DNA of 64,000 nt, taken from Streptococcus parasuis. Its GTDB lineage: Bacteria; Bacillota; Bacilli; Lactobacillales; Streptococcaceae. Location: contig NZ_AP024276.1 in the NCBI RefSeq assembly GCF_021654455.1, forward strand, positions 1,922,001-1,986,000, given 5' to 3'. Every line of letters begins with the position of its first letter. The stretch's first letter is position 1. Below the pieces are notes generated by a model, which saw only the letters and a program-made list of their open reading frames with translations, ran no database searches and was not told where the DNA came from. This document shows, one piece after another, positions 1 to 64,000 of this stretch. A program made the position numbers and the translations under genes.

Positions 1-177
1 ATAATATTCCTTATAGGAAATACCTGTCATTTTTAAAAAGACAATAATCAATCCTGTAGCTACCAACAGTGGGGTTGTGATTGGATGAGGAAATCTCCGA
101 TAAATCAGCATTCCAATTAAATATGCTGCAATTGATAACATAATACCAAAAATAGGATTGGAAAAAAGTTCAGTCAT
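1..177 (-). CDS. lrgB: LrgB family antiholin-like membrane protein (N-terminal part, runs off window)
   Basis: Reading from the ATG at 177 gives a hydrophobic N-terminus (MTELFSNPIFGIMLSIAAY) typical of LrgB/CidB/YohK proteins, and the frame is still open at base 1, so only the first 59 codons are inside the window. It overlaps the last 8 bases of the lrgA-like gene just upstream, which indicates translational coupling. LrgA and LrgB are known as a paired membrane system linked to murein hydrolase control, overflow metabolism and, in streptococci, pyruvate uptake. The assignment rests on the pairing as much as on this short protein fragment. Confidence 0.75.
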   Translation of the reverse strand, partial: MTELFSNPIFGIMLSIAAYLIGMLIYRRFPHPITTPLLVATGLIIVFLKMTGISYKEYY

Positions 178-550
178 GCATTCCCTCCGCATCAATGTAG
201 TCACCTTCAAACTTCTGTTTCACAAATTGAACAACAAAACCAATGACTAAGATATTTAAAAAAATGGCGCCTAAGATGACGATGATAATAGGAAGTAAAT
301 AATCTTTAATTGCATCAAATCTCTCCATAATCCCCACCGCTGCAGGCAAAAAAAGAATGGTCATGTTAGCCAGCAAAAAATTTCCAACCGTATTAATGTG
401 GCGAAGACGAATTAATTTGAACTCTAGGGCTAAAAATAGGAGGATTAAGCCAATGATACTTCCCGGAATAGGAAGATGAAAAATAGTCGAAATAGCTTCC
501 CCTAAAAATGAAAATACTAGAATAATCATAAACTGAACATATAATTTCAT
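170..550 (-). CDS. lrgA: LrgA/CidA family holin-like protein
   Basis: 126-residue very hydrophobic protein with four predicted membrane segments and the LrgA/CidA signature around LPIPGSIIGLILLFL (about residues 27-41), followed by NFLLANMTILFLPAAVGIM. Family members form oligomeric membrane proteins that act with LrgB in autolysis control and pyruvate transport. I chose the ATG at 550 because a GGAGG lies just upstream; the longer reading to 598 adds a hydrophilic stretch with no ribosome site. The gene overlaps lrgB by 8 bases. A CRE-like site lies about 160 bases upstream. Confidence 0.85.
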   Translation of the reverse strand: MKLYVQFMIILVFSFLGEAISTIFHLPIPGSIIGLILLFLALEFKLIRLRHINTVGNFLLANMTILFLPAAVGIMERFDAIKDYLLPIIIVILGAIFLNILVIGFVVQFVKQKFEGDYIDAEGMHD

Positions 551-708
551 TCCACTCCTCCATTCAACTCCTGTGGCCGTTTGTACTACACGAATCATGT
601 CCCTTACATTAACAATTCCTTCATTTCAGATAACCCTCACAGTATGAAATCATAAAAATTGCTATTCCATACATTAAGTTTACTACTCTGAAATTATTTT
701 TCAAGGCT

Positions 709-722
709 ATAAAACGTTTACA
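709..722 (-). promoter_or_regulatory. Candidate CcpA (CRE) site upstream of lrgAB
   Basis: On the reverse strand the 14-mer TGTAAACGTTTTAT matches the CRE consensus TGWAARCGYTWNCW at 13 of 14 positions. It lies about 160 bases upstream of the lrgA start, in the promoter region. CcpA control of lrgAB is known in other streptococci, so carbon-source regulation is a reasonable inference. Confidence 0.5.
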
Positions 723-771
723 CCCGAAATCCCTTGAAAATAGTTTGCAGATATTTTTTACATATAAATGC

Positions 772-800
772 TTGACAAGATTGGTTTATGGGTGTATATT
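772..800 (+). promoter_or_regulatory. Sigma-A promoter of the padR operon
   Basis: TTGACA at 772-777, a 17-base spacer and TATATT at 795-800, a near-consensus vegetative promoter about 90 bases before the padR start. The -10 runs directly into the inverted repeat at 800-828, so the putative regulator site covers the transcription start. Confidence 0.75.
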
Positions 801-828
801 TTATATATAGTAGATTTTGATATATAAA
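800..828. promoter_or_regulatory. Inverted repeat, probable PadR autoregulatory operator
   Basis: Arms TTTATATAT (800-808) and ATATATAAA (820-828) form a perfect 9-base inverted repeat with an 11-base centre, placed at the expected start of transcription of the padR operon. PadR-type regulators commonly repress their own operon from AT-rich dyads of this kind; binding is inferred. Confidence 0.5.
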
Positions 829-891
829 GGCGAAAAGCATATATCGAAATAATACCCAAGATTACCAAAATAAGTGAAAGGAGTGACTGCC

Positions 892-1218
892 ATGCATTTT
901 CCCGTTCCTGCTGTGTTGACAGAATTTCTCATCATGGCTATTTTGGAATCCGATGATTCTTATGGCTATGAAATCTGTCAGACCATTAAATTAATTGCCA
1001 ACATCAAGGAGTCCGCCCTCTATCCCATCCTAAAACGATTGGAGCAAAATGACTTTTTGACTACTTATTCCCAAGAATATCAGGGTCGTATGCGCAAGTA
1101 TTATAGCCTAACTCAGTTAGGTCACGAAGAATTGGTCCGACTCAAAGATGACTGGGATACCTATACCAACACGATAAACGGCATCATAGAAGGGAGCGTC
1201 CGCCATGACAAGAACTGA
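892..1218 (+). CDS. PadR family transcriptional regulator
   Basis: 108-residue winged-helix protein with the PadR core: FLIMAILESDDSYGYEICQTI (helix 1-2) and ESALYPILKRLEQNDFLTTY (recognition helix and wing), then RKYYSLTQLGHEEL. Start chosen at the ATG at 892, 8 bases after GGAG; an upstream in-frame GTG at 874 lies before that ribosome site. The gene overlaps the next one by 14 bases, forming an operon with a DUF1700 protein and a DUF4097 protein, a gene trio common in Firmicutes. It probably represses this operon and responds to an unknown signal. Confidence 0.85.
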   Translation: MHFPVPAVLTEFLIMAILESDDSYGYEICQTIKLIANIKESALYPILKRLEQNDFLTTYSQEYQGRMRKYYSLTQLGHEELVRLKDDWDTYTNTINGIIEGSVRHDKN

Positions 1219-1960
1219 ATACATGGAGCAGTTAGAAAAATATCTCAAAAAACTGCCCCACAAAGAATATTTTGAAGCCATCAGCTTCTTTAATGAGTAT
1301 TTTGACGAGGCTGGACCAGAGCGTGAAACAGAAATTATAGAAGAACTTGGTTCCCCAAAAGAAGCTGCCAGCGAACTCATTAACAACATGCTCAACAAGC
1401 AAATCCAGGAGGAGAAGGATCAACAAGAACCTGTTCAACTCAACTGGAAACTCTGGGTTGGTCTGGGAGCCTTAAGTATGACAGGTCTCTTCTCTTTCTT
1501 CCTACTCTTTATCATGGGAGAGTTTATCGGAGTCATTCCTCTGTTTGCGACTCTTATCCTCGGCGCCTTTTTCCTCGGTCGCTACTTCCGTAATTTTAGC
1601 CAAACAAAACGAACGCTCTGGTTGGCTATCCTAGCTGTCATTTCCCTGCCTATCGCCATTCCACTTTTGCTCATTCTCCTAGCTAGTCTATTGGGATTGG
1701 TGGCGCTCATCTTGGCCCTCATTGTCGGTGCCTTTATTTTGGGTGTCGGACTTCTCACCAGCGGTGGCTATCTGATTTGGGAAGCCTTTAGCCTTATGTC
1801 AGAAGGTTTCAATATCTTCCTCATGGGGTTTGGCTCAGGTTTATCTTTGATTGGCGGAGCTATTCTCATCTACATCTTGACTGGATTTTTTGCCTACTGG
1901 TCTTGGCGACTGGTCAAGGCTTGCTTCAAATGGATCTTGAAACGAGGTAAACGAGCATGA
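1205..1960 (+). CDS. DUF1700 (HAAS) domain membrane protein
   Basis: 251 residues. The N-terminal about 75 residues (MTRTEYMEQLEKYLKKLP, then EIIEELGSPKEAASELI) match the HAAS/DUF1700 domain, a small helical bundle usually found beside PadR regulators. The rest is membrane: about five or six hydrophobic segments from residue 85 onward, ending in a basic tail KRGKRA. It overlaps padR by 14 bases and the following gene by 4 bases (ATGA), so all three are co-translated. Family members are thought to act with DUF4097 partners in envelope stress or regulator sensing; the precise job here is unknown. Confidence 0.8.
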   Translation: MTRTEYMEQLEKYLKKLPHKEYFEAISFFNEYFDEAGPERETEIIEELGSPKEAASELINNMLNKQIQEEKDQQEPVQLNWKLWVGLGALSMTGLFSFFLLFIMGEFIGVIPLFATLILGAFFLGRYFRNFSQTKRTLWLAILAVISLPIAIPLLLILLASLLGLVALILALIVGAFILGVGLLTSGGYLIWEAFSLMSEGFNIFLMGFGSGLSLIGGAILIYILTGFFAYWSWRLVKACFKWILKRGKRA

Positions 1961-3021
1961 AAAAGAAACTTACCATCGCCATTATTATCGGCTTTGTCAG
2001 CCTGATTGCAGGCTTAATTCTAGCTGGCATTGGATTTTTCACCGGAGGCATAACCCGCTTAGAAGAGGTTGCTGCTCCAACGGAAGTCCATAAGACCTTC
2101 ACAGATTTGAATACCATTAACATTGACTTTATCCCCCATAGCGTCTACATCAAAGAGTCTAGTGATAACAACTATCATGTGACCTATGCCAACTCCGACA
2201 ACAATATCCAAAACCCTCTAAAACTCAGTGAGAAAGACGGCGTCTTAACCCTCTCTGCACAGGAACTAAAATTTGCCATTGAGGGAATCATGCAGTATCT
2301 GGGAGAAAGGTTGGCCCAACGTCGCATCAATGTCTTCTCAGTCACCATTGAAGTGCCTAAAGGGAAGACACTGAAAAAGCTTACAGGATATAGTTCCTAT
2401 TTATATAATTATGGAGGCTTTTCCATTGAGAATGCCCATATACAAGAGGTTGACCTATCCGCTGGTATCTTCCTTGATAATGCACAAATTGACAGCGGTA
2501 AAATCACAGCTGGTTACTTTGAAGCTGTGAATTCTGCACTCAGAAATACCTCTATATCTGCAAATGAATCTTCAGTCAATTTAATCGAAACCAGTTTGGA
2601 AAATGTTACAATTAAAAACTACCAAGAATTGAATGCAAATCAATTGACTCTCCTAGGAAAAAACGTCCTCACTCCTTCCGAATACAGCCTATCTGTTACA
2701 AATATAAACCTAACAGATAAGAGCTTACAAGACATCAATCTGAATATCAGTACACAGCTGGACATCAAAACACTTGCAGAACACTTAGGCTACCACTATA
2801 AAACCCTTGAAGAACTAAAGCAAGCTGTTGGTGATATGAGTTACTTCAACGAACAGGCTGAAAACGTCGGTATTTTCACTAAAGATAAGTATCAAACATT
2901 ATCGATCAAAAAAGAGGAGGATAAACAAACCTTAACTTTGGAGAAAAAAGAGAGCAATAATAGCCTGACCATTACTTCAACTAACGCAACCATTAATCTA
3001 CGAACACCAACCCCCAAATAA
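1957..3021 (+). CDS. DUF4097 family beta-strand repeat protein, membrane-anchored
   Basis: 354 residues with an N-terminal membrane anchor (IIIGFVSLIAGLILAGIGFF, about residues 9-28) and a long extracellular part rich in Thr, Ser and Asn that repeats short beta-strand units, as in DUF4097/adhesin-like beta-helix proteins (for example LDNAQIDSGKITAGYFEAVNS). It is the last gene of the PadR operon and is followed by a strong terminator. The likely role is a surface or membrane-associated partner of the DUF1700 protein; no catalytic residues are evident. Confidence 0.75.
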   Translation: MKKKLTIAIIIGFVSLIAGLILAGIGFFTGGITRLEEVAAPTEVHKTFTDLNTINIDFIPHSVYIKESSDNNYHVTYANSDNNIQNPLKLSEKDGVLTLSAQELKFAIEGIMQYLGERLAQRRINVFSVTIEVPKGKTLKKLTGYSSYLYNYGGFSIENAHIQEVDLSAGIFLDNAQIDSGKITAGYFEAVNSALRNTSISANESSVNLIETSLENVTIKNYQELNANQLTLLGKNVLTPSEYSLSVTNINLTDKSLQDINLNISTQLDIKTLAEHLGYHYKTLEELKQAVGDMSYFNEQAENVGIFTKDKYQTLSIKKEEDKQTLTLEKKESNNSLTITSTNATINLRTPTPK

Positions 3022-3033
3022 CCACATCAACCA

Positions 3034-3066
3034 AAAACCAACTGTTCACATGGAGCAGTTGGTTTT
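3034..3066. terminator. Bidirectional terminator between the padR operon and the YhgE-type gene
   Basis: Perfect 11-base stem AAAACCAACTG / CAGTTGGTTTT with an 11-base loop. A and T runs on both sides let it serve both the forward padR operon and the convergent reverse gene. Confidence 0.85.
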
Positions 3067-3070
3067 ATTC

Positions 3071-5530
3071 TTATTCATTTTTTTGATTATAAATCAAGAG
3101 ACCTAGTCCCATAAAGCCTACTAAGAAGAGGCTCAGCATCCAAACTTGATGACTACTATTTCCAACCATAGAAATGGTTTGACGAAGACCTGAAACAGAA
3201 TACGTCATTGGAAGATAAGGCTGAATGACTTGGAAGAAGCGTGGGCTAAGTTCGATTGGGTAGGTACCTGCGCTTGATCCAAGCTGTAGTAACAAGATAA
3301 TTAAACTTGCGAAGGAGCCGAAACGATTGTTCCAACCCACCAAGGCTGTAACGAGGGCCATAAAGGTCCATGAAGCTAAGAGGATTAATCCCAAGGTTGC
3401 CATAGGATGAGCTGGATCGATTCCAATCAAGCGAAGAACACCGTACAGAATCAGTGCTGCTAGGCTGGCTATCGTACCATTAAGTAACAATTTCCCTTTA
3501 GCCCAATCCCAACGATTCTTGTAGGAGCGATTGTCAATGTGTTTGACAAAAATAACATTCGCTGACAAGGCTGCAACCATTAGTGCGACAGATACCATAT
3601 AAGGAGCCATTCCGACACCGTTGGTCTTCACATCATCTTGGTCGCTGTGTTCCAAGGTGACTGGTTGAGAAACTGCTTGTGCATTTTTGTCTTCTACAGA
3701 GATGACTGATAGTTGTTGACTGGCTGAACTGAGTGAATTTGTTAAGGTTTCACTTCCGACAAGTAGGGTCGAAATACCACTTGTCAAGGTTTGCCCACCA
3801 CTAGCTAATTGATCCGCACCAGCAATTAATTGCTGACTACCAGAAGCCAGTTGTCCTGAACCGCTGACAAGTTGACTAGAGTTAGCAGCTAAGGTTGCCA
3901 ATCCTGATGTTAACTGGCTACCTCCAGATTGGATACTACTGTTGTTAGCAACCAACTGAGCTCCACCCTCTGCTAGTTGGGCAACACCTGCTGTATATGC
4001 TGTCACCCCTGACATGAGTTGACTAGCTCCACTTGACAGTTGCGTTTGAAGTTGACTCACACCACTCGTCAAGGCTTGAGTTCCTGGTAGAACTTGCTGG
4101 TTCAAAGCTGTGTTGACCTGACTCAAGCCACTTGATAGGTTTTTAATGGCTGTTGTAGCACCTGGCAATGCCTGATTGGCAGCTGTGTTGATCTGACCGA
4201 CAGCTAATTGCAATTGACCTAATTGCGTTCCAAGACCAGAAAGACTTTGTAGACTAGATAAGGCTTGACTCAGTTGAGATAATTGGCCCAAAATCGTTTG
4301 GGCTGCTGCCACTGTTGTAGAAGGCGAATTTTGGAGGGCTCCAACCAATTCAGCTTGCTGATCAGCTGTCAAGTTTTGATAGGTAGCCGTTGCTTGTAAG
4401 GCTGCAATACTGGCTGTTTTATCGGCTTGTGCTGCAGTTAACAATCCTTGAGCTTGAGCACCCATCTCCGTCAAGAGGCTAGATAGAGTAGTGGTATCTA
4501 CTGCAACTCCTCCGATACTTGATAGGCTATCATTTAATTGGTTGATGGCCGCTTGCAGCTGAGGAAGTCCAGTCAATAAGGCCTGTATCTGACTAGACTG
4601 TTCAGCAGACAAACTAGTTGAACTAGCGAGTTGTTCCAAGCCTGCCTGCAATTGATTGGCACCCGTTACCAGTTGTTCAACCTGACTTGCTCCTGATTTT
4701 AATTGTCCCACCCCAGCGATGAGCTGAGAGGAATTGGCATTTAATTGCTCGGCACCTGAAGCAAGACTAGCTACCCCATTTGTGTAAGTTGTTAAGCCAC
4801 TGGAAAGTGTTTGACTTCCTGAAGCAGCCTGATTGACTCCATCTGTGTAAGACACAACTCCAGTGGCCAATTGGTTTGCTCCTGTCACAAGTGATTGACC
4901 TGATGAAGATAAGGTAGATAGGCCTGATGATAGAGTCTGACTTCCGGTTTCTAATTGACTAGCTCCATCTGTCAATTGTTGACTTCCATCTGCCGCCTCA
5001 ACCATACCAGATTGAATCTCTCCCATGCTGTCAAAAACAGCCGAGGTGTATGTTTCGGTAATCGTCTCTGAAACAGATGCTTTCAATTTTTCCATGGCTG
5101 ACTCGCCCATCTTAGAAGCGACAAAGCTGTGACCTTTAGAGGTTTGATAGGAAATTGTTAGATGCTCTGGCTGGTCCGTTAAGAGACTAGAAGCTTTTTC
5201 TGACAAATCTTCTGGTAGGGTAATGACCATATAATAGTCCCCTTCTTCCAAACCTCTTTCTGCATCTTTTTCTGATACAAAGTGGAAATCCAGACTCTTG
5301 CTTTCTTTCATATTATCTACCATATCATCACCAATGGTTAAGGTTTTATCTTGAAAGGTTGCAGACTGATCTTGGTTTACAACTGCTACAGGTAGCTGAT
5401 CCAATCGTCCATAAGGATCCCACATAGAGGTTAGGAAACTAACATTGTATAAGGCCGGGACACAAGCTATACCAATAATGGTAATCAAGGTCATTGGTCG
5501 AGTGAAAAAATTCTTTACTTTTTCTGACAT
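3071..5530 (-). CDS. YhgE/Pip domain membrane protein
   Basis: 819 residues. An N-terminal membrane segment (PMTLITIIGIACVPALYNV) is followed by a YhgE/Pip extracellular domain (LPVAVVNQDQSATFQ, DYYMVITLPEDLSEK). A very long region of heptad-like units of the pattern GxxxLxxGxxxL fills about residues 190-620. The C-terminus has about five membrane segments of the ABC-2 type, including a GTYPIELSPRFFQ loop. Start at 5530 has AAGGAGT upstream; the longer reading to 5575 crosses the promoter. Relatives include phage infection protein Pip and EsaA of type VII secretion, but no esx genes are nearby. Transcribed divergently from a TetR regulator whose palindrome occurs in both leaders. Confidence 0.85.
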   Translation of the reverse strand: MSEKVKNFFTRPMTLITIIGIACVPALYNVSFLTSMWDPYGRLDQLPVAVVNQDQSATFQDKTLTIGDDMVDNMKESKSLDFHFVSEKDAERGLEEGDYYMVITLPEDLSEKASSLLTDQPEHLTISYQTSKGHSFVASKMGESAMEKLKASVSETITETYTSAVFDSMGEIQSGMVEAADGSQQLTDGASQLETGSQTLSSGLSTLSSSGQSLVTGANQLATGVVSYTDGVNQAASGSQTLSSGLTTYTNGVASLASGAEQLNANSSQLIAGVGQLKSGASQVEQLVTGANQLQAGLEQLASSTSLSAEQSSQIQALLTGLPQLQAAINQLNDSLSSIGGVAVDTTTLSSLLTEMGAQAQGLLTAAQADKTASIAALQATATYQNLTADQQAELVGALQNSPSTTVAAAQTILGQLSQLSQALSSLQSLSGLGTQLGQLQLAVGQINTAANQALPGATTAIKNLSSGLSQVNTALNQQVLPGTQALTSGVSQLQTQLSSGASQLMSGVTAYTAGVAQLAEGGAQLVANNSSIQSGGSQLTSGLATLAANSSQLVSGSGQLASGSQQLIAGADQLASGGQTLTSGISTLLVGSETLTNSLSSASQQLSVISVEDKNAQAVSQPVTLEHSDQDDVKTNGVGMAPYMVSVALMVAALSANVIFVKHIDNRSYKNRWDWAKGKLLLNGTIASLAALILYGVLRLIGIDPAHPMATLGLILLASWTFMALVTALVGWNNRFGSFASLIILLLQLGSSAGTYPIELSPRFFQVIQPYLPMTYSVSGLRQTISMVGNSSHQVWMLSLFLVGFMGLGLLIYNQKNE

Positions 5531-5540
5531 AATTAACTCC

Positions 5541-5559
5541 TTTAGACATCCTGTCCAAA
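5541..5559. promoter_or_regulatory. TetR-type operator in the YhgE leader
   Basis: TTTAGACA (5541-5548) and TGTCCAAA (5552-5559) form an 8-base inverted repeat with a 3-base centre and one mismatch. It matches the perfect palindrome before the tetR gene and lies between the YhgE transcription start and its ATG, a roadblock position. Confidence 0.7.
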
Positions 5560-5573
5560 AACTGATAAAATAC

Positions 5574-5601
5574 ATTATACAAGTATCATTTTCAAAATCA
5601 A
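5574..5601 (-). promoter_or_regulatory. Promoter of the YhgE-type gene
   Basis: On the reverse strand TTGATT (5601-5596), a 16-base spacer and TATAAT (5579-5574). Transcription would start near 5567, upstream of the operator at 5541-5559. Confidence 0.65.
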
Positions 5602-5614
5602 GTAGGAAGAATCG

Positions 5615-5637
5615 TTTTTAGACAATGTGTCTAAAAA
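5615..5637. promoter_or_regulatory. Perfect TetR-type operator before tetR
   Basis: Arms TTTTTAGACA (5615-5624) and TGTCTAAAAA (5628-5637) are exact inverted repeats around a 3-base centre, ending just before the ribosome site of the tetR gene. It shares the TAGACA-N3-TGTC core with the site at 5541, which suggests one regulator controls both directions. Confidence 0.75.
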
Positions 5638-5655
5638 TGTTCAAAAGGAGAAAAT

Positions 5656-6189
5656 ATGGGAACAGATAATCGAAAAGAACGAACTCGTCAAGCCATTTTA
5701 GAAGCAATGGTGACTTGCTTAGAAACTCAAGGATTTAATGAGATTACAACCACCCATCTCGCTCAGACAGCAGGAATTAGTCGCTCTAGTTTTTATACCC
5801 ACTATAAGGATAAATATGAATTGATTGACTCCTACCAACAAGGCTTATTTCACAAGTTAGAGACCATATTTGATCGCTATGATGGAAATCGACAGTCCTC
5901 TTTCTTAGAAATTTTTGAACTACTCTACCGTGAAAAATTATTGTCATCCTTACTGACCCATAACGGAACTCAAGAAATCCAAAATTTCCTCATCAATAAA
6001 GTTAGATTATTGATCGCAAACGATTTAGCTGAACGTTTGGGAAAAGAAGATTTATCACCACTTGAAAACGAGTACCGAAGCATTTATTTTTCACATGCCT
6101 TCTTTGGAATCATTCAAGTATGGATAAAAAATGGGAAGCAAGAATCTCCTCAATATATGACCGATTTCCTTATTAAAATGTTGCCGTAA
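5656..6189 (+). CDS. TetR/AcrR family transcriptional regulator
   Basis: 177 residues. The N-terminal HTH is clear: RTRQAILEAMVTCLETQGF, ITTTHLAQTAGISRSSFYTHY, then KDKYELIDSYQ. The C-terminal ligand domain ends SHAFFGIIQVWIKNGKQESP, typical of streptococcal TetR proteins with the TetR_C_8 type domain. AAAGGAG precedes the ATG. It is divergent from the YhgE-type membrane gene and has a matching palindrome in its own leader, so it very likely represses itself and that gene. The ligand is unknown. Confidence 0.85.
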   Translation: MGTDNRKERTRQAILEAMVTCLETQGFNEITTTHLAQTAGISRSSFYTHYKDKYELIDSYQQGLFHKLETIFDRYDGNRQSSFLEIFELLYREKLLSSLLTHNGTQEIQNFLINKVRLLIANDLAERLGKEDLSPLENEYRSIYFSHAFFGIIQVWIKNGKQESPQYMTDFLIKMLP

Positions 6190-6268
6190 TGCTTCATTTT
6201 TGTTCCAAATCTCCTTAATTGTGTTATACTAAATATTGCGCAAACGTTTTCAGCGAGGAGATTCAGAT

Positions 6269-7252
6269 ATGATTCAAGCAGAGCATCTATCAAAAACATA
6301 TTCAGTTATAGATAAGGAAGTCGGTTTAAAAGGATCAATCAAAGCCTTTTTCAAACCAAAGAAAAAATTAATTCCAGCGGTCCAAGACATTTCCTTGCAA
6401 GTTGAGAAAGGAGAAATTATTGGATATATTGGCTCAAATGGTTCTGGTAAGTCAACCACAATCAAAATGTTAACTGGAGTCTTATTTCCTGACCAAGGAC
6501 AAGTTCGCATCAACGGGTTGAACCCACAAGAGCAACGTAAGGAAGTGAATAAGCAAATTGGCGTCCTCTTTGGGCAAAAATCGCATCTTGATTGGAATTT
6601 ACCCGTACAGGAATCTTTTATTCTACACGCCAAAATTTATGATGTTCCAGATCAGCTATTTAAAGAGAGATTAGCTGTCTTGATTGACTTATTGGATTTG
6701 GCAGACATCATGAAGCAACCTATCCGTAACCTCTCTTTAGGACAACGAGTTCGCTGTGAATTTGCGGCTATCTTTATTCACCAACCTGCCGTTGTCTTTT
6801 TGGACGAACCGACCATCGGCTTGGATGCCAGCGTAAAGGAGACTATTCGCTCCTTTATTCGCTACATGAATCAAGAATATCAAACCACCTTTTTGATTAC
6901 ATCCCATGATATGAAGGACATTGAGAGTCTCTGTGAGCGGATTTTCATCATTGATAAAGGCAAAAAAGTTTACGATGGCTCTCTGACCGTCCTCAAAGAA
7001 CGCTTTTCCACTATCAAAACCATCCTTTTTTCCACAGAAAAACCAATCGAACAGGACTTACAATTGGAAGGCTTGGAATTTGTTCGAAAAGATGATTTTC
7101 ACTTTGAAATCCACTACCAAAGTAAAGTTTGGACCAGTGCTCAGGTGATTGAGCAAGTCTTCAATCACTTTACTGTGGAAGATGTTACCATGAAAGAATT
7201 GGAAATTGAGACCATGGTCCGCCAAATTTATGAGGAGGGTATTCATGCGTAA
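6269..7252 (+). CDS. ABC-2 type exporter ATP-binding protein
   Basis: 327-residue ATPase with Walker A GSNGSGKSTTIK, signature LSLGQRVRCEFA, Walker B AVVFLDEPTIGLD and the switch histidine in ITSHDMKDIE. The N-terminal insert GLKGSIKAFFKPKKKLIPAV is typical of the COG4586 group. Start at 6269 has GAGGAG 8 bases upstream. The last 8 bases overlap the first permease gene. Together with the next two genes it forms a complete three-component exporter; relatives are uncharacterised or linked to drug and peptide efflux. Confidence 0.88.
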   Translation: MIQAEHLSKTYSVIDKEVGLKGSIKAFFKPKKKLIPAVQDISLQVEKGEIIGYIGSNGSGKSTTIKMLTGVLFPDQGQVRINGLNPQEQRKEVNKQIGVLFGQKSHLDWNLPVQESFILHAKIYDVPDQLFKERLAVLIDLLDLADIMKQPIRNLSLGQRVRCEFAAIFIHQPAVVFLDEPTIGLDASVKETIRSFIRYMNQEYQTTFLITSHDMKDIESLCERIFIIDKGKKVYDGSLTVLKERFSTIKTILFSTEKPIEQDLQLEGLEFVRKDDFHFEIHYQSKVWTSAQVIEQVFNHFTVEDVTMKELEIETMVRQIYEEGIHA

Positions 7253-8024
7253 ATATTTCTATATGACCCGCCTGACTATGATGACTGCCTTACAATATAA
7301 GGCCTTCTTTGTGGCCACCTTCGTTTCACTGGCAGTGAAGATCTTGGTGGCTCTCTATGTCTGGAAAACTATTTTCTTTACTCAATCTGAAGTCAACGGT
7401 TTTACCTTGCAAACTTTTACCACTTATATTATTTTCGCCAATTTACTAGCCAGTTTGAATTCTTTCTCACTGGGTGAAGATTTATCTTATAGTATTTTGA
7501 AAGGGAGCATTGCTGGAGAATTTCTCAGACCCTACTCCTTTATCCTAGCCCTCTTTTTCAAAGATTTAGGAAATAAACTGTTGGAACTCTTTAAATTTGG
7601 ACTCGTATTTATCGGAATCTTGCTTGTTCATCAAGATTTCTATTTGCCTGATGGGAAAACATTGCTCCTTTTTCTCGTCAGCTCCATCCTCGGCATGTTT
7701 ATCGTCCAGCTACTTGATATGGCTTTTGGATTTTTGGCTTTTTTTACCGTCAACGCTTGGGGCGTTATGCTCTTGAGAACCGGTCTCTTCAATCTAGCCT
7801 CTGGAGCACTCTTGCCACTCAGCTTTTATCCAAAGGCCGTGGAAAACTTTTTAAAGCTATTGCCCTATAATTATGCTGTTAATGTCCCTATCTCCATTTT
7901 ACTTGGGCAAGAAAGTGATCTAAGGGCTTTGGGCTTGCAAGTTCTTTGGATACCTTTTCTCGCTCTTTTTATTGCAGGCCTTTGGTCTCAAGCCAAACGA
8001 CGCATTGTCATTTTTGGAGGTTAA
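7245..8024 (+). CDS. ABC-2 family transporter permease, first subunit
   Basis: 259-residue integral membrane protein with about six hydrophobic segments and no ATPase motifs, matching the COG4587 permease group that pairs with COG4586 ATPases. The ATG at 7245 follows GAGGAGG and overlaps the ATPase gene by 8 bases, so this start is preferred to the upstream one at 7206. The substrate is unknown. Confidence 0.82.
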   Translation: MRKYFYMTRLTMMTALQYKAFFVATFVSLAVKILVALYVWKTIFFTQSEVNGFTLQTFTTYIIFANLLASLNSFSLGEDLSYSILKGSIAGEFLRPYSFILALFFKDLGNKLLELFKFGLVFIGILLVHQDFYLPDGKTLLLFLVSSILGMFIVQLLDMAFGFLAFFTVNAWGVMLLRTGLFNLASGALLPLSFYPKAVENFLKLLPYNYAVNVPISILLGQESDLRALGLQVLWIPFLALFIAGLWSQAKRRIVIFGG

Positions 8025-8025
8025 C

Positions 8026-8808
8026 ATGAAAAAATATATCAGCCTCTACTTGTATAATATCAAAGTCTTCATGATGGCTCAGATGTCATTTCGCGTAGAC
8101 TTCTTTATCGGGCTATTCTCCTCTTTGATTGAACAAATTGTCTATCTCATTTTCCTCAACATTCTCTTTGGAAACATTAAGGAAATTGCTGGTTTCAATT
8201 ACGGCCAAATGCTTTTCATCTATGGAATTGCAACAGTTGGTCGATCTATTCACTTAATTTTCTTTGATAATCTTTGGATGTTTGGTAGTCGCTATATCCG
8301 ACAGGGTGAATTTGAACGACTCATGCTGATGCCTGTCAATCCACTCTTTCAACTCATTTGTGAACGAATTCAGCCACAAGGAATTGGAACGACGCTTATC
8401 GGTTCCATTGCCCTCTTTCAAGCTTCCAAAGAACTTGGCCTGGAATGGAGTCTTGGCAAACTAATCTTACTCATTTTTATTACAATTTGTATTGGCTTAC
8501 TCTATGCAGCAATACAGCTTGGACCTACTGCTCTAGCTTTTTGGATTGTAGAGTCTTTTCCATTAACTATGGGTATTTTTGCCCTCAATCAGATGGCCCA
8601 ATATCCTCTAAATATCTATCCAAAAATCATTCAGATTCTTCTAATTTTTGTCTTTCCTTACGCCTTCACAGCTTATTTCCCAGCACTCTATTTTTTAGAT
8701 TTGTCAATGTGGGGACTAGCCTTGCCACTTGTCCTTATCGTCATATTTAGCATCAATTACAAAATCTTCCGCTACGGCATGACCAAATTCACCAGTGTAG
8801 GTGGTTAA
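8026..8808 (+). CDS. ABC-2 family transporter permease, second subunit (DUF990-like)
   Basis: 260 residues, six predicted membrane segments, with the stretch DNLWMFGSRYIRQGEFERLMLMPVNPLFQ between segments, characteristic of the COG3694/DUF990 permeases. It starts one base after the stop of the first permease, with TTTGGAGG upstream. It should form the heterodimeric membrane channel of the exporter with the preceding gene. Confidence 0.82.
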   Translation: MKKYISLYLYNIKVFMMAQMSFRVDFFIGLFSSLIEQIVYLIFLNILFGNIKEIAGFNYGQMLFIYGIATVGRSIHLIFFDNLWMFGSRYIRQGEFERLMLMPVNPLFQLICERIQPQGIGTTLIGSIALFQASKELGLEWSLGKLILLIFITICIGLLYAAIQLGPTALAFWIVESFPLTMGIFALNQMAQYPLNIYPKIIQILLIFVFPYAFTAYFPALYFLDLSMWGLALPLVLIVIFSINYKIFRYGMTKFTSVGG

Positions 8809-8809
8809 A

Positions 8810-9090
8810 GAAGTCCGGGGGACTTCTTTAAGTTGGAAATAAAAGACAGCGGAGCTGGATGTCAATAGTTGAAGTCCGGGGGACTTCTTTAAGTTGGAAA
8901 TAAAGTCAGTGACCGTCGCTTTTTGAGTCTGTTAGTTTGCTTTTAGTACTAGTCCGACAAGGAACTGAGGTGCAGATAGAATCCTGTTACTATTTTGTTT
9001 CAAGGTAACAGGGTGAAGAGGCTCCACTGGAGCCTCTTCACTCATCAAATCAAGTCAACAACGTCTGCTATTGATTTTTTGAAGAGTATA
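8810..9090. repeat. BOX-like composite intergenic repeat with two identical 34-nt hairpin units
   Basis: Holds two exact 34-base copies (8810-8843 and 8871-8904) of a hairpin GAAGTCC-GGG-GGACTTC followed by TTTAAGTTGGAAATAAA. The first copy directly follows the stop of the exporter operon and could act as its terminator. Next comes a stretch with GGTGCAGATAGAA and a long hairpin, ending in TTGATTTTTTGAAGAGTATA. The right end and the GTTGGAAATA unit recur at 25874-26077, and the end motif at 56713-56818. The layout resembles streptococcal BOX elements. No gene is seen here. Confidence 0.65.
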
Positions 9091-9114
9091 AACTAAATGA
9101 CGAAATCATTACCT

Positions 9115-9158
9115 ACTAAAACAGCTTGACCGCCTTAAAGCAGTCAAGCTGTTTTAGT
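9115..9158. terminator. Strong bidirectional terminator
   Basis: Perfect 16-base stem (ACTAAAACAGCTTGAC and its complement) with a 12-base loop. The TAA stop of the reverse-strand HAD gene lies inside the right arm at 9154-9156. Confidence 0.9.
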
Positions 9159-9960
9159 TTGAGGTCAGCAGTACTTGTTCAACCACTTCTAATACTCCTG
9201 ATTGATTATTTGAAGGAGCAACAAACTTTGCTGCTCTAATCACTTCCTCTGGACTACCTTCCATCGCATAGGAATATGTAGCATATTCGAGCATTTCTAA
9301 ATCGTTACCACTATCACCAAATACCATTATTTCACTAGGAGAAATCTCCCATCGTCGGGCAAGAAAGTCTAAAGCGATCCCCTTGTTAATCCCTGAAGGG
9401 ATAATATCAATAAATCCAAACCCACTAGACACCGCACGGGCTTTTCCTTGACCAACTTGATTAAGCTCTTTCAACAAATCCGGAACAACTTCTTCTGATA
9501 AATGAAGAGTGATTATCGTCATCTTATCGTTCGGTAATTGTAATAGGCTTTCCACCTCCTCACAGACAAAATTATGACCTTGAATAAGTTGTTTAAAATC
9601 AACATTTACATCTTTTGCATAATAAAGTGCTTTAAAACCGCTAACTGAACAGGACCTTAGCAAATCCTTTTGATTTAAAATTTCTAATATTCTCTCTACA
9701 ATATCTTTCTCAAAATGAGATTCAAATATTCTGACACCGTTTTCTACGATAACAGCACCAACTTCGGAAACAATGGTCATTTGATTTGCTTCTTCCGTAA
9801 AAAAGGAACGAATCTGTTGGTATTGGTTTCCAGAAATGGCCGCCATCCGTACCCCCATTTCTTGCATTTTCTTGAATATTTTCTGAAATCTTGGACGGTC
9901 ATAATCATTTTGAGAATTGAGGAATGTCCCATCCATATCAAAGGCAATTAATCGAATCAT
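9154..9960 (-). CDS. Cof-type HAD-IIB family hydrolase
   Basis: 268 residues. Motif I is IAFDMDGTFLNS near the N-terminus with the two catalytic aspartates, motif II is AISGNQ, and motif IV is MVFGDSGNDLEMLEYA. These are the marks of Cof/YidA-type sugar phosphatases, soluble cytoplasmic enzymes that dephosphorylate small sugar phosphates or flavin-type substrates. It lies 1 base downstream of a second, related HAD gene and is probably co-transcribed with it. The specific substrate cannot be read from sequence. Confidence 0.88.
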   Translation of the reverse strand: MIRLIAFDMDGTFLNSQNDYDRPRFQKIFKKMQEMGVRMAAISGNQYQQIRSFFTEEANQMTIVSEVGAVIVENGVRIFESHFEKDIVERILEILNQKDLLRSCSVSGFKALYYAKDVNVDFKQLIQGHNFVCEEVESLLQLPNDKMTIITLHLSEEVVPDLLKELNQVGQGKARAVSSGFGFIDIIPSGINKGIALDFLARRWEISPSEIMVFGDSGNDLEMLEYATYSYAMEGSPEEVIRAAKFVAPSNNQSGVLEVVEQVLLTSN

Positions 9961-9961
9961 T

Positions 9962-10798
9962 TTACTCCCTCTCTTGTCTAATATAGGTCTCTATTACTCG
10001 GAAAACTCCTGACTCTAGATGGCTAGGCGCCCTATATTTGGCAATTGCCTTAACTCTATCTGTCGCATTTTCCATGGCATAGGAATACCCTACGTAGGAC
10101 AATAATTCGATATCGTTGTCTGAATCACCAAAGGCCATCACGTGCTCAGGGTCAATCCCTAAACTGTTCAAAACCTGCTCCAAGCCCCAAGCCTTATGAA
10201 TACCATGTGGTAAGATATCAATTGAGCCGTAACCACTCGTTACTGCAACTAATCGACCTTGAAAAGCCTGATTAAACTGCTCAGTTAGTTGATCTACGCG
10301 ATTTTCAGGCACCCATAGACCGACCTTATAAATCGGGTCAGAGGTAGAATAAGTACTGAGATTTTCTAAATATTTTACTCGATTTTGGAAAGCAGCCATT
10401 TGTGCAGGCTCAATTGGTAAATCAGTTCCTGCAAAAGGCATGTTTGCTCCTACCTGCATATAAATATTTTCTTTATTTGATAACATCAGACACACGTCAG
10501 CCCATTGTCCGCTGAAAAAATCTAAAATAGCCTTCGTTTCCTCTTGCAGAATAGTACGACGAATAAGTGTTCTACCATTCTGATAGACATGAGCCCCATT
10601 ATCTGCTACAAAGATTAGTCGGTCTTCAAATCCTTTACAAAGTTGCAGTAATCTACCCATTCCATTGCCGCTAGCAATCACAAAAGGAATATTTTTTTGA
10701 TCTAACTGATTCAAAATGATAGAAAAACGTTCTTTATCAAAACTTCCCTGACCATCTAAAAATGTTCCATCCATATCTGTTGCTATTAGTTTTATCAT
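9962..10798 (-). CDS. Cof-type HAD-IIB family hydrolase
   Basis: 278 residues from the ATG at 10798, which has AAGGAGAAA upstream. Motif I IATDMDGTFLDG, motif II VIASGNG, and motif IV MAFGDSDNDIELLSYV. It is a paralogue of the following gene and precedes it by one base. The reading to 10873 adds a 25-residue tail without a ribosome site. Its leader and first codons are copied, in decayed form, at 13037-13127. Confidence 0.88.
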   Translation of the reverse strand: MIKLIATDMDGTFLDGQGSFDKERFSIILNQLDQKNIPFVIASGNGMGRLLQLCKGFEDRLIFVADNGAHVYQNGRTLIRRTILQEETKAILDFFSGQWADVCLMLSNKENIYMQVGANMPFAGTDLPIEPAQMAAFQNRVKYLENLSTYSTSDPIYKVGLWVPENRVDQLTEQFNQAFQGRLVAVTSGYGSIDILPHGIHKAWGLEQVLNSLGIDPEHVMAFGDSDNDIELLSYVGYSYAMENATDRVKAIAKYRAPSHLESGVFRVIETYIRQERE

Positions 10799-10955
10799 AC
10801 AATTTCTCCTTTTTTTTACGCTAGGGGTATGCAAAGGGGTAAAAAGATGTGCAAAGCCCAAAAGGGTGTGCATCTTTTAACGATTTGATTCCCCCTTGAT
10901 TTTACACATCTTCTTCTCTTTATTTATTGTATCATACAATTCTAACTATTACGGA

Positions 10956-11480
10956 TTATTTCTTCAAATCTGTAATCAACATTCCAAATACGAAGCTATC
11001 TGTCCATTCACCCTTATTCCAATAATCCTTTATGAAATGTGCTTCCTGTCTCATCCCAAGGTTTTGACATAATTTTTTAGAGGCTATGTTTCTAGCATCT
11101 AAATTTGCTTGAATTCTATGAATATTATATTCAGCAAATAATTTTTTTATTACGGCTTCAACCGATTCATTTGCATAACCTTTCCCAGAAAATTTTGGGT
11201 TAAATACAAATCCAATCTCTACAGTTTGTTTCATGCCTGTATACCAAACGGATATATCACCAATAACCTTTTTATCCAATACTACAGCAAGATTTAAGCT
11301 CGAGTTCTCCTCTAATTTGTTATTTTTAATTTTCTTTTCGAACTCTTCTTTATCTTCAGTATTCCATTCATCTTCTAAAAGGTATCTACATACATCTGCA
11401 TCAGTATAAATCTCAAAAGTATCTTCGATATCATCTGATCTAAACGGTCGTATATTTAATCGCTTTGTGTTCAATATCAT
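10956..11480 (-). CDS. GNAT family N-acetyltransferase (RimJ/RimL-like)
   Basis: 174 residues. It starts TKRLNIRPFRSDDIEDTFEI and has the GNAT acetyl-CoA region VEIGFVFNPKFSGKGYANESVEAV and the C-terminal NIASKKLCQNLGMRQEAHF, the pattern of the RimJ/RimL/YdaF group that acetylates protein N-termini or small amines. GGAGAAG lies before the ATG. Base composition is more AT-rich than most of the window, fitting an accessory region. Confidence 0.82.
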   Translation of the reverse strand: MILNTKRLNIRPFRSDDIEDTFEIYTDADVCRYLLEDEWNTEDKEEFEKKIKNNKLEENSSLNLAVVLDKKVIGDISVWYTGMKQTVEIGFVFNPKFSGKGYANESVEAVIKKLFAEYNIHRIQANLDARNIASKKLCQNLGMRQEAHFIKDYWNKGEWTDSFVFGMLITDLKK

Positions 11481-11611
11481 TTATCTTCTCCTGCTGTTTT
11501 CCCATTAATTTTCTACATCTTAATTATACTAAAATTCTGCGCTATTATATCATACCCTCAAAGTCTTTTACCAATCACAAAAAGCCATAACTAGCTCCTC
11601 TTTTTCTCTCG

Positions 11612-11794
11612 CTAGCCTAGCAGAAAAAATTCTTTATCTCTATTTCTTTCTAAAGATAGATTTAACTTCCTTAATGTCTGTGCAATATCCAAAGAGGATA
11701 TTTTTTTATTTAACTTTTCCAATACATACTTCTTAATATCATTATAAGTCACACTTCTTTCAGCTCTGGTTAAATCATCATCAGTAATTGAAAC
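11612..11794 (-). pseudogene. C-terminal fragment resembling the tail of RlmD-type rRNA methyltransferases
   Basis: A 60-codon open stretch ending in TAG, with no start codon or ribosome site, reads SVTYNDIKKYVLEKLNKKIS followed by SLDIAQTLRKLNLSLERN. This resembles the accessory tail found after the catalytic domain in many Firmicute RlmD/RumA proteins (typical words ATYEEIKEYVLEKYGLKVSS and LYIAQVKRK). An in-frame stop lies directly upstream and no methyltransferase core is nearby, so this is a stranded remnant. The family call is from memory of the motif. Confidence 0.5.
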
Positions 11795-11915
11795 TTAAAC
11801 CTTTAATCTATCTTTCGACCTAAGTTTGGACAAAAGCGTCACCGCCTCCACGTGAAACGAGTGCTCACTAAATACATCTAGTAATCCTGTTCGTATGGGG
11901 AAACATATTCATGAA

Positions 11916-11950
11916 CCTTTTAACGATAGGTAGAAACTATCGTTAAAAGG
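11916..11950. repeat. Perfect 14-base inverted repeat
   Basis: Arms CCTTTTAACGATAG and CTATCGTTAAAAGG enclose a 7-base loop, about 25 bases past the stop of the GNAT gene at 11976. It could be a terminator for that gene, though the U-tract is weak, or an operator. The core TTTAACGAT recurs at 10877-10885, 12849-12857, 12894-12902, 13118-13126 and 13428-13436 in this island. Confidence 0.6.
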
Positions 11951-11975
11951 TATCAGACAGATTAACTGGGATTTA

Positions 11976-12491
11976 TCATTTATTATATTTTTTTATTTCA
12001 AAGATAAAACCACCTATATTCTCTTTCTGAATTAAGGAAAAGTCTTGACCATTAAAATCTTTTCTAATTGTAATTGTGTTAAGACAGTCATATCCCAATT
12101 CATAATAAAGTTTCATTGCTTTTAAATTTCTCGCAGCAACTTCAATATATAATGATTCAGAATATGATTTTACTATTTCTTCAAGTTTTCTAATAACAAA
12201 ACTTCCAATACCTTTTCTCTGATATTCTTTAAGTATAAATAAGTCTTCTAGCCAGTCTACCTCGGCCCCTCTATTCCCCATGTGAGCAAAACCTATAAAA
12301 TTTGACTGCTTCTTTATTAAAAATAGTTTATGACCCTCATTTGTCCAATCTTCATAATCAAGCCCTGCATCTTCATCAGATTGTTCAATATTATTATGTT
12401 CATTCCAAAATCCTTTAATAAGTTCACAAGAAACTTTTTTTAAGTCACTTGTTGTTTCTATCAATTCAATTTCACTTAAATTTGTTTCCAT
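11976..12491 (-). CDS. GNAT family N-acetyltransferase
   Basis: 171 residues with the acetyl-CoA motif LFILKEYQRKGIGSFVIRKLEEI and the downstream AARNLKAMKLYYELGYDC. The acidic loop EHNNIEQSDEDAGLDYEDW is like aminoglycoside or small-amine acetyltransferases, but no antibiotic class can be assigned. AAAGGAGT lies upstream of the ATG. It is AT-rich, with decayed sequence on both sides, so horizontal acquisition is plausible. Confidence 0.8.
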   Translation of the reverse strand: METNLSEIELIETTSDLKKVSCELIKGFWNEHNNIEQSDEDAGLDYEDWTNEGHKLFLIKKQSNFIGFAHMGNRGAEVDWLEDLFILKEYQRKGIGSFVIRKLEEIVKSYSESLYIEVAARNLKAMKLYYELGYDCLNTITIRKDFNGQDFSLIQKENIGGFIFEIKKYNK

Positions 12492-12860
12492 TTCCTTTTT
12501 ACTAACTCCTTTGATTTTTATTCATCTTATTATCGTAGTTATAAAATATATTTTAGATTTAAGCTGAATATTTAGCCATTACATTTTTCTAATTTCGACA
12601 ACTTCTAATTTATCCTACTCCTTCACACCATCCATACCGTTGACACGACCTACCTAAATATCCAAAGTGTTGCTACCAGCAAGTATTTAGAAGATATTTT
12701 TGACCACTAATTTCATAGTTTTCAAACTCAAAAATTGAATCTAAAAATCATAAACCTATTGATTTCAAGCCTTTCAGAGCCTTTGACATCCTACTCCCTT
12801 GTCATCAATACTAGAGCCTCCACGTGTCAAGTACAAGAAAACATATCATTTAACGATTAC
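12492..12860. other. Gene-free AT-rich stretch
   Basis: No open frame with a start and ribosome site is convincing. On the forward strand about 12630-12708 reads a protein-like tail (HTVDTTYLNIQSVATSKYLE then DIFDH and a stop), which may be the end of a lost gene; I cannot assign it to a family. Small forward frames over 12735-13028 look like chance. Confidence 0.4.
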
Positions 12861-13049
12861 ATACTTTTTAACGATAATAAACTATTTAACGATTTCAATA
12901 TTTCCTCAAAATTACTTGTACTATCCAAATTGTTATCTGTGGCTTTTTCCGCCCTTTCTGTCCAACAAAACCGTCCAAACCCATTATACCAACGCTATTT
13001 ATTTAGGTACATTGTATCAATAACCTAGTTGCCATTTCTGTTGCTATTA
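12861..13049 (-). pseudogene. Decayed copy A of a 189-nt duplicated segment (TetR remnant joined to HAD-like start)
   Basis: Aligns end to end, without net length change, with 13403-13591. Reverse-strand reading contains DSTSNFEEILKSLNSLLSLK, homologous to the TetR C-terminal remnant in copy B but stopped right after it. Upstream, the start MIKLIATEMATRLLIQCT (13059 to a stop at 13003) copies the first codons of the HAD gene at 10798 and then diverges. Multiple stops make both parts non-functional. Confidence 0.6.
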
Positions 13050-13127
13050 GTTTTATCATACAATTTCTCCTTTTTTTACGCTAGGGGTGTGCAAACGCTA
13101 TTTAGGGTGTGCATCTTTTAACGATTT
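13037..13127 (-). repeat. Copy of the HAD-gene leader and start (matches 10776-10886)
   Basis: The stretch reproduces the HAD gene's first codons, its AAGGAGAAA-type ribosome site and the upstream GGTGTGCATCTTTTAACGAT block. It carries one internal deletion of about 20 bases relative to 10776-10886. It overlaps the end of duplicated segment A. It looks like a recombination scar rather than a working leader. Confidence 0.65.
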
Positions 13128-13212
13128 ACTAAATCCTTGTTTTTTCTGCATTTTCACTTTGCTTTTATTGTATTACATTAACAAAGTTTTCGCCTATAAT
13201 AAAAACGTACAA

Positions 13213-13470
13213 TTATGTTGCTTTTGATTTGAATAATATATCATTTATATGCTTCATAACTTCTTCTGGGCTTTCATCAAAATCATATTTAACCCATTGG
13301 TAAATTAAACCAAAATAACCATGTGTAAAATATGACATTAAATATGATGTTTTTTTATCATAAAATTCTCCATCAATAATAAAATTTTCAATAACAACCA
13401 TAATACTTTTTATCGATAATAAACTATTTAACGATTTCAATATTTCTTCAAAAACACTTGTACTATCCAC
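13213..13470 (-). pseudogene. TetR family regulator, C-terminal remnant
   Basis: 85-codon frame whose sequence (SLNSLLSIKSIMVVIENFII, then SYFTHGYFGLIYQWVKYDFD and ESPEEV) matches the ligand-binding end of streptococcal TetR proteins, closely like the end of the intact TetR at 5656. There is no helix-turn-helix domain. Upstream on the same strand a HAD-like start (MTVGLIATEIGIRKLIQYN) runs into a stop. Treated as a broken gene. Confidence 0.65.
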
Positions 13471-13591
13471 ATAGTCATATGTTACTTTTTCTTCTCTTTC
13501 TATTCAGCAAAACCGTCCAGCCCTCTTATGCCAACGATATTTATTTCGTTATATTGTATCAATTTTCTTATTCCGATTTCTGTTGCGATTA
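13403..13591. repeat. Copy B of the 189-nt direct repeat
   Basis: Direct repeat of 12861-13049 at a distance of 542 bases. Copies share ACGATAATAAACTATTTAAC-type and CAAAACCGTCC blocks. Divergence is by many substitutions, suggesting an old duplication. Confidence 0.65.
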
Positions 13592-13614
13592 ATCCAACCG
13601 TCATTTTTTTCTCC

Positions 13615-14886
13615 TTACCATGATAATTTGACAAATTCCTTCATTTCCTGATAGGCTGTATCCACTCGCGCCTGTGTCTCAGGGTCCAATTGTCCATAAT
13701 ACTGTCCACCAGCAATCCAATCTTCTAATATATAGGTTTGATAGGTGAATTGTTCATAACCTTCTGTTGAATAAGTACCCTTTGAAACACGACTAACCCA
13801 GGTGGGATGAGCTTGAGCTGCTTGAATACTTGTCTGACCATCCTTTTTCTGAATGATCACATCCATTAGAACACCTCTCTCAGTCCACTGGGCATTAGGG
13901 GTATCTCCCATGGTTTCTATACGCTGATTAGACAGAAAATTTCCCATAGAGTAGATAATCAATTTTTTCTGGCCGTCTTTCTCAATAATTTCAGCTGGTT
14001 CAACCACATGAGGATGTCCTCCAAAAATAATGTCTGCTCCCCAGTCTACCATTTCCCGATATAGACTCATCTGTTCTTCCGTTGGTTCCAACTGGTATTC
14101 CACACCCGTCTGAGGCATGACAATGGTAATGTCCGCCTCTTTTTCAGCCTGTTCAATCTCTTCTTGCATCTTTTCTTGATTGAAATCTGATAAATAAGCA
14201 TCATATTCCTCTTGACTCAGCAAAGCCTCCATCCCATTGAAACCGTATGCATAGGCTAATACTGCAATTCGAATACCATTTACCTCACGAATATAGATTG
14301 GAGCAGTTGACCGATTTCCGTCAGCATAAACTCCAACCGTGTCCACCCCAGCTTGCTGGAAAGCATTAACTGTGGAAATCAGACCTGAAAGATGAGAATC
14401 TAGGATATGATTGTGAGCCAAGTCCACCAAGTCATAGCCTGCATCATGAATATTGGTGGCAACGATGCTAGGGGCATTAAAAAGTGGATACCCCGCCAAA
14501 TCAAAATCTGGCGAAATAGTCCCTTCAAAATCTGCAATAGCAAAATCTGCCTGGTCTATCCAGGGCTTGACATAGGTAAAATTCTCCGAAAAATCATAAC
14601 TCCCATCAAATTGCTCTGACCCTCGAAGAATTGGTAAATGATACAGTAAATCCCCATGGGCCATAATCCGAGCAGTTTCTACTGTTGAAGCATGGCTTGA
14701 TGGTTTAATCTGACTAGACTCAGTTTGTTGTTTCTCTGCCGGCTGACTTTTTCCTGAAGTGAAATATTCATTTAAAAGTATGATAGACAACAATACTCCA
14801 GCTAATGCACAAATGAAGAAAAAGTGTCCTCTTGTCCGTGATACTGCTCGTCTATTTCTGCGACCATAGCTAGTTCTTCTTCCCAT
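13615..14886 (-). CDS. CapA family protein (metallophosphoesterase-like, membrane-anchored)
   Basis: 423 residues. A basic cytoplasmic head (RRTSYGRRNRRAVSRTRG) and one membrane segment (FFFICALAGVLLSIILL) precede an extracellular PGA_cap domain with metal-ligand motifs ARIMAHGDLLYH, ADFEGTISPD, LVDLAHNHILD, DIIFGGHPHVVEP and YSMGNFLSN. The family includes CapA/PgsA of poly-gamma-glutamate synthesis, but no capB/capC genes are adjacent, so a role in capsule of that type is not supported. It is a stand-alone gene on the reverse strand. A broad role in cell-surface polymer metabolism is the safest statement. Confidence 0.85.
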   Translation of the reverse strand: MGRRTSYGRRNRRAVSRTRGHFFFICALAGVLLSIILLNEYFTSGKSQPAEKQQTESSQIKPSSHASTVETARIMAHGDLLYHLPILRGSEQFDGSYDFSENFTYVKPWIDQADFAIADFEGTISPDFDLAGYPLFNAPSIVATNIHDAGYDLVDLAHNHILDSHLSGLISTVNAFQQAGVDTVGVYADGNRSTAPIYIREVNGIRIAVLAYAYGFNGMEALLSQEEYDAYLSDFNQEKMQEEIEQAEKEADITIVMPQTGVEYQLEPTEEQMSLYREMVDWGADIIFGGHPHVVEPAEIIEKDGQKKLIIYSMGNFLSNQRIETMGDTPNAQWTERGVLMDVIIQKKDGQTSIQAAQAHPTWVSRVSKGTYSTEGYEQFTYQTYILEDWIAGGQYYGQLDPETQARVDTAYQEMKEFVKLSW

Positions 14887-15023
14887 ATCAATCCACCTCG
14901 TATTAACTTCATTACTTACTTATTATACGACTTTTTTCTCAAAAAATCTAAAGAAATTAGCCATTTCTAAATTCATATACCTTTTGTAATAATTCAAGTT
15001 TCGGCATCTTCCGACTGGAAATA

Positions 15024-15057
15024 AAAAGGCCGGAAATACAATACATTCCAGTCTTTT
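15024..15057 (-). terminator. Terminator of pyrD
   Basis: Twelve-base stem (AAAAGGCCGGAA with TTCCAGTCTTTT, one mismatch and one wobble) just past the pyrD stop, followed by a U-run on the reverse strand. Confidence 0.7.
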
Positions 15058-15074
15058 CTTAATTCTCCTCACAT

Positions 15075-16013
15075 CTAGTCATCTAAATGCCGTAACTTCC
15101 CTCGGAAGTCTTCAATACTGTGATAGCCCTTTTCAAGCATGATGGCTTGCAATTCAGCTGTGATTCGTTCAAAAGCGACAGGACCTTCTTTATGAAGAGT
15201 CGTCCCAATTTGAACCATACTAGCACCACATAAAATATGCTCAAAAGCATCACGTCCCGTCAGAACACCACCTGTTCCAACAATCTGAATTTCAGGTTTC
15301 AACCGTTGGTAAAAGGCATGGACATTGGCAAGGGCAGTTGGTTTGATATATTCTCCTCCAATACCCCCAAAACCATTTTTGGGCTTGATAACAACTGATT
15401 CATCTTCAATGTAGAGACCGTTACCAATTGAATTGACACAATTGACAAAGGCTAGTGGAAACTGATTAAAGATTGCTGCTGCTTGATCAAAATGAACAAT
15501 ATCAAAGTAAGGTGGCAACTTTATACCAAGCGGTTTTGTAAAATACGTGAATACTTCGCGCAAAATGGCTTCCGTCGTTTCAAAATCATATGCAATTTGT
15601 GGTTTTCCGGGAACATTTGGACAAGAGAGGTTTAGTTCCGTTAATCCATTAAAGTCACTAGCCTCTACTGTTTTTAAAATCTGATGAGTTTCATCTGGCG
15701 ACATTCCAACTAAGGATAAAACAAATGTGCGTTCTGGTTCCGTTTCCTGCAATTCCAACAAATAATCCAAATAATAAGCCAAGCCCTGATTCGGCAAGCC
15801 CATCGAATTAATAGAACCAAGTGGCACATTCTGGTACCGTGGTTCTGGATTCCCCGAACGATATTCTAAGGTTGCTGTTTTTGTAACAAACGTTCCTGCT
15901 GCAGACTGTTTCACTTCATTCAGCTCTTCCTTGGTCATACACCAAACACCAGCTGCATTCATCAAGCAATTATCAAACTGAAATCCACCTAAAGTTGTTG
16001 CTGTTGAAACCAT
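15075..16013 (-). CDS. pyrD: Dihydroorotate dehydrogenase, type 1A (fumarate-dependent)
   Basis: 312 residues, the size of the Lactococcus PyrDA enzyme. It catalyses oxidation of dihydroorotate to orotate in pyrimidine synthesis, cytosolic, with fumarate as acceptor. Visible motifs are the FMN/substrate region [25 protein letters not shown], the active-site loop [12 protein letters not shown] with catalytic Cys, and [20 protein letters not shown]. No pyrK partner is adjacent, as expected for type 1A. GGAGG lies 5 bases before the ATG at 16013; an in-frame ATG at 16034 has no ribosome site. Confidence 0.93.
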
Positions 16014-16145
16014 ATTATCCTCCATATAGGTCATTCTTTCTTGATTATATCATAAGAAACAAACGGATTTTCTTCATTTACTACTAACGTTCGGATTTTA
16101 AACCGAAATTTTATTAAATTTTTTTAAAATTCTTACATTTTCTTC

Positions 16146-16174
16146 TTTACAATTAAAAATCATAGTGCTATAAT
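16146..16174 (+). promoter_or_regulatory. Promoter of gdhA
   Basis: TTTACA (16146-16151), 17-base spacer and extended -10 TGCTATAAT ending at 16174. It is directly followed by the CodY-like boxes. Confidence 0.8.
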
Positions 16175-16206
16175 AATTTTCAGATAAATTAAATTGTCAG
16201 ACAATT
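16175..16206. promoter_or_regulatory. Two adjacent CodY-like boxes at the gdhA start site
   Basis: AATTTTCAGATAAAT (16175-16189) and AATTGTCAGACAATT (16192-16206) each match the CodY consensus AATTTTCWGAAAATT at 13 of 15 positions. The second also forms an 11-base palindrome (16188-16210). They lie immediately after the -10, an ideal position for repression when branched-chain amino acids are plentiful. Confidence 0.7.
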
Positions 16207-16219
16207 TAATAAATAATAA

Positions 16220-17584
<1,365 letters not shown>

Positions 17585-17633
17585 TCTCCAGCTTATTTGT
17601 GATAGCCTCCAACCAATTAAATAACTATAAGCG

Positions 17634-17666
17634 AAATCCCGAATTGCAAAAATCAATTCGGGATTT
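17634..17666. terminator. Bidirectional terminator after gdhA
   Basis: Perfect 13-base stem AAATCCCGAATTG / CAATTCGGGATTT with a 7-base loop and U-tracts both ways; also serves the convergent reverse gene. Confidence 0.9.
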
Positions 17667-17672
17667 TTTCTA

Positions 17673-18248
17673 TTAGATTCCTTCAGAAATCAAATCTGTC
17701 CACATGGCCTCTTCATAAACGAAACCAAAACTTGTCTCGTCATCTACACCATAAATGAGTTTCACATTTATTTTCTCACCTGGTTCTAACTTTTCAACCA
17801 AATTGACATCATATGTACTTAAGTCTAATGTATAAGGTATTTGAGTCGTTGGATCGATAAGGTTGAAATAATATTCGTCAAAATACACTCTTTCATCTGT
17901 TGTATTCTCAACCTCCATCTCCACAACGTATGCTGAACTATAATAATCATCCACTAAGCTTACGCTGTCATCTTTTCCCATCGATGTCACTGTTACATCC
18001 AGACCATCTGAAAAATTAACTTTATCACCAATCTGGTACTCTTCATATGTCAAAGTCTCGTCTAAATAATCTGGATAGGTTGTCCCTTGACTTTGTGATA
18101 CACTGAGCCCTAAAGTCAAAATAACACATGTAACCCCTAATACAAAGGTTAGTACCAACCCAACAATTGTGGTCCAAAAAAGTGGTTGCCGGTATAAAGG
18201 TTTCTTTCGATAGTACATTTGTCCATCTTCAATAACAAAGTCTTTCAA
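17673..18248 (-). CDS. DUF4352-like membrane-anchored protein
   Basis: 191 residues. After about 25 polar residues there is one membrane segment (TTIVGLVLTFVLGVTCVILTL), then an extracellular domain with the pattern YQIGDKVNFSDGLDVTVTSM, VVEMEVENTTDERVYFDEYY and EKLEPGEKINVKLIYGVDDE. This is the immunoglobulin-like DUF4352 fold seen in many Gram-positive surface proteins of unknown role. It begins 19 bases after the mechanosensitive channel gene and is probably in its transcript. Confidence 0.7.
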   Translation of the reverse strand: MKDFVIEDGQMYYRKKPLYRQPLFWTTIVGLVLTFVLGVTCVILTLGLSVSQSQGTTYPDYLDETLTYEEYQIGDKVNFSDGLDVTVTSMGKDDSVSLVDDYYSSAYVVEMEVENTTDERVYFDEYYFNLIDPTTQIPYTLDLSTYDVNLVEKLEPGEKINVKLIYGVDDETSFGFVYEEAMWTDLISEGI

Positions 18249-18267
18249 TCTTCTCCTCCTCTTCAGC

Positions 18268-19107
18268 TTACGCTAGGTTCTCTGATGGCAATTCGATACC
18301 TGCTTGCCTTAGTGCATCTTGGTATAAACCAAAAAATTGATGATAGGCAACTGTTTGTTGACCATTTGTTACAAATAAGTTGACACGAAAAACAAATTGT
18401 CCTGTTACCGTCGTTTTCGGCCCTAAAATGCTGACACTGGTAATCTGTTCAAACTTGCTTAACTCACGATTATTGACTTCCTCTATAATACGGTAAACTT
18501 GTTCTAGATCTGTATTAAATTTCAATGGGATATCAATTTGTGCACGCATTTCCCCACGCGACTGATTGCTGACAACTAAAATATTACGATTTGGAATAAA
18601 ATGTAGGGTTCCATCTGCATCACGCACTTTCGTTGTCCGAATCCCCATGCTAACAACAGTACCAGAAATAGTAATTGGTCCATTTGTCAACTTGACAACA
18701 TCCCCTACATCAAACTGTCGTTCAATCAAGATAAAGAATCCATTCACCAAGTCTGAAAGAAATCCTTGTGCTCCCAGTCCAACAGCAACCCCTGCAATCC
18801 CCGCGCCTGCCAACAAACTTGAGACAGGCAAGCCTAGAATACTGAGTACCCAGTAAAGCAGAATAAAATAAAGGAGATAGTTTAAACTGCTTTCCACTAA
18901 TCGACTGATTGTCTTTTGGCGTCCTTGCTCATGGTTTGAAATCTTTAGAGACGGTACAAGCACTTTTTTTACTGAAGCTTTAGCTATTTTCTTCAGAATA
19001 TAAAATGTAATGAACAGTAAAATAAGAGACAAAATCTTGTTCAGGCTAGCAGTCACAATCGCCTCAACATTAAACTGAGACAAGTACTTTGTAATAAAAT
19101 CATTCAT
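18268..19107 (-). CDS. mscS: Small-conductance mechanosensitive channel (MscS family)
   Basis: 279 residues. Membrane segments near residues 19-39, 65-85 and 90-112; the third holds the pore motif AGAGIAGVAVGLGAQGFLSD. The beta-domain FDVGDVVKLTNGPITISGTV and TLHFIPNRNILVVSNQSRG follow. The protein opens under membrane tension to release solutes during hypo-osmotic shock. I chose the ATG at 19107 because the predicted N-terminus then matches the family; the longer reading begins with TTG. A TGCTATAAT sequence lies 9 bases before this ATG, leaving little room for a leader. Confidence 0.9.
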   Translation of the reverse strand: MNDFITKYLSQFNVEAIVTASLNKILSLILLFITFYILKKIAKASVKKVLVPSLKISNHEQGRQKTISRLVESSLNYLLYFILLYWVLSILGLPVSSLLAGAGIAGVAVGLGAQGFLSDLVNGFFILIERQFDVGDVVKLTNGPITISGTVVSMGIRTTKVRDADGTLHFIPNRNILVVSNQSRGEMRAQIDIPLKFNTDLEQVYRIIEEVNNRELSKFEQITSVSILGPKTTVTGQFVFRVNLFVTNGQQTVAYHQFFGLYQDALRQAGIELPSENLA

Positions 19108-19207
19108 AAACTCATTATAGCAGAAATGACAATAAAAACGCAAAAAGTCAGCCGAATGACTGACTTAATATGTTTAAAATATTTGAAAATAGGCCTAACA
19201 GAATCCA

Positions 19208-19423
19208 TCAAACCTTGGTTGAAATTATTGTGATCTCCGTCTCCACACCATGCGGTACTCTGTACGTTCCCCACCTAAATGGACCATTTTTTTTGACACC
19301 TTCAAATCGGAAGCTCGCTTTTTCATAGAAGGTAATGGCACGCGCATTCCCCTCCTGCCACGATTTCCGAAGAACACAAGCCATTCCTAGCATCTCACTT
19401 TCCGTTTCCAGAGATCTAATCAT
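19208..19423 (-). pseudogene. GNAT acetyltransferase, C-terminal remnant
   Basis: 71-codon frame ending in EGNARAITFYEKASFRFEGV and KNGPFRWGTYRVPHGVETEI, matching the final strand and helix of GNAT proteins. The acetyl-CoA binding motif (Q/RxxGxG/A) and the N-terminal half are absent, so it is a truncated gene. No promoter or good ribosome site is visible. Confidence 0.6.
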
Positions 19424-19462
19424 TGTTTTAACATGAATATATATGTTTTTGAGTAATTAAAA

Positions 19463-19482
19463 AACCGAGACTTAACTCGATT
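19463..19482 (-). terminator. Terminator of the AgcS gene, overlapping its stop codon
   Basis: Stem AATCGAG / CTCGGTT (one wobble) with a 6-base loop, followed by a six-base U-run on the reverse strand. The TAA stop lies in the loop and stem border. Confidence 0.6.
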
Positions 19483-20863
19483 TTTTGATTAATTTAACAA
19501 ATAACTCACTGAAAATAAATGACGGTTTTCGATGAGTAGCTTGGAAATACAAGCGTGTTTCCTTGATAATAACTGGTGATAAGGCTAGTAAAGCAATCAA
19601 GTTAGGTAGGGCCATGAGACCATTAACAATATCCGCAATCGTCCAAATCAAATCCAACTTCAGGAAACCACCGAGAGCTACCATCAATATGAAGACTAGA
19701 CGATAAGGTAAGATGGATTTTGTCCCGAAAAGAAATTCGATACAGCGTTCACCATAGTAAGACCAACCTAAAATTGTAGTAAATGCAAAGAGAACCAGGC
19801 TAACAGTCAAGGCAATAGTCCCTGGATTTCCAAAAACAGTTGCAAAGGCTGCTTGAGTCAGTGGGGCCCCCTCAAGACCTTCTACTGTCCACTGACCAGT
19901 CACCAAGATTGATAAACCAGTTAAACTACAGATGATAATCGTATCAATAAAAGTGCCTGTCATAGAAATCAAACCTTGCTCAACGGCATTGTCTGATTTG
20001 GCGGCTGCAGCTGCGATAGGAGCCGAACCTAGACCCGATTCATTTGAAAAAACACCGCGCGCAATCCCTCGCTGAATTGCTTCCTTGACTGTTGCCCCTG
20101 CAAAACCGCCCAAAGCAGCTGCAGGAGTGAGAGCTGAACCAAAGACCAACTTCAAAGCAGGAATGAGCTGTTCTACATGTGTCGCTAAAATAATAACGGT
20201 TGCCAAAATGTAGAGAATGGCCATGAATGGAACGACTTTGGTTGATACTTGGGAAATCGTCTCGATGCCACCAAAGATGATGATAGCTACTAGAATGGCC
20301 AGGAGGATACTAATAAGTTGCGGAGACAAACCAAAACTCGCTTCTAATGAAGAAGTGATGGAATTGACCTGTGAAAATGTCCCTATCCCCAAAAGAGCAA
20401 CCAAAACACCAGAAATGGCAAAGAAGATTGCTAGGGGTTTCCATTTCTGTCCCATCCCCAAGGTGATATAATGCATAGGTCCTCCAGCCGCATGACCCTC
20501 AGCATCCCTAGTTCTGTACTTGATTGCTAGAAATCCTTCCGCATACTTCGTTGCCATACCAAAGAAGGCCGCCACCCACATCCAGAAAAGGGCTCCAGGA
20601 CCACCTGTAGTAATAGCAGTTGCCACCCCGACAATATTTCCTGTCCCGACAGTCGCTGCAAGAGCCGTACACAATGCCGCAAAACTCGACACATCCCCTT
20701 GACCCGACTGGTCACTTGAGAAAATTAAGCGAAAAGCTGTGGGTAATTTACTAAGTTGAAACAATCCTAAACGAATGGTGAAATAAACACCTGTACCTAC
20801 TAAAAGCAGTAGCAGTGGCGGTCCCCATACAAAGTTGTTGATGGCCTTAAATAGTTCTAACAT
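19472..20863 (-). CDS. Alanine/glycine:cation symporter (AgcS family)
   Basis: 463 residues with about eleven membrane segments. The family motif is visible as GTGNIVGVATAITTGGPGALFWMW, with MATKYAEGFLAIKYR after it, and further on RGIARGVFSNESGLGSAPIA. These proteins import alanine or glycine with sodium. A glycine riboswitch and attenuator precede the gene, so glycine is the likely physiological substrate and signal. The gene stands alone with its own terminator. Confidence 0.92.
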   Translation of the reverse strand: MLELFKAINNFVWGPPLLLLLVGTGVYFTIRLGLFQLSKLPTAFRLIFSSDQSGQGDVSSFAALCTALAATVGTGNIVGVATAITTGGPGALFWMWVAAFFGMATKYAEGFLAIKYRTRDAEGHAAGGPMHYITLGMGQKWKPLAIFFAISGVLVALLGIGTFSQVNSITSSLEASFGLSPQLISILLAILVAIIIFGGIETISQVSTKVVPFMAILYILATVIILATHVEQLIPALKLVFGSALTPAAALGGFAGATVKEAIQRGIARGVFSNESGLGSAPIAAAAAKSDNAVEQGLISMTGTFIDTIIICSLTGLSILVTGQWTVEGLEGAPLTQAAFATVFGNPGTIALTVSLVLFAFTTILGWSYYGERCIEFLFGTKSILPYRLVFILMVALGGFLKLDLIWTIADIVNGLMALPNLIALLALSPVIIKETRLYFQATHRKPSFIFSELFVKLIKKSS

Positions 20864-20902
20864 GATTCCTCCGAAAAAAATAGGTCTAGATAAAGGTTTT
20901 GG

Positions 20903-20935
20903 AAAAACGAAAAGAGGCTGAACAATTCAACCTCT
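20903..20935 (-). terminator. Attenuator terminator of the glycine riboswitch
   Basis: Reverse-strand hairpin AGAGGTTGAA / TTCAGCCTCT (one wobble) followed by TTTTCGTTTTT, between the riboswitch and the AgcS start. Confidence 0.75.
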
Positions 20936-20942
20936 AGATGTA

Positions 20943-21090
20943 ACGCGAAAAATATAGGAAAACCCTATATTTATACGCTCTGTCCTTTTACCTGAGAGTT
21001 TCAGTAGATAATCTACCTTGCCCCTTCGGTGCCATGATGGTCTCTCCAGAGTTCCGTCCTGTGAACAGTCAGCTCCCTTCCTATCCACTA
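20943..21090 (-). promoter_or_regulatory. Glycine riboswitch, single aptamer with ghost-aptamer-like helix
   Basis: On the reverse strand the aptamer core reads GGACGGAACTCTGGAGAGACC-like, then GGCACCGAAGGGGCAAGG, then GAAACTCTCAGGTAAAAGGA, the conserved P1-P3 blocks of the gcvT/glycine class (about 20977-21090). A second full aptamer is absent. Instead a short helix AAATATAGG / CCTATATTT (20950-20972) flanked by GCG and CGC follows, as in type-1 singlets with a ghost aptamer. It is upstream of the AgcS symporter and an intrinsic terminator. Confidence 0.88.
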
Positions 21091-21167
21091 TCAACCGGTT
21101 ATTCACTTTTATCTTACCTATATTTTAAACCTATTTCAAGAAAAAATCAAGTGAATTTTCAGAAAAA

Positions 21168-22106
21168 TTAAGAAAGAATATCTAAAAACAGTCCATATCC
21201 TGCTTCTTCCATTTCCTCTTTCGGTATGAAACGAAGGGCTGCCGAGTTGATACAGTAACGGAGACCGCCTTTATCACGCGGTCCGTCATCAAAGACATGA
21301 CCTAAATGAGCATGACCAGCCCGACTGCGGACTTCGATACGGTTCATGCCATGGGACTTATCTTGGAAATAAGTCGCAACTTCCTTGCTGATTGGTTTGG
21401 TAAAGGAGGGCCAGCCACAGCCTGAGTCGAATTTATCCGTCGAGAGAAAGAGGGGCTCACCAGTCGTAATATCGACGTAGATGCCAGCATGGTCGCTATT
21501 CCAGAACTCATTTTCGAAGGGTCTTTCCGTCGCAGCTTCTTGAGTGACTTGATACTGGAGATCAGTCAAGCTGTCTTTTAAGACTTGCTGGTCTGGCTTT
21601 TGATAGTCTGCAACATCAATCAGAGGGATTTTTGCCTGCCCAAGATCGATATGGCAGTACCCTTGGGGATTTTTCTTGAGATAATCCTGATGGTAGTCTT
21701 CGGCGGGGATGTAATGCGCGAGTGGCTCCACTTCAACGGCTAGGGGGCGTCCGCCAAAGATCTGAGACTGCTCCGTCATGACCTGCTCGATGGTCGGCAA
21801 ATCAGCCTCATCTGTGTAATAGATACCCGTCCGATACTGGCGCCCCTTGTCAGGTCCCTGCTGATTGACAGAGAAGGGATCAATGACGCGGAAATAGTAG
21901 AGGAGAATTTCCCGCAAATGGATACGAGTCTCATCATAGGCTAGATAGAGCGTCTCTGCGTGGTCTGTTTGTTTGAGGAGTTGATAATTGGTCGTCTCCA
22001 CCTGTCCATTGGCATAGCCAACACTGGTGTCAAGAATTCCATCGATCTGGGAAAAGTAGCCTTCCATTCCCCAGAAACAACCGCCTGCTAGGTAAATTTC
22101 TTTCAT
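21168..22106 (-). CDS. msrAB: Bifunctional peptide-methionine sulfoxide reductase MsrA/MsrB
   Basis: 312 residues. The MsrA domain comes first with catalytic Cys in [13 protein letters not shown] and [10 protein letters not shown]; the MsrB domain follows with [30 protein letters not shown] and the catalytic [11 protein letters not shown]. It repairs both S- and R-methionine sulfoxide using thioredoxin. trxA lies 51 bases upstream on the same strand, which fits the electron-donor role. Start at 22106 has AAAGGAAT. No signal peptide, so this is the cytoplasmic form. Confidence 0.93.
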
Positions 22107-22127
22107 GTGAGATTCCTTTCGATGCAG

Positions 22128-22151
22128 AAAAAGGTTGAGTTTCCTCAACCT
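22128..22151 (-). terminator. Terminator of trxA
   Basis: Hairpin AGGTTGAG-GAAA-CTCAACCT with a U-run on the reverse strand, just past the trxA stop and ahead of msrAB. Confidence 0.8.
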
Positions 22152-22157
22152 ACATGA

Positions 22158-22472
22158 TTAACCAATCTCTGCCAAGATTGCTTTGATTTGGTCTTTGGTG
22201 TGAACACCAGCAACTTGTTTTACAACTTGTCCATCTTTTTTGAACAAAAGTGTTGGGATAGACATGATACCAAACTGACGAGCTGTGTTTGGATTTTCAT
22301 CTACATCCATTTTATAAATACGTAATTCGTCTTCGTCCACTTCACCATCTAATTGTTCTAAGATTGGTGCTTGCATACGACAAGGACCACACCATGGTGC
22401 CCAAAAGTCAACAAGGACTACGCCTTCTTGTGTTTCAACTTCAAAGTTTGCATCTGTAACAACTTGAACCAT
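22158..22472 (-). CDS. trxA: Thioredoxin
   Basis: 104 residues with the redox site FWAPWCGPCRMQAP (CGPC at about residues 30-33) and the cis-proline loop FGIMSIPTLLFKKDG. It is a general cytoplasmic dithiol reductant, here beside msrAB, one of its clients. GGAG lies upstream of the ATG. A weak terminator separates it from msrAB, so the two may be differently expressed. Confidence 0.95.
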   Translation of the reverse strand: MVQVVTDANFEVETQEGVVLVDFWAPWCGPCRMQAPILEQLDGEVDEDELRIYKMDVDENPNTARQFGIMSIPTLLFKKDGQVVKQVAGVHTKDQIKAILAEIG

Positions 22473-22872
22473 ACAATTCTCCGTTTCTTTTTTTTTGTAC
22501 TTTTATTCTACACCAAAAGAAAATAGAAAGCGAATTTTTGCTACGAGAAAAGGGGGGAGATGGATGTGTCGAGAAAATAGTGACTTGGAAAAACGTATTG
22601 GTCAAGCCAAACTAGACCCAGGGAAATCACGTCCCAGATTCATTTAAATCCACCACATAGGTAAATTCTTGATAGACATCTTCTATGTCAAAGAGATCCA
22701 AGTCTGCTTTTTCACTGACTACATAAACACCTTCTCGGAGATAATAGGGTGCTGGTTGTCCTGCTTCATCTGAAAAACTCAGACGACCACGCTCTATATC
22801 GATTCCAAAACGGAAGGTTGGAACATCTTGTGGCGCTCCGACCACTAGATAGTCAGAACAAACCATACAGTT

Positions 22873-22930
22873 GAAACTTGCTACGCAAGTCCTATCTCCA
22901 ACCTCAAACCGTTCCCCAAACCGTTTGAGC
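22873..22930 (-). repeat. 58-nt BOX-like hairpin repeat, copy 1 (inside GNAT gene)
   Basis: Reverse-strand order: stem CTCAAAC..GTTTGAG around a TTTGGGGAAC loop, then GTTGGAGAT, then a small hairpin ACTTGC-GTA-GCAAGT. It differs from the copy at 23181-23238 at two positions. The GTTGGAxAT link is shared with the elements at 8810 and 25874. Confidence 0.75.
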
Positions 22931-23180
22931 CACCCCACTTCTGATACAAATGATTGGCTACATCTCCCTCTCGGGTAAAGATGGCTAATTTCTCGACAGC
23001 CTGTTCGCGCAATTCTTGCTCTGCTTTTTCAAAAAGCGCCTGGGCAATGCCCTGACCTTGAAAATCAGGGTGGACTGCTAGGTTAGTAAAATAAGCTGTT
23101 CGCTTACTTGGTGCGTAAATATAAGACTGGCTGCACTCTTCCGTGTAAATATCGATGTCGATTAGACCAACTTAATAGCA

Positions 23181-23238
23181 GAAACTTGCTACGCAAGTCC
23201 CATCTCCAACCTCAAACCGTTCCCCAAACAGTTTGAGC
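23181..23238 (-). repeat. 58-nt BOX-like hairpin repeat, copy 2 (inside GNAT gene)
   Basis: Second copy of the same element in the same orientation, located between EWVAEVD and GLIDIDI of the GNAT reading. It introduces an in-frame TAG within the GTAGCAAGT hairpin. Confidence 0.75.
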
Positions 23239-23424
23239 TATCTACTTCAGCCACCCATTCCACACGATAATCATAAACGTCTGTCATTAGTTCGGGCTTC
23301 TCTGTTTCTCTATCATCAAAGAATGGGGAGAAGAGGTAGCTAAGTACCTTACAGTAAACCCAGCCTTTTTCATCACTGGTTTGATATTTTCTGATAATCA
23401 TAAGAATCTCCCATCGGTTGATTG

Positions 23425-25758
23425 CTACTTAAACGTCACAATAGTACAGCCTGATCCACCTGCATTTTGTGGGGCATAGCCGAACTCCTTGACCTGCTTG
23501 TTGCGGCGTAGGTACTTGGTCACCCCTTCTCGGATAACTCCAGTACCAATACCGTGGACAATATCGACTTGGGCTAGGTTATTGAGAAGGGCCTGATCGA
23601 TAAATTCATCCAGTTCCATCATAGCCTCTTCGTAGCGTTTGCCACGGAGATCTAAGCGGGCTTTTGGTCCTCGTACATTGGCACGTTTGACTGTGTGAAC
23701 CTGGCGTTTCTTAGGCTGCTCTGCCTTTTCCGCCTTGACTAACTCAAACTCATCTTTGGCCAAGGTCATCTTAATCAAGCCAACCTGAGCTTCCCAACGC
23801 CCGTCCTTGAGCTGATTGGTCAAGGTCCCGCGTTGTCCATAAGCTGTAACGATAATGTCATCGCCCACCTTGGCTTCCCTCTGAATTTTAGCTTTCTTCA
23901 GAACCTTGTTTTTAGACAGGTCCACCACTTCAGGCGCCAACTTTTTCAGCTCTGCCTTGGCTTCAATAATCTGGTGGGGCTTAAGACTAGCTGCAGCATG
24001 GAGATTTTTGAGAATATCCTCGCTTTCTGCCAATGCCATATCTACAATTTCCTTGGCCTCCAAGCGTGCCTTGTTAAGCTCATTTTCTCGCTCACGATTG
24101 AGCTCGTCATAGAGCTTGCGGAGGGCTCGGTTCATCTTGTAATTTTCTTGCTCCACATCACGAATCTTATCCAGACGCTGACGACTTTCAACCGTCTGAC
24201 TTTCCAATTTCTCGATAATGCGGTTCACATCGCTATCTGTATCCGTCCAAGATTGGGCTGACTGGATAATAATATCAGATAGACCAAGACGGCGGGCAAT
24301 TTCAAAGGCATTGGAGCGACCAGGAACACCCTGCATAAACTTATAGGTCGGACGCAGGCTATTGGTATCAAATTCCATGCTGGCATTTTCAATACCAGAG
24401 GTTTCTATCCCGTAGGCCTTAAGCTCAGGGTAGTGGGTGGTCGCCATGGTCTTGATCCCCCGCAGACGAAGGTCATCCAAAATAGCCATAGCCAAGGATG
24501 CCCCCTCCTGGGGATCTGTCCCAGCTCCCAACTCGTCAAATAGAATGAGAGAATCTTGATCAGCCTCCGCTAAAATCTGCACCGTGTGGGTCATGTGACT
24601 GGAGAAGGTTGATAAACTCTGCTCAATCGACTGTTCATCACCAATATCCGCAAAAATTTCTTTGAAGATAGCTACCCGACTGCCCTTATCAGCCAAAATA
24701 GGCAAACCAGACTGAGCCATAAGGTGCGTTAATCCCAAGGTCTTGAGCATAATGGTCTTACCACCCGTATTGGGACCTGTGATAACAATAGCCGTCAACT
24801 GACTACCGAAATACAGGTCATTTGGTACAGGCTCAGCAATGAGCGGATGCCGAACGTTGAGAAGGGCAATATCCTGCTTCTCAGATAGTTTGGGTACAAC
24901 AGCTTGATGATCACGCGCAAAGAGATGCTTAGCACGGACGAAATCAAGATGACCGATGATCCAAGCATTATTTCGGAGAATACCACTATGAGGTCGAAGC
25001 ATATCTGACATTTCCTGCAAAATTCGATTAAGCTCATGGCGTTCTTCTGCATGTAGATGACTGATTTCTTCGTTCAGGGTCACCACTGCCCGTGGCTCAA
25101 TATAAACGGTCGAACCCGAAGCAGAAATGTCATGGACAACCCCTGCAATCTTATTGCGATAGGTATTTTTGACAGGAAGGACATTGCGTCCATTACGGCT
25201 TGCCAAAATGCTATCGGACAGCATATCGCTCTTGTTTTTTAAAATATCCTGCATGACCTGACGTACTTGGTCTTCGGTTTCACGGATTTTTCTACGAATG
25301 CGACCCAGCTTTTCTGAAGCAAAATCCTCTACAAACCCCGCATCATTGATGGATTGGAGGGAGCCTTGTAAATGTGGAAAAAGCTCAATCTTTTCAAAGA
25401 GTTTATCCAGCTGGCTAAGGCTGACATTTTCCAGATTTCCATAAAAATCCAAGAGAGATTTAGAAACTTCCAAAACCTTTTTAACAGCTAATAGCTCAGC
25501 GATATTGAGGTCTGTATCCAATTCCAAACGACGCATGGCTGGACCGATGTCACTAGTAGCAGCCAGACTGAAATAGGGATTTTCCACAAAAATCTGCGCA
25601 ATGTCTGTCAACTCGTCGAAGGCCTGTTGGATACGGTGGACTTCCACCATGGGCTCCAACTGTCGTAATTCTTCAAAGCCCTGCTCCGTCAAGAGATAGG
25701 GCTCAATTTTTTGTCTTACCTTGTGAAACTCAAGGGTTTCTATAATCTTATTATTCAT
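23425..25758 (-). CDS. mutS2: MutS2: Smr-domain endonuclease / ribosome-rescue ATPase
   Basis: 777 residues. Order: N-terminal clamp/lever domain, MutS-type ATPase with Walker [16 protein letters not shown] and Walker [18 protein letters not shown] and ATTHYPELK, a coiled coil (about 510-630), KOW-like [17 protein letters not shown], and a C-terminal Smr nuclease domain ([34 protein letters not shown]). It lacks the mismatch-binding domain of MutS1. MutS2 suppresses homologous recombination and in Bacillus acts on collided ribosomes (RqcU). It lies downstream of cvpA and zapA-like genes, a conserved streptococcal order. Confidence 0.95.
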
Positions 25759-25873
25759 ATGTTCCTACTTAATCTTTTTCATTCGCTTTATCTCATTATC
25801 AAAACAATATAAGATAAAATAGCTGATTATATAGTCTTTTCCACTCTAACATCAACTTTTTCACAGTCAACTA

Positions 25874-26077
25874 ATACTCAATGAAAATCAGAATCAGACT
25901 TGCTCCAAAGGTTCGGGGAACCTTTAGAGGTTGGAAATAGGCGAACGTAGTGCGTTTCGCTCTGATGCAGATAGAACTCTGTTCCTTTTATATTTCAAGG
26001 GAACAGGCTGAAAAAATCCACTAGATCCTTTCACTCATCAAATCAACAACGTCTGATTTTGATTTTCGAAGAGTATA
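25874..26077. repeat. Full-length BOX-like intergenic element
   Basis: Begins ATACTCAATGAAAATCAGA and ends GATTTTCGAAGAGTATA, which are inverted terminal motifs of BOX elements. Inside are the hairpin AAAGGTTCGGGGAACCTTT, the link GAGGTTGGAAATAGG, a small hairpin, GATGCAGATAGAA and a CTGTTCC..GGGAACAG hairpin. It fills the gap between cvpA and mutS2; no gene is seen. Confidence 0.75.
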
Positions 26078-26105
26078 AATGACGATAAAAAGGATAAGGT
26101 CTCCC

Positions 26106-26654
26106 TTACCCTGTAATATTACTCAACCAGAGAGATTTTAAAAAACTACTAGTGAATGGTGTGTATTGAATCATGAAATTGGCAAGAAAACTACTATGAA
26201 GCTTTTCTTGCACCATTGCAAGTGGAATACTAGACAATAGAACCATCACAATCTGCAGGGAAATAAAGGTGACCATAACCGCTACAATGCCACTGATGAG
26301 ATTGGTCAACTGAGTATCTGGATTAAAACCTTCTAAAAGATGGACAAAAATTCCTATAAAACGTACCAAGGCATAAACAGCTACATAGAGTAGCAAAAAT
26401 GATAACCCCGCATAAAAAACCTTATCTAAGTCAAAAAGATACTTCTCATCAAAGAAATAGTTATAACTTCCCTGAGTTGCATTTGCAAACGGAACCCAGA
26501 GGTATAAAAATTGTGCCAACTTCACGAAATGTGCAGATGCAACCATTAATGAAACAATAGTTCCTAAACCATAGAAAGTTTGTAACACTATACCTCTGCT
26601 ATATCCGATATAAAAACTCCATACTAGAATGAAAATGATTGCTAGTGTAATCAT
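26106..26654 (-). CDS. CvpA family membrane protein
   Basis: 182 residues with four hydrophobic segments and the CvpA-type beginning ITLAIIFILVWSFYIGYSRG. CvpA was first linked to colicin V export and is now tied to envelope stress; in streptococci the gene precedes mutS2. The ATG overlaps the stop of the zapA-like gene (ATGA), so the pair is co-translated. Confidence 0.83.
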   Translation of the reverse strand: MITLAIIFILVWSFYIGYSRGIVLQTFYGLGTIVSLMVASAHFVKLAQFLYLWVPFANATQGSYNYFFDEKYLFDLDKVFYAGLSFLLLYVAVYALVRFIGIFVHLLEGFNPDTQLTNLISGIVAVMVTFISLQIVMVLLSSIPLAMVQEKLHSSFLANFMIQYTPFTSSFLKSLWLSNITG

Positions 26655-26968
26655 ACTTTTTCCTCAAGTTCATCCAAATCAACCAAGGTCACATTTTCTT
26701 TTGAAACTTTATCTTTGGCTTTCAGGCTTGCCAACTCAGCCTCGGTCTTTTCAAAAGCTATTTCGCGTGTCAGCTGGACAGACAGTGCGTTAATTGCCAA
26801 TAAAAGGGCTAGAGTTTCAGAATCCGCAGTAGGCATTTTTTCTTTTAATGCTTGATATTTTTCTTGAACAACTCGTTCAATTTCTTCCATAAAAAGATTA
26901 TCATGCTCTGTCGTTAAAGTCAGTTGCTTTTCGCCAAAAGTAAATTTATATCGATTTAAATTTGCCAT
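26651..26968 (-). CDS. ZapA-like cell division protein
   Basis: 105 residues. It begins NLNRYKFTFGEKQLTLTTEH, then a helical charged region (MEEIERVVQEKYQALKEKMP, LINALSVQLTREIAFEKTEA-like), matching the ZapA pattern of a small N-terminal beta fold and a long coiled coil. ZapA bundles FtsZ filaments. AGGGG lies just upstream of the ATG at 26968. Its place before cvpA and mutS2 matches the annotation in related streptococci. Confidence 0.7.
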   Translation of the reverse strand: MANLNRYKFTFGEKQLTLTTEHDNLFMEEIERVVQEKYQALKEKMPTADSETLALLLAINALSVQLTREIAFEKTEAELASLKAKDKVSKENVTLVDLDELEEKV

Positions 26969-27025
26969 ATTTCCCCTCATCTTCCATCTATTATAACGTA
27001 AAAACCTATTTTTGGCTAATTCTTA

Positions 27026-27739
27026 CTATAGTGAATGCTTTCTACGAGCAAAATCCACAAAGCGGAATTTATCTATTTTATGTTTGCTTTCAGTATATTG
27101 AAATTGTTGTGTATCACCTAGAAAAACTCTTGATTTTATCAATACCAAGTAATCATCTTGAGTCTTCATCAATTCACGTTCTTCCCAACTGGTTGGTTCA
27201 ACCGTAATTTCTTTTTGAGCATAAGATATATCCAATTTTAGTTCTTTTTCTAAATATTGATAAATGGAACCTTTTGCGATTTCTTTATCCATCTTCGGAA
27301 CAATATCTGAAGAGAGATAATCCGTATCAACTACTGAAACCTTTCCATCTATGGACCTTGTACGTACAATTTTCCATACTTTACTAAATGGTTCAAATCC
27401 TGTTAACTGAGATAAATTACTATTTACTGTAATGAGCTCCAAATCAACAACCGCTGTATCTGACTGCAACTGCAAAGCATCCGTCAATTCTTGATACGAA
27501 GTTAAGCCAGAAATAGGAAAATTCAATAATTCCTGTTTTAAAACTAGAGAACCTCTTCCTTGAACTTTTTGAATCATTCCGCGTTCTGTCAGAATAGCCA
27601 GTGCTTTTCGAACAGTATCTCGGCTAACTTGATACATTTCTTGCAATTGTTGTTCAGTTGGTAAAGAAGTCTCAGCAGGATAGACATTTGTTCGTATTTT
27701 CTCTTTTAAATCATTATATATTTCTTGATATTTTTTCAT
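27026..27739 (-). CDS. treR: Trehalose operon repressor, GntR/HutC family
   Basis: 237 residues. An N-terminal winged helix (YQEIYNDLKEKIRTNVYPAE, LPTEQQLQEMYQVSRDTVRK, AILTERGMIQKVQGRGSLVL) precedes a UTRA ligand domain (about 90-232). TreR binds trehalose-6-phosphate, which releases it from DNA. It is divergent from treB and treC and a matching palindrome lies in the shared region at 27862-27881. Confidence 0.93.
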   Translation of the reverse strand: MKKYQEIYNDLKEKIRTNVYPAETSLPTEQQLQEMYQVSRDTVRKALAILTERGMIQKVQGRGSLVLKQELLNFPISGLTSYQELTDALQLQSDTAVVDLELITVNSNLSQLTGFEPFSKVWKIVRTRSIDGKVSVVDTDYLSSDIVPKMDKEIAKGSIYQYLEKELKLDISYAQKEITVEPTSWEERELMKTQDDYLVLIKSRVFLGDTQQFQYTESKHKIDKFRFVDFARRKHSL

Positions 27740-27812
27740 TTTATTACTCCAACATTAGTCTGTTTTTTATCATACAACTAGAATATTATAACAAATTTTT
27801 AAAAAAAATGAG

Positions 27813-27826
27813 TAAAAACGCTTGCA
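27813..27826 (+). promoter_or_regulatory. CRE (CcpA) site over the treB -35
   Basis: TAAAAACGCTTGCA matches TGWAARCGYTWNCW with one mismatch. The end overlaps the -35 TTGCAT, so CcpA would block polymerase when a preferred sugar is present. Confidence 0.65.
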
Positions 27827-27850
27827 TTATTTTATGAAATCGTATACAAT
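27822..27850 (+). promoter_or_regulatory. Promoter of treBC
   Basis: TTGCAT (27822-27827), 17-base spacer, TACAAT (27845-27850), about 115 bases before the treB ATG. Confidence 0.7.
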
Positions 27851-27861
27851 GTTTTTGAAAT

Positions 27862-27881
27862 ATATTTGTCCGTACAAATAT
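27862..27881. promoter_or_regulatory. TreR operator
   Basis: ATATTTGT and ACAAATAT are perfect 8-base arms around CCGT. The TTGTNCGNACAA-like core matches TreR sites of Firmicutes, and it sits just past the -10. Confidence 0.75.
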
Positions 27882-27969
27882 TGTAAGTTTATATAAATAA
27901 TTTATCCAATTATTTATATATTGGAAAAATTTAGGTGGTGGCAGATTTTGCCACTGAGGAGGAAAAATA

Positions 27970-29970
27970 ATGGGAAAATATCAACATGAAGCCCAGGAAC
28001 TCTTGAAAGCCATAGGCGGAAAAGAAAATGTCACCGCAGTAACACACTGTGCAACTCGTATGCGTTTTGTTTTAGCTGATGAAAACAAAGCAGATGTTAA
28101 AACAATTGAAAACATTCCTACCGTAAAAGGTACATTTACAAACGCAGGTCAATTCCAAGTTATCATTGGTAACGATGTGCCGGTTTTCTATAATGACTTC
28201 ACCGCCGTATCTGGTATTGAAGGTGTATCTAAAGAAGCCGCTAAAGCAGCTGCTAAGAGTAATCAAAATGCCATTCAACGTGTCATGACGATGTTAGCTG
28301 AAATTTTCACACCGATTATTCCAGCTATTATCGTAGGTGGTCTTATCCTTGGTTTCCGTAATGTTTTAGAAGCAGTTGGTATGCCTTGGTTAGGACAGCA
28401 GGTTGTTGATGGGGTCAAAGTATTTGATGCTGATGGGAACCCTGTTTGGAACACAATTACTATGGTATCTCCATTCTGGAACGGTGTTAACCATTTCTTA
28501 TGGTTACCTGGTGAGGCAATCTTCCACTTCCTACCTGTAGGAATTACTTGGTCTGTTTCTCGTAAAATGGGAACAACTCAAATTCTCGGTATTGTACTTG
28601 GTATCTGTTTGGTTTCTCCTCAATTACTGAATGCTTACGCTGTTCCAGGTACAGATGCAGCAACTATTGCTAGTGATTGGGTATGGAATTTTGGTAGTTT
28701 CACGATCAATCGTATCGGTTACCAAGCTCAAGTTATTCCAGCCTTACTTGCAGGTCTATCACTCTCTTATCTAGAAATTTTCTGGCGTAAACGCATTCCA
28801 GAAGTTGTATCAATGATTTTTGTTCCATTTCTTTCATTGATACCTGCTATTATTCTAGCTCATACAATCCTTGGCCCTCTTGGTTGGACACTTGGTCAAG
28901 CCTTATCAACTGTTGTTTTAGCTGGTTTAACTGGTCCATTTAAAGCTATATTTGGTGCAATCTTTGGTGCACTTTACGCTCCGTTTGTTATTACTGGACT
29001 GCACCATATGACAAATGCTATTGATACTCAATTGATAGCTGATGCTGGGGGAACTGGCTTATGGCCAATGATTGCCCTTTCTAACATTGCACAAGGTTCT
29101 GCTGTGTTAGCATATTATTTCATGAACCGACACAATGAAAAAGAAGCACAAATTTCACTTCCTGCAGCTATTTCTGCCTACCTCGGTGTAACTGAACCTG
29201 CTCTCTTTGGTGTAAACGTTAAATATGTATATCCATTCGTGGCTGGTTTGATTGGTTCTGGTTTAGCAGGTCTCATTTCAACTTCGTTGAATATCACTGC
29301 CAACGCAATTGGTGTCGGTGGACTTCCAGGTATTTTGGCTATTAAAGCACAATACTGGTTACCATTTACTTTTGCGATGGCTGTTGCGATTGCTGTTCCA
29401 TTTGTATTAACATTCTTCTTCCGCAAAGCAGGCATTTTGACAAAAGCAGAAGACGAAAAACTGCAAGCTGCACAAGAAGTTGGTTCTGCTCCTTTGACTG
29501 TTGCTGAAACACCTATCCAGCTTATTAGTCCACTAACTGGTGAAGCAAGAGACTTATCACAAGCTACTGATCCGGTATTTTCATCTGGTGTGATGGGAAA
29601 AGGAATTGTAATTGACCCGAGTGAAGGCAAGCTTTTCGCTCCTATAGACGGGGAGGTCTCTGTACTCTTCCCAACTTTCCACGCGATTGGTATTACAACT
29701 TCAACTGGTGTTGAACTGCTGATGCACATCGGTATGGATACTGTTGGTTTAGAGGGAAAAGGCTTTACAGCCCATGTCAAACAAGGTGACAAAGTAAAAG
29801 CTGGCGACCTTCTAATTGATTTCGACATCGCAGTCATCAAAGCTGCTGGTCTAGTCGCTGAAACACCTATCATTGTGACAAATCAAACTGACTTTGACAC
29901 ACAAGTTATCGGAAATCTTCCTCGTACAATCACACAAGGCGAGACCATTCTGACAATTACAAATAATTAA
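27970..29970 (+). CDS. treB: PTS trehalose-specific enzyme IIBCA
   Basis: 666 residues. EIIB first, with phospho-Cys in AVTHCATRMRFVLAD; EIIC in the middle (about ten membrane segments, FVITGLHHMTNAIDTQLI); EIIA last with phospho-His in TGVELLMHIGMDTVGLEGKG. It imports trehalose as trehalose-6-phosphate. A GAGGAGG ribosome site lies before the ATG. It is followed by treC, which hydrolyses the product. Unlike E. coli TreB the EIIA domain is fused, as in other streptococci. Confidence 0.95.
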   Translation: MGKYQHEAQELLKAIGGKENVTAVTHCATRMRFVLADENKADVKTIENIPTVKGTFTNAGQFQVIIGNDVPVFYNDFTAVSGIEGVSKEAAKAAAKSNQNAIQRVMTMLAEIFTPIIPAIIVGGLILGFRNVLEAVGMPWLGQQVVDGVKVFDADGNPVWNTITMVSPFWNGVNHFLWLPGEAIFHFLPVGITWSVSRKMGTTQILGIVLGICLVSPQLLNAYAVPGTDAATIASDWVWNFGSFTINRIGYQAQVIPALLAGLSLSYLEIFWRKRIPEVVSMIFVPFLSLIPAIILAHTILGPLGWTLGQALSTVVLAGLTGPFKAIFGAIFGALYAPFVITGLHHMTNAIDTQLIADAGGTGLWPMIALSNIAQGSAVLAYYFMNRHNEKEAQISLPAAISAYLGVTEPALFGVNVKYVYPFVAGLIGSGLAGLISTSLNITANAIGVGGLPGILAIKAQYWLPFTFAMAVAIAVPFVLTFFFRKAGILTKAEDEKLQAAQEVGSAPLTVAETPIQLISPLTGEARDLSQATDPVFSSGVMGKGIVIDPSEGKLFAPIDGEVSVLFPTFHAIGITTSTGVELLMHIGMDTVGLEGKGFTAHVKQGDKVKAGDLLIDFDIAVIKAAGLVAETPIIVTNQTDFDTQVIGNLPRTITQGETILTITNN

Positions 29971-30048
29971 TCTTCTAGGAGGGCGCAAGATAGCTTGCAC
30001 CTCCTATCATTGCTTATCAACCAAGAAAAACAAGAAAGAGAGAGCGAA

Positions 30049-31674
30049 ATGACAATAGACAAGCGTAAAGTAGTTTATCAAATCTACCCAAAATCTTACA
30101 AGGACACAACTGGAAATGGTCTCGGAGATCTACGGGGGATTATCGAAAAACTTCCTTATCTAAAAGAGCTAGGCATTGACATGATTTGGCTCAACCCTTT
30201 CTATCCAAGTCCACAACGAGATAACGGCTATGATATATCAGACTATACCGCAGTAAACCCTGATTTTGGTACAATGGAGGACTTTGAAGAGATGGTAGCC
30301 GTTGGTCAGGAATTAGGTATTGAATTCATGCTGGATATGGTCCTTAACCACTGCTCAACAGACCACGAATGGTTCCAAAAAGCCTTGGCTGGCGACAAAT
30401 ATTACCAGGACTTCTTTATCTTGAGAGACCAACCCACTGACTGGGTTTCTAAGTTTGGTGGAAATGCCTGGGCTCCTTTCGGAGACACTGGAAAATACTA
30501 TCTGCACCTTTTTGACGTCACCCAAGCGGACCTCAACTGGCGGAATCCCCATGTCCGTGAAGAACTCTTTAAGGTGGTCAATTTCTGGAAAGACAAAGGC
30601 GTTAAAGGATTCCGATTCGATGTCATTAACCTGATTGGTAAAGACGAAGTCTTAGAAGACTGTCCTATTAATGATGGAAAACCAGCCTACACAGACCGGC
30701 CCATCACCCACGACTATCTCAAAATGATGAACAATGCAACCTTTGGTAGTGAAGAAGGGTTTATGACAGTCGGTGAAATGTCAGCGACTACCATTGACAA
30801 CTGTATATTATATACAGCACCTGAGCGTGAAGAGTTGTCCATGGCCTTCAACTTCCACCACCTGAAAGTGGATTACAAAGATGGTCAAAAGTGGACTATT
30901 ATGGACTTTGACTTTGAGGAACTCAAACGACTCTTCCACACATGGGGAGAGGAAATGTCTATCGGAAATGGTTGGAATGCTCTTTTCTATAACAATCATG
31001 ATCAACCACGCGCCCTCAATCGCTTTGTGGATGTGGAGAATTTCAGAAACGAAGGAGCGACCATGCTGGCAGCCTCTATTCACCTTTCACGTGGCACTCC
31101 TTACATCTACATGGGCGAGGAAATCGGTATGATTGACCCAGACTACGACAGTATGGATGACTATGTGGACGTGGAGTCTATCAATGCCTACCAAATGCTA
31201 TTAGATCAAGGAAATAGCACCGAACAAGCCTTTAAGATAATTCAAGCAAAATCGCGTGACAATTCACGTACACCAATGCAGTGGGATTCGAGCGACAACG
31301 CTGGATTCTCAACAGCTACGCCTTGGCTAAAGGCTGGAAAATCTTTCCCAACAATTAACGTTGAAAATGAGAAAACTGGCCCAATCTTCACATTCTATCA
31401 AGAATTGATTCGACTACGAAAAAAACTCCCTATCATTTCTGAAGGTGATTATCGAGCCACCTATCAAGAAAGCGATAAGGTTTATGCCTTTGAGCGTTTG
31501 CGAAACGGCGAAAAATTACTTGTCCTAAATAATTTCTTCGCAGAAGAAGTTAATATAGATCTTACTGATGAATATGCTCAGGGGCAAGTCCTCATCAGCA
31601 ACTATCCTGACAACAAACTAGGCAAAAAAATCATTCTCAAACCTTACCAAGCATTGGCGATTTTGGTCAACTAA
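30049..31674 (+). CDS. treC: Alpha,alpha-phosphotrehalase (GH13)
   Basis: 541 residues. It cleaves trehalose-6-phosphate to glucose and glucose-6-phosphate. GH13 regions visible: MVLNHCSTDHEWF, nucleophile Asp in GFRFDVINLIGKDE, acid/base Glu in TVGEMSATT, and NNHDQPRALNR. Start chosen at 30049, where MTIDKRKVVYQIYPKSYKD matches the family; the frame opens at 29995 without a good site. It is 78 bases downstream of treB. A terminator follows at once, and an IS element is inserted right after it. Confidence 0.95.
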   Translation: MTIDKRKVVYQIYPKSYKDTTGNGLGDLRGIIEKLPYLKELGIDMIWLNPFYPSPQRDNGYDISDYTAVNPDFGTMEDFEEMVAVGQELGIEFMLDMVLNHCSTDHEWFQKALAGDKYYQDFFILRDQPTDWVSKFGGNAWAPFGDTGKYYLHLFDVTQADLNWRNPHVREELFKVVNFWKDKGVKGFRFDVINLIGKDEVLEDCPINDGKPAYTDRPITHDYLKMMNNATFGSEEGFMTVGEMSATTIDNCILYTAPEREELSMAFNFHHLKVDYKDGQKWTIMDFDFEELKRLFHTWGEEMSIGNGWNALFYNNHDQPRALNRFVDVENFRNEGATMLAASIHLSRGTPYIYMGEEIGMIDPDYDSMDDYVDVESINAYQMLLDQGNSTEQAFKIIQAKSRDNSRTPMQWDSSDNAGFSTATPWLKAGKSFPTINVENEKTGPIFTFYQELIRLRKKLPIISEGDYRATYQESDKVYAFERLRNGEKLLVLNNFFAEEVNIDLTDEYAQGQVLISNYPDNKLGKKIILKPYQALAILVN

Positions 31675-31677
31675 TTA

Positions 31678-31703
31678 TGAAAAGAGGAGCGAGCTCCTCT
31701 TTT
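31678..31703. terminator. treC terminator hairpin (left copy of a 26-bp duplication)
   Basis: Palindrome GAAAAGAGGAGC-GA-GCTCCTCTTTTC-like, directly after the treC stop. The same 26 bases recur at 33252-33277 on the other side of the IS, in the same orientation. Confidence 0.8.
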
Positions 31704-33251
31704 CAGATTGAAGACAAAGTCGTTAGAATTGTATTTCTAACGGCTTTTTCATATGTAAAGTAGTATAATAGAGATAGGAATACTAGCTAATAAACAGCGG
31801 GAGAATCGCTATGTTACACAAAGAAAATCCAGACTACAATCGCGGTCAATTTGGTTTCTACAGTTTAGATGACCTTGTTTCTCAAGATCATCTCCTTCGT
31901 CAAATAGAGGAAGCTATTGACTTCTCCTTTATCTATGACTTAGTCGCAGATAGCTATAGCGATGATACAGGGCGTCCTAGTCTTGACCCTATTCTGCTCA
32001 TTAAAATTCCAATCCTTCAGTGTCTCTTCGGCATTCGTTCCATGCGTCAAACCATTAAGGAAATCGAAGTCAACACTGCCTACCGTTGGTTTCTTGGTCT
32101 TCGACTGGATGATAAGGTGCCTCATTTCACTACCTACGGAAAGAACTATGTCCGTCGTTTTCAAGATAGACAAGTTATTGAAGGCATTTTCACCCATATC
32201 TTAGGTCTCTGCGTCAATGCAGGCTTCATAGATCCAACAGAAATTTTCATTGACGGTACCCATATCAAGGCTGCGGCGAATAATCGTAAATTCATCAATC
32301 GTGAAATTGAAAAGCAAGCCAAGTTTATGAGTGACCAGCTAGAGATTGAAATTAACAGGGATAGAGAAAAGCATGCAAAAAAGCCGCTAGGGCCCGCAAA
32401 AGAGGAGGGACCCATCGCTAAGAAAATTTCTACAACTGACCCTGAAAGTGGCTGGTTTCATAAAGGGGACCATAAGGAAGTATTTGCTTATACAGCTCAG
32501 GTTGCTTGTGACAAGCATGGTTGGGCTCTGGCTTATAGCGTGGAGGCTGGCAATGTCCATGACAGCCAGGCCTTTCCTGTACTCTTCGCTAAACTCCAAC
32601 CCTTTCAGCCTAGCTTTCTCGTTGCCGATTCTGGCTATAAGACCCCAAGTATCGCTCGCTTCCTCCTAGAACAAGAGATTACTCCAGTCTTTCCGTATAC
32701 ACGACCGAAAGGAAAGAAAGGGAAACTACGCTCGAAGGATTTTGTCTATGATGAATACTATGACTGTTATATCTGTCCTGAGAATCAGGTCTTAACCTAT
32801 CGCACTACAACCAGAGAAGGTTATCGGGAATATAAGAGTGACTCAGCTATCTGTGCTACTTGTCCACTTCTATCAATTTGTACAGAAAGCAAGAACAAGC
32901 AGAAAGTGGTAACTCGACACATTTGGAAAGAGGCTTTAGAAAGCTGTGAAGAGATTCGGCACAGGAAAGGTATGAAGGAGCTCTACCAGAAGCGGAAAGA
33001 AACCATTGAACGCCTCTTTGGGACAGCCAAAGAGTACCACAATCTTCGTTACACAAGAGAGAAAGGCAAGTCCAAAATGGAAGATAAGGTTGGACTGACT
33101 TTGGCGTGTTTAAATCTCAAGAAATTGGTAAAAATGAGGGCAGGGAAGCCTTTTTATATTGTACAAATAGCCACGATTCTGGCAAAAAGACTGACTATCA
33201 GACCAATAAACAGAAAAAGACAAACATCAGTCGAGATGTTTGTCTTCATTC
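31704..33251 (+). mobile_element. IS1182-family insertion sequence, about 1.55 kb
   Basis: Bounded by inverted ends CAGATTGAAGACAAA (left) and its near-match at right (reverse strand CAGAATGAAGACAAA), and flanked by 26-base direct copies of the treC terminator hairpin. It holds one full-length transposase and a short internal terminator near its left end. Family assignment is from the transposase. The exact boundaries depend on whether the hairpins are counted as target or as element ends. Confidence 0.75.
31721..31742 (+). terminator. Internal terminator at the IS left end
   Basis: Stem CGTTAGAA / TTCTAACG with a 6-base loop followed by GGCTTTTTC, upstream of the transposase promoter (TATAAT at 31764-31769). 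It would shield the transposase from treC read-through. Confidence 0.6.
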
Positions 33252-33289
33252 TGAAAAGAGGAGCGAGCTCCTCTTTTGTGATACAATGA
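31811..33289 (+). CDS. IS1182 family transposase
   Basis: 492 residues. The N-terminal domain (LIKIPILQCLFGIRSMRQTI) and DDE residues are visible in EIFIDGTHIKAAANNRK, FLVADSGYKTPSIARFL and KETIERLFGTAKEYHNLRYT, with Cys residues YICPENQ and CATCPLLSIC of the zinc-ribbon-like insert between. No frameshift, so it looks active. The final residues KRGASSSFVIQ are read through the right-hand terminator hairpin and the stop lies about 12 bases beyond it, outside the element as bounded by the inverted ends. Confidence 0.9.
   Translation: MLHKENPDYNRGQFGFYSLDDLVSQDHLLRQIEEAIDFSFIYDLVADSYSDDTGRPSLDPILLIKIPILQCLFGIRSMRQTIKEIEVNTAYRWFLGLRLDDKVPHFTTYGKNYVRRFQDRQVIEGIFTHILGLCVNAGFIDPTEIFIDGTHIKAAANNRKFINREIEKQAKFMSDQLEIEINRDREKHAKKPLGPAKEEGPIAKKISTTDPESGWFHKGDHKEVFAYTAQVACDKHGWALAYSVEAGNVHDSQAFPVLFAKLQPFQPSFLVADSGYKTPSIARFLLEQEITPVFPYTRPKGKKGKLRSKDFVYDEYYDCYICPENQVLTYRTTTREGYREYKSDSAICATCPLLSICTESKNKQKVVTRHIWKEALESCEEIRHRKGMKELYQKRKETIERLFGTAKEYHNLRYTREKGKSKMEDKVGLTLACLNLKKLVKMRAGKPFYIVQIATILAKRLTIRPINRKRQTSVEMFVFILKRGASSSFVIQ
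33252..33277. repeat. Right copy of the duplicated treC terminator hairpin
   Basis: Identical over 26 bases to 31678-31703 and in direct orientation. It flanks the IS and could be a target duplication of the whole terminator. Confidence 0.75.
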
Positions 33290-33312
33290 AACAAAAAAGA
33301 AAAGGAAAAAAC

Positions 33313-33675
33313 ATGCTCCAAGAATTTTTGAACAAGGTAAAGAATCCTGTCCTGAAGGATAAACTGGCAACAATCTTCACTCAAATCCAGCAGGAATTTC
33401 CAACACTAACCACAGAAATCAAATGGAACCAGCCCATGTTTATTATGGATGGAACCTTCATCATTGGTTTCTCTGCTGCCAAGTCTCATATTTCCATCGC
33501 ACCTGAAACGGTCACTATGGAAACCTTTGCCCAGGACATTCAGGAAGCGGGCTACGAGGCGACTTCCAACCTCTTCAAAATCAAGGAAGATCAAGAGGTC
33601 AACTGGGACCTACTCCACAATATTATCGCCTTTAATATGGAGGAAAAGAAAGGTTATGACAAGTTTTGGAGATAG
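33313..33675 (+). CDS. DUF1801 / iron-chaperone-like (YdhG) protein
   Basis: 120 residues. It starts MLQEFLNKVKNPVLKDKLAT and contains TTEIKWNQPMFIMDGTFIIG and ISIAPETVTMETFAQDIQEA, the DUF1801 (YdhG/frataxin-like fold) pattern. AAAGGAAAA lies just upstream of the ATG at 33313; the frame open back to 33106 only overlaps the transposase. The function in streptococci is unproven; Bacillus relatives bind iron. Before the IS arrived it lay directly downstream of treC. Confidence 0.75.
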   Translation: MLQEFLNKVKNPVLKDKLATIFTQIQQEFPTLTTEIKWNQPMFIMDGTFIIGFSAAKSHISIAPETVTMETFAQDIQEAGYEATSNLFKIKEDQEVNWDLLHNIIAFNMEEKKGYDKFWR

Positions 33676-33743
33676 GATTGTTTTCTGCAAAAAAATATAA
33701 AACCAACTTTTCTTGAAAGTATTAATCTAATTACTTATATTCA

Positions 33744-33774
33744 AAAAGCCAAGCTCGCTTTGAGTTTGGCTTTT
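33744..33774. terminator. Bidirectional terminator
   Basis: Stem AAAAGCCAAGCTC / GAGTTTGGCTTTT (one wobble) with a 5-base loop, between convergent genes. Confidence 0.8.
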
Positions 33775-33786
33775 GCTATTGCAATT

Positions 33787-35025
33787 TTACTGATTAAAGG
33801 ACACATGAACATGATCGTAGTGGTTTTCAGTAACACTACCACGGTCTGGCATTAAGTTCCAAGTGTATGCTGGTCCATAAATACTATCAAAAGGTGCGTA
33901 GAAACGTTGTTTCCAAATAATGTAGCTGATATTTTTGGATGAAATATTGGCTACTGCATAGGCAGCGACCTGATCACCCAAAGCCGAACTTTGAGGAACC
34001 ATAAAGTCAATTGCCAATCCTTTACCATGATCCCCTGTGTCACCCGCACGGTAACCTGAAAATGACGTGATCCCAAAGGCATTAGCTACCTCAGCTCGGA
34101 ATGCTGCAACCTGAGGTTGGAGTCCAACATCATATGAACTAGTACTTGATGAAATTGTTGAAACCGTAGCAACTGTTGTTGCAGTTGACGCGGCTGGTAT
34201 AGGAGTCACAGGGGCTGCCTCTACAGAGTTCACCTCTGCGATCGGTGCTTCCTCTACTGGGGTTTCTGCTGGAACTTCTGTGACTAGTGCTTCCTCTACT
34301 GGGGTTTCTGCTGGAACTTCTGTGACTGGCGCTTCCTCTACTGGAGTTTCTGCCGGAACTTCTGTGACTGGCGCTTCCTCTACTGGAGTTTCAACTGAGA
34401 CTTCTGTAACTTGAACTTCTTCTACCAGGGTTTCTTCCAATGGCGTTTCTGCAGGGACTTCTGTGACTGGTGCTTCCTCTACTGGAGTTTCAACTGAGAC
34501 TTCTGTAACTGAAGCTGATGAACTAGGCGCATCCGTTGACTCCAGAGGGATAACTGTATCATCTACTGTAATTTCATTAGCCGCAATATCGACTGTTGCT
34601 TGCACAGTATTTTCAGCGGCTTCTTCTTGTACAGGTGCTTGAATTTCAATTTGCGTTACTTGATGATTTTGATCAACCGTAGTAGTCAAAACTGTATCAG
34701 GGAAAATCAAATTCACATCTGCAATTTGGTTAATCTGAGCTAAAATATCCAAATCAATATTCATAGCCTCGGCAATCGCACTTAAGGTATCACCATACTT
34801 TACAGTATAGGTTAATTTTCCACCTTTATCTTCGATTTCTTGGCTAATCTCACTTACACTACGGGGAGTCCAATCCAATGCAAAAACATTTGGAGCAGTA
34901 ATCCCAGTAGCAAATAATGAAAGGGCCAATGATGATGTGTAAAGCACCTTCTTATTGGCTTTCATAACAGGTGTTTTTCTCTTGCGGCGCATATATTGTG
35001 ATTTTGATAACTTCTTACGTTTCAT
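33787..35025 (-). CDS. Secreted LysM protein with Glu-Thr-Pro repeats and a metallopeptidase-like C-terminal domain
   Basis: 412 residues. A basic N-terminus and a signal-like segment (LYTSSLALSLFATGITAPNV, about 28-47), one LysM (LTYTVKYGDTLSAIAEAMNI, about 71-116), a linker of six 14-residue repeats of the form VTEVPAETPVEEAP (173-261), and a C-terminal domain (about 298-412). That domain has GDHGKGLAIDFMV and HYDHVHVSF, an H..D..HxH pattern like VanY/M15 or ARB-type peptidoglycan enzymes. Cell-wall binding is secure; enzyme activity is inferred. GAAAAGGAATG lies upstream of the ATG. Confidence 0.8.
   Translation of the reverse strand: MKRKKLSKSQYMRRKRKTPVMKANKKVLYTSSLALSLFATGITAPNVFALDWTPRSVSEISQEIEDKGGKLTYTVKYGDTLSAIAEAMNIDLDILAQINQIADVNLIFPDTVLTTTVDQNHQVTQIEIQAPVQEEAAENTVQATVDIAANEITVDDTVIPLESTDAPSSSASVTEVSVETPVEEAPVTEVPAETPLEETLVEEVQVTEVSVETPVEEAPVTEVPAETPVEEAPVTEVPAETPVEEALVTEVPAETPVEEAPIAEVNSVEAAPVTPIPAASTATTVATVSTISSSTSSYDVGLQPQVAAFRAEVANAFGITSFSGYRAGDTGDHGKGLAIDFMVPQSSALGDQVAAYAVANISSKNISYIIWKQRFYAPFDSIYGPAYTWNLMPDRGSVTENHYDHVHVSFNQ
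34243..34509 (-). repeat. 42-nt in-frame tandem repeat array (VNTR) in the LysM gene
   Basis: Six copies of a 42-base unit coding VTEV(S/P)(V/A)ETP(V/L)EE(A/T)(P/L), with one 5-residue spacer after the second. Copies are close in DNA as well as protein, so slippage could change their number between strains. Confidence 0.8.
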
Positions 35026-35401
35026 TTTTCATTCCTTTTCCAATTTAATGGTTCCATCTTATCTAAATCAAAACTAAAAAACAAGATTCAAACCAGTCTT
35101 TTAACAAAATGTTTTCACTCTGTAATCTTGGAACAGATTCTGTCATGAAATTGTCACATGAACTTAAGAAACGAAGAGATTTTGGAATAAGGACTGAACT
35201 CGCCCAGACCATGAGTGTTCCTTCACTTCCTAGTATCAAGGTCCGAACTTTCTCTGGTCACATGTAAATTTCAAGGTGATTAGCTAAAATAATTTCCCTA
35301 AAGCTGTTTAATTCTCCCAGACTAGTAAAGCTAATCAACCACTGCACTGAAATGTTGATCCCAAGTCTGACTAGTAGCCTGTGCTTGAGCCTATGCAAAA
35401 A
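35026..35401. other. Intergenic region between the LysM gene and the alkaline phosphatase gene
   Basis: Contains the LysM gene promoter (reverse strand TTGTTT, 17 bases, TAAGAT near 35055-35083). The rest, about 35160-35400, has no clear gene. On the reverse strand it reads AQAQATSQTWDQHFSAVVD and, after a frame change, WLISFTSLGELNSFREIILA, which looks like decayed coding sequence but matches no family I recognise. Confidence 0.4.
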
Positions 35402-37120
35402 TTATTCATTTCCGGAAGCAGGAGGAATTAGGCCAACACCAACAGGTTTCTTGGTTTCTGTTTCCATCTGGTCTTTCGGACTTGCTACCTCTCCATTAAA
35501 GCCCATAGCTTCTCCCAAGCGAACTGCGACATCCGTATCATCAAATTCCCCGTCAAACATATAGGCCCCAGAACCCATAGCATAGACTGGTACTTTTTCA
35601 CCCGCATGGGCCGTCGTTGTCCAAGCTAACCCTGCTTTTTTATCTAAAATATGGGTAGCTGTAATGGAAACTGGATCATAGCCACCATACTGGACATTTT
35701 GTTCTTCACTTGCCTTCTTACTTTCTTCAAAAGCTGTTTTGAGTTCTTGGTATTCCTCTTGCGAGCAAATCAAGCGATTGCTCTCCTGTTGCGACTTATA
35801 GGCTTCAACTGCTGCTTCTGTACCTGTTTCTGCTGGGGCATTAGGATCAAGAACTAGACCGAAGAATGCTGTAATCTGAGATGCAAATTCTTCAAATGAA
35901 AGATTTGGATTGGTCTCAAGAGCACTTTTTACCTTCTCTTGGAAAGCAACTTGTGAACCTTTTTGATTTGTTAAGAGGTCAAAATAGGTCTCATACCCAG
36001 TAGAACCATTTCCTATGGTGAAACCACCTGTAGAATGGTCTGCAGTTACCACAATCAAGGTATCGTCTGGATGTTCATTGTAAAAATCCACTGCAGACTG
36101 GATTGCTTCTTGAAACTGGATGACCTCTTCCATCGTGGTCACTCCGTCATTGGCATGCTCAGCCCAGTCTATTTTCCCTGATTCTGCCATCATAAAGAAA
36201 CCTTCTGGATCATTTGACAGTACTTCAATACCTTTGTCCACGATATCTTTCAAGGTCTGGCTATCACTGTTTTGGTCAATAGCATATGTCATGGCACCAT
36301 CATCCTGCAAGTCCTCAGCTACCATATACACTTTCTTTGAATCTGCTGTAATTTGCTCAGCTTCTTGTTTGGTATCTGCGATAGTATAGCCATGTTCTTC
36401 TAAAATGGTATATAGATCTTTTTGATCTTTTTCCTTCCCTGTTCGGTGCTTGAGAGAACCACCACCAAAAAAATCAAAGTCTGTCTCTGCCATTTGCAAA
36501 CCAATATCATAATATGAATTACGTGATTCTACATTAGCATAAAATGCAGCAGGTGTTGCATGGTTTAAAGTCACGGAGGAAATGATACCAACAGCTTTAC
36601 CTGCTCGTTTAGCTTTTTCTGCCACTGAATCTGCAGATTGACTAAAGTCTCCAGAAAGCCCCACCGTATCCGTTTGAGTTTTTATTCCTGTCCCAAATGC
36701 AGTCGCTGTAGAGGCTGAGTCTGGAATAAAAGAGTGGCAGTCGAATTGAGTCTTCATACCAACAACTGGCATCTCTGTAAAATTCATCCTGTCTGGGTAA
36801 ATTTCTCCCTTATTGGTCTGGGTATAGCCTAGATAATTCTCTGCAGCTGTTACCGGAGTAACCCCCATCCCATCTCCGATGAAAAGAAAAACATACTTGG
36901 CCTGATTTTCATTTACCTTGGAGTAATCCTCCGTTTTAGCCCTACTAGTATCATAAAGGGCTACTGTTTTTCCATTCGCTGTCTGCTCAGCTAAAGCTGC
37001 ATCATTAACAGCTTCAGTATCTAATTTTACACTTGCTTGGTTACTGCAAGCTGCTAAAAGAAGCACTGAAGTAGCCAACAAGATCGTTGCACATTTAAGA
37101 TAGGTAGATTTCTTTTTCAT
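35402..37120 (-). CDS. phoA: Alkaline phosphatase, lipoprotein
   Basis: 572 residues. A lipoprotein signal with lipobox LLAAC (cysteine at about residue 25) places it on the outer face of the membrane. The phosphatase core shows AKYVFLFIGDGMGVTPVTA, the nucleophile Ser in SFIPDSASTATAFGTGIKT, DTLIVVTADHSTGGFTIG and TTAHAGEKVPVYAMGSG, all metal-binding or catalytic motifs of the family. It releases phosphate from organic esters. The promoter has a poor -35 replaced by spaced TTACA repeats, as expected for PhoP activation. Confidence 0.92.
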   Translation of the reverse strand: MKKKSTYLKCATILLATSVLLLAACSNQASVKLDTEAVNDAALAEQTANGKTVALYDTSRAKTEDYSKVNENQAKYVFLFIGDGMGVTPVTAAENYLGYTQTNKGEIYPDRMNFTEMPVVGMKTQFDCHSFIPDSASTATAFGTGIKTQTDTVGLSGDFSQSADSVAEKAKRAGKAVGIISSVTLNHATPAAFYANVESRNSYYDIGLQMAETDFDFFGGGSLKHRTGKEKDQKDLYTILEEHGYTIADTKQEAEQITADSKKVYMVAEDLQDDGAMTYAIDQNSDSQTLKDIVDKGIEVLSNDPEGFFMMAESGKIDWAEHANDGVTTMEEVIQFQEAIQSAVDFYNEHPDDTLIVVTADHSTGGFTIGNGSTGYETYFDLLTNQKGSQVAFQEKVKSALETNPNLSFEEFASQITAFFGLVLDPNAPAETGTEAAVEAYKSQQESNRLICSQEEYQELKTAFEESKKASEEQNVQYGGYDPVSITATHILDKKAGLAWTTTAHAGEKVPVYAMGSGAYMFDGEFDDTDVAVRLGEAMGFNGEVASPKDQMETETKKPVGVGLIPPASGNE

Positions 37121-37210
37121 TTAAAACTCCTTGGTATTATTCAGACTTAAGTCCAAAATTAGTCTAACCCATTTTCATCAAATTCCAATGAAAATTACGT
37201 AAAATATCTA

Positions 37211-37242
37211 AGTATAGATTGTAATTTCTTTGTAAATTCTTA
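37211..37242 (-). promoter_or_regulatory. Pho-box-like promoter of the alkaline phosphatase gene
   Basis: On the reverse strand TTTACA-N5-ATTACA (37236-37220) lies where the -35 should be, upstream of TATACT (37216-37211). Repeats of TTHACA every 11 bases are the PhoP box of Firmicutes. Read on the forward strand the same bases also match the WalR/VicR consensus TGTWAH-N5-TGTWAH exactly, so either regulator may bind. Confidence 0.55.
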
Positions 37243-37297
37243 TCAATGGTCGTTTACAAATTATTCACTAAAGAAGTAAGAATTCTACAATTCACAA

Positions 37298-37342
37298 AAA
37301 CGCATAAAATCATGTTGCCTGTAACATTGATTTTATGCGTTT
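37298..37342. terminator. Hairpin of the AAACGCATAAAATCA family
   Basis: Stem AAACGCATAAAATCA / TGATTTTATGCGTTT, extended by TGTT/AACA with one bulge. It closely resembles the hairpin at 55275-55317, so it may be a repeated terminator or small mobile hairpin. It lies between phoA and the oxidoreductase gene; the rest of 37343-37501 holds nothing clear. Confidence 0.7.
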
Positions 37343-37501
37343 GATAATATGATTACTACACAAGATTTCTGTGTATTTGTATATTTCTAGATTTCCCTCC
37401 CCATTTTCTGAAAAAGTAATACCAGCTAATGGCTTATCGGAAACTATTTAGGAGGCTCCCTGTTTACTGGCCTGACCCAAAATACAGATTCGGATTCGTA
37501 A

Positions 37502-38485
37502 CTACACCTCTTCAGGGTAAACCAAGCCCCATTCTTTACGGAGTTGGGTCATAATCTCCATGACATCTTGGGTGTAGGCTAGGTGCATGGTATTTTCGAT
37601 GCCTGCGACAGCTTTTTCCATATCCGCCACTTCATAAGAAAGAGCCTTGGCTGTCTCGCCCGCTTCGATTACCTCTTGACTACCATTTTCTGTGTAAGTA
37701 ATGACTGCCTTCTGACCACGAGGATACTCGTAAAGCTCGATGTATCCCTTGTCGTAGGCAATCGTTCCACGTTTTGGCTGTTTGGCATGGAGGGTCAGTG
37801 CGATGGTCGCCATCTCTCCTGCATCATTGCTGAGCAAAATCCCTACCTGCTCGTCCACACCTGTCGGAGCCAATTTGACCTGAGATAGGACTTGATTTGG
37901 CTTTTCAGTCATAAACCAACGGACAAATGACAGAGCGTAGACACCAATATCCAAGAGGGCACCGCCTGCCAAGTTTTTATTGAAAAAGCGGTTGGTCATG
38001 TCGTATTCCTTGTAGCTGCCAAAGTTCATCTGAATCATCTTCAAATCTCCAAGCTTCCCACTGGCAACCACTTGGCTCAACTGACGATAGATCGGCATAT
38101 GGAAAATGGTCATGGCTTCTGCCAGAATAACCTGGTTTTCTTCTGCCAGTTGAATGGCTTCTGCTAATTCTTCTGAATTAAGCGTAATAGACTTTTCACA
38201 GAGGACATGCTTTCCAGCCTTCAAGGCCTTTCTCAAATAATTGATATGGGTATTGTGCGGTGTAGAAATATAGATAATGTCTACTTCAGGATCCTCAAAC
38301 ACATCATCGATTTCCTGGTAAACTTTCTCGATGCCATATTTTTGCGCAAATTCCACACCCTTTTCATAGGTACGGTTAGCCACCGAATAAAGATTTCCTC
38401 CCATAGCCTGCAAAGCCTGAACCAATTCGTTGGCAATGACACCTGTTCCCAGAGTCGCCCATTTATACTGCATTTTTTCAGTCAT
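37502..38485 (-). CDS. Gfo/Idh/MocA family oxidoreductase
   Basis: 327 residues. The NAD(P)-binding N-terminus reads WATLGTGVIANELVQALQAM, with DIIYISTPHNTHINYLRKAL and the EKP-like motif GKHVLCEKSITLN, then the family's C-terminal domain (GGALLDIGVYALSFVRWF). Such enzymes oxidise or reduce sugars or cyclic polyols; dimeric dihydrodiol dehydrogenases are close relatives. The substrate cannot be read. It is divergent from rnhC and separated by only 85 bases. Confidence 0.88.
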   Translation of the reverse strand: MTEKMQYKWATLGTGVIANELVQALQAMGGNLYSVANRTYEKGVEFAQKYGIEKVYQEIDDVFEDPEVDIIYISTPHNTHINYLRKALKAGKHVLCEKSITLNSEELAEAIQLAEENQVILAEAMTIFHMPIYRQLSQVVASGKLGDLKMIQMNFGSYKEYDMTNRFFNKNLAGGALLDIGVYALSFVRWFMTEKPNQVLSQVKLAPTGVDEQVGILLSNDAGEMATIALTLHAKQPKRGTIAYDKGYIELYEYPRGQKAVITYTENGSQEVIEAGETAKALSYEVADMEKAVAGIENTMHLAYTQDVMEIMTQLRKEWGLVYPEEV

Positions 38486-38555
38486 TATACATCCTCTCTT
38501 TCTTTTCCCATTATAGTAAATTCCACCCTTTTCTGCACACTCTAACTAGCATTTG

Positions 38556-38564
38556 TGTTACAAT
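38556..38564 (+). promoter_or_regulatory. Extended -10 just before rnhC, possible leaderless start
   Basis: TGTTACAAT ends 6 bases before the rnhC ATG, which would put the transcription start at about the A of the ATG (38571). No clear -35 and no good ribosome site are visible. Confidence 0.4.
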
Positions 38565-38570
38565 AAGAAC

Positions 38571-39461
38571 ATGAATACCGTTGTACTAAAGGCATCTGCC
38601 CAGCAAAAACAAGCCATGATGGCTCACTATGACCGCTATCGGCAGACCAGCAAAAATCCTTACATAGAAGCATTTTTCAAACTGACCGGTGCCAGCCTGT
38701 CCATCTACACTTCTGGAAAAGTCGTTTTTCAGGGGGAAATGGCAGAGCAGGAAGCAGGGCTCTGGGGCTATGAGCCAGAAAAGTCTGGACAGACGACCAT
38801 ACCTGGTCAAGACCTGCCCATGATTGGGACAGATGAGGTTGGAAACGGGTCTTATTTTGGAGGTTTGGCAGTCGTTGCTAGTTTTGTCCGCCCAGAAGAC
38901 CATGCCTTTCTCAAGTCGCTTGGTGTGGATGATTCCAAGAAAATGACAGACCAAAAAATCTGCCAAATCGCCCCTCTCTTAAAAGAGAAAATCCCCCACC
39001 AAGCTCTGCTATTGTCACCAAAAAAATACAACGAAGTCATCGAGCAAGGCTACAATGCGGTATCTGTCAAAGTTGCCCTGCACAATCAAGCAATCTTCCT
39101 ACTCTTACAAAAGGGAATGAAGCCTGAGAAGATTGTCATTGACGCTTTTACTTCCAGTCAAAATTATCAAAAGTACTTGAAGAAGGAAGCCAATCAATTT
39201 GCTAACCCCGTCACTCTAGAAGAAAAGGCAGAGGGTAAGTATCTGGCTGTGGCAGTATCTTCTATTATTGCTAGAGCTATGTTTTTAGAAAATCTTGTCC
39301 AGCTTGGTCAACTTGTTGGAATGCAACTACCGTCTGGAGCTGGCAGTAAATCCGACCAAGTCGCAGCAAGCATCTTAAAACAATATGGTATGGCTGGTCT
39401 CAACCAAACTGCCAAACTCCACTTTGCCAATACGCAAAAAGCACAAAAATTATTGAAATAA
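38571..39461 (+). CDS. rnhC: Ribonuclease HIII
   Basis: 296 residues. An N-terminal TBP-like substrate domain (about 1-85) is followed by the catalytic domain with [44 protein letters not shown] and the end [14 protein letters not shown]. It removes RNA from RNA/DNA hybrids. The start at 38571 matches relatives ([14 protein letters not shown]); the longer frame begins with TTG. It is the first gene of an rnhC-lepB-recD2 run typical for streptococci. Confidence 0.95.
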
Positions 39462-39474
39462 GGAAAATAAATTC

Positions 39475-40104
39475 ATGGGAATTAAAAAAGGTACTAATCG
39501 TTCCCCATTCATGAAATTCATTGCCGAATGGGGATTCTTTATCTTATTTATCGTAGCTGTGTTCGCCAGTCGATATTATATCTGGAATCCAGTTTCAGTT
39601 GACGGGCATTCCATGGACCCGACGCTTCAACACCAAGAAAAATTGATTATGCTGAAAACAACATCAATCGACCGTTTCGATATTGTTGTTGCTAGCGAGA
39701 CAGACAGTAATGGTGACGAAAAATTAATTGTCAAACGTGTAATCGGTATGCCTGGAGATACCATTCGCTACGAAAACGATGTCCTCTATGTTAACGACCA
39801 AAAAGTGGACGAGCCTTACTTAGATGAATATCTCACTGCATTCCAGAAAGATAAACTTCAAGAAGTCTATTCTTACAACAAACAATTCCAGGCCGTTGCA
39901 CAATCTGCCGAGGCCTTTACACAGGATGCCAATGGTTACGTAGACTTTACCGTAACAGTCCCAGAAGGACAATACTACCTGATGGGAGATGACCGCCTTG
40001 TCTCACTTGATAGCCGTAGTGTGGGAACATTCTCCCGTGAAAATATCAAAGGGGAAGTCGTCTTTCGGATGTGGCCTCTCAACCGTATTGGGACTATTGA
40101 TTAA
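39475..40104 (+). CDS. lepB: Signal peptidase I
   Basis: 209 residues. One N-terminal membrane segment (WGFFILFIVAVFASRYYIW) then the S26 motifs: catalytic Ser in VDGHSMDPTLQ, Lys in VKRVIGMPGD, and GQYYLMGDDRLVSLDSRSVG. It cleaves signal peptides on the outer face of the membrane. It begins 13 bases after rnhC with AAGGAAAA upstream. A terminator follows, so recD2 may have separate transcription. Confidence 0.95.
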   Translation: MGIKKGTNRSPFMKFIAEWGFFILFIVAVFASRYYIWNPVSVDGHSMDPTLQHQEKLIMLKTTSIDRFDIVVASETDSNGDEKLIVKRVIGMPGDTIRYENDVLYVNDQKVDEPYLDEYLTAFQKDKLQEVYSYNKQFQAVAQSAEAFTQDANGYVDFTVTVPEGQYYLMGDDRLVSLDSRSVGTFSRENIKGEVVFRMWPLNRIGTID

Positions 40105-40111
40105 TACAAAC

Positions 40112-40138
40112 AAGTTTGGAGCAATCCGTTCCAAACTT
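40112..40138 (+). terminator. Terminator after lepB
   Basis: Perfect 9-base stem AAGTTTGGA / TCCAAACTT with a 9-base loop followed by CTTTTTT. Confidence 0.8.
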
Positions 40139-40168
40139 CTTTTTTCACTATTTTAGGAACTATTTTCT

Positions 40169-42658
40169 ATGAATGAAGTTTATTTTACTGGTACTATTGA
40201 CCGGATTATTTTTGAAAATCCTAGTAATTTTTATAAAATCCTTCTCCTTGAAATCGAGGAGACAGATGCAGACTATGATGACTACGAAATTATTGTGACC
40301 GGAACGATTGCCGATGTCATTGAAGGAGAAGACTATCGTTTCTATGGCAATCTGGTCACCCATCCCAAGTATGGTCAGCAGTTGCAGATTTCTCGTTACG
40401 AACGCAGCAAGCCTACCTCAGCTGGTCTAGTCAAGTATTTCTCCAGCGAGCATTTCAAGGGAATTGGACGCAAAACAGCTGAAAAAATCGTTGAGCTCTA
40501 TGGCGAAGATACCATTGATAAGATTTTAGCTGAACCTGAAAAACTAACCCAAATCACAGGCCTATCCAGCAAGAACATGCAGGCATTTGTGGAGAAACTC
40601 CGCCTCAATTATGGAACCGAGTTGATCTTGGCAAAACTAGCCGAGTATGGCATTCCCAATAAATTGGCCTTTCAAATCCAAGACCAGTATAAGGAAAAAA
40701 CACTTCAGATTATTGAAGAAAATCCCTATCAACTGGTCGAAGATGTCCAGGGGCTCGGCTTTACCATTGCCGATAGGATTGCGGAAAACCTGGGAATTGC
40801 CAGTGATTCACCCCAACGTTTTCGGGCTGGCATGCTCTTTAGCCTCATCCATCGCTCCATGGAAACAGGCGATACCTATGTGGAGGCCAGAGACTTGCTG
40901 GAAGCAACCCTTGAACTGCTGGAAAAATCCCGCCATACAGAGCTGGACCCCGCTGCTGTTGCCAAAGAATTGACGGGACTAATTGCAGACGACAAGGTAC
41001 AGCAAGAAGGCACAAAGATTTTTGACAACAGCCTCTACTTTGCCGAACATGGTATCCATAAAAACCTGACCCGCCTGATGGGAAAAAATGGTTTCAAACC
41101 CTTCCCACGCGCAGACGTTGAGGCTGCCATAGCAGAGCTGGAAACTATGTCTTCCCTTACTTACGATGACATTCAAAAAGAAGCCATCGTCCAAGCCATT
41201 ACCAATCCGCTTTTCATTCTGACAGGCGGACCAGGGACTGGAAAAACAACCGTTATCAATGGTATTATCGCGGTCTATGCCATCTTGCATAAGATTGACC
41301 TGACTCGCAACCGAGAAGAATGCCCTGTCCTCCTAGCCGCTCCAACTGGACGAGCAGCCAGACGGATGAATGAATTGACAGGTCTGCCTTCTGCCACCAT
41401 CCACCGCCACCTCGGTCTGGTAGAGGGACAGGAAGAATCCTACCGAGATGATTACTTGGATGCCGACTTTATCATCGTGGATGAGTTTTCTATGGTGGAT
41501 ACTTGGTTGGCAAACCAGCTCTTCCAGAACATCTCCTCCCAGACCCAAGTTCTGATTGTCGGCGATGCGGAGCAATTACCTTCCGTCAGTCCCGGTCAGG
41601 TCCTTGCTGACCTCTTGAAAATTGATAAGCTACCCAGCATCACTCTAGAACGTATCTATCGTCAATCCGATGATTCGACCATTGTTACCCTAGCCAGTCA
41701 GATTCGCCAAGGGGCTCTGCCGAGCGATTTCCGTGAGAAAAAGGCTGACCGCTCCTATTTTGAAGCCCAAAACGAACAAATTCCAGCCCTGATTGAGCGC
41801 ATTGTCGGCGCAGCCATCAAGTCGGGCATCCCTGCAAACGAAGTCCAAATCCTCGCTCCCATGTACCGTGGTGTCGCAGGCATCGACCAGCTCAACACCA
41901 TGACCCAGGCCCTGCTCAATCCACTGGAAGAGGGAGAGTTAGAATTCCTCCATAACGAGCAAGCCTTCCGCCAAGGCGACCGAGTCATCCACCTAGTAAA
42001 CGATGCTGAGGCCAATGTCTTCAATGGTGATTTGGGCTACATCACCGACCTCCTGCCTGCCAAGTACACCGACTCCAAGCAGGACGAGATTACCATCAAC
42101 TTCGACGGTAGCGAGGTCACCTATCCACGCAATGAATGGTACAAGATTACCCTGGCCTATGCCATGTCCATCCACAAGTCCCAAGGTAGTGAGTTCCAGG
42201 TCGTTATCCTTCCCATCACGCGCACCAGCCACCGCATGCTCCAGCGCAATCTGGTCTACACCGCCATCACCCGCTCCAAGAGCAAGCTCATCCTCCTAGG
42301 CGAAATCTCCGCCTTTGACTACGCCGTCAAAAATGCTGGCACCCTTCGCAAAACCTACCTGGTCCCACGTTTCCAAGGGGAAATGGCAGAGCAGGACAGC
42401 AAGGAAAGCCTGATTAAAAAAGCCGAAAGTAAAACAGCGGCAACCACACAAACCCAGCCACCTACACAGCCAGACAGGAAAGAACAGGTTGATGTAGTCA
42501 AAGAAAACAACCAACAACTCTCCCTTCTTGATCAAGACCAGCCAGAAGAAACAAGTCCCCAACCCACAGAATACATTTTGACTGTAGACAACCTACTAAC
42601 CATCGACCCCATGATTGGCATAGATCAGGCAGATATTGAAGAGTTTTTTAAAGTATAA
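40169..42658 (+). CDS. recD2: ATP-dependent DNA helicase RecD2
   Basis: 829 residues. An N-terminal OB-like and helix-hairpin-helix region (FKGIGRKTAEKIVELYG, LTQITGLSSKNMQAFVEK) is followed by SF1B motifs: Walker A LTGGPGTGKTTVINGI, Walker B FIIVDEFSMVD, GDAEQLPSVSPGQVL, and motif VI YAMSIHKSQGSEFQVV. RecD2 is a 5'-3' helicase that works without RecBC and supports replication and repair. A Gln-rich tail (about 740-829) is not conserved. Confidence 0.93.
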   Translation: MNEVYFTGTIDRIIFENPSNFYKILLLEIEETDADYDDYEIIVTGTIADVIEGEDYRFYGNLVTHPKYGQQLQISRYERSKPTSAGLVKYFSSEHFKGIGRKTAEKIVELYGEDTIDKILAEPEKLTQITGLSSKNMQAFVEKLRLNYGTELILAKLAEYGIPNKLAFQIQDQYKEKTLQIIEENPYQLVEDVQGLGFTIADRIAENLGIASDSPQRFRAGMLFSLIHRSMETGDTYVEARDLLEATLELLEKSRHTELDPAAVAKELTGLIADDKVQQEGTKIFDNSLYFAEHGIHKNLTRLMGKNGFKPFPRADVEAAIAELETMSSLTYDDIQKEAIVQAITNPLFILTGGPGTGKTTVINGIIAVYAILHKIDLTRNREECPVLLAAPTGRAARRMNELTGLPSATIHRHLGLVEGQEESYRDDYLDADFIIVDEFSMVDTWLANQLFQNISSQTQVLIVGDAEQLPSVSPGQVLADLLKIDKLPSITLERIYRQSDDSTIVTLASQIRQGALPSDFREKKADRSYFEAQNEQIPALIERIVGAAIKSGIPANEVQILAPMYRGVAGIDQLNTMTQALLNPLEEGELEFLHNEQAFRQGDRVIHLVNDAEANVFNGDLGYITDLLPAKYTDSKQDEITINFDGSEVTYPRNEWYKITLAYAMSIHKSQGSEFQVVILPITRTSHRMLQRNLVYTAITRSKSKLILLGEISAFDYAVKNAGTLRKTYLVPRFQGEMAEQDSKESLIKKAESKTAATTQTQPPTQPDRKEQVDVVKENNQQLSLLDQDQPEETSPQPTEYILTVDNLLTIDPMIGIDQADIEEFFKV

Positions 42659-42689
42659 AAACCAGCAAGTCAGTAGATTTGCTGGTTTT
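42658..42689 (+). terminator. Terminator after recD2
   Basis: Stem AAAACCAGCAA / TTGCTGGTTTT with a 10-base loop and following T-run. Confidence 0.8.
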
Positions 42690-42696
42690 ACTCTTC

Positions 42697-42810
42697 TATA
42701 GTCGTTTCGTTTGCTTTTAGTACAAGACAACGCGCTACAAGCTACTTCGACAGTCCACTGGAGTGTTTGAACTCGGAAATAAGGAAATGAGGCTTCCTCG
42801 CTCTTCTTAG
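42697..42810. repeat. Remnant of the small MITE-like/BOX-like repeat
   Basis: TATAGTCGTTTCGTTTGCTTTTAGTAC-like start (end segment shared with 49455-49558 and near 8925-8950) followed by GTCCACTGGAGTG..ACTCGGAAATAAGG, which has the GGAAATA link of the BOX-like units. It appears to be a fused and decayed copy. No gene is seen. Confidence 0.55.
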
Positions 42811-42832
42811 TAATAAAAGATACACTAATTGA

Positions 42833-43471
42833 CTATATCATCAACCATGATTCATCAAGCTGCCCCTTTGTTAATCTGAACTGCTTGCCATGTTCATCAA
42901 TCAGTGCATGAAGCTCCTGAGCGTCTTTTACTGACCAATCCTTTATCTGCTCTGTAAATTCCTGTCTCAAACTCAAATAATCCTGAGACTGGCTAAGTCC
43001 TAACCGATTAAATAGCCGAAGAGCATATTGATCCGCCACAAAAACACTTCTTCGACACAAATAGAGCAAAATAACATCCGCAGTTTCATTGCCAACCCCC
43101 TTCAAGCTCAGCAGCTCTTTTCGGAGTACTGCTGTCTCAACACGATCTAGGCGAGAAAAATCTCCATCGAACTGATTGGCCCACTCAACCACTGACCGAA
43201 TGTAGAGTGATTTTTGCTTGAAGAATCCTGCTGGGCGAATGCATTCTTGTAAATCCTCCACAGGCATCTCTAAAAGCGAATGAATTGTCAACCGTCCCTC
43301 CAACTGTTCTAAAGCACGCTTGGCATTTGCTTCCGTTGTTTGCTGGATAAGAATCATAGACACCAAATCCTTTATAGGATTTTCATCATTCCACCAGTGG
43401 AATTCACCATATCGCCGTTTTAAATTTTGGTAAAGAACCGTCAACTGTTCCACTACTATCCCCCATCTCAC
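42833..43471 (-). CDS. HhH-GPD DNA glycosylase (endonuclease III-like, MagIII/COG2231 type)
   Basis: 212 residues from the GTG at 43471, which has AAGGAG 7 bases upstream and an extended TATAAT above that; the reading to 43516 begins before the promoter. HhH motif LLSLKGVGNETADVILLYLC and catalytic Asp in VFVADQYALRLFNRLG are visible. The lysine of Nth (GVGRKTA) is Glu here and there is no C-terminal four-cysteine iron-sulphur cluster, so it should be a monofunctional glycosylase like H. pylori MagIII acting on alkylated bases. It lies next to a PfkB gene with no obvious link. Confidence 0.75.
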   Translation of the reverse strand: MRWGIVVEQLTVLYQNLKRRYGEFHWWNDENPIKDLVSMILIQQTTEANAKRALEQLEGRLTIHSLLEMPVEDLQECIRPAGFFKQKSLYIRSVVEWANQFDGDFSRLDRVETAVLRKELLSLKGVGNETADVILLYLCRRSVFVADQYALRLFNRLGLSQSQDYLSLRQEFTEQIKDWSVKDAQELHALIDEHGKQFRLTKGQLDESWLMI

Positions 43472-43518
43472 CTTGTTTCTCCTTGCCATTATAGCACGAT
43501 GAGTAAAGGGATACAATG

Positions 43519-44430
43519 CTACAGTTCCTCTAGTAATATTGTATCTACAATCGCTTCAAACTGCTCTGCTTCAACCTCTGGAAAATAATTCAAACAATTA
43601 GCTGTCGCAAAGGCTGCTGCTTCTTTCAAAAAGATTTCTGGGTCTTGATTTTGACTAATTCCCTTGACAAGCACGCCCAGATAGAAATCCCCTGCCGCAA
43701 TGGGATTGCGTGCTTCTTTCTTTGGTGACTGGATACGAAAGAAGCGTTGACCAATTTTTGCCAGACTACCTCTGCCTCCCATGGTAATAATGATGTTCTC
43801 ATGAGGGGTTACATCTTTCAGAATTCGTAAAATATCCTCAGGACTTTCCTCATCTAACTCTGGATATATTTCTTTAAGCTCTTCATTATTGATTTTGATA
43901 AGGGCTGGGCGAGCTTGAAAAGCTGCACGTAGAGCTGGTCCACTGGTGTCCAATATGGTAAGAACTTTTGGGTATTTTTCAATAAACTGCTGAATATAGT
44001 CATCCGGCATCCCCGTCATCAGACTACCTGAAAAGACTAGGATGTCGCCAGCTTGCAGGCTATTTTCAATCTGCTGAGTGAATTGTTCAAGTAATTCCGC
44101 AGTTAGCTCAAAGCATTTCTCATAAAAAAGCACCACATCACCCGTACTGGTTTCGACATAGATATTACACGTCCGAGTATTCTGGCTGTTTTCAACCACG
44201 CGCAGAGCATTTCCACTATCAGTATTTAGCTCCTGAATATAGCGACAAATTTGTCCACCCAAAATAGTATGAATATTGAAGTCTGTCACACCATTTTCAC
44301 GGAGGGCATAGGCCACGTTGAAGCTTTTTCCACCAGGATAATCCCTCACTTCCGTCGGTCGCAGGGGAATATTCCTTTCAATTTTTTCAACAAGTAGCGT
44401 ACGGTCCAGAGCTGGATTGGGACAAATCAA
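43519..44430 (-). CDS. PfkB family carbohydrate kinase (1-phosphofructokinase/LacC-like), start uncertain
   Basis: 303 residues from the TTG used here. The sugar-kinase pattern is clear: LICPNPALDRTLLVEKIERN, DYPGGKSFNVAYALRENG, LVFSGSLMTGMPD, IKINNEELKEIYPE and the catalytic loop NPIAAGDFYLGVLVKG. It should phosphorylate a phospho-sugar such as fructose-1-phosphate or tagatose-6-phosphate. The expected first codon (M before IHLICPNP) is AAG, spaced ideally from AAAAGGGG, so the start is either TTG at 44430, ATT at 44436 or lost. The frame open to 44508 starts in a terminator and crosses a promoter. Confidence 0.75.
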   Translation of the reverse strand: MICPNPALDRTLLVEKIERNIPLRPTEVRDYPGGKSFNVAYALRENGVTDFNIHTILGGQICRYIQELNTDSGNALRVVENSQNTRTCNIYVETSTGDVVLFYEKCFELTAELLEQFTQQIENSLQAGDILVFSGSLMTGMPDDYIQQFIEKYPKVLTILDTSGPALRAAFQARPALIKINNEELKEIYPELDEESPEDILRILKDVTPHENIIITMGGRGSLAKIGQRFFRIQSPKKEARNPIAAGDFYLGVLVKGISQNQDPEIFLKEAAAFATANCLNYFPEVEAEQFEAIVDTILLEEL

Positions 44431-44466
44431 GTGAATCTTAGCTGTCCCCTTTTCTATTTTTATATT

Positions 44467-44472
44467 ATTATA
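44467..44472 (-). promoter_or_regulatory. -10 of the PfkB gene
   Basis: Reverse-strand TATAAT, with AAAAGGGG about 14 bases downstream. It shows that translation must start after about 44460. Confidence 0.45.
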
Positions 44473-44492
44473 CTGTATATAAGCAAAAAAAT

Positions 44493-44524
44493 AAAAAGAT
44501 AATTCCAAAGAGAACTATCTTTTT
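44493..44524 (-). terminator. Terminator of the NAD(P)H-binding gene
   Basis: Stem AAAAAGATA / TATCTTTTT extended by GTTC/GAAT-like pairs, with a long U-tract on the reverse strand, 15 bases past the stop. Confidence 0.75.
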
Positions 44525-44538
44525 AAGGTCCTTTATTT

Positions 44539-45165
44539 TTATGCAAATACCGAAATACGTTCTTGCTTGTATCCACCTTTTTCAGCAATATCAACCAAAG
44601 CCACCGCATAGTCGGCATAACTTATATAGCTTTCACCTTGGGCATTGACTTGGAAAACCTCACCAGCCAAAGTGTAGGCACCTGCTTTTTGACCTTCTGC
44701 ATCAAAATCTGCTGCTGGGCTGATATAGGTCCAGTTAACCGCTGTCGCCTGACGGTAAAGGTCTAGACCAGCACCCATAGCCTCAGCGATTGGCAGGTAT
44801 TCCTCAGGGAAATCTGGTGTATCTTTCAGCATAGCTGTCTGGCTCTCGTCTAAATAAAGACTGCCTGCACCACCTACAATCAGCAAACGTGTTGGAGTAT
44901 CGTTTAACAATGAAACTAAATGATTGGCCAATTGAGAATGTCCTGGTAGAGTTTCTGGCGTCCAAGCACCAAAAGCATTGACTACTACATCAAAGCCTGC
45001 CAAATCCTCTTTGGTCAAGTCAAAAGCATCTTTTTGGAGAACTTCTTGGGCCACACTCTTGTTTTCAGAACGGACAATAGCCGTCACCTGGTGACCGCGT
45101 TCTACTGCTTCCTTTGCAATAGCTTGACCTGATTTCCCATTTGTAGCAATAATAGCAATTTTCAT
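44539..45165 (-). CDS. NAD(P)H-binding protein, YwnB-like oxidoreductase
   Basis: 208 residues. The Rossmann start MKIAIIATNGKSGQAIAKEA is followed by DVVVNAFGAWTPETLPGH, LLIVGGAGSLYLDES and WTYISPAADFDAEGQKAG, typical of the atypical SDR/NmrA-like group that includes Bacillus YwnB. The ATG at 45165 has GAGG upstream. The neighbouring Rrf2 gene is transcribed in the same direction from further upstream and palindromes in the leader suggest control by it. The likely role is redox or electrophile response. Confidence 0.83.
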   Translation of the reverse strand: MKIAIIATNGKSGQAIAKEAVERGHQVTAIVRSENKSVAQEVLQKDAFDLTKEDLAGFDVVVNAFGAWTPETLPGHSQLANHLVSLLNDTPTRLLIVGGAGSLYLDESQTAMLKDTPDFPEEYLPIAEAMGAGLDLYRQATAVNWTYISPAADFDAEGQKAGAYTLAGEVFQVNAQGESYISYADYAVALVDIAEKGGYKQERISVFA

Positions 45166-45184
45166 AATAGTTACCTCACGATTT

Positions 45185-45249
45185 GTTGTAATGTTTTTGT
45201 TTACAACCATAGTATATCGCAAGTTTGTTGTAATGTCAATGATTACAAC
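45185..45249 (-). promoter_or_regulatory. Promoter with two Rrf2-type operators
   Basis: TTGACA (45239-45234), 17 bases, TATACT (45216-45211). Two inverted repeats share GTTGTAA: GTTGTAAT-N7-ATTACAAC (45227-45249, perfect) over the -35 and GTTGTAAT-N7-TTTACAAC (45185-45207) over the start site. Their centres are 42 bases apart, four helical turns, on one face of the DNA. Confidence 0.8.
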
Positions 45250-45300
45250 TGGTTAAATTAAAAAAATCATCAAACTGATGATTCCTTCATTGAAATATAA

Positions 45301-45720
45301 TTATAGTTCCGCCAGTAAATCAGCAATGGTCGACTGTTCAAGTTCTCTTTCCAAAGCTGCCTGCGCTTCTTCTAAACGATGATCTAAGAGGGGATGGATT
45401 TTCCTCCCTACTCGACAAGAGGGATTAGGTTGCTCATGAAAAGCAAATAATTGCCCCTTTTCTCCGAATAGTTCAACAGCCTGATAGACATGCAATAGGG
45501 TGATTTGATCTGGTTTTTTAGCCAAATGTGCCCCACCTACACCGCGTGCCACTTTCACTAAGTTAGCTTCTTTTAACTGGGATAAAATATTTCGGATAAC
45601 AACAGGATTAACACCCACACTTCCAGCAATACTGGCACTAGTCTGTTTTTCCTTCTCCCCCTCTAAAGCTAGCAAAACTAAGATATGGCTAGCAATGGTA
45701 AATCTACTTGAAATTTGCAT
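45301..45720 (-). CDS. Rrf2 family transcriptional regulator (YwnA-like)
   Basis: 139 residues. The winged helix reads SSRFTIASHILVLLALEGEK, SASIAGSVGVNPVVIRNILS and LKEANLVKVARGVGGAHLAK. There are only isolated cysteines (SCRVGRK), not the three-Cys cluster of IscR/NsrR, so it is the YwnA/non-iron type. AAAGGAG precedes the ATG. It lies upstream of the YwnB-like gene, as ywnA and ywnB lie together in Bacillus, and probably binds the two palindromes at 45185-45249. Confidence 0.88.
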   Translation of the reverse strand: MQISSRFTIASHILVLLALEGEKEKQTSASIAGSVGVNPVVIRNILSQLKEANLVKVARGVGGAHLAKKPDQITLLHVYQAVELFGEKGQLFAFHEQPNPSCRVGRKIHPLLDHRLEEAQAALERELEQSTIADLLAEL

Positions 45721-45762
45721 CTTTTCTCCTTTTTCTCAGTCTATCACAGTCCGAATCAGAAC

Positions 45763-46830
45763 TCAAGGCTGAAAGTTTGTGACTGTCACTCCTAACAACC
45801 GGATACCTTTTTCAACTTGTCCAATCTCTTCAATCAACTGACGAACCTCTTTTTCAATGATATCTAACTGGTCGGTGTATTCATCAAGACTATGGCGTTT
45901 GGTCAGTGTAGAAAAATCACCATAACGCACCTTTAACACAATTGTTCTGCCCTTTTTTTCATTACGCTCCAAGCTACTAGCAACCCGTTGACAAAGACTG
46001 GTTAACTCTTTCAGTACATCCTCATCTCGATAAAGTAATTTCCGATAGGTTCTTTCCTTACCAATAGACTTGCGCACTCGATCCACCTTAACAGGAGAAT
46101 TGGAAATTCCCCTCGCCTTACGATAGAGGTCAAACCCGAAACGACCGAATGTATCAATCAAAACCATCTCTGGTACATCTAACAGATCCTGCCCTGTGTA
46201 GACCCCCATATCATGTAGTCGTTCTACAGTTTTCTTGCCAACACCATGAAATTTTTCAATCGGCAAGGATGCCAATACCCCCACAGCCTCTTCTGGTAAA
46301 ATCAAGGTCAATCCATGTGGTTTTTCCATATCCGAAGCAATTTTTGCCAAAAATTTGTTATAAGAAACACCAGCTGAAGCAGTCAGATGCAACTCATTCC
46401 ATATGTCGTATTGGATTAGTTTGGCGATTTTAACTGCCGAGCTAAGGCCTAACTTATTTTCCGTCACATCTAGATAGGCTTCATCAATTGACATGGGCTC
46501 CACCAAATCAGTATAGCGATGGAAAATTTCTCGAACCTGTCGCCCAACTTCTTGGTATTTTTCATAATGACCAGAAATAAAAATAGCCTGCGGACAACGT
46601 TCATAGGCTTCTTTTGAGGACATAGCCGAGTGAACCCCAAAGGTACGCGCCTCATAATTACAAGTTGACACAACGCCTCTTCCGCCAGACAGCCTAGGGT
46701 CTGCCCCAATAATAACAGGCTTTCCTTTCAACTCAGGATTGTCCCTTACCTCAATGGCAGCAAAAAAAGCATCCATGTCTACATGAATAATTTTTCTAGA
46801 TAAATCATTGATTAAGGGAAATACTAACAT
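45763..46830 (-). CDS. dinB: DNA polymerase IV (Y family)
   Basis: 355 residues. Palm motifs [20 protein letters not shown] and [10 protein letters not shown] hold the metal-binding acids, [20 protein letters not shown] and [17 protein letters not shown] (HhH) follow, and the little-finger domain ends [11 protein letters not shown]. It does error-prone translesion synthesis. The ATG at 46830 has AAAGGAGT. It lies upstream of and divergent from pflB, the usual streptococcal arrangement. Confidence 0.95.
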
Positions 46831-46956
46831 GGTTACTCCTTTACAATTTAGATTATACCGCAATCATCTGCTAATGAAAAGAAAGCTACTCTGAACAGAT
46901 TATCCAAATGACTCTATTTAAACGTCTTGCACGTACCTATATCTACATGAAAATGA

Positions 46957-47022
46957 TTGAAAGAATTTTCACAAACTTTCACGAGTCTGAATCTTGAAGT
47001 AAGTGCTTTCAAGTGCTATAAT
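46957..47022 (+). promoter_or_regulatory. pflB promoter with a Rex-like and CRE-like site
   Basis: TTGAAG (46994-46999), 17-base spacer, extended TGCTATAAT (ending 47022). Upstream, 46957-46974 reads TTGAAAGAATTTTCACAA, with a perfect Rex half TTCACAA and three mismatches in the other half. AGTAAGTGCTTTCA (46998-47011), between -35 and -10, is a weaker CRE match with two mismatches. Confidence 0.6.
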
Positions 47023-47067
47023 AAGACCATACCGGTATTAACCGAAATGTTCAAAAGGAGAACCCTC

Positions 47068-49413
47068 ATGTCAACAAAAGTAAAAACAAAAAATGTTGCT
47101 GAAGACATTTTCGCCCAAGCCTGGGAAGGCTTCAAAGGTACAGATTGGCAAGATAAAGCAAGTGTAACTCGCTTCGTTCAAGCCAACTACACTCCATATG
47201 ATGGAGATGAAAGCTTCCTTGCAGGCCCAACTGAGCGTTCACTTCATATCAAGAAAATTATTGAAGAAACAAAAGCTGGTTACGAAGATACTCGTTTTCC
47301 AATGGATATCGACCGTGCGACTTCTATCGCTGATATTCCAGCAGGTTTCATCGATAAAGAAAACGAACTCATCTTTGGTATCCAAAATGATGAGCTCTTC
47401 AAACTTAACTTCATGCCACGTGGTGGTATTCGTATGGCTGAAACAACTTTGATCGAAAACGGCTATACTCCAGACCCACTCCTTCATGAAATCTATACAA
47501 AACACGCTACAACTGTAAACGATGGTATCTTCCGTGCTTACACAGCTGACATTCGCCGTGCTCGCCACTCACACCACGTTTCTGGTCTTCCAGATGCATA
47601 CTCACGTGGTCGTATCATCGGTATGTACGCTCGTTTGGCACTTTACGGTGCAGACTACTTGATGGAAGAAAAAGTAGCTGACTGGAATGCGATTACTGAA
47701 ATCGATGAAGAGTCAATCCGCCTTCGTGAAGAAATCAACCTTCAATACCAAGCTTTGCAACAAGTTGTACGTTTGGGTGACTCATACGGTGTAGACGTTC
47801 GCAAACCTGCAATGAACACTAAAGAAGCTATCCAATGGACAAACATTGCTTTCATGGCTGTATGTCGTGTTATCAATGGTGCCGCTACTTCACTTGGTCG
47901 TGTACCAATCGTTCTTGACATCTACGCTGAACGTGACTTGGCTCGTGGTACATTTACTGAATCTGAAATCCAAGAATTTGTTGATGACTTCGTATTGAAA
48001 CTTCGTACAGTGAAATTTGCTCGTACAAAAGCATTCGACGAAATCTACTCTGGTGACCCAACATTCTTGACAACATCTATGGCAGGTATGGGTAACGATG
48101 GTCGTCACCGTGTTACAAAGATGGACTACCGTTTCTTAAACACACTTGACAACATCGGTAACTCTCCAGAACCAAACTTGACAGTTCTTTGGTCAGACAA
48201 ACTTCCATATTCATTCCGTCGTTACTGTATGGCAATGAGCCACAAACACTCTTCTATCCAATATGAAGGTGTAACAACAATGGCCAAAGATGGTTATGGT
48301 GAAATGTCTTGTATTTCTTGCTGTGTATCTCCACTTGATCCAGAAAGCGAAGACCAACGCCACAACATCCAATACTTTGGTGCTCGCGTAAACGTCCTTA
48401 AAGCCCTTCTTTCAAGCTGGAACAACGGTTACGATGATGTTCACAAAGATTACAAAGTATTCGACGGTGTTGAACCAAACACATCTGAAGTATTTGACTA
48501 CGACCAAGTGGTTAAGAACTTTGAAATCGCCCTTGACTGGTTGACAGATACATATGTTGATGCCATGAATATCATCCACTTCATGACAGATAAATACAAC
48601 TACGAAGCAGTTCAAATGGCATTCTTGCCAACTCACCTTCGTGCTAACATGGGCTTCGGTATCTGTGGTTTCGCAAACACTGTTGACTCATTGTCAGCAA
48701 TCAAATATGCACAAGTTAAACCAATCCGTGATGAAGATGGATTTATCTACGACTACGAAGTAACTGGTGACTTCCCACGCTATGGTGAAGACGATGACCG
48801 TGTAGATGATATTGCGAAATGGCTTATGGAAGCATTCTTCACTCGTTTGAACAAACATAAATTGTACAAGAATGCTGAAGCTACTGTCTCTATCTTGACA
48901 ATCACTTCAAACGTTGCTTACTCTAAACAAACTGGTAACTCTCCAGTTCACCGTGGTGTATTCCTCAATGAAGATGGTTCTGTGAACACTACTAAGGTAG
49001 AATTCTTCCCACCAGGTGCTAACCCAACTTCTAAAGCTCGTGGTGGTTGGTTGCAAAACTTGAACACCCTTTCTAAACTCAACTTCAAACATGCCAACGA
49101 CGGTATCTCATTGACTACTCAAGTTTCTCCAAAAGCACTTGGTAAAACATTCGATGAGCAAGTAAACAACTTGGTAACAATCCTTGATGGTTACTTTGAA
49201 CAAGGTGGTCAACACGTTAACTTGAACGTTATGGACTTGAACGACGTTTATGAAAAAATCATGGCTGGTGAAGATGTTATCGTTCGTATCTCTGGATACT
49301 GCGTAAACACTAAATACCTCACTAAAGAGCAAAAAACTGAATTGACTCAACGTGTCTTCCACGAAGTTCTTTCAATGGACGACCACGCTGCTGAAGTTTC
49401 AGGTCAAGCTTAA
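47068..49413 (+). CDS. pflB: Formate C-acetyltransferase (pyruvate formate-lyase)
   Basis: 781 residues. It splits pyruvate with CoA into acetyl-CoA and formate during anaerobic growth. The active-site cysteine pair is in [15 protein letters not shown] and the glycyl-radical loop near the C-terminus is [19 protein letters not shown] (Gly in RISGY). Start chosen at 47068 with AAAGGAG; the frame back to 46957 crosses the promoter. Very strong codon bias indicates high expression. The activating enzyme PflA is not in the window. Confidence 0.96.
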
Positions 49414-49426
49414 TCAAGCAAACACG

Positions 49427-49453
49427 AAAGGACTTGCACATGCAGGTCCTTTT
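49427..49453 (+). terminator. Terminator of pflB
   Basis: Stem AAAGGAC / GTCCTTT with further internal pairs, followed by a T-run. Confidence 0.8.
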
Positions 49454-49454
49454 T

Positions 49455-49558
49455 ATCGTCATTTAGTTTATCTTTTATTACGTCGTTAACTCACCTTGCC
49501 TAACTCCAGTTATGCCTGCGGCTCGTTGCCTAGTACTAAAAGTAAACTAAAAGACTAT
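49455..49558. repeat. Small MITE-like element with terminal inverted repeats
   Basis: 104 bases with ends ATCGTCATTTAGTTTA and TAAACTAAAAGACTAT (13 of 16 pairs) and an internal GCCTGCGGC core. Related ends occur at 42697 and near 8925-8950 and 9088-9103. No coding capacity; it lies between the pflB terminator and the convergent CHAP gene. Confidence 0.6.
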
Positions 49559-49676
49559 ACTATGTCAAAAAATATTCTGATATTTGCGGTAGGATAGTAA
49601 ATCTTCGGAAGGATACAGAACCAGTTCATAAAAAAATCCTCTCCCAAAATGCAATTTGAGAGAAGGGACTATTCTT

Positions 49677-50468
49677 CTAATAATTGTAAATATAAGTGAT
49701 TTCACCAACAGTATCCGTCGGATAGAACCAACCGCGGAAATTATCCACCCACTGCTGACCATGATAGTTGGCTTCAAGTACTTGAATTTGACCCAACTCA
49801 TTTACAGCCGTTACATACGCAACATGCCCTAGAGCGCCATCATTCCATGAAATAATCGCTCCAACTTCGGGTACAGATCCTGTAAGGAAACCATCACGCG
49901 CCGCATTGGCTCCCCATGATGCGGCATCCCCCCACCAGTCACCTGCCCAAGGAGCAACTTTCTGTACTCCCCAAGTACATTGACCAACAGGGTAGTTAAT
50001 GCCTGGTTCATACTCATAGCCTGGTAGATAGTAGCTATCAGCACTTTCCTCACTAGTCTGATTCCAGATAGTTTCTGTTAATTTCAAAATCTGTCCAGGA
50101 TAGAGTGGCGTCTCTAAGGTCATTTGGTTTTGTGTTAACAATTCGTAGACGTCCAATGAAAAAGCATCTGCAATCCCATAAAACGAATCCCCATCTTGAA
50201 CAACATAGTCTGATTGACTCGCAACTGAGACTTCTTCATTAGAATCAGCTGGAAGATCCAAACGTTGACCTGGTGTAATCAGTCCGTCTATTTCCATCGC
50301 ATTCACTTCAGCCAATTGGTAGGGATCAACCCCATATTGCTCCGCAATAGAAAACATGGAATCTCCCTCTGCCACTACATGACTGGCAGCCTCTACACTA
50401 GATGCAACAGTTAGCGTAACAACAACTCCTGCTAAAGACAATAAAGATTTGCAACTAAACTTTTTCAT
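49677..50468 (-). CDS. Secreted peptidoglycan hydrolase: two LysM domains and a CHAP domain
   Basis: 263 residues. Signal peptide (SCKSLLSLAGVVVTLTVASS, cut near VEAAS), two LysM motifs (VVAEGDSMFSIAEQYGVDPY and YVVQDGDSFYGIADAFSLDV), then a CHAP amidase with catalytic Cys in YPVGQCTWGVQKVAPW and His in GALGHVAYVTAVNE. CHAP enzymes cut amide bonds in peptidoglycan. AGGAGG lies before the ATG at 50468. It is a single gene, transcribed toward pflB. Confidence 0.9.
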   Translation of the reverse strand: MKKFSCKSLLSLAGVVVTLTVASSVEAASHVVAEGDSMFSIAEQYGVDPYQLAEVNAMEIDGLITPGQRLDLPADSNEEVSVASQSDYVVQDGDSFYGIADAFSLDVYELLTQNQMTLETPLYPGQILKLTETIWNQTSEESADSYYLPGYEYEPGINYPVGQCTWGVQKVAPWAGDWWGDAASWGANAARDGFLTGSVPEVGAIISWNDGALGHVAYVTAVNELGQIQVLEANYHGQQWVDNFRGWFYPTDTVGEITYIYNY

Positions 50469-50549
50469 ATGACACCTCCTCATCATGATTTCATTTTACC
50501 AAGATTTTGACAAGAAAAGATGTCGAAAGTATTACAAATAAATGACGAT

Positions 50550-51101
50550 TTATCGTCTCGTTTCATTCATTAAATAGTTTGATATAGCTGAGAAAGTCTT
50601 CTCGTTCCTAATGGTCACTTGCTTGTAAAATGGTGACTTAGCTAACTGCTTGTGGTAGGCCGTTTGTAGATAGCTATTTTCAGTGTATTTGCCCCAATAA
50701 ATAGCATAGTCGGAGAAATGTAGAACTTCATCACCTAGATGCAAGGACTGAATATAGTCCACCATAGCCTGCTTATCCAATCCTTCGGTGAAAAAGAGAA
50801 CATCCTTTCTCGCCAATTCTTCTTGCCACCAAGCTGGAAGCTGATCGATTTCTGCTTGATAATCTTGGGCATCTAGTAGAGCAAATTGCTCCACAAAGGG
50901 GTATCTTTCTGTGAAAAAAGTTTGAAATTCAGCAACAATGTCCCCTCTATTCTTGGTTGAATCAAAGAAGAGATTGCCGCTATTAATGTAGGTTTCAACA
51001 TTGTCATAACCTAAATCCGCCACTGCTTGATGCAAATCTGCCATCACAATTTTATTACGACCGCCAACATTGATCCCCCTTAGCAAAAGAACATATCTCA
51101 T
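50550..51101 (-). CDS. DUF1697 domain protein
   Basis: 183 residues. The DUF1697 pattern is clear: MRYVLLLRGINVGGRNKIVM, DLHQAVADLGYDNVETYINS, GNLFFDS, and the end KTFSAISNYLMNETRR-like NEKTF. It is a small soluble protein of unknown function found widely in bacteria. It overlaps the serine hydrolase gene by 4 bases (ATGA), so the two are co-translated. Confidence 0.85.
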   Translation of the reverse strand: MRYVLLLRGINVGGRNKIVMADLHQAVADLGYDNVETYINSGNLFFDSTKNRGDIVAEFQTFFTERYPFVEQFALLDAQDYQAEIDQLPAWWQEELARKDVLFFTEGLDKQAMVDYIQSLHLGDEVLHFSDYAIYWGKYTENSYLQTAYHKQLAKSPFYKQVTIRNEKTFSAISNYLMNETRR

Positions 51102-52039
51102 TTTCCTTCTCCCTCTAAAACCTGCCGAATTAGAGCCATAACCTGGTTTCGATCCAACTTCCACTGGGCACGCTCATCCTTTTCAAAGGTACGATTTGAG
51201 AGAAAAATAGCCGCTTGTTGCAAGGGTCGATTGTACATGATAAAGGTTCCCGTATAGCCTGTATGCGACAGCCAATCCCCCTTTTTATCCCAAGCCAGCG
51301 ACCGCTTGCGCTTATCATCAAAACCATAGTCCTGAGTCAAATCTGCCGCAAAATCCTCTGTCAGGTAATGCTCCAAGAAGATTTCCAAATCCTTTATCGT
51401 CGAAAAAAGACCTGCACTTCCTGCGTGGACACCCAATACACGCGCCTTGGGATCATGCACCACACCAGACGGCACACCACGCACTGTCGGCACTGCCTGA
51501 CTCACTGGGCCAAAGGAGGTTTGGGACATGCCAAAGGGCTCTAGAATGTCTCGTCTAATAAGCTGGTCCAGACTGTCTCCACTTAATTCCTCCAACAAAA
51601 AGCCCAGTAGAAGAAAATTGAGGTCTGTATAGAGAAAATCCTTATTATCTGTGACCCTGATATTTAAAATTGCTTCTTTAAGCTGCTCCGCATTTAAATT
51701 ATCCCGATTGGGAATAAAGGGATCAATACCGCTAGTATGGGTTAGTAGTTGACGGATGGTTACTTGACTATTTTGAAAAGCTGGATAGTATGACTGTAAG
51801 GTCCTATCCAACTCCAGAGCTCTGCTATTGACCAAAAAAATCACAAGTGTCCCTACACCCACTACTTTGGAAACGGAGGCTAAATCATAGGTCAAGCCCG
51901 GCTGAACTGGCACCTGACCATCTTGTGTGCCCAGATAGTACTCCTGCCACTGACCCTTAGAAAAAAGAGCCAGACTGGCACCAGGATAGACCCCTTGTTC
52001 AATCTGCTCTGAAATCTTGTCTATAATAACTTGTCTCAT
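51098..52039 (-). CDS. Serine hydrolase, beta-lactamase class C / esterase family
   Basis: 313 residues. Catalytic Ser-x-x-Lys is in YDLASVSKVVGVGTLVI, the tyrosine motif YTDLNFLLLG, and the HTG-like box in LSHTGYTGTFIMYN. Without a signal peptide it is cytoplasmic, so a peptidase or esterase role is more likely than resistance. Start at 52039 overlaps the cppA stop (ATGA); the upstream GTG at 52051 is a weaker choice. Confidence 0.85.
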   Translation of the reverse strand: MRQVIIDKISEQIEQGVYPGASLALFSKGQWQEYYLGTQDGQVPVQPGLTYDLASVSKVVGVGTLVIFLVNSRALELDRTLQSYYPAFQNSQVTIRQLLTHTSGIDPFIPNRDNLNAEQLKEAILNIRVTDNKDFLYTDLNFLLLGFLLEELSGDSLDQLIRRDILEPFGMSQTSFGPVSQAVPTVRGVPSGVVHDPKARVLGVHAGSAGLFSTIKDLEIFLEHYLTEDFAADLTQDYGFDDKRKRSLAWDKKGDWLSHTGYTGTFIMYNRPLQQAAIFLSNRTFEKDERAQWKLDRNQVMALIRQVLEGEGK

Positions 52040-52770
52040 TTTTCGAACCACAATTCAATGCCACTTGGGTCCACAGTTTGAATGAATGTCTCCTTTTTGT
52101 CCTTAAAGAACGGACCCTCTAACTGGCTTTCCAAGTTTGCCCAATCAAAATCTTTCTCAACTGGGAAACGTAAACTATCTAAATCCCATACTTGTTCTGC
52201 GGGGGCTAATAACTCTTCGCCTTCTGCACCAATAAAGCGTAAAAAAGTTTGATTTGGCAAGATGGTTTCATAAAAATCTTGGCTGATGCTTGCCTGCGGA
52301 GTATTTATCCAAACCGACTCAACTGTAAAAGCCGTCAAGCCAGAAAAATCATCCTGTCCTTTAAATGGAACTGGTGGAAGAATCGTTTTTAACTCCTCAG
52401 CAGATGCTTCCGCATGCAACAGAAATGTATCTCCCTCAGGCGAAACAGCTTCAAATCCAAAGCCATTTTTTCCTTGGTAGAGCTTGCTATACTGTGTACC
52501 TGCTGCTAATAGGGCTTCAATCTCTTCAGCCTTGTCTACTTTTATGATGATCTTATTTAACTTTTTAGTCCCATTTACTGCACGGGTTCTCATGCTTGGT
52601 GACTCAACAAGTACAAGCTTTGTCTCCACACCAGCATGTCCGCTAAACTCTGCAAATGCCCCCTCCTCAAGGATGGTTTTCATCCCTAAGTCTCTCTCTA
52701 AAAATTCTTGATTTAATTTTCTATTATTGATCCGTACAACCGGAACAATTGCTGCTTTTGTATTTAACAC
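52036..52770 (-). CDS. cppA: CppA family protein
   Basis: 244 residues. The N-terminal domain begins IVPVVRINNRKLNQEFLERD and has a glyoxalase-like (VOC) look, with a second half ending FIQTVDPSGIELWFEK, as in CppA. The name comes from a reported C3-degrading proteinase of group B streptococcus, but no protease motif is seen and that function is not secure. First gene of a cppA - serine hydrolase - DUF1697 operon, divergent from pepX. Confidence 0.85.
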   Translation of the reverse strand: MLNTKAAIVPVVRINNRKLNQEFLERDLGMKTILEEGAFAEFSGHAGVETKLVLVESPSMRTRAVNGTKKLNKIIIKVDKAEEIEALLAAGTQYSKLYQGKNGFGFEAVSPEGDTFLLHAEASAEELKTILPPVPFKGQDDFSGLTAFTVESVWINTPQASISQDFYETILPNQTFLRFIGAEGEELLAPAEQVWDLDSLRFPVEKDFDWANLESQLEGPFFKDKKETFIQTVDPSGIELWFEK

Positions 52771-52893
52771 TCTATCTTGTTTCTCCTCCTACTGTACCTT
52801 ATTATTTTATAGAATTTTATCCATTTTTACAACTGATTTAATGTCGATATTTACACTTTTTTGTAAATTTATGCGAATAAATCTCTTTCTCCT

Positions 52894-52922
52894 TAGACAA
52901 AGCAAGGAGCATCGGATATAAT
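52894..52922 (+). promoter_or_regulatory. Promoter of pepX
   Basis: TAGACA (52894-52899), 17 bases, TATAAT (52917-52922), 40 bases before the pepX ATG. Confidence 0.55.
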
Positions 52923-52961
52923 GTCTATTATAGACTATTATCAGAAAAAAGAGGAGAATTT

Positions 52962-55229
52962 ATGCGCTTTAACCAATATTCTTTTATCAAAAAAGAGGAT
53001 TCCATCTACCTCCAAGAACTTGCCAGTCTCGGTTTCCACCTAAATCCAAATGCCAGCAACAAGGAAAATTTAGAAACATTTGTGAGAAAATGCCATTTTC
53101 TGACTAGCAACACTGACCTCGCATTGTCCAATATGATTGCGGACTGGAAAACGGATTTACTAACTTTTTTCCGCTCTGAGCACGAGGTTACAGACCAAAT
53201 TTTCTATCATGTAGCTCTCCAATTGCTTGGATTTGTTCCAAATTTTGATTACACAGATATAAACGACTTTGTAAAGAAAACCAATTTCCCAATTGTTTAC
53301 GGTGATATTATCGAAAATATCTACCATCTGCTCAATACTCGTACTAAGTCTGGTAATACCTTGATAGATCAACTTGTCAGCGATGATTTGATTCCCGAAG
53401 ATAACCAGTACCACTTCTTCAATGGTAAATCCCTAGCAACTTTTTCAACCAAACAGCTCATCCGGGAGGTGGTCTATGTTGAAGCGCCTGTAGATACAGC
53501 TGACAGTGGGCAAACGGATTTGGTTAAGGTGTCCATTCTCCGCCCACGCTTTGATGGACAAATTCCTGCAGTCATTACCAACAGTCCTTATCATCAAGGT
53601 GTCAACGAGGTAGCTAGCGACAAAGCCCTGCATAAGATGGAGGGCGAGTTAACTGAGAAACCAGCTGGCACTATTTCGGTCGTATCAAGCACAATCAACA
53701 AACTGAAATTAGACAATCGGGATCTCCCAAGCAGCCCCGCAACTGAAAAACTAGGGCATATTGGCTCTTATTCCCTAAACGAATACTTCCTTAGTCGTGG
53801 ATTTGCCAGCATTCATGTTTCCGGTGTCGGTACGCTAGGATCTACGGGCTATATGACCTCTGGAGACTTCCAACAGGTAGAAGGATATAAGGCAGTTATC
53901 GACTGGCTAAACGGCCGTAATAAGGCCTATACAGACCATACACGTTCACTTCAAGTCACAGCTGATTGGGCAAATGGCAAGGTAGCAACAACTGGTCTCT
54001 CATACTTGGGTACAATGTCCAACGCCCTAGCAACAACTGGTGTAGAGGGTTTGGAAGTCGTCATCGCAGAAGCAGGAATTTCCTCTTGGTATGACTACTA
54101 CCGGGAAAACGGGCTCGTTACAAGTCCAGGAGGCTATCCTGGAGAAGATTTAGATAGCTTAACTGCTTTAACCTATTCTAAGAGCCTACAAGCAGGAGAT
54201 TTCCTTCGTAACAAAGAAACCTACGAAAGAGGACTGGCAGCTGAGCGCGTCGGACTTGAGCGTTCAAATGGCGATTACAACCAATACTGGCACGACCGTA
54301 ACTATCTTCTCCACGCGGACAAGGTTAACTGTGAAGTTGTCTTTACCCATGGATCACAAGATTGGAATGTGAAACCAATTCATGTATGGAACATGTTCCA
54401 TACTCTACCTGATCATATCAAGAAACATCTTTTCTTCCATAACGGCGCCCATGTCTATATGAATAATTGGCAGTCAATCGATTTCCGTGAATCCATGAAT
54501 GCTCTACTTAGCCAAAAATTACTGGGATATGACAATGACTACCAGCTTCCTACTATCATTTGGCAAGATAACAGCGCAGCTCAAACATGGACTGACTTAG
54601 AAACGTTTGGAGGACAGATAGAATCTCAATTCCCATTGGGACAAGATCAAGCGCAAATCCAAAATCATTACGACGAAGAAACCTTTGAAAAGTATTGCAA
54701 ATCATATCCTACATTCCACCAAGATCTCACTGGGGACAAAGCCAACCAAGTGACCATTGACATCGAATTGGATCAAGATATCCATCTAAATGGGAGAGCC
54801 ATCCTTCAACTACAGGTCAAATCAAGTGTCAGCAAAGGATTGCTTTCAGCCCAACTCTTGGATTTTGGCCCTGCCAAACGTCTCAGCCCAATTCCAGGAA
54901 TGGTGTCTCGAACCAGCTTGGATAACGGTCGGTATTACGCCCAAGAAAACCTAACTGAGCTTCCATTTACAGAAACGCCTCATCGCCTGATTACCAAAGG
55001 ATTCATCAATCTTCAAAATCGTACCGATTTATTGACTGTAGAAGCCGTTACGCCAAATCAATGGATGACACTTCGATGGGAACTGCAACCAACTATTTAT
55101 AAACTTAAAAAAGGTGATAAACTCCGCTTAGTCCTTTATACGACTGATTTTGAGTGCACTGTAAGAGATAATTCCGAATGGCAAATCAGCCTTGATTTAA
55201 GCCAATCTCAATTAATCTTACCGCATTAA
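52962..55229 (+). CDS. pepX: Xaa-Pro dipeptidyl-peptidase
   Basis: 755 residues, the standard length. N-terminal helical domain (1-145), alpha/beta hydrolase core with the nucleophile in [20 protein letters not shown], catalytic Asp/His regions near [17 protein letters not shown] and [13 protein letters not shown], and a C-terminal jelly-roll domain. It removes X-Pro dipeptides from peptides and helps use of casein-like or collagen-like peptides. GAGGAG precedes the ATG. Confidence 0.95.
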
Positions 55230-55274
55230 TAAAATATTTCCATTCCGTCTTATTTAAAATGGAATACCCAAAAC

Positions 55275-55317
55275 AAAACGCATAAAATCATGTTCATTAT
55301 GATTCTATGCGTTTTTT
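55275..55317 (+). terminator. Terminator after pepX, member of the AAAACGCATAAAATCAT hairpin family
   Basis: 17-base stem with one mismatch, loop of 7, then TTTT. Shares the first 20 bases with 37298-37316. The gap from 55318 to 55394 holds nothing else that I can see. Confidence 0.8.
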
Positions 55318-55394
55318 CAATGTAAATTGCTTCTACCAATTCAAATAGACGAGTCAAAACGAGTCGCACTACTGTACAACTCGAATGAATGTTC

Positions 55395-56564
55395 CTACTT
55401 TTCTAAAGGATGAATAATAACACCTTGCACAACACGGTTTACTGTACCAGTTGGGGACGGTGTATCTGGTAAATTTTTGCATTTAATGGCTGACATGATG
55501 GATACAGTTTGGGCAAAGATAATGTATGGGAAGGTTAGGAAGACATCTAGCAATCCAGCTCCTCCTTCTGCCAAAACAAAGTTTGCTGCCTCTGTACCTA
55601 CCAGCTTGTCAGCTGACAATGCCACAATGCGCTCAGCAATTCCATCTCCATGAACCTCATTGAGCAAGTCAACATCATACTGGCGAGTATAAGCATCATT
55701 TGATGCGAATAGAATAACCAATGTCTTGTCATTAATAAATGACTTTGGACCATGACGAAATCCGAGTGGAGATTCATACATTGTAGCAATCTTTCCAGCT
55801 GTTAGCTCAAGGATTTTCAATTGAGCTTCGTGAGCTAAGCCATAGAAACCACCAGCGCCCAGATAAATAACACGCTCAAAATCTAGATTGACAAGATCTT
55901 GTACATAGTCCTCCCGATCAAGGACATCTTGACCTAAGCGAACAATCGTTTCAACCCAATGAGCCTTTTCTTCTTGGCTAGCTGGTGAAAATACTAGAAG
56001 GGCTGTCAAAGACATGCAACTAAAGCTTCCAGTCATTGCAAAACCTTTATCGTTTGAACCTGCTGGTTGCAAGAGCAAGAGGTTATCGGTATCCCCCTCA
56101 GCCGCAATAGCTAGTTTTCCTTCTGGTGCACACGTGATTGTCACTTGATAAAGCTCATTCACCAACTGTTTAGCGATTTCAACCGCTGCAACACTCTCAG
56201 GTGAATTTCCTGAACGGGCAAATGATACTAAAATAGTTGGAATATCCGCTTGAAGATAATCATAGGGGCGTCCAACTAGTTCAACAGAACCAACTGTAGA
56301 AAAACGAATGTGTTTCAGGTCATTGACTTGGTTTAGATAATTTGCAATGCTCTGACCAACAAAGTCTGATGTCCCTGCTCCTGTAAAAATTACTTGGATT
56401 AAATCATGTTTTTCTTTTATCCCCGATAGAAAACTTTCTATCGCTTCTAGCTGAGACACATATAGTTGATATGCCTCTTGCCATAGACCAGGTTGTTGGA
56501 AAATTTCCTTTGCAGTAATACTTGCGCCCAATTTTTCAAGTTCTTCTTTTGCTAAACGAAACAT
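55395..56564 (-). CDS. agaS: AgaS-type SIS domain sugar-phosphate isomerase/deaminase
   Basis: 389 residues with two SIS domains: IQVIFTGAGTSDFVGQSIAN and VSFARSGNSPESVAAVEIAK in the first, VIYLGAGGFYGLAHEAQLKI and SPLGFRHGPKSFINDKTLVI in the second. AgaS deaminates galactosamine-6-phosphate to tagatose-6-phosphate, which feeds the lacC/lacD steps next door. It has its own promoter with a GntR-type palindrome and is separated from lacD by a terminator and a BOX-like repeat. Confidence 0.88.
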   Translation of the reverse strand: MFRLAKEELEKLGASITAKEIFQQPGLWQEAYQLYVSQLEAIESFLSGIKEKHDLIQVIFTGAGTSDFVGQSIANYLNQVNDLKHIRFSTVGSVELVGRPYDYLQADIPTILVSFARSGNSPESVAAVEIAKQLVNELYQVTITCAPEGKLAIAAEGDTDNLLLLQPAGSNDKGFAMTGSFSCMSLTALLVFSPASQEEKAHWVETIVRLGQDVLDREDYVQDLVNLDFERVIYLGAGGFYGLAHEAQLKILELTAGKIATMYESPLGFRHGPKSFINDKTLVILFASNDAYTRQYDVDLLNEVHGDGIAERIVALSADKLVGTEAANFVLAEGGAGLLDVFLTFPYIIFAQTVSIMSAIKCKNLPDTPSPTGTVNRVVQGVIIHPLEK

Positions 56565-56579
56565 AACTTCTCCTTGCCT

Positions 56580-56632
56580 CTGGTTATAACCAGTTTTTAT
56601 TTTATTATAACCTATTCGCTCAGCAAAGTCAA
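56580..56632 (-). promoter_or_regulatory. agaS promoter with a perfect palindromic operator
   Basis: Reverse-strand TTGACT (56632-56627), 17 bases, TATAAT (56609-56604). The 14-base palindrome CTGGTTATAACCAG (56580-56593) lies just after the start site, like sites of GntR/HutC regulators (NagR/AgaR type). Confidence 0.7.
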
Positions 56633-56712
56633 TTTAAAATAGGTTAATATGTCAAATTTAAAATGTTAGCTAGATCTTCAAAGTTAATTCTGGTCAGTCA
56701 CAAAAACTAGTA

Positions 56713-56818
56713 ATACTCAATAAACATCAAAAGTAGCCAAGGAAACGAAGCCGACGGTAGAAGTGGAATTCATCAAAGCAATTTGACAACGGATATTTCT
56801 GATTTTCGAAGAGTATAA
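56713..56818. repeat. Short BOX-like element
   Basis: About 106 bases, starting ATACTCAATAAACATCAAAA and ending GATTTTCGAAGAGTATAA, with no middle hairpin modules. It lies between agaS and lacD. Confidence 0.65.
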
Positions 56819-56912
56819 CTAGATTAAGACAAAATTCAATTGATATTGTGCTGTTTTCTCAGGTAACTTTTAGAAACAAATAGGATTGAGATTACTCTGA
56901 AGATTTACCAAT

Positions 56913-56945
56913 TAAAAACGCCCTCCCATCAAATAGAAAGACGTT
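56913..56945 (-). terminator. Terminator of the lacABCD operon
   Basis: Reverse-strand stem AACGTCTTTC / GAGGGCGTT-like with several wobbles followed by TTTTT, 30-60 bases past the lacD stop. Confidence 0.65.
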
Positions 56946-56974
56946 CCCAACAATTTGTATTCGAAATAAATCAA

Positions 56975-57952
56975 TTATTGATCCCTACAAGAGCAAGCAG
57001 TTTGATTCAAAACAGCATTCAACTTCTCAATATTTGCCCGACCAACTGTTTGTAACCATTCACGCGCAGCGGTTTCACCTTGTTCAATATAAACAGGCAC
57101 AACATCTGCCCAAGTCGCACGACCACATAAGACACCGTTAAATCTAGCGCCTGCTTCATGTGCAAACACTAGAGTTTCTTGGAACAGTCTAGCTGATACA
57201 CCCGCACTGAGATAAATGTATGGCAAATGGGTTGAAACTTCTTGCTGACGGAAATATTCAGTAGCTTCTTCTTTTGTATACACAACTTCCCCAGTCCCAA
57301 AACCTTCTACAAAATTCATATTGACTGGAACTTCCACCTTAAGAACATCTACTCCATAGCGTTCCTCTGAAAATAGTTTCATAGCTCCATTTACTTTTTG
57401 AGGTTTTACTTTGGCAAATTCGATACCTGTTGTGTCATCGATTGTTTCATCATAACTTAGAATTTCCAAGAAAAATGGCACCCCTTCAGCCTGACATTCA
57501 GAACCAATACGTTCAATATAGGCCTGTTTTTGGAGATTTACGTACTGATTACCATCTACATCATAATAAAGAAGAAATTTAATGGCATCCGCACCTTCTT
57601 CTTTTAGTCGTTTTACAGACCATTCTGGCAAACAATCAGGTAATCGACTCGTGCTAGCCGTATCATATCCTGTTTTTTCGTAAGCTAAAAGCAGGCCACA
57701 ATGTTCATCACGTGCACGAGATGCTGGTAAACCAAATTCTGGGTCTAAAAGAATAGATGATGAATACTTTGTTAATTCTTCCGACACTAGAGTTTTCAAC
57801 TCCTCTATTTGTTCTACAGTCGGTTCCTCCGCTTGGTATTTTGCCATCATTTTTTTCAATGCACCACGCTGATCAAATGCTAGAGCTGAAATAATTCCCG
57901 ACTCACTGCATATTTTTTCCATATATCTTTTCTTATTTGTTGATAAAACCAC
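56975..57952 (-). CDS. lacD: Tagatose 1,6-diphosphate aldolase
   Basis: 325 residues, matching Lactococcus LacD (MVL..KYMEK start). It splits tagatose-1,6-bisphosphate to DHAP and glyceraldehyde-3-phosphate. Motifs: [33 protein letters not shown], the Schiff-base Lys region [16 protein letters not shown], and [21 protein letters not shown] chose the GTG at 57952 because AGGAGG is 6 bases upstream; the ATG at 57922 lacks a site. It starts one base after the lacC stop. Confidence 0.95.
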
Positions 57953-57953
57953 C

Positions 57954-58886
57954 TTATACCTCCTCGACTTCAATTTGAGAATACAATTCTTCTGAATGTT
58001 CTAAGTTGACATAACCTGTCTGTTCTTCCTGGGCATTCAACATTCCTAAAATATTTGCATTTTTAAGAAGTTCTACATCTGGTAATGCATGTGCTAGACT
58101 AGCAGCTATTCCTGCCACTGTTGAATCTCCTGAACCCACTGGATTGACAACGTCAATTTTAGGAATCCTGACACGATAAAACTTATCTTTATGTTTGGCA
58201 AAAGCCCCTTTTGCTCCCAAGGATACAACTACCCATTCAATTCCTTGGAATATCTGACTTGAAAGTACTGATTGTAACTCTTGGTTCTCATCGGTGACAT
58301 CACTTCCAATTAGCTGTGATAACTCCTCGGTATTCGGTTTAATTACCGTCGGCTTTTCTTTACTTTCAAGAACTTTTTTTAATGCTTCGCCAGAACAATC
58401 AAGAACTACTGCTACGCCAAACTTTTTACATAATTCAACAATTTTTACATAATAATCGCTTTCAAGTCCTTTGGGTAAACTGCCCGAAATGACAACCACT
58501 TCCACCTTGCTTAACAAGTTTCTCAAATGTTCAATAAAATTCAAGGCTTCATGTTCTTGGATAGTTGGTCCTTGTTCTAATATTTCTGTCTGTTGCCCTT
58601 CGTGCAGTATAGCAATGCAGTTTCGAGTTTCACCACTAATTTCCACAAAAGAGCTCTTAATGTGATTTTGATACAACTGATTTTTTACATCATTCCCAAG
58701 TTCTCCACCAATAAAACCAGTCGCAAGAACATCTTCACCAATTTGTTTCAAAACTCGTGTGACATTTAGACCCTTTCCTCCAGCTGTCTTTTGAACCTTT
58801 TCTACTCGATTGACAGAATCCAATTGAAACTGGCTCAACTGATATGCTATGTCAACCGACGGGTTTAAGGTAATTGTCAAAATCAT
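57954..58886 (-). CDS. lacC: Tagatose-6-phosphate kinase
   Basis: 310-residue PfkB family kinase: [57 protein letters not shown] and the catalytic [20 protein letters not shown]. It phosphorylates tagatose-6-phosphate with ATP. Third gene of lacABCD; 9 bases after lacB. Confidence 0.95.
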
Positions 58887-58895
58887 GGCAGCCTC

Positions 58896-59860
<965 letters not shown>

Positions 59861-59933
59861 AACCTGTCTCCTAATATAATTGGAAAATTGATACCATTTG
59901 ATAAATGGATGAAAAACATTGTTTTGCAAAAAT

Positions 59934-59989
59934 GAAAAGCGCTTTCTCTTTTGTGTTTAAATTATACATCTTTTTAAACACGAAATCAA
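59934..59989 (-). promoter_or_regulatory. lacABCD promoter with LacR palindrome and CRE
   Basis: Reverse-strand TTGATT (59989-59984), 17 bases, TATAAT (59966-59961). GTGTTTAAA (59953-59961) and TTTAAACAC (59973-59981) are perfect arms embracing the -10, a good LacR site. Downstream GAAAAGCGCTTTCT (59934-59947) has the CRE core. Confidence 0.75.
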
Positions 59990-60030
59990 CATATTTTGTC
60001 CATAAATGGTGCGTTTTTTTAAAATTGCAA

Positions 60031-60062
60031 CAAAAAATCAACACAATCGTGTTGATTTTTGT
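60031..60062 (-). terminator. Terminator of lacR
   Basis: Stem AAAAATCAACAC / GTGTTGATTTTT with a 4-base loop, extended on both sides, next to the lacR stop. Confidence 0.8.
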
Positions 60063-60064
60063 TG

Positions 60065-60823
60065 CTAATGAATAATTTCTGTAAATTCTTCTAATAATTG
60101 GTAATTCTCGTCGTCAGGTTTCAAGTCAGTGATAACTGCAGTTAAATCCCGTAAACTACAAAAAGTTGTAAAATCCTCTTTCCCTACTTTTGATATATCC
60201 AGCAAGAGATACTTTTCTAAAGAACGTTTAATAGCAATTTGTTGTGTGTAAGCTTCTGCTAAAGTTGAGGTCATGACATCACTCCCTTTTACTCCATTTG
60301 CAGAGAAGAATATCTTACTAAAGTGCATCTTCTCCAAAGCCGTATTTGTAATCTCCCCTACAAATGATTCTGTCACTTGTCTATACTCTCCACCAAGCAA
60401 GAAAACATGGAATTCCTCCGATTTCTTTTGAGATAGTATCGTAAATACCGGCATACAATTTGTAATTACAGTCAAGCGATTATTTTTTATTGCCTCTGCC
60501 AAAAATGATACCGTTGTTCCGGGACCTAAAAATACTGTGTCTCCATCTTCAATTAACTTTGAAGCCTTATCTGCGATATCCTGCTTGGACTCCCTATTCT
60601 GAATATGCTTCTCAGAATGTGAGTACTCACGAAATTGGAAGGCCTTGTTACTTCGCGCACCACCATGAATTTTAGTCAGTACACCTTGTTCTTCTAATTC
60701 AATCAAGTCTCTCCGCACTGTCATATCCGTTACATTTAATAATCCCACTATTTCAGCTATTCGGATGGTTCCTTTTTTATTCACTAATCGCGTAATTTCA
60801 CTAAGTCTTTCTCGTTTGTTCAT
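60065..60823 (-). CDS. lacR: Lactose operon repressor, DeoR family
   Basis: 252 residues. DeoR helix-turn-helix [55 protein letters not shown], then the sugar-phosphate domain with [20 protein letters not shown]. LacR is released from DNA by tagatose-6-phosphate. The start at 60823 gives the family-typical [10 protein letters not shown]. It lies between the GH53 gene and lacA, with its own promoter. Confidence 0.92.
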
Positions 60824-60857
60824 CTTGTAAATCCATGCTCCTTTTCTTTTCATCCTA

Positions 60858-60900
60858 ATTGTATAAAAAAATGTTGGAAAAGACAATTTTTCCAACATTT
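60858..60900 (-). promoter_or_regulatory. GH53 terminator with the lacR promoter inside it
   Basis: The hairpin AAATGTTGGAAAA / TTTTCCAACATTT (60869-60881 with 60888-60900) ends in a U-run. The lacR -35 TTGTCT (60886-60881) falls in its loop and the -10 TACAAT (60863-60858) follows at 17 bases. Confidence 0.65.
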
Positions 60901-60923
60901 TTTGTTCACTACAACAATATAGT

Positions 60924-64000
<3,077 letters not shown>

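Follow-up and report, generated by a model that had tools for sequence, protein, structure and literature searches.

An insertion sequence lying directly behind a treC-like gene, with the terminator hairpin of that gene on both of its sides, raises the question of whether the hairpin belongs to the element or to its target, and of how a complete stem-loop could come to be duplicated. The target duplications of DDE transposons are normally of near-fixed length, with the active sites held at a fixed spacing on B-form DNA. The locus is part of a window of 64,000 nucleotides, the whole stretch of DNA analyzed here (C1:1922001-1986000 of a host genome of 2,197,342 bp in one contig). The treC-like gene of the alpha-amylase family (29995..31674, + strand; PF00128), whose terminator is the target, ends with its stop codon at 31672-31674, and the hairpin, comprising a 10-bp stem and a 4-nt loop and identified by its sequence and DNA fold (-7.9 kcal/mol, z -2.78), starts 5 nt further on (31680..31703, + strand). 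An identical copy in direct orientation follows the element (33254..33277, + strand), and these are exactly the two + strand occurrences in the window of the 24-bp hairpin AAAAGAGGAGCGAGCTCCTCTTTT. The original prediction described a 26-base hairpin on both sides in direct orientation; the direct duplication was confirmed, whereas its length had to be corrected to 24 bp. The dinucleotide TG precedes both copies, on the left by chance, and was included in the 26 bases; the duplication proper is 24 bp because the right-hand TG constitutes the last two bases of the element's CTG end. Since the base order of the loop is direct, the two copies represent a direct repeat rather than longer inverted ends of the element.

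The element itself is an IS1182-family insertion sequence of 1550 bp (31704..33253, + strand), delimited by its inverted ends, its target duplication and two further genomic copies. Its left terminal inverted repeat CAGATTGAAGACAAA (31704..31718, + strand) and right terminal inverted repeat CAGAATGAAGACAAA (33239..33253, - strand) agree at 14 of 15 bases and directly abut the hairpin copies at 31703 and 33254, as had been predicted from the sequence. Position 33289, earlier given as the end of the locus, belongs to the stop codon of the transposase frame and lies outside the element, which ends at 33253. Between the inverted repeats there is a single reading frame of 481 codons, a feature of the IS1182 family, encoding the transposase (31811..33253, + strand; NF033551, DUF772, DDE_Tnp_1 and DDE_Tnp_1_6). 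Its NF033551 score of 446.4 bits exceeds the curated IS1182-family cut-off of 270, in agreement with the family assignment made beforehand. The residues assigned to the DDE catalytic triad (D148, D273 and E400) were each conserved at 1.00 of 92 aligned rows, and K407 at 0.98. A consensus scan additionally detected, on the - strand, terminator-like hairpins within the element close to either end (31721-31742 and 33216-33247), the latter overlapping the right end, and the region 31500-33500 had no Rfam match at gathering scores.

A whole-genome search in which all 22 candidates were scored revealed three copies of the element, 95-100% identical. The two further copies are located one between direct copies of CAAAAACCCTTGTGTTTCAAGGGTTTTT and one between direct copies of ACAGAAACATCAATGTGTTTCTGT, so that the genome holds three copies at three different hairpins, each of which is wholly duplicated; as single-stranded DNA, the three target hairpins gave z values of -2.78, -4.18 and -3.70. 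Because the hairpins differ among these copies, the hairpin is part of the target and not of the element.

The same question was addressed at empty sites, by searching the joined flanks of four sites (L001, which is the window site, L003, L004 and L007) in 284 genomes of the genus. Among the matches listed for the window site, those of six genomes covered the joined site up to base 264, starting at base 1 or 8. The four genomes aligned base by base (81-92% identical) all carried a single hairpin, which was identical in the closest genome and slightly changed in the other three. One hairpin was likewise observed at the L004 site in two aligned genomes (99.6 and 98.1% identity) and at the L007 site in twenty (91-97%), the latter with a T-run longer by one T. 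In phage Javan87 the element lies between two 26-bp hairpins and Javan90 has one hairpin; their joined flanks are identical over 426 bp, the difference consisting of the element and one hairpin copy. For a Providencia plasmid site with a 21-bp hairpin, the empty counterpart was 94% identical (one aligned of 14 matching records), and for an Enterococcus pELF site 98% (one of 101), although this last comparison was less clean, with seven gap positions, six of which lie near the hairpin. More distant relatives could not serve as empty sites, their treC ends showing at that spot a hairpin of other sequence or none: by eye, a single hairpin of other sequence was present in L038, L041 and L045, and none in L034-L037. 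The outcome anticipated for strains lacking the element, an empty site with a single hairpin, was thus obtained at the window, L004 and L007 sites and in Javan90.

These observations bear on two rival explanations. The window hairpins abut the inverted ends and, together with them, look like a 39-bp inverted repeat, as would be expected if the hairpin belonged to the element as an extension of its ends and were the same in every copy. Against this stand the unrelated hairpins at the other copies in the same genome, the variation of the duplicated sequences from site to site, the empty sites that already possess the hairpin, and the direct rather than inverted order of the loop, so that we give this explanation next to no credence. 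The observation originally named as refuting the target duplication, an identical hairpin at the other copies regardless of site, was not made: the hairpins differ between sites in this genome and in the survey described below. Alternatively, two hairpins could have existed beforehand, or the element could have arrived by recombination between duplicated terminators; flanks do get reshuffled by recombination between copies, as in the pair L031/L183 discussed below, but the aligned empty sites have one hairpin, and Javan87 and Javan90 differ over 426 bp solely by the element and one hairpin copy, which leaves this course of events a negligible chance.

The generality of the pattern was examined in a survey of 242 fetched loci, in which both element ends were found in 193 and not in 49. 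The loci were derived from a search of the genus (197 genomes, two candidates scored per genome), from which the loci offered and 40 further places were taken, from named records (the best 80 of 401 loci encoding a relative) and from a family search across the phylum (199 genomes), which contributed 30 loci offered and 60 chosen places, mostly multi-copy sets; the copies in the host genome were counted among the survey elements. From the resulting 194 element rows, we dropped 17 repeated sites with exact flanks, 17 with less than 45 bp of flank and 45 with a weak end (a score below 14/15), three of which had a repeat of at least 8 bp. This left 115 unique clear-ended elements, among which slightly changed copies of one insertion (L022 and L028) count twice. 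The closest relatives among the best 80 of the 401 named loci were from Streptococcus, namely S. orisratti (95%), S. suis (93%) and S. plurextorum (98%), by identity of the best segment, and the genus of the host genome was assigned on this basis. A copy from S. suis (L005/L097), 96% identical to the window element, extends over 1600 bp, 50 bp above the usual 1550.

Direct repeats flanked 79 of the 115 elements and measured 8-38 bp, with a median of 24. By a rule requiring the outer positions (up to six) to be all paired except at most one, 76 of these 79 repeats were palindromic, compared with 312 of 23,700 windows of the same lengths taken from the flanks and the element (1.3%); on this comparison, chance is excluded as the source of the palindromic repeat in the window. 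The three failures (L002, L109 and L254) were read as hairpins that are shifted by a few bases or imperfect. Two repeats that pass, L127 (8 bp) and L019 (11 bp, the 3' part of the hairpin only), are yet unconvincing as whole hairpins and pass because the rule is lenient for short repeats. Independently of repeats, the element ends were scanned for hairpins of at least six Watson-Crick pairs with one mismatch and a loop of 3-12. At 210 of the 230 ends, a hairpin began at a distance of 0 to +2 nt from the element, against 2.5% in Markov shuffles of the same flanks; it was found at 153 of the 158 ends with a repeat and at 57 of the 72 ends without. Hairpins anchored one base inside the element were observed at 24 of 230 ends, and each anchor from +10 to +39 accounted for at most 7 of 230. 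A scan permitting G-T pairs was rejected in favor of the one reported here because its background in shuffles was 28% and wobble pairing with the T-tract produced a spurious peak one base within the element boundary.

The joints also exhibited a preference in sequence: A was the first duplicated base at 145 of the 158 ends, and the next base was a purine (A or G) at 141. At 51 of the 79 sites, one or more additional pairs outside the duplication could lengthen the stem, which places the joint near the foot of the hairpin and not always at the outermost possible pair. The window transposase frame has no stop inside the element and runs to a TGA in the flank (33287-33289). Of the 115 elements, 98 have an open frame of sufficient length, the other 17 being set aside. 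The frame stops inside the element in 54 of the 98 and continues further into the flank in 26, as in the window; in the remaining 18, a TGA stop is composed of the element's last two bases and the target's first base A, so that the preference for A at the joint also completes the transposase gene in some lineages.

Concerning which hairpins are hit, 75 sites had at least 450 bp of flank and could be placed relative to reading frames of at least 80 codons. The target hairpin was located within 80 nt past the end of a reading frame at 66 of these sites (15% of random positions in the same stretches) and inside a frame at three (53% of random positions). A T-run, defined as at least six T in eight bases, was present on at least one side at 59 of the 79 repeat-bearing sites and on neither side at 20. 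Relative to the T-run, the insertion had no strong orientation bias (right 34, left 26, tie 19). Most targets are accordingly terminator-like by their position after frames and their T-runs, and a T-run is not required. As judged from these sequences, the target has been shown to be the hairpin as a structure, and most, not all, such hairpins resemble terminators. The original suggestion that the element recognizes terminator hairpins was supported, as both checks proposed with it came out in its favor, with the refinement that the hairpin is targeted as a structure, found at 210 of 230 ends, and that a T-run is present at 59 of 79 sites and not at all of them.

We consider it probable that the transposase selects a palindrome by its secondary structure, joins the element at the 5' feet and leaves the whole hairpin copied. 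The target would be a palindrome, perfect or nearly so, that can fold into a hairpin; in most cases it would be an intrinsic terminator, and it is presumably present as an extruded cruciform. The element's 3' ends (...CTG-3') would each be joined to one target strand where the hairpin has its 5' foot, in most cases just ahead of an A, and repair of the gaps would then copy the whole hairpin, giving one intact copy per side. In a cruciform both 5' feet would be found at the junction, their separation being independent of stem length, and for this reason one enzyme geometry could give duplications of 8-38 bp; the length of the duplication is most likely set by the hairpin because both strands are joined at the 5' feet. 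The sequence comparisons establish the choice of hairpins, the exact ends, the duplication of the whole hairpin, the empty sites with a single hairpin and the recurrence across a clade; the cruciform and the order of steps we infer from them. At the treC site, the left copy would keep terminating the upstream gene and the right copy would stop transcription leaving the element, and it is plausible, as originally proposed, that the insertion is nearly neutral for treC.

Other explanations account for part of these data. The target palindromes are symmetric in sequence as well as in structure, and the A-purine common to the joints indicates some reading of sequence, in line with a transposase dimer that binds the inverted arms on linear B-form DNA and cuts outside them without an extruded cruciform. 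The spacing of the arms and the length of the duplication vary, however, from 8 to 38 bp, which is hard to reconcile with one protein geometry, and the listed duplicated sequences have no arm sequence in common; we regard this route as unlikely. The concentration of targets just past reading frames (66 of 75) and the T-runs at 59 of 79 sites would also suit an enzyme sensing transcription termination, through a paused polymerase, an R-loop or a single-stranded hairpin, rather than the DNA hairpin itself. Such sensing appears somewhat less probable still, given the 20 sites lacking a T-run on either side, the three targets inside frames, the symmetric cutting of both strands about the palindrome and the absence of a strong orientation relative to the T-run. 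Random insertion followed by selection, with survivors situated after genes where hairpins are common, would be in keeping with the mere three of 75 targets in reading frames; it explains the intergenic placement, but not why 210 of 230 ends lie flush with a hairpin foot or why the duplication varies in length and matches the hairpin, and is thus very improbable.

A repeat of at least 8 bp was absent in 36 of the 115 elements, at whose 72 ends hairpins are nevertheless frequent, as given above. Hairpins at both ends were found in 21 of these 36, and in 20 of the 21, all but L142, the two hairpins differ by eye; in L142 and L178, the repeats look, by eye, like ones that have since diverged. The inverted neighbors L031 and L183 (G167:C1) carry exactly each other's hairpins, an exchange that, on these sequences, is the signature of an inversion between both copies. 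The two sequences that flank L022, and likewise those that flank L017, are widely separated in several other genomes or fall on separate contigs, in a comparison in which one side is often only 70-85% identical. In view of the reciprocal swap and the split flanks, a separate mode of insertion for the two-hairpin copies without a repeat is not favored, and rearrangement between copies explains the cases examined, namely L031/L183, L022 and L017.

Hairpin-duplicating elements were observed in Streptococcus, Enterococcus, Lachnospiraceae and other Clostridia, in streptococcal phages and on the Providencia plasmid, and multi-copy sets with whole hairpins comprised G304a (3 of 3 copies), G422 (3 of 3) and G320 (4 of 5). 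In a tree of 45 transposases, a single branch (98/98) separates the 26 rows that have whole-hairpin repeats from all others. Rows were selected for the tree according to their outcome, and several branches are long; since the hairpin rows were picked among copies showing a repeat, the tree speaks for those chosen rows only. To the extent that the sequences and their tree can tell, whole-hairpin duplication is the rule of a clade and not a single curiosity. The six rows that lack a repeat cluster with ISSau3 (100/99), which is the nearest on the tree to IS1272 by host and name only, IS1272 not being among the rows; in the ISSau3 record (L340), no clear ends were found.

Other IS1182-family members in the survey had different outcomes. 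Repeats of 4-7 bp were found in G464a, G304b, G466b, G298, G399, G353, G369 and two of four copies of G372, and no repeat or one of chance size in G433, G286a, G378, the G430/G438 set and the second IS1182-family element of the host genome; a search for ends in G286c and G466 found none. Four copies in G464 (L234 and L261-L263) represent another IS1182 subgroup, with 4-bp repeats CCCA/TCCA at CCATG sites, which read CCATGG in three of the four and so make up a short target. Two copies in the same genome (L265 and L266), the only ones of their kind observed, have a 9-10-bp repeat corresponding approximately to the loop of a hairpin whose stem arms lie beyond the repeat. The host genome's second IS1182-family element, which is 1794 bp long and lacks a target repeat, occurs within the loci C1:205338-208279 (L259) and C1:882558-885499 (L260). 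At the L260 site, five aligned relatives all have the hairpin CCTAGATTCCTCTAGGT or a near copy of it exactly at the junction, where it is missing here.

The targeting of hairpins, many of them terminators, has been described for IS1272/TnSha1 of staphylococci (Furi et al. 2016, PMC4923244; Wan et al. 2017, PMC5678879), and some IS1182-family members are stated to target palindromes (Siguier et al. 2015, as cited in Furi, PMC4923244, and Wan, PMC5678879). According to the available passages of these papers, IS1272/TnSha1 resembles the window element in its IS1182-family transposase and in hairpin targets that have no common primary sequence and include many terminators, but removes the hairpin wholly or partly and makes no target duplication, whereas the window element keeps and duplicates it. 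Of the two features of such stem-loop replacement (RST), the hairpin target was therefore found here (210 of 230 ends) and the loss of the hairpin was not. The scheme of Wan et al. (2017, PMC5678879, Fig. 13) has three branches: in (a) joining at the 3' feet causes the hairpin to be lost, in (b) the hairpin is duplicated in full and in (c) the loop is duplicated. Pathway b is drawn as theoretical, and the available passages give no natural example. The present elements have the same whole hairpin directly repeated on both sides (76 of 79 repeats palindromic), as natural insertions over a clade and with empty sites, where pathway b in those passages is theoretical, and the joint positions agree with Wan's 5'-foot joining; judged by its sequences, the hairpin-duplicating clade appears to follow this pathway. 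The missing hairpin at the L260 site is apparently a case of the removal published for IS1272, and one genome thus appears, from the alignments, to hold both hairpin-duplicating and hairpin-removing members of the family. A wider reading, that there is a clade whose target-duplication length is set by target structure through joining at cruciform 5' feet, a second that joins at the 3' feet with removal of the hairpin, and a further lineage that duplicates approximately the loop, such that all three of Wan's outcomes occur in one family and two in the window's genome, seems to us about evenly balanced, the removal being represented by one site and the loop case by two copies.

Within the IS1182 family in general, the window element has the expected NF033551 transposase, one reading frame and terminal inverted repeats, while other members have short repeats of 4-7 bp (4 bp in ISPse1 and in ISCaa15), loop-sized ones (L265 and L266) or none. 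ISEfa7 from Enterococcus plasmids (L334 by its record label, with L336 similar and unlabelled) has about 49% transposase identity and the same type of ends; these copies have no repeat and, by eye, a hairpin after the right end. Beyond this family, IS1397 and ISPpu9/10 insert in REP or other palindromic units and are specific for one repeat family. They share with the window element the palindrome as target, and we know of no duplication of a whole palindrome by them. ISfinder lists repeats up to about 60 bp for the IS1182 family, and its curators may therefore have seen such repeats. The literature search, which covered papers in PMC, yielded no recognized report of whole-hairpin duplication as an observed, clade-wide rule, and the available passages of papers on Paracoccus, Amoebophilus, Haloquadratum and S. 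mitis do not describe it. Hence, within the literature searched, hairpin targeting by the IS1182 family is already published and the new part is whole-hairpin duplication as a clade-wide rule. A duplication length that follows the hairpin offers a natural readout of structure-specific strand transfer, and the clade provides a direct test of Wan's model, which previously existed on paper only. The co-occurrence of duplicating and apparently removing relatives in one genome could allow the switch between outcomes to be mapped to transposase residues. An element that inserts after genes and leaves a hairpin on both sides can, in addition, spread while sparing host genes.

Downstream of the insertion site, a DUF1801 gene (33313..33675, + strand; PF08818) has, by eye, a similar start after treC in L037. 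Further along the window, a protein of 412 residues is encoded on the - strand (33787-35025); it contains a long tandem repeat of PVEEAPVTEVPAET type and looks, by eye, like a secreted cell-wall protein.
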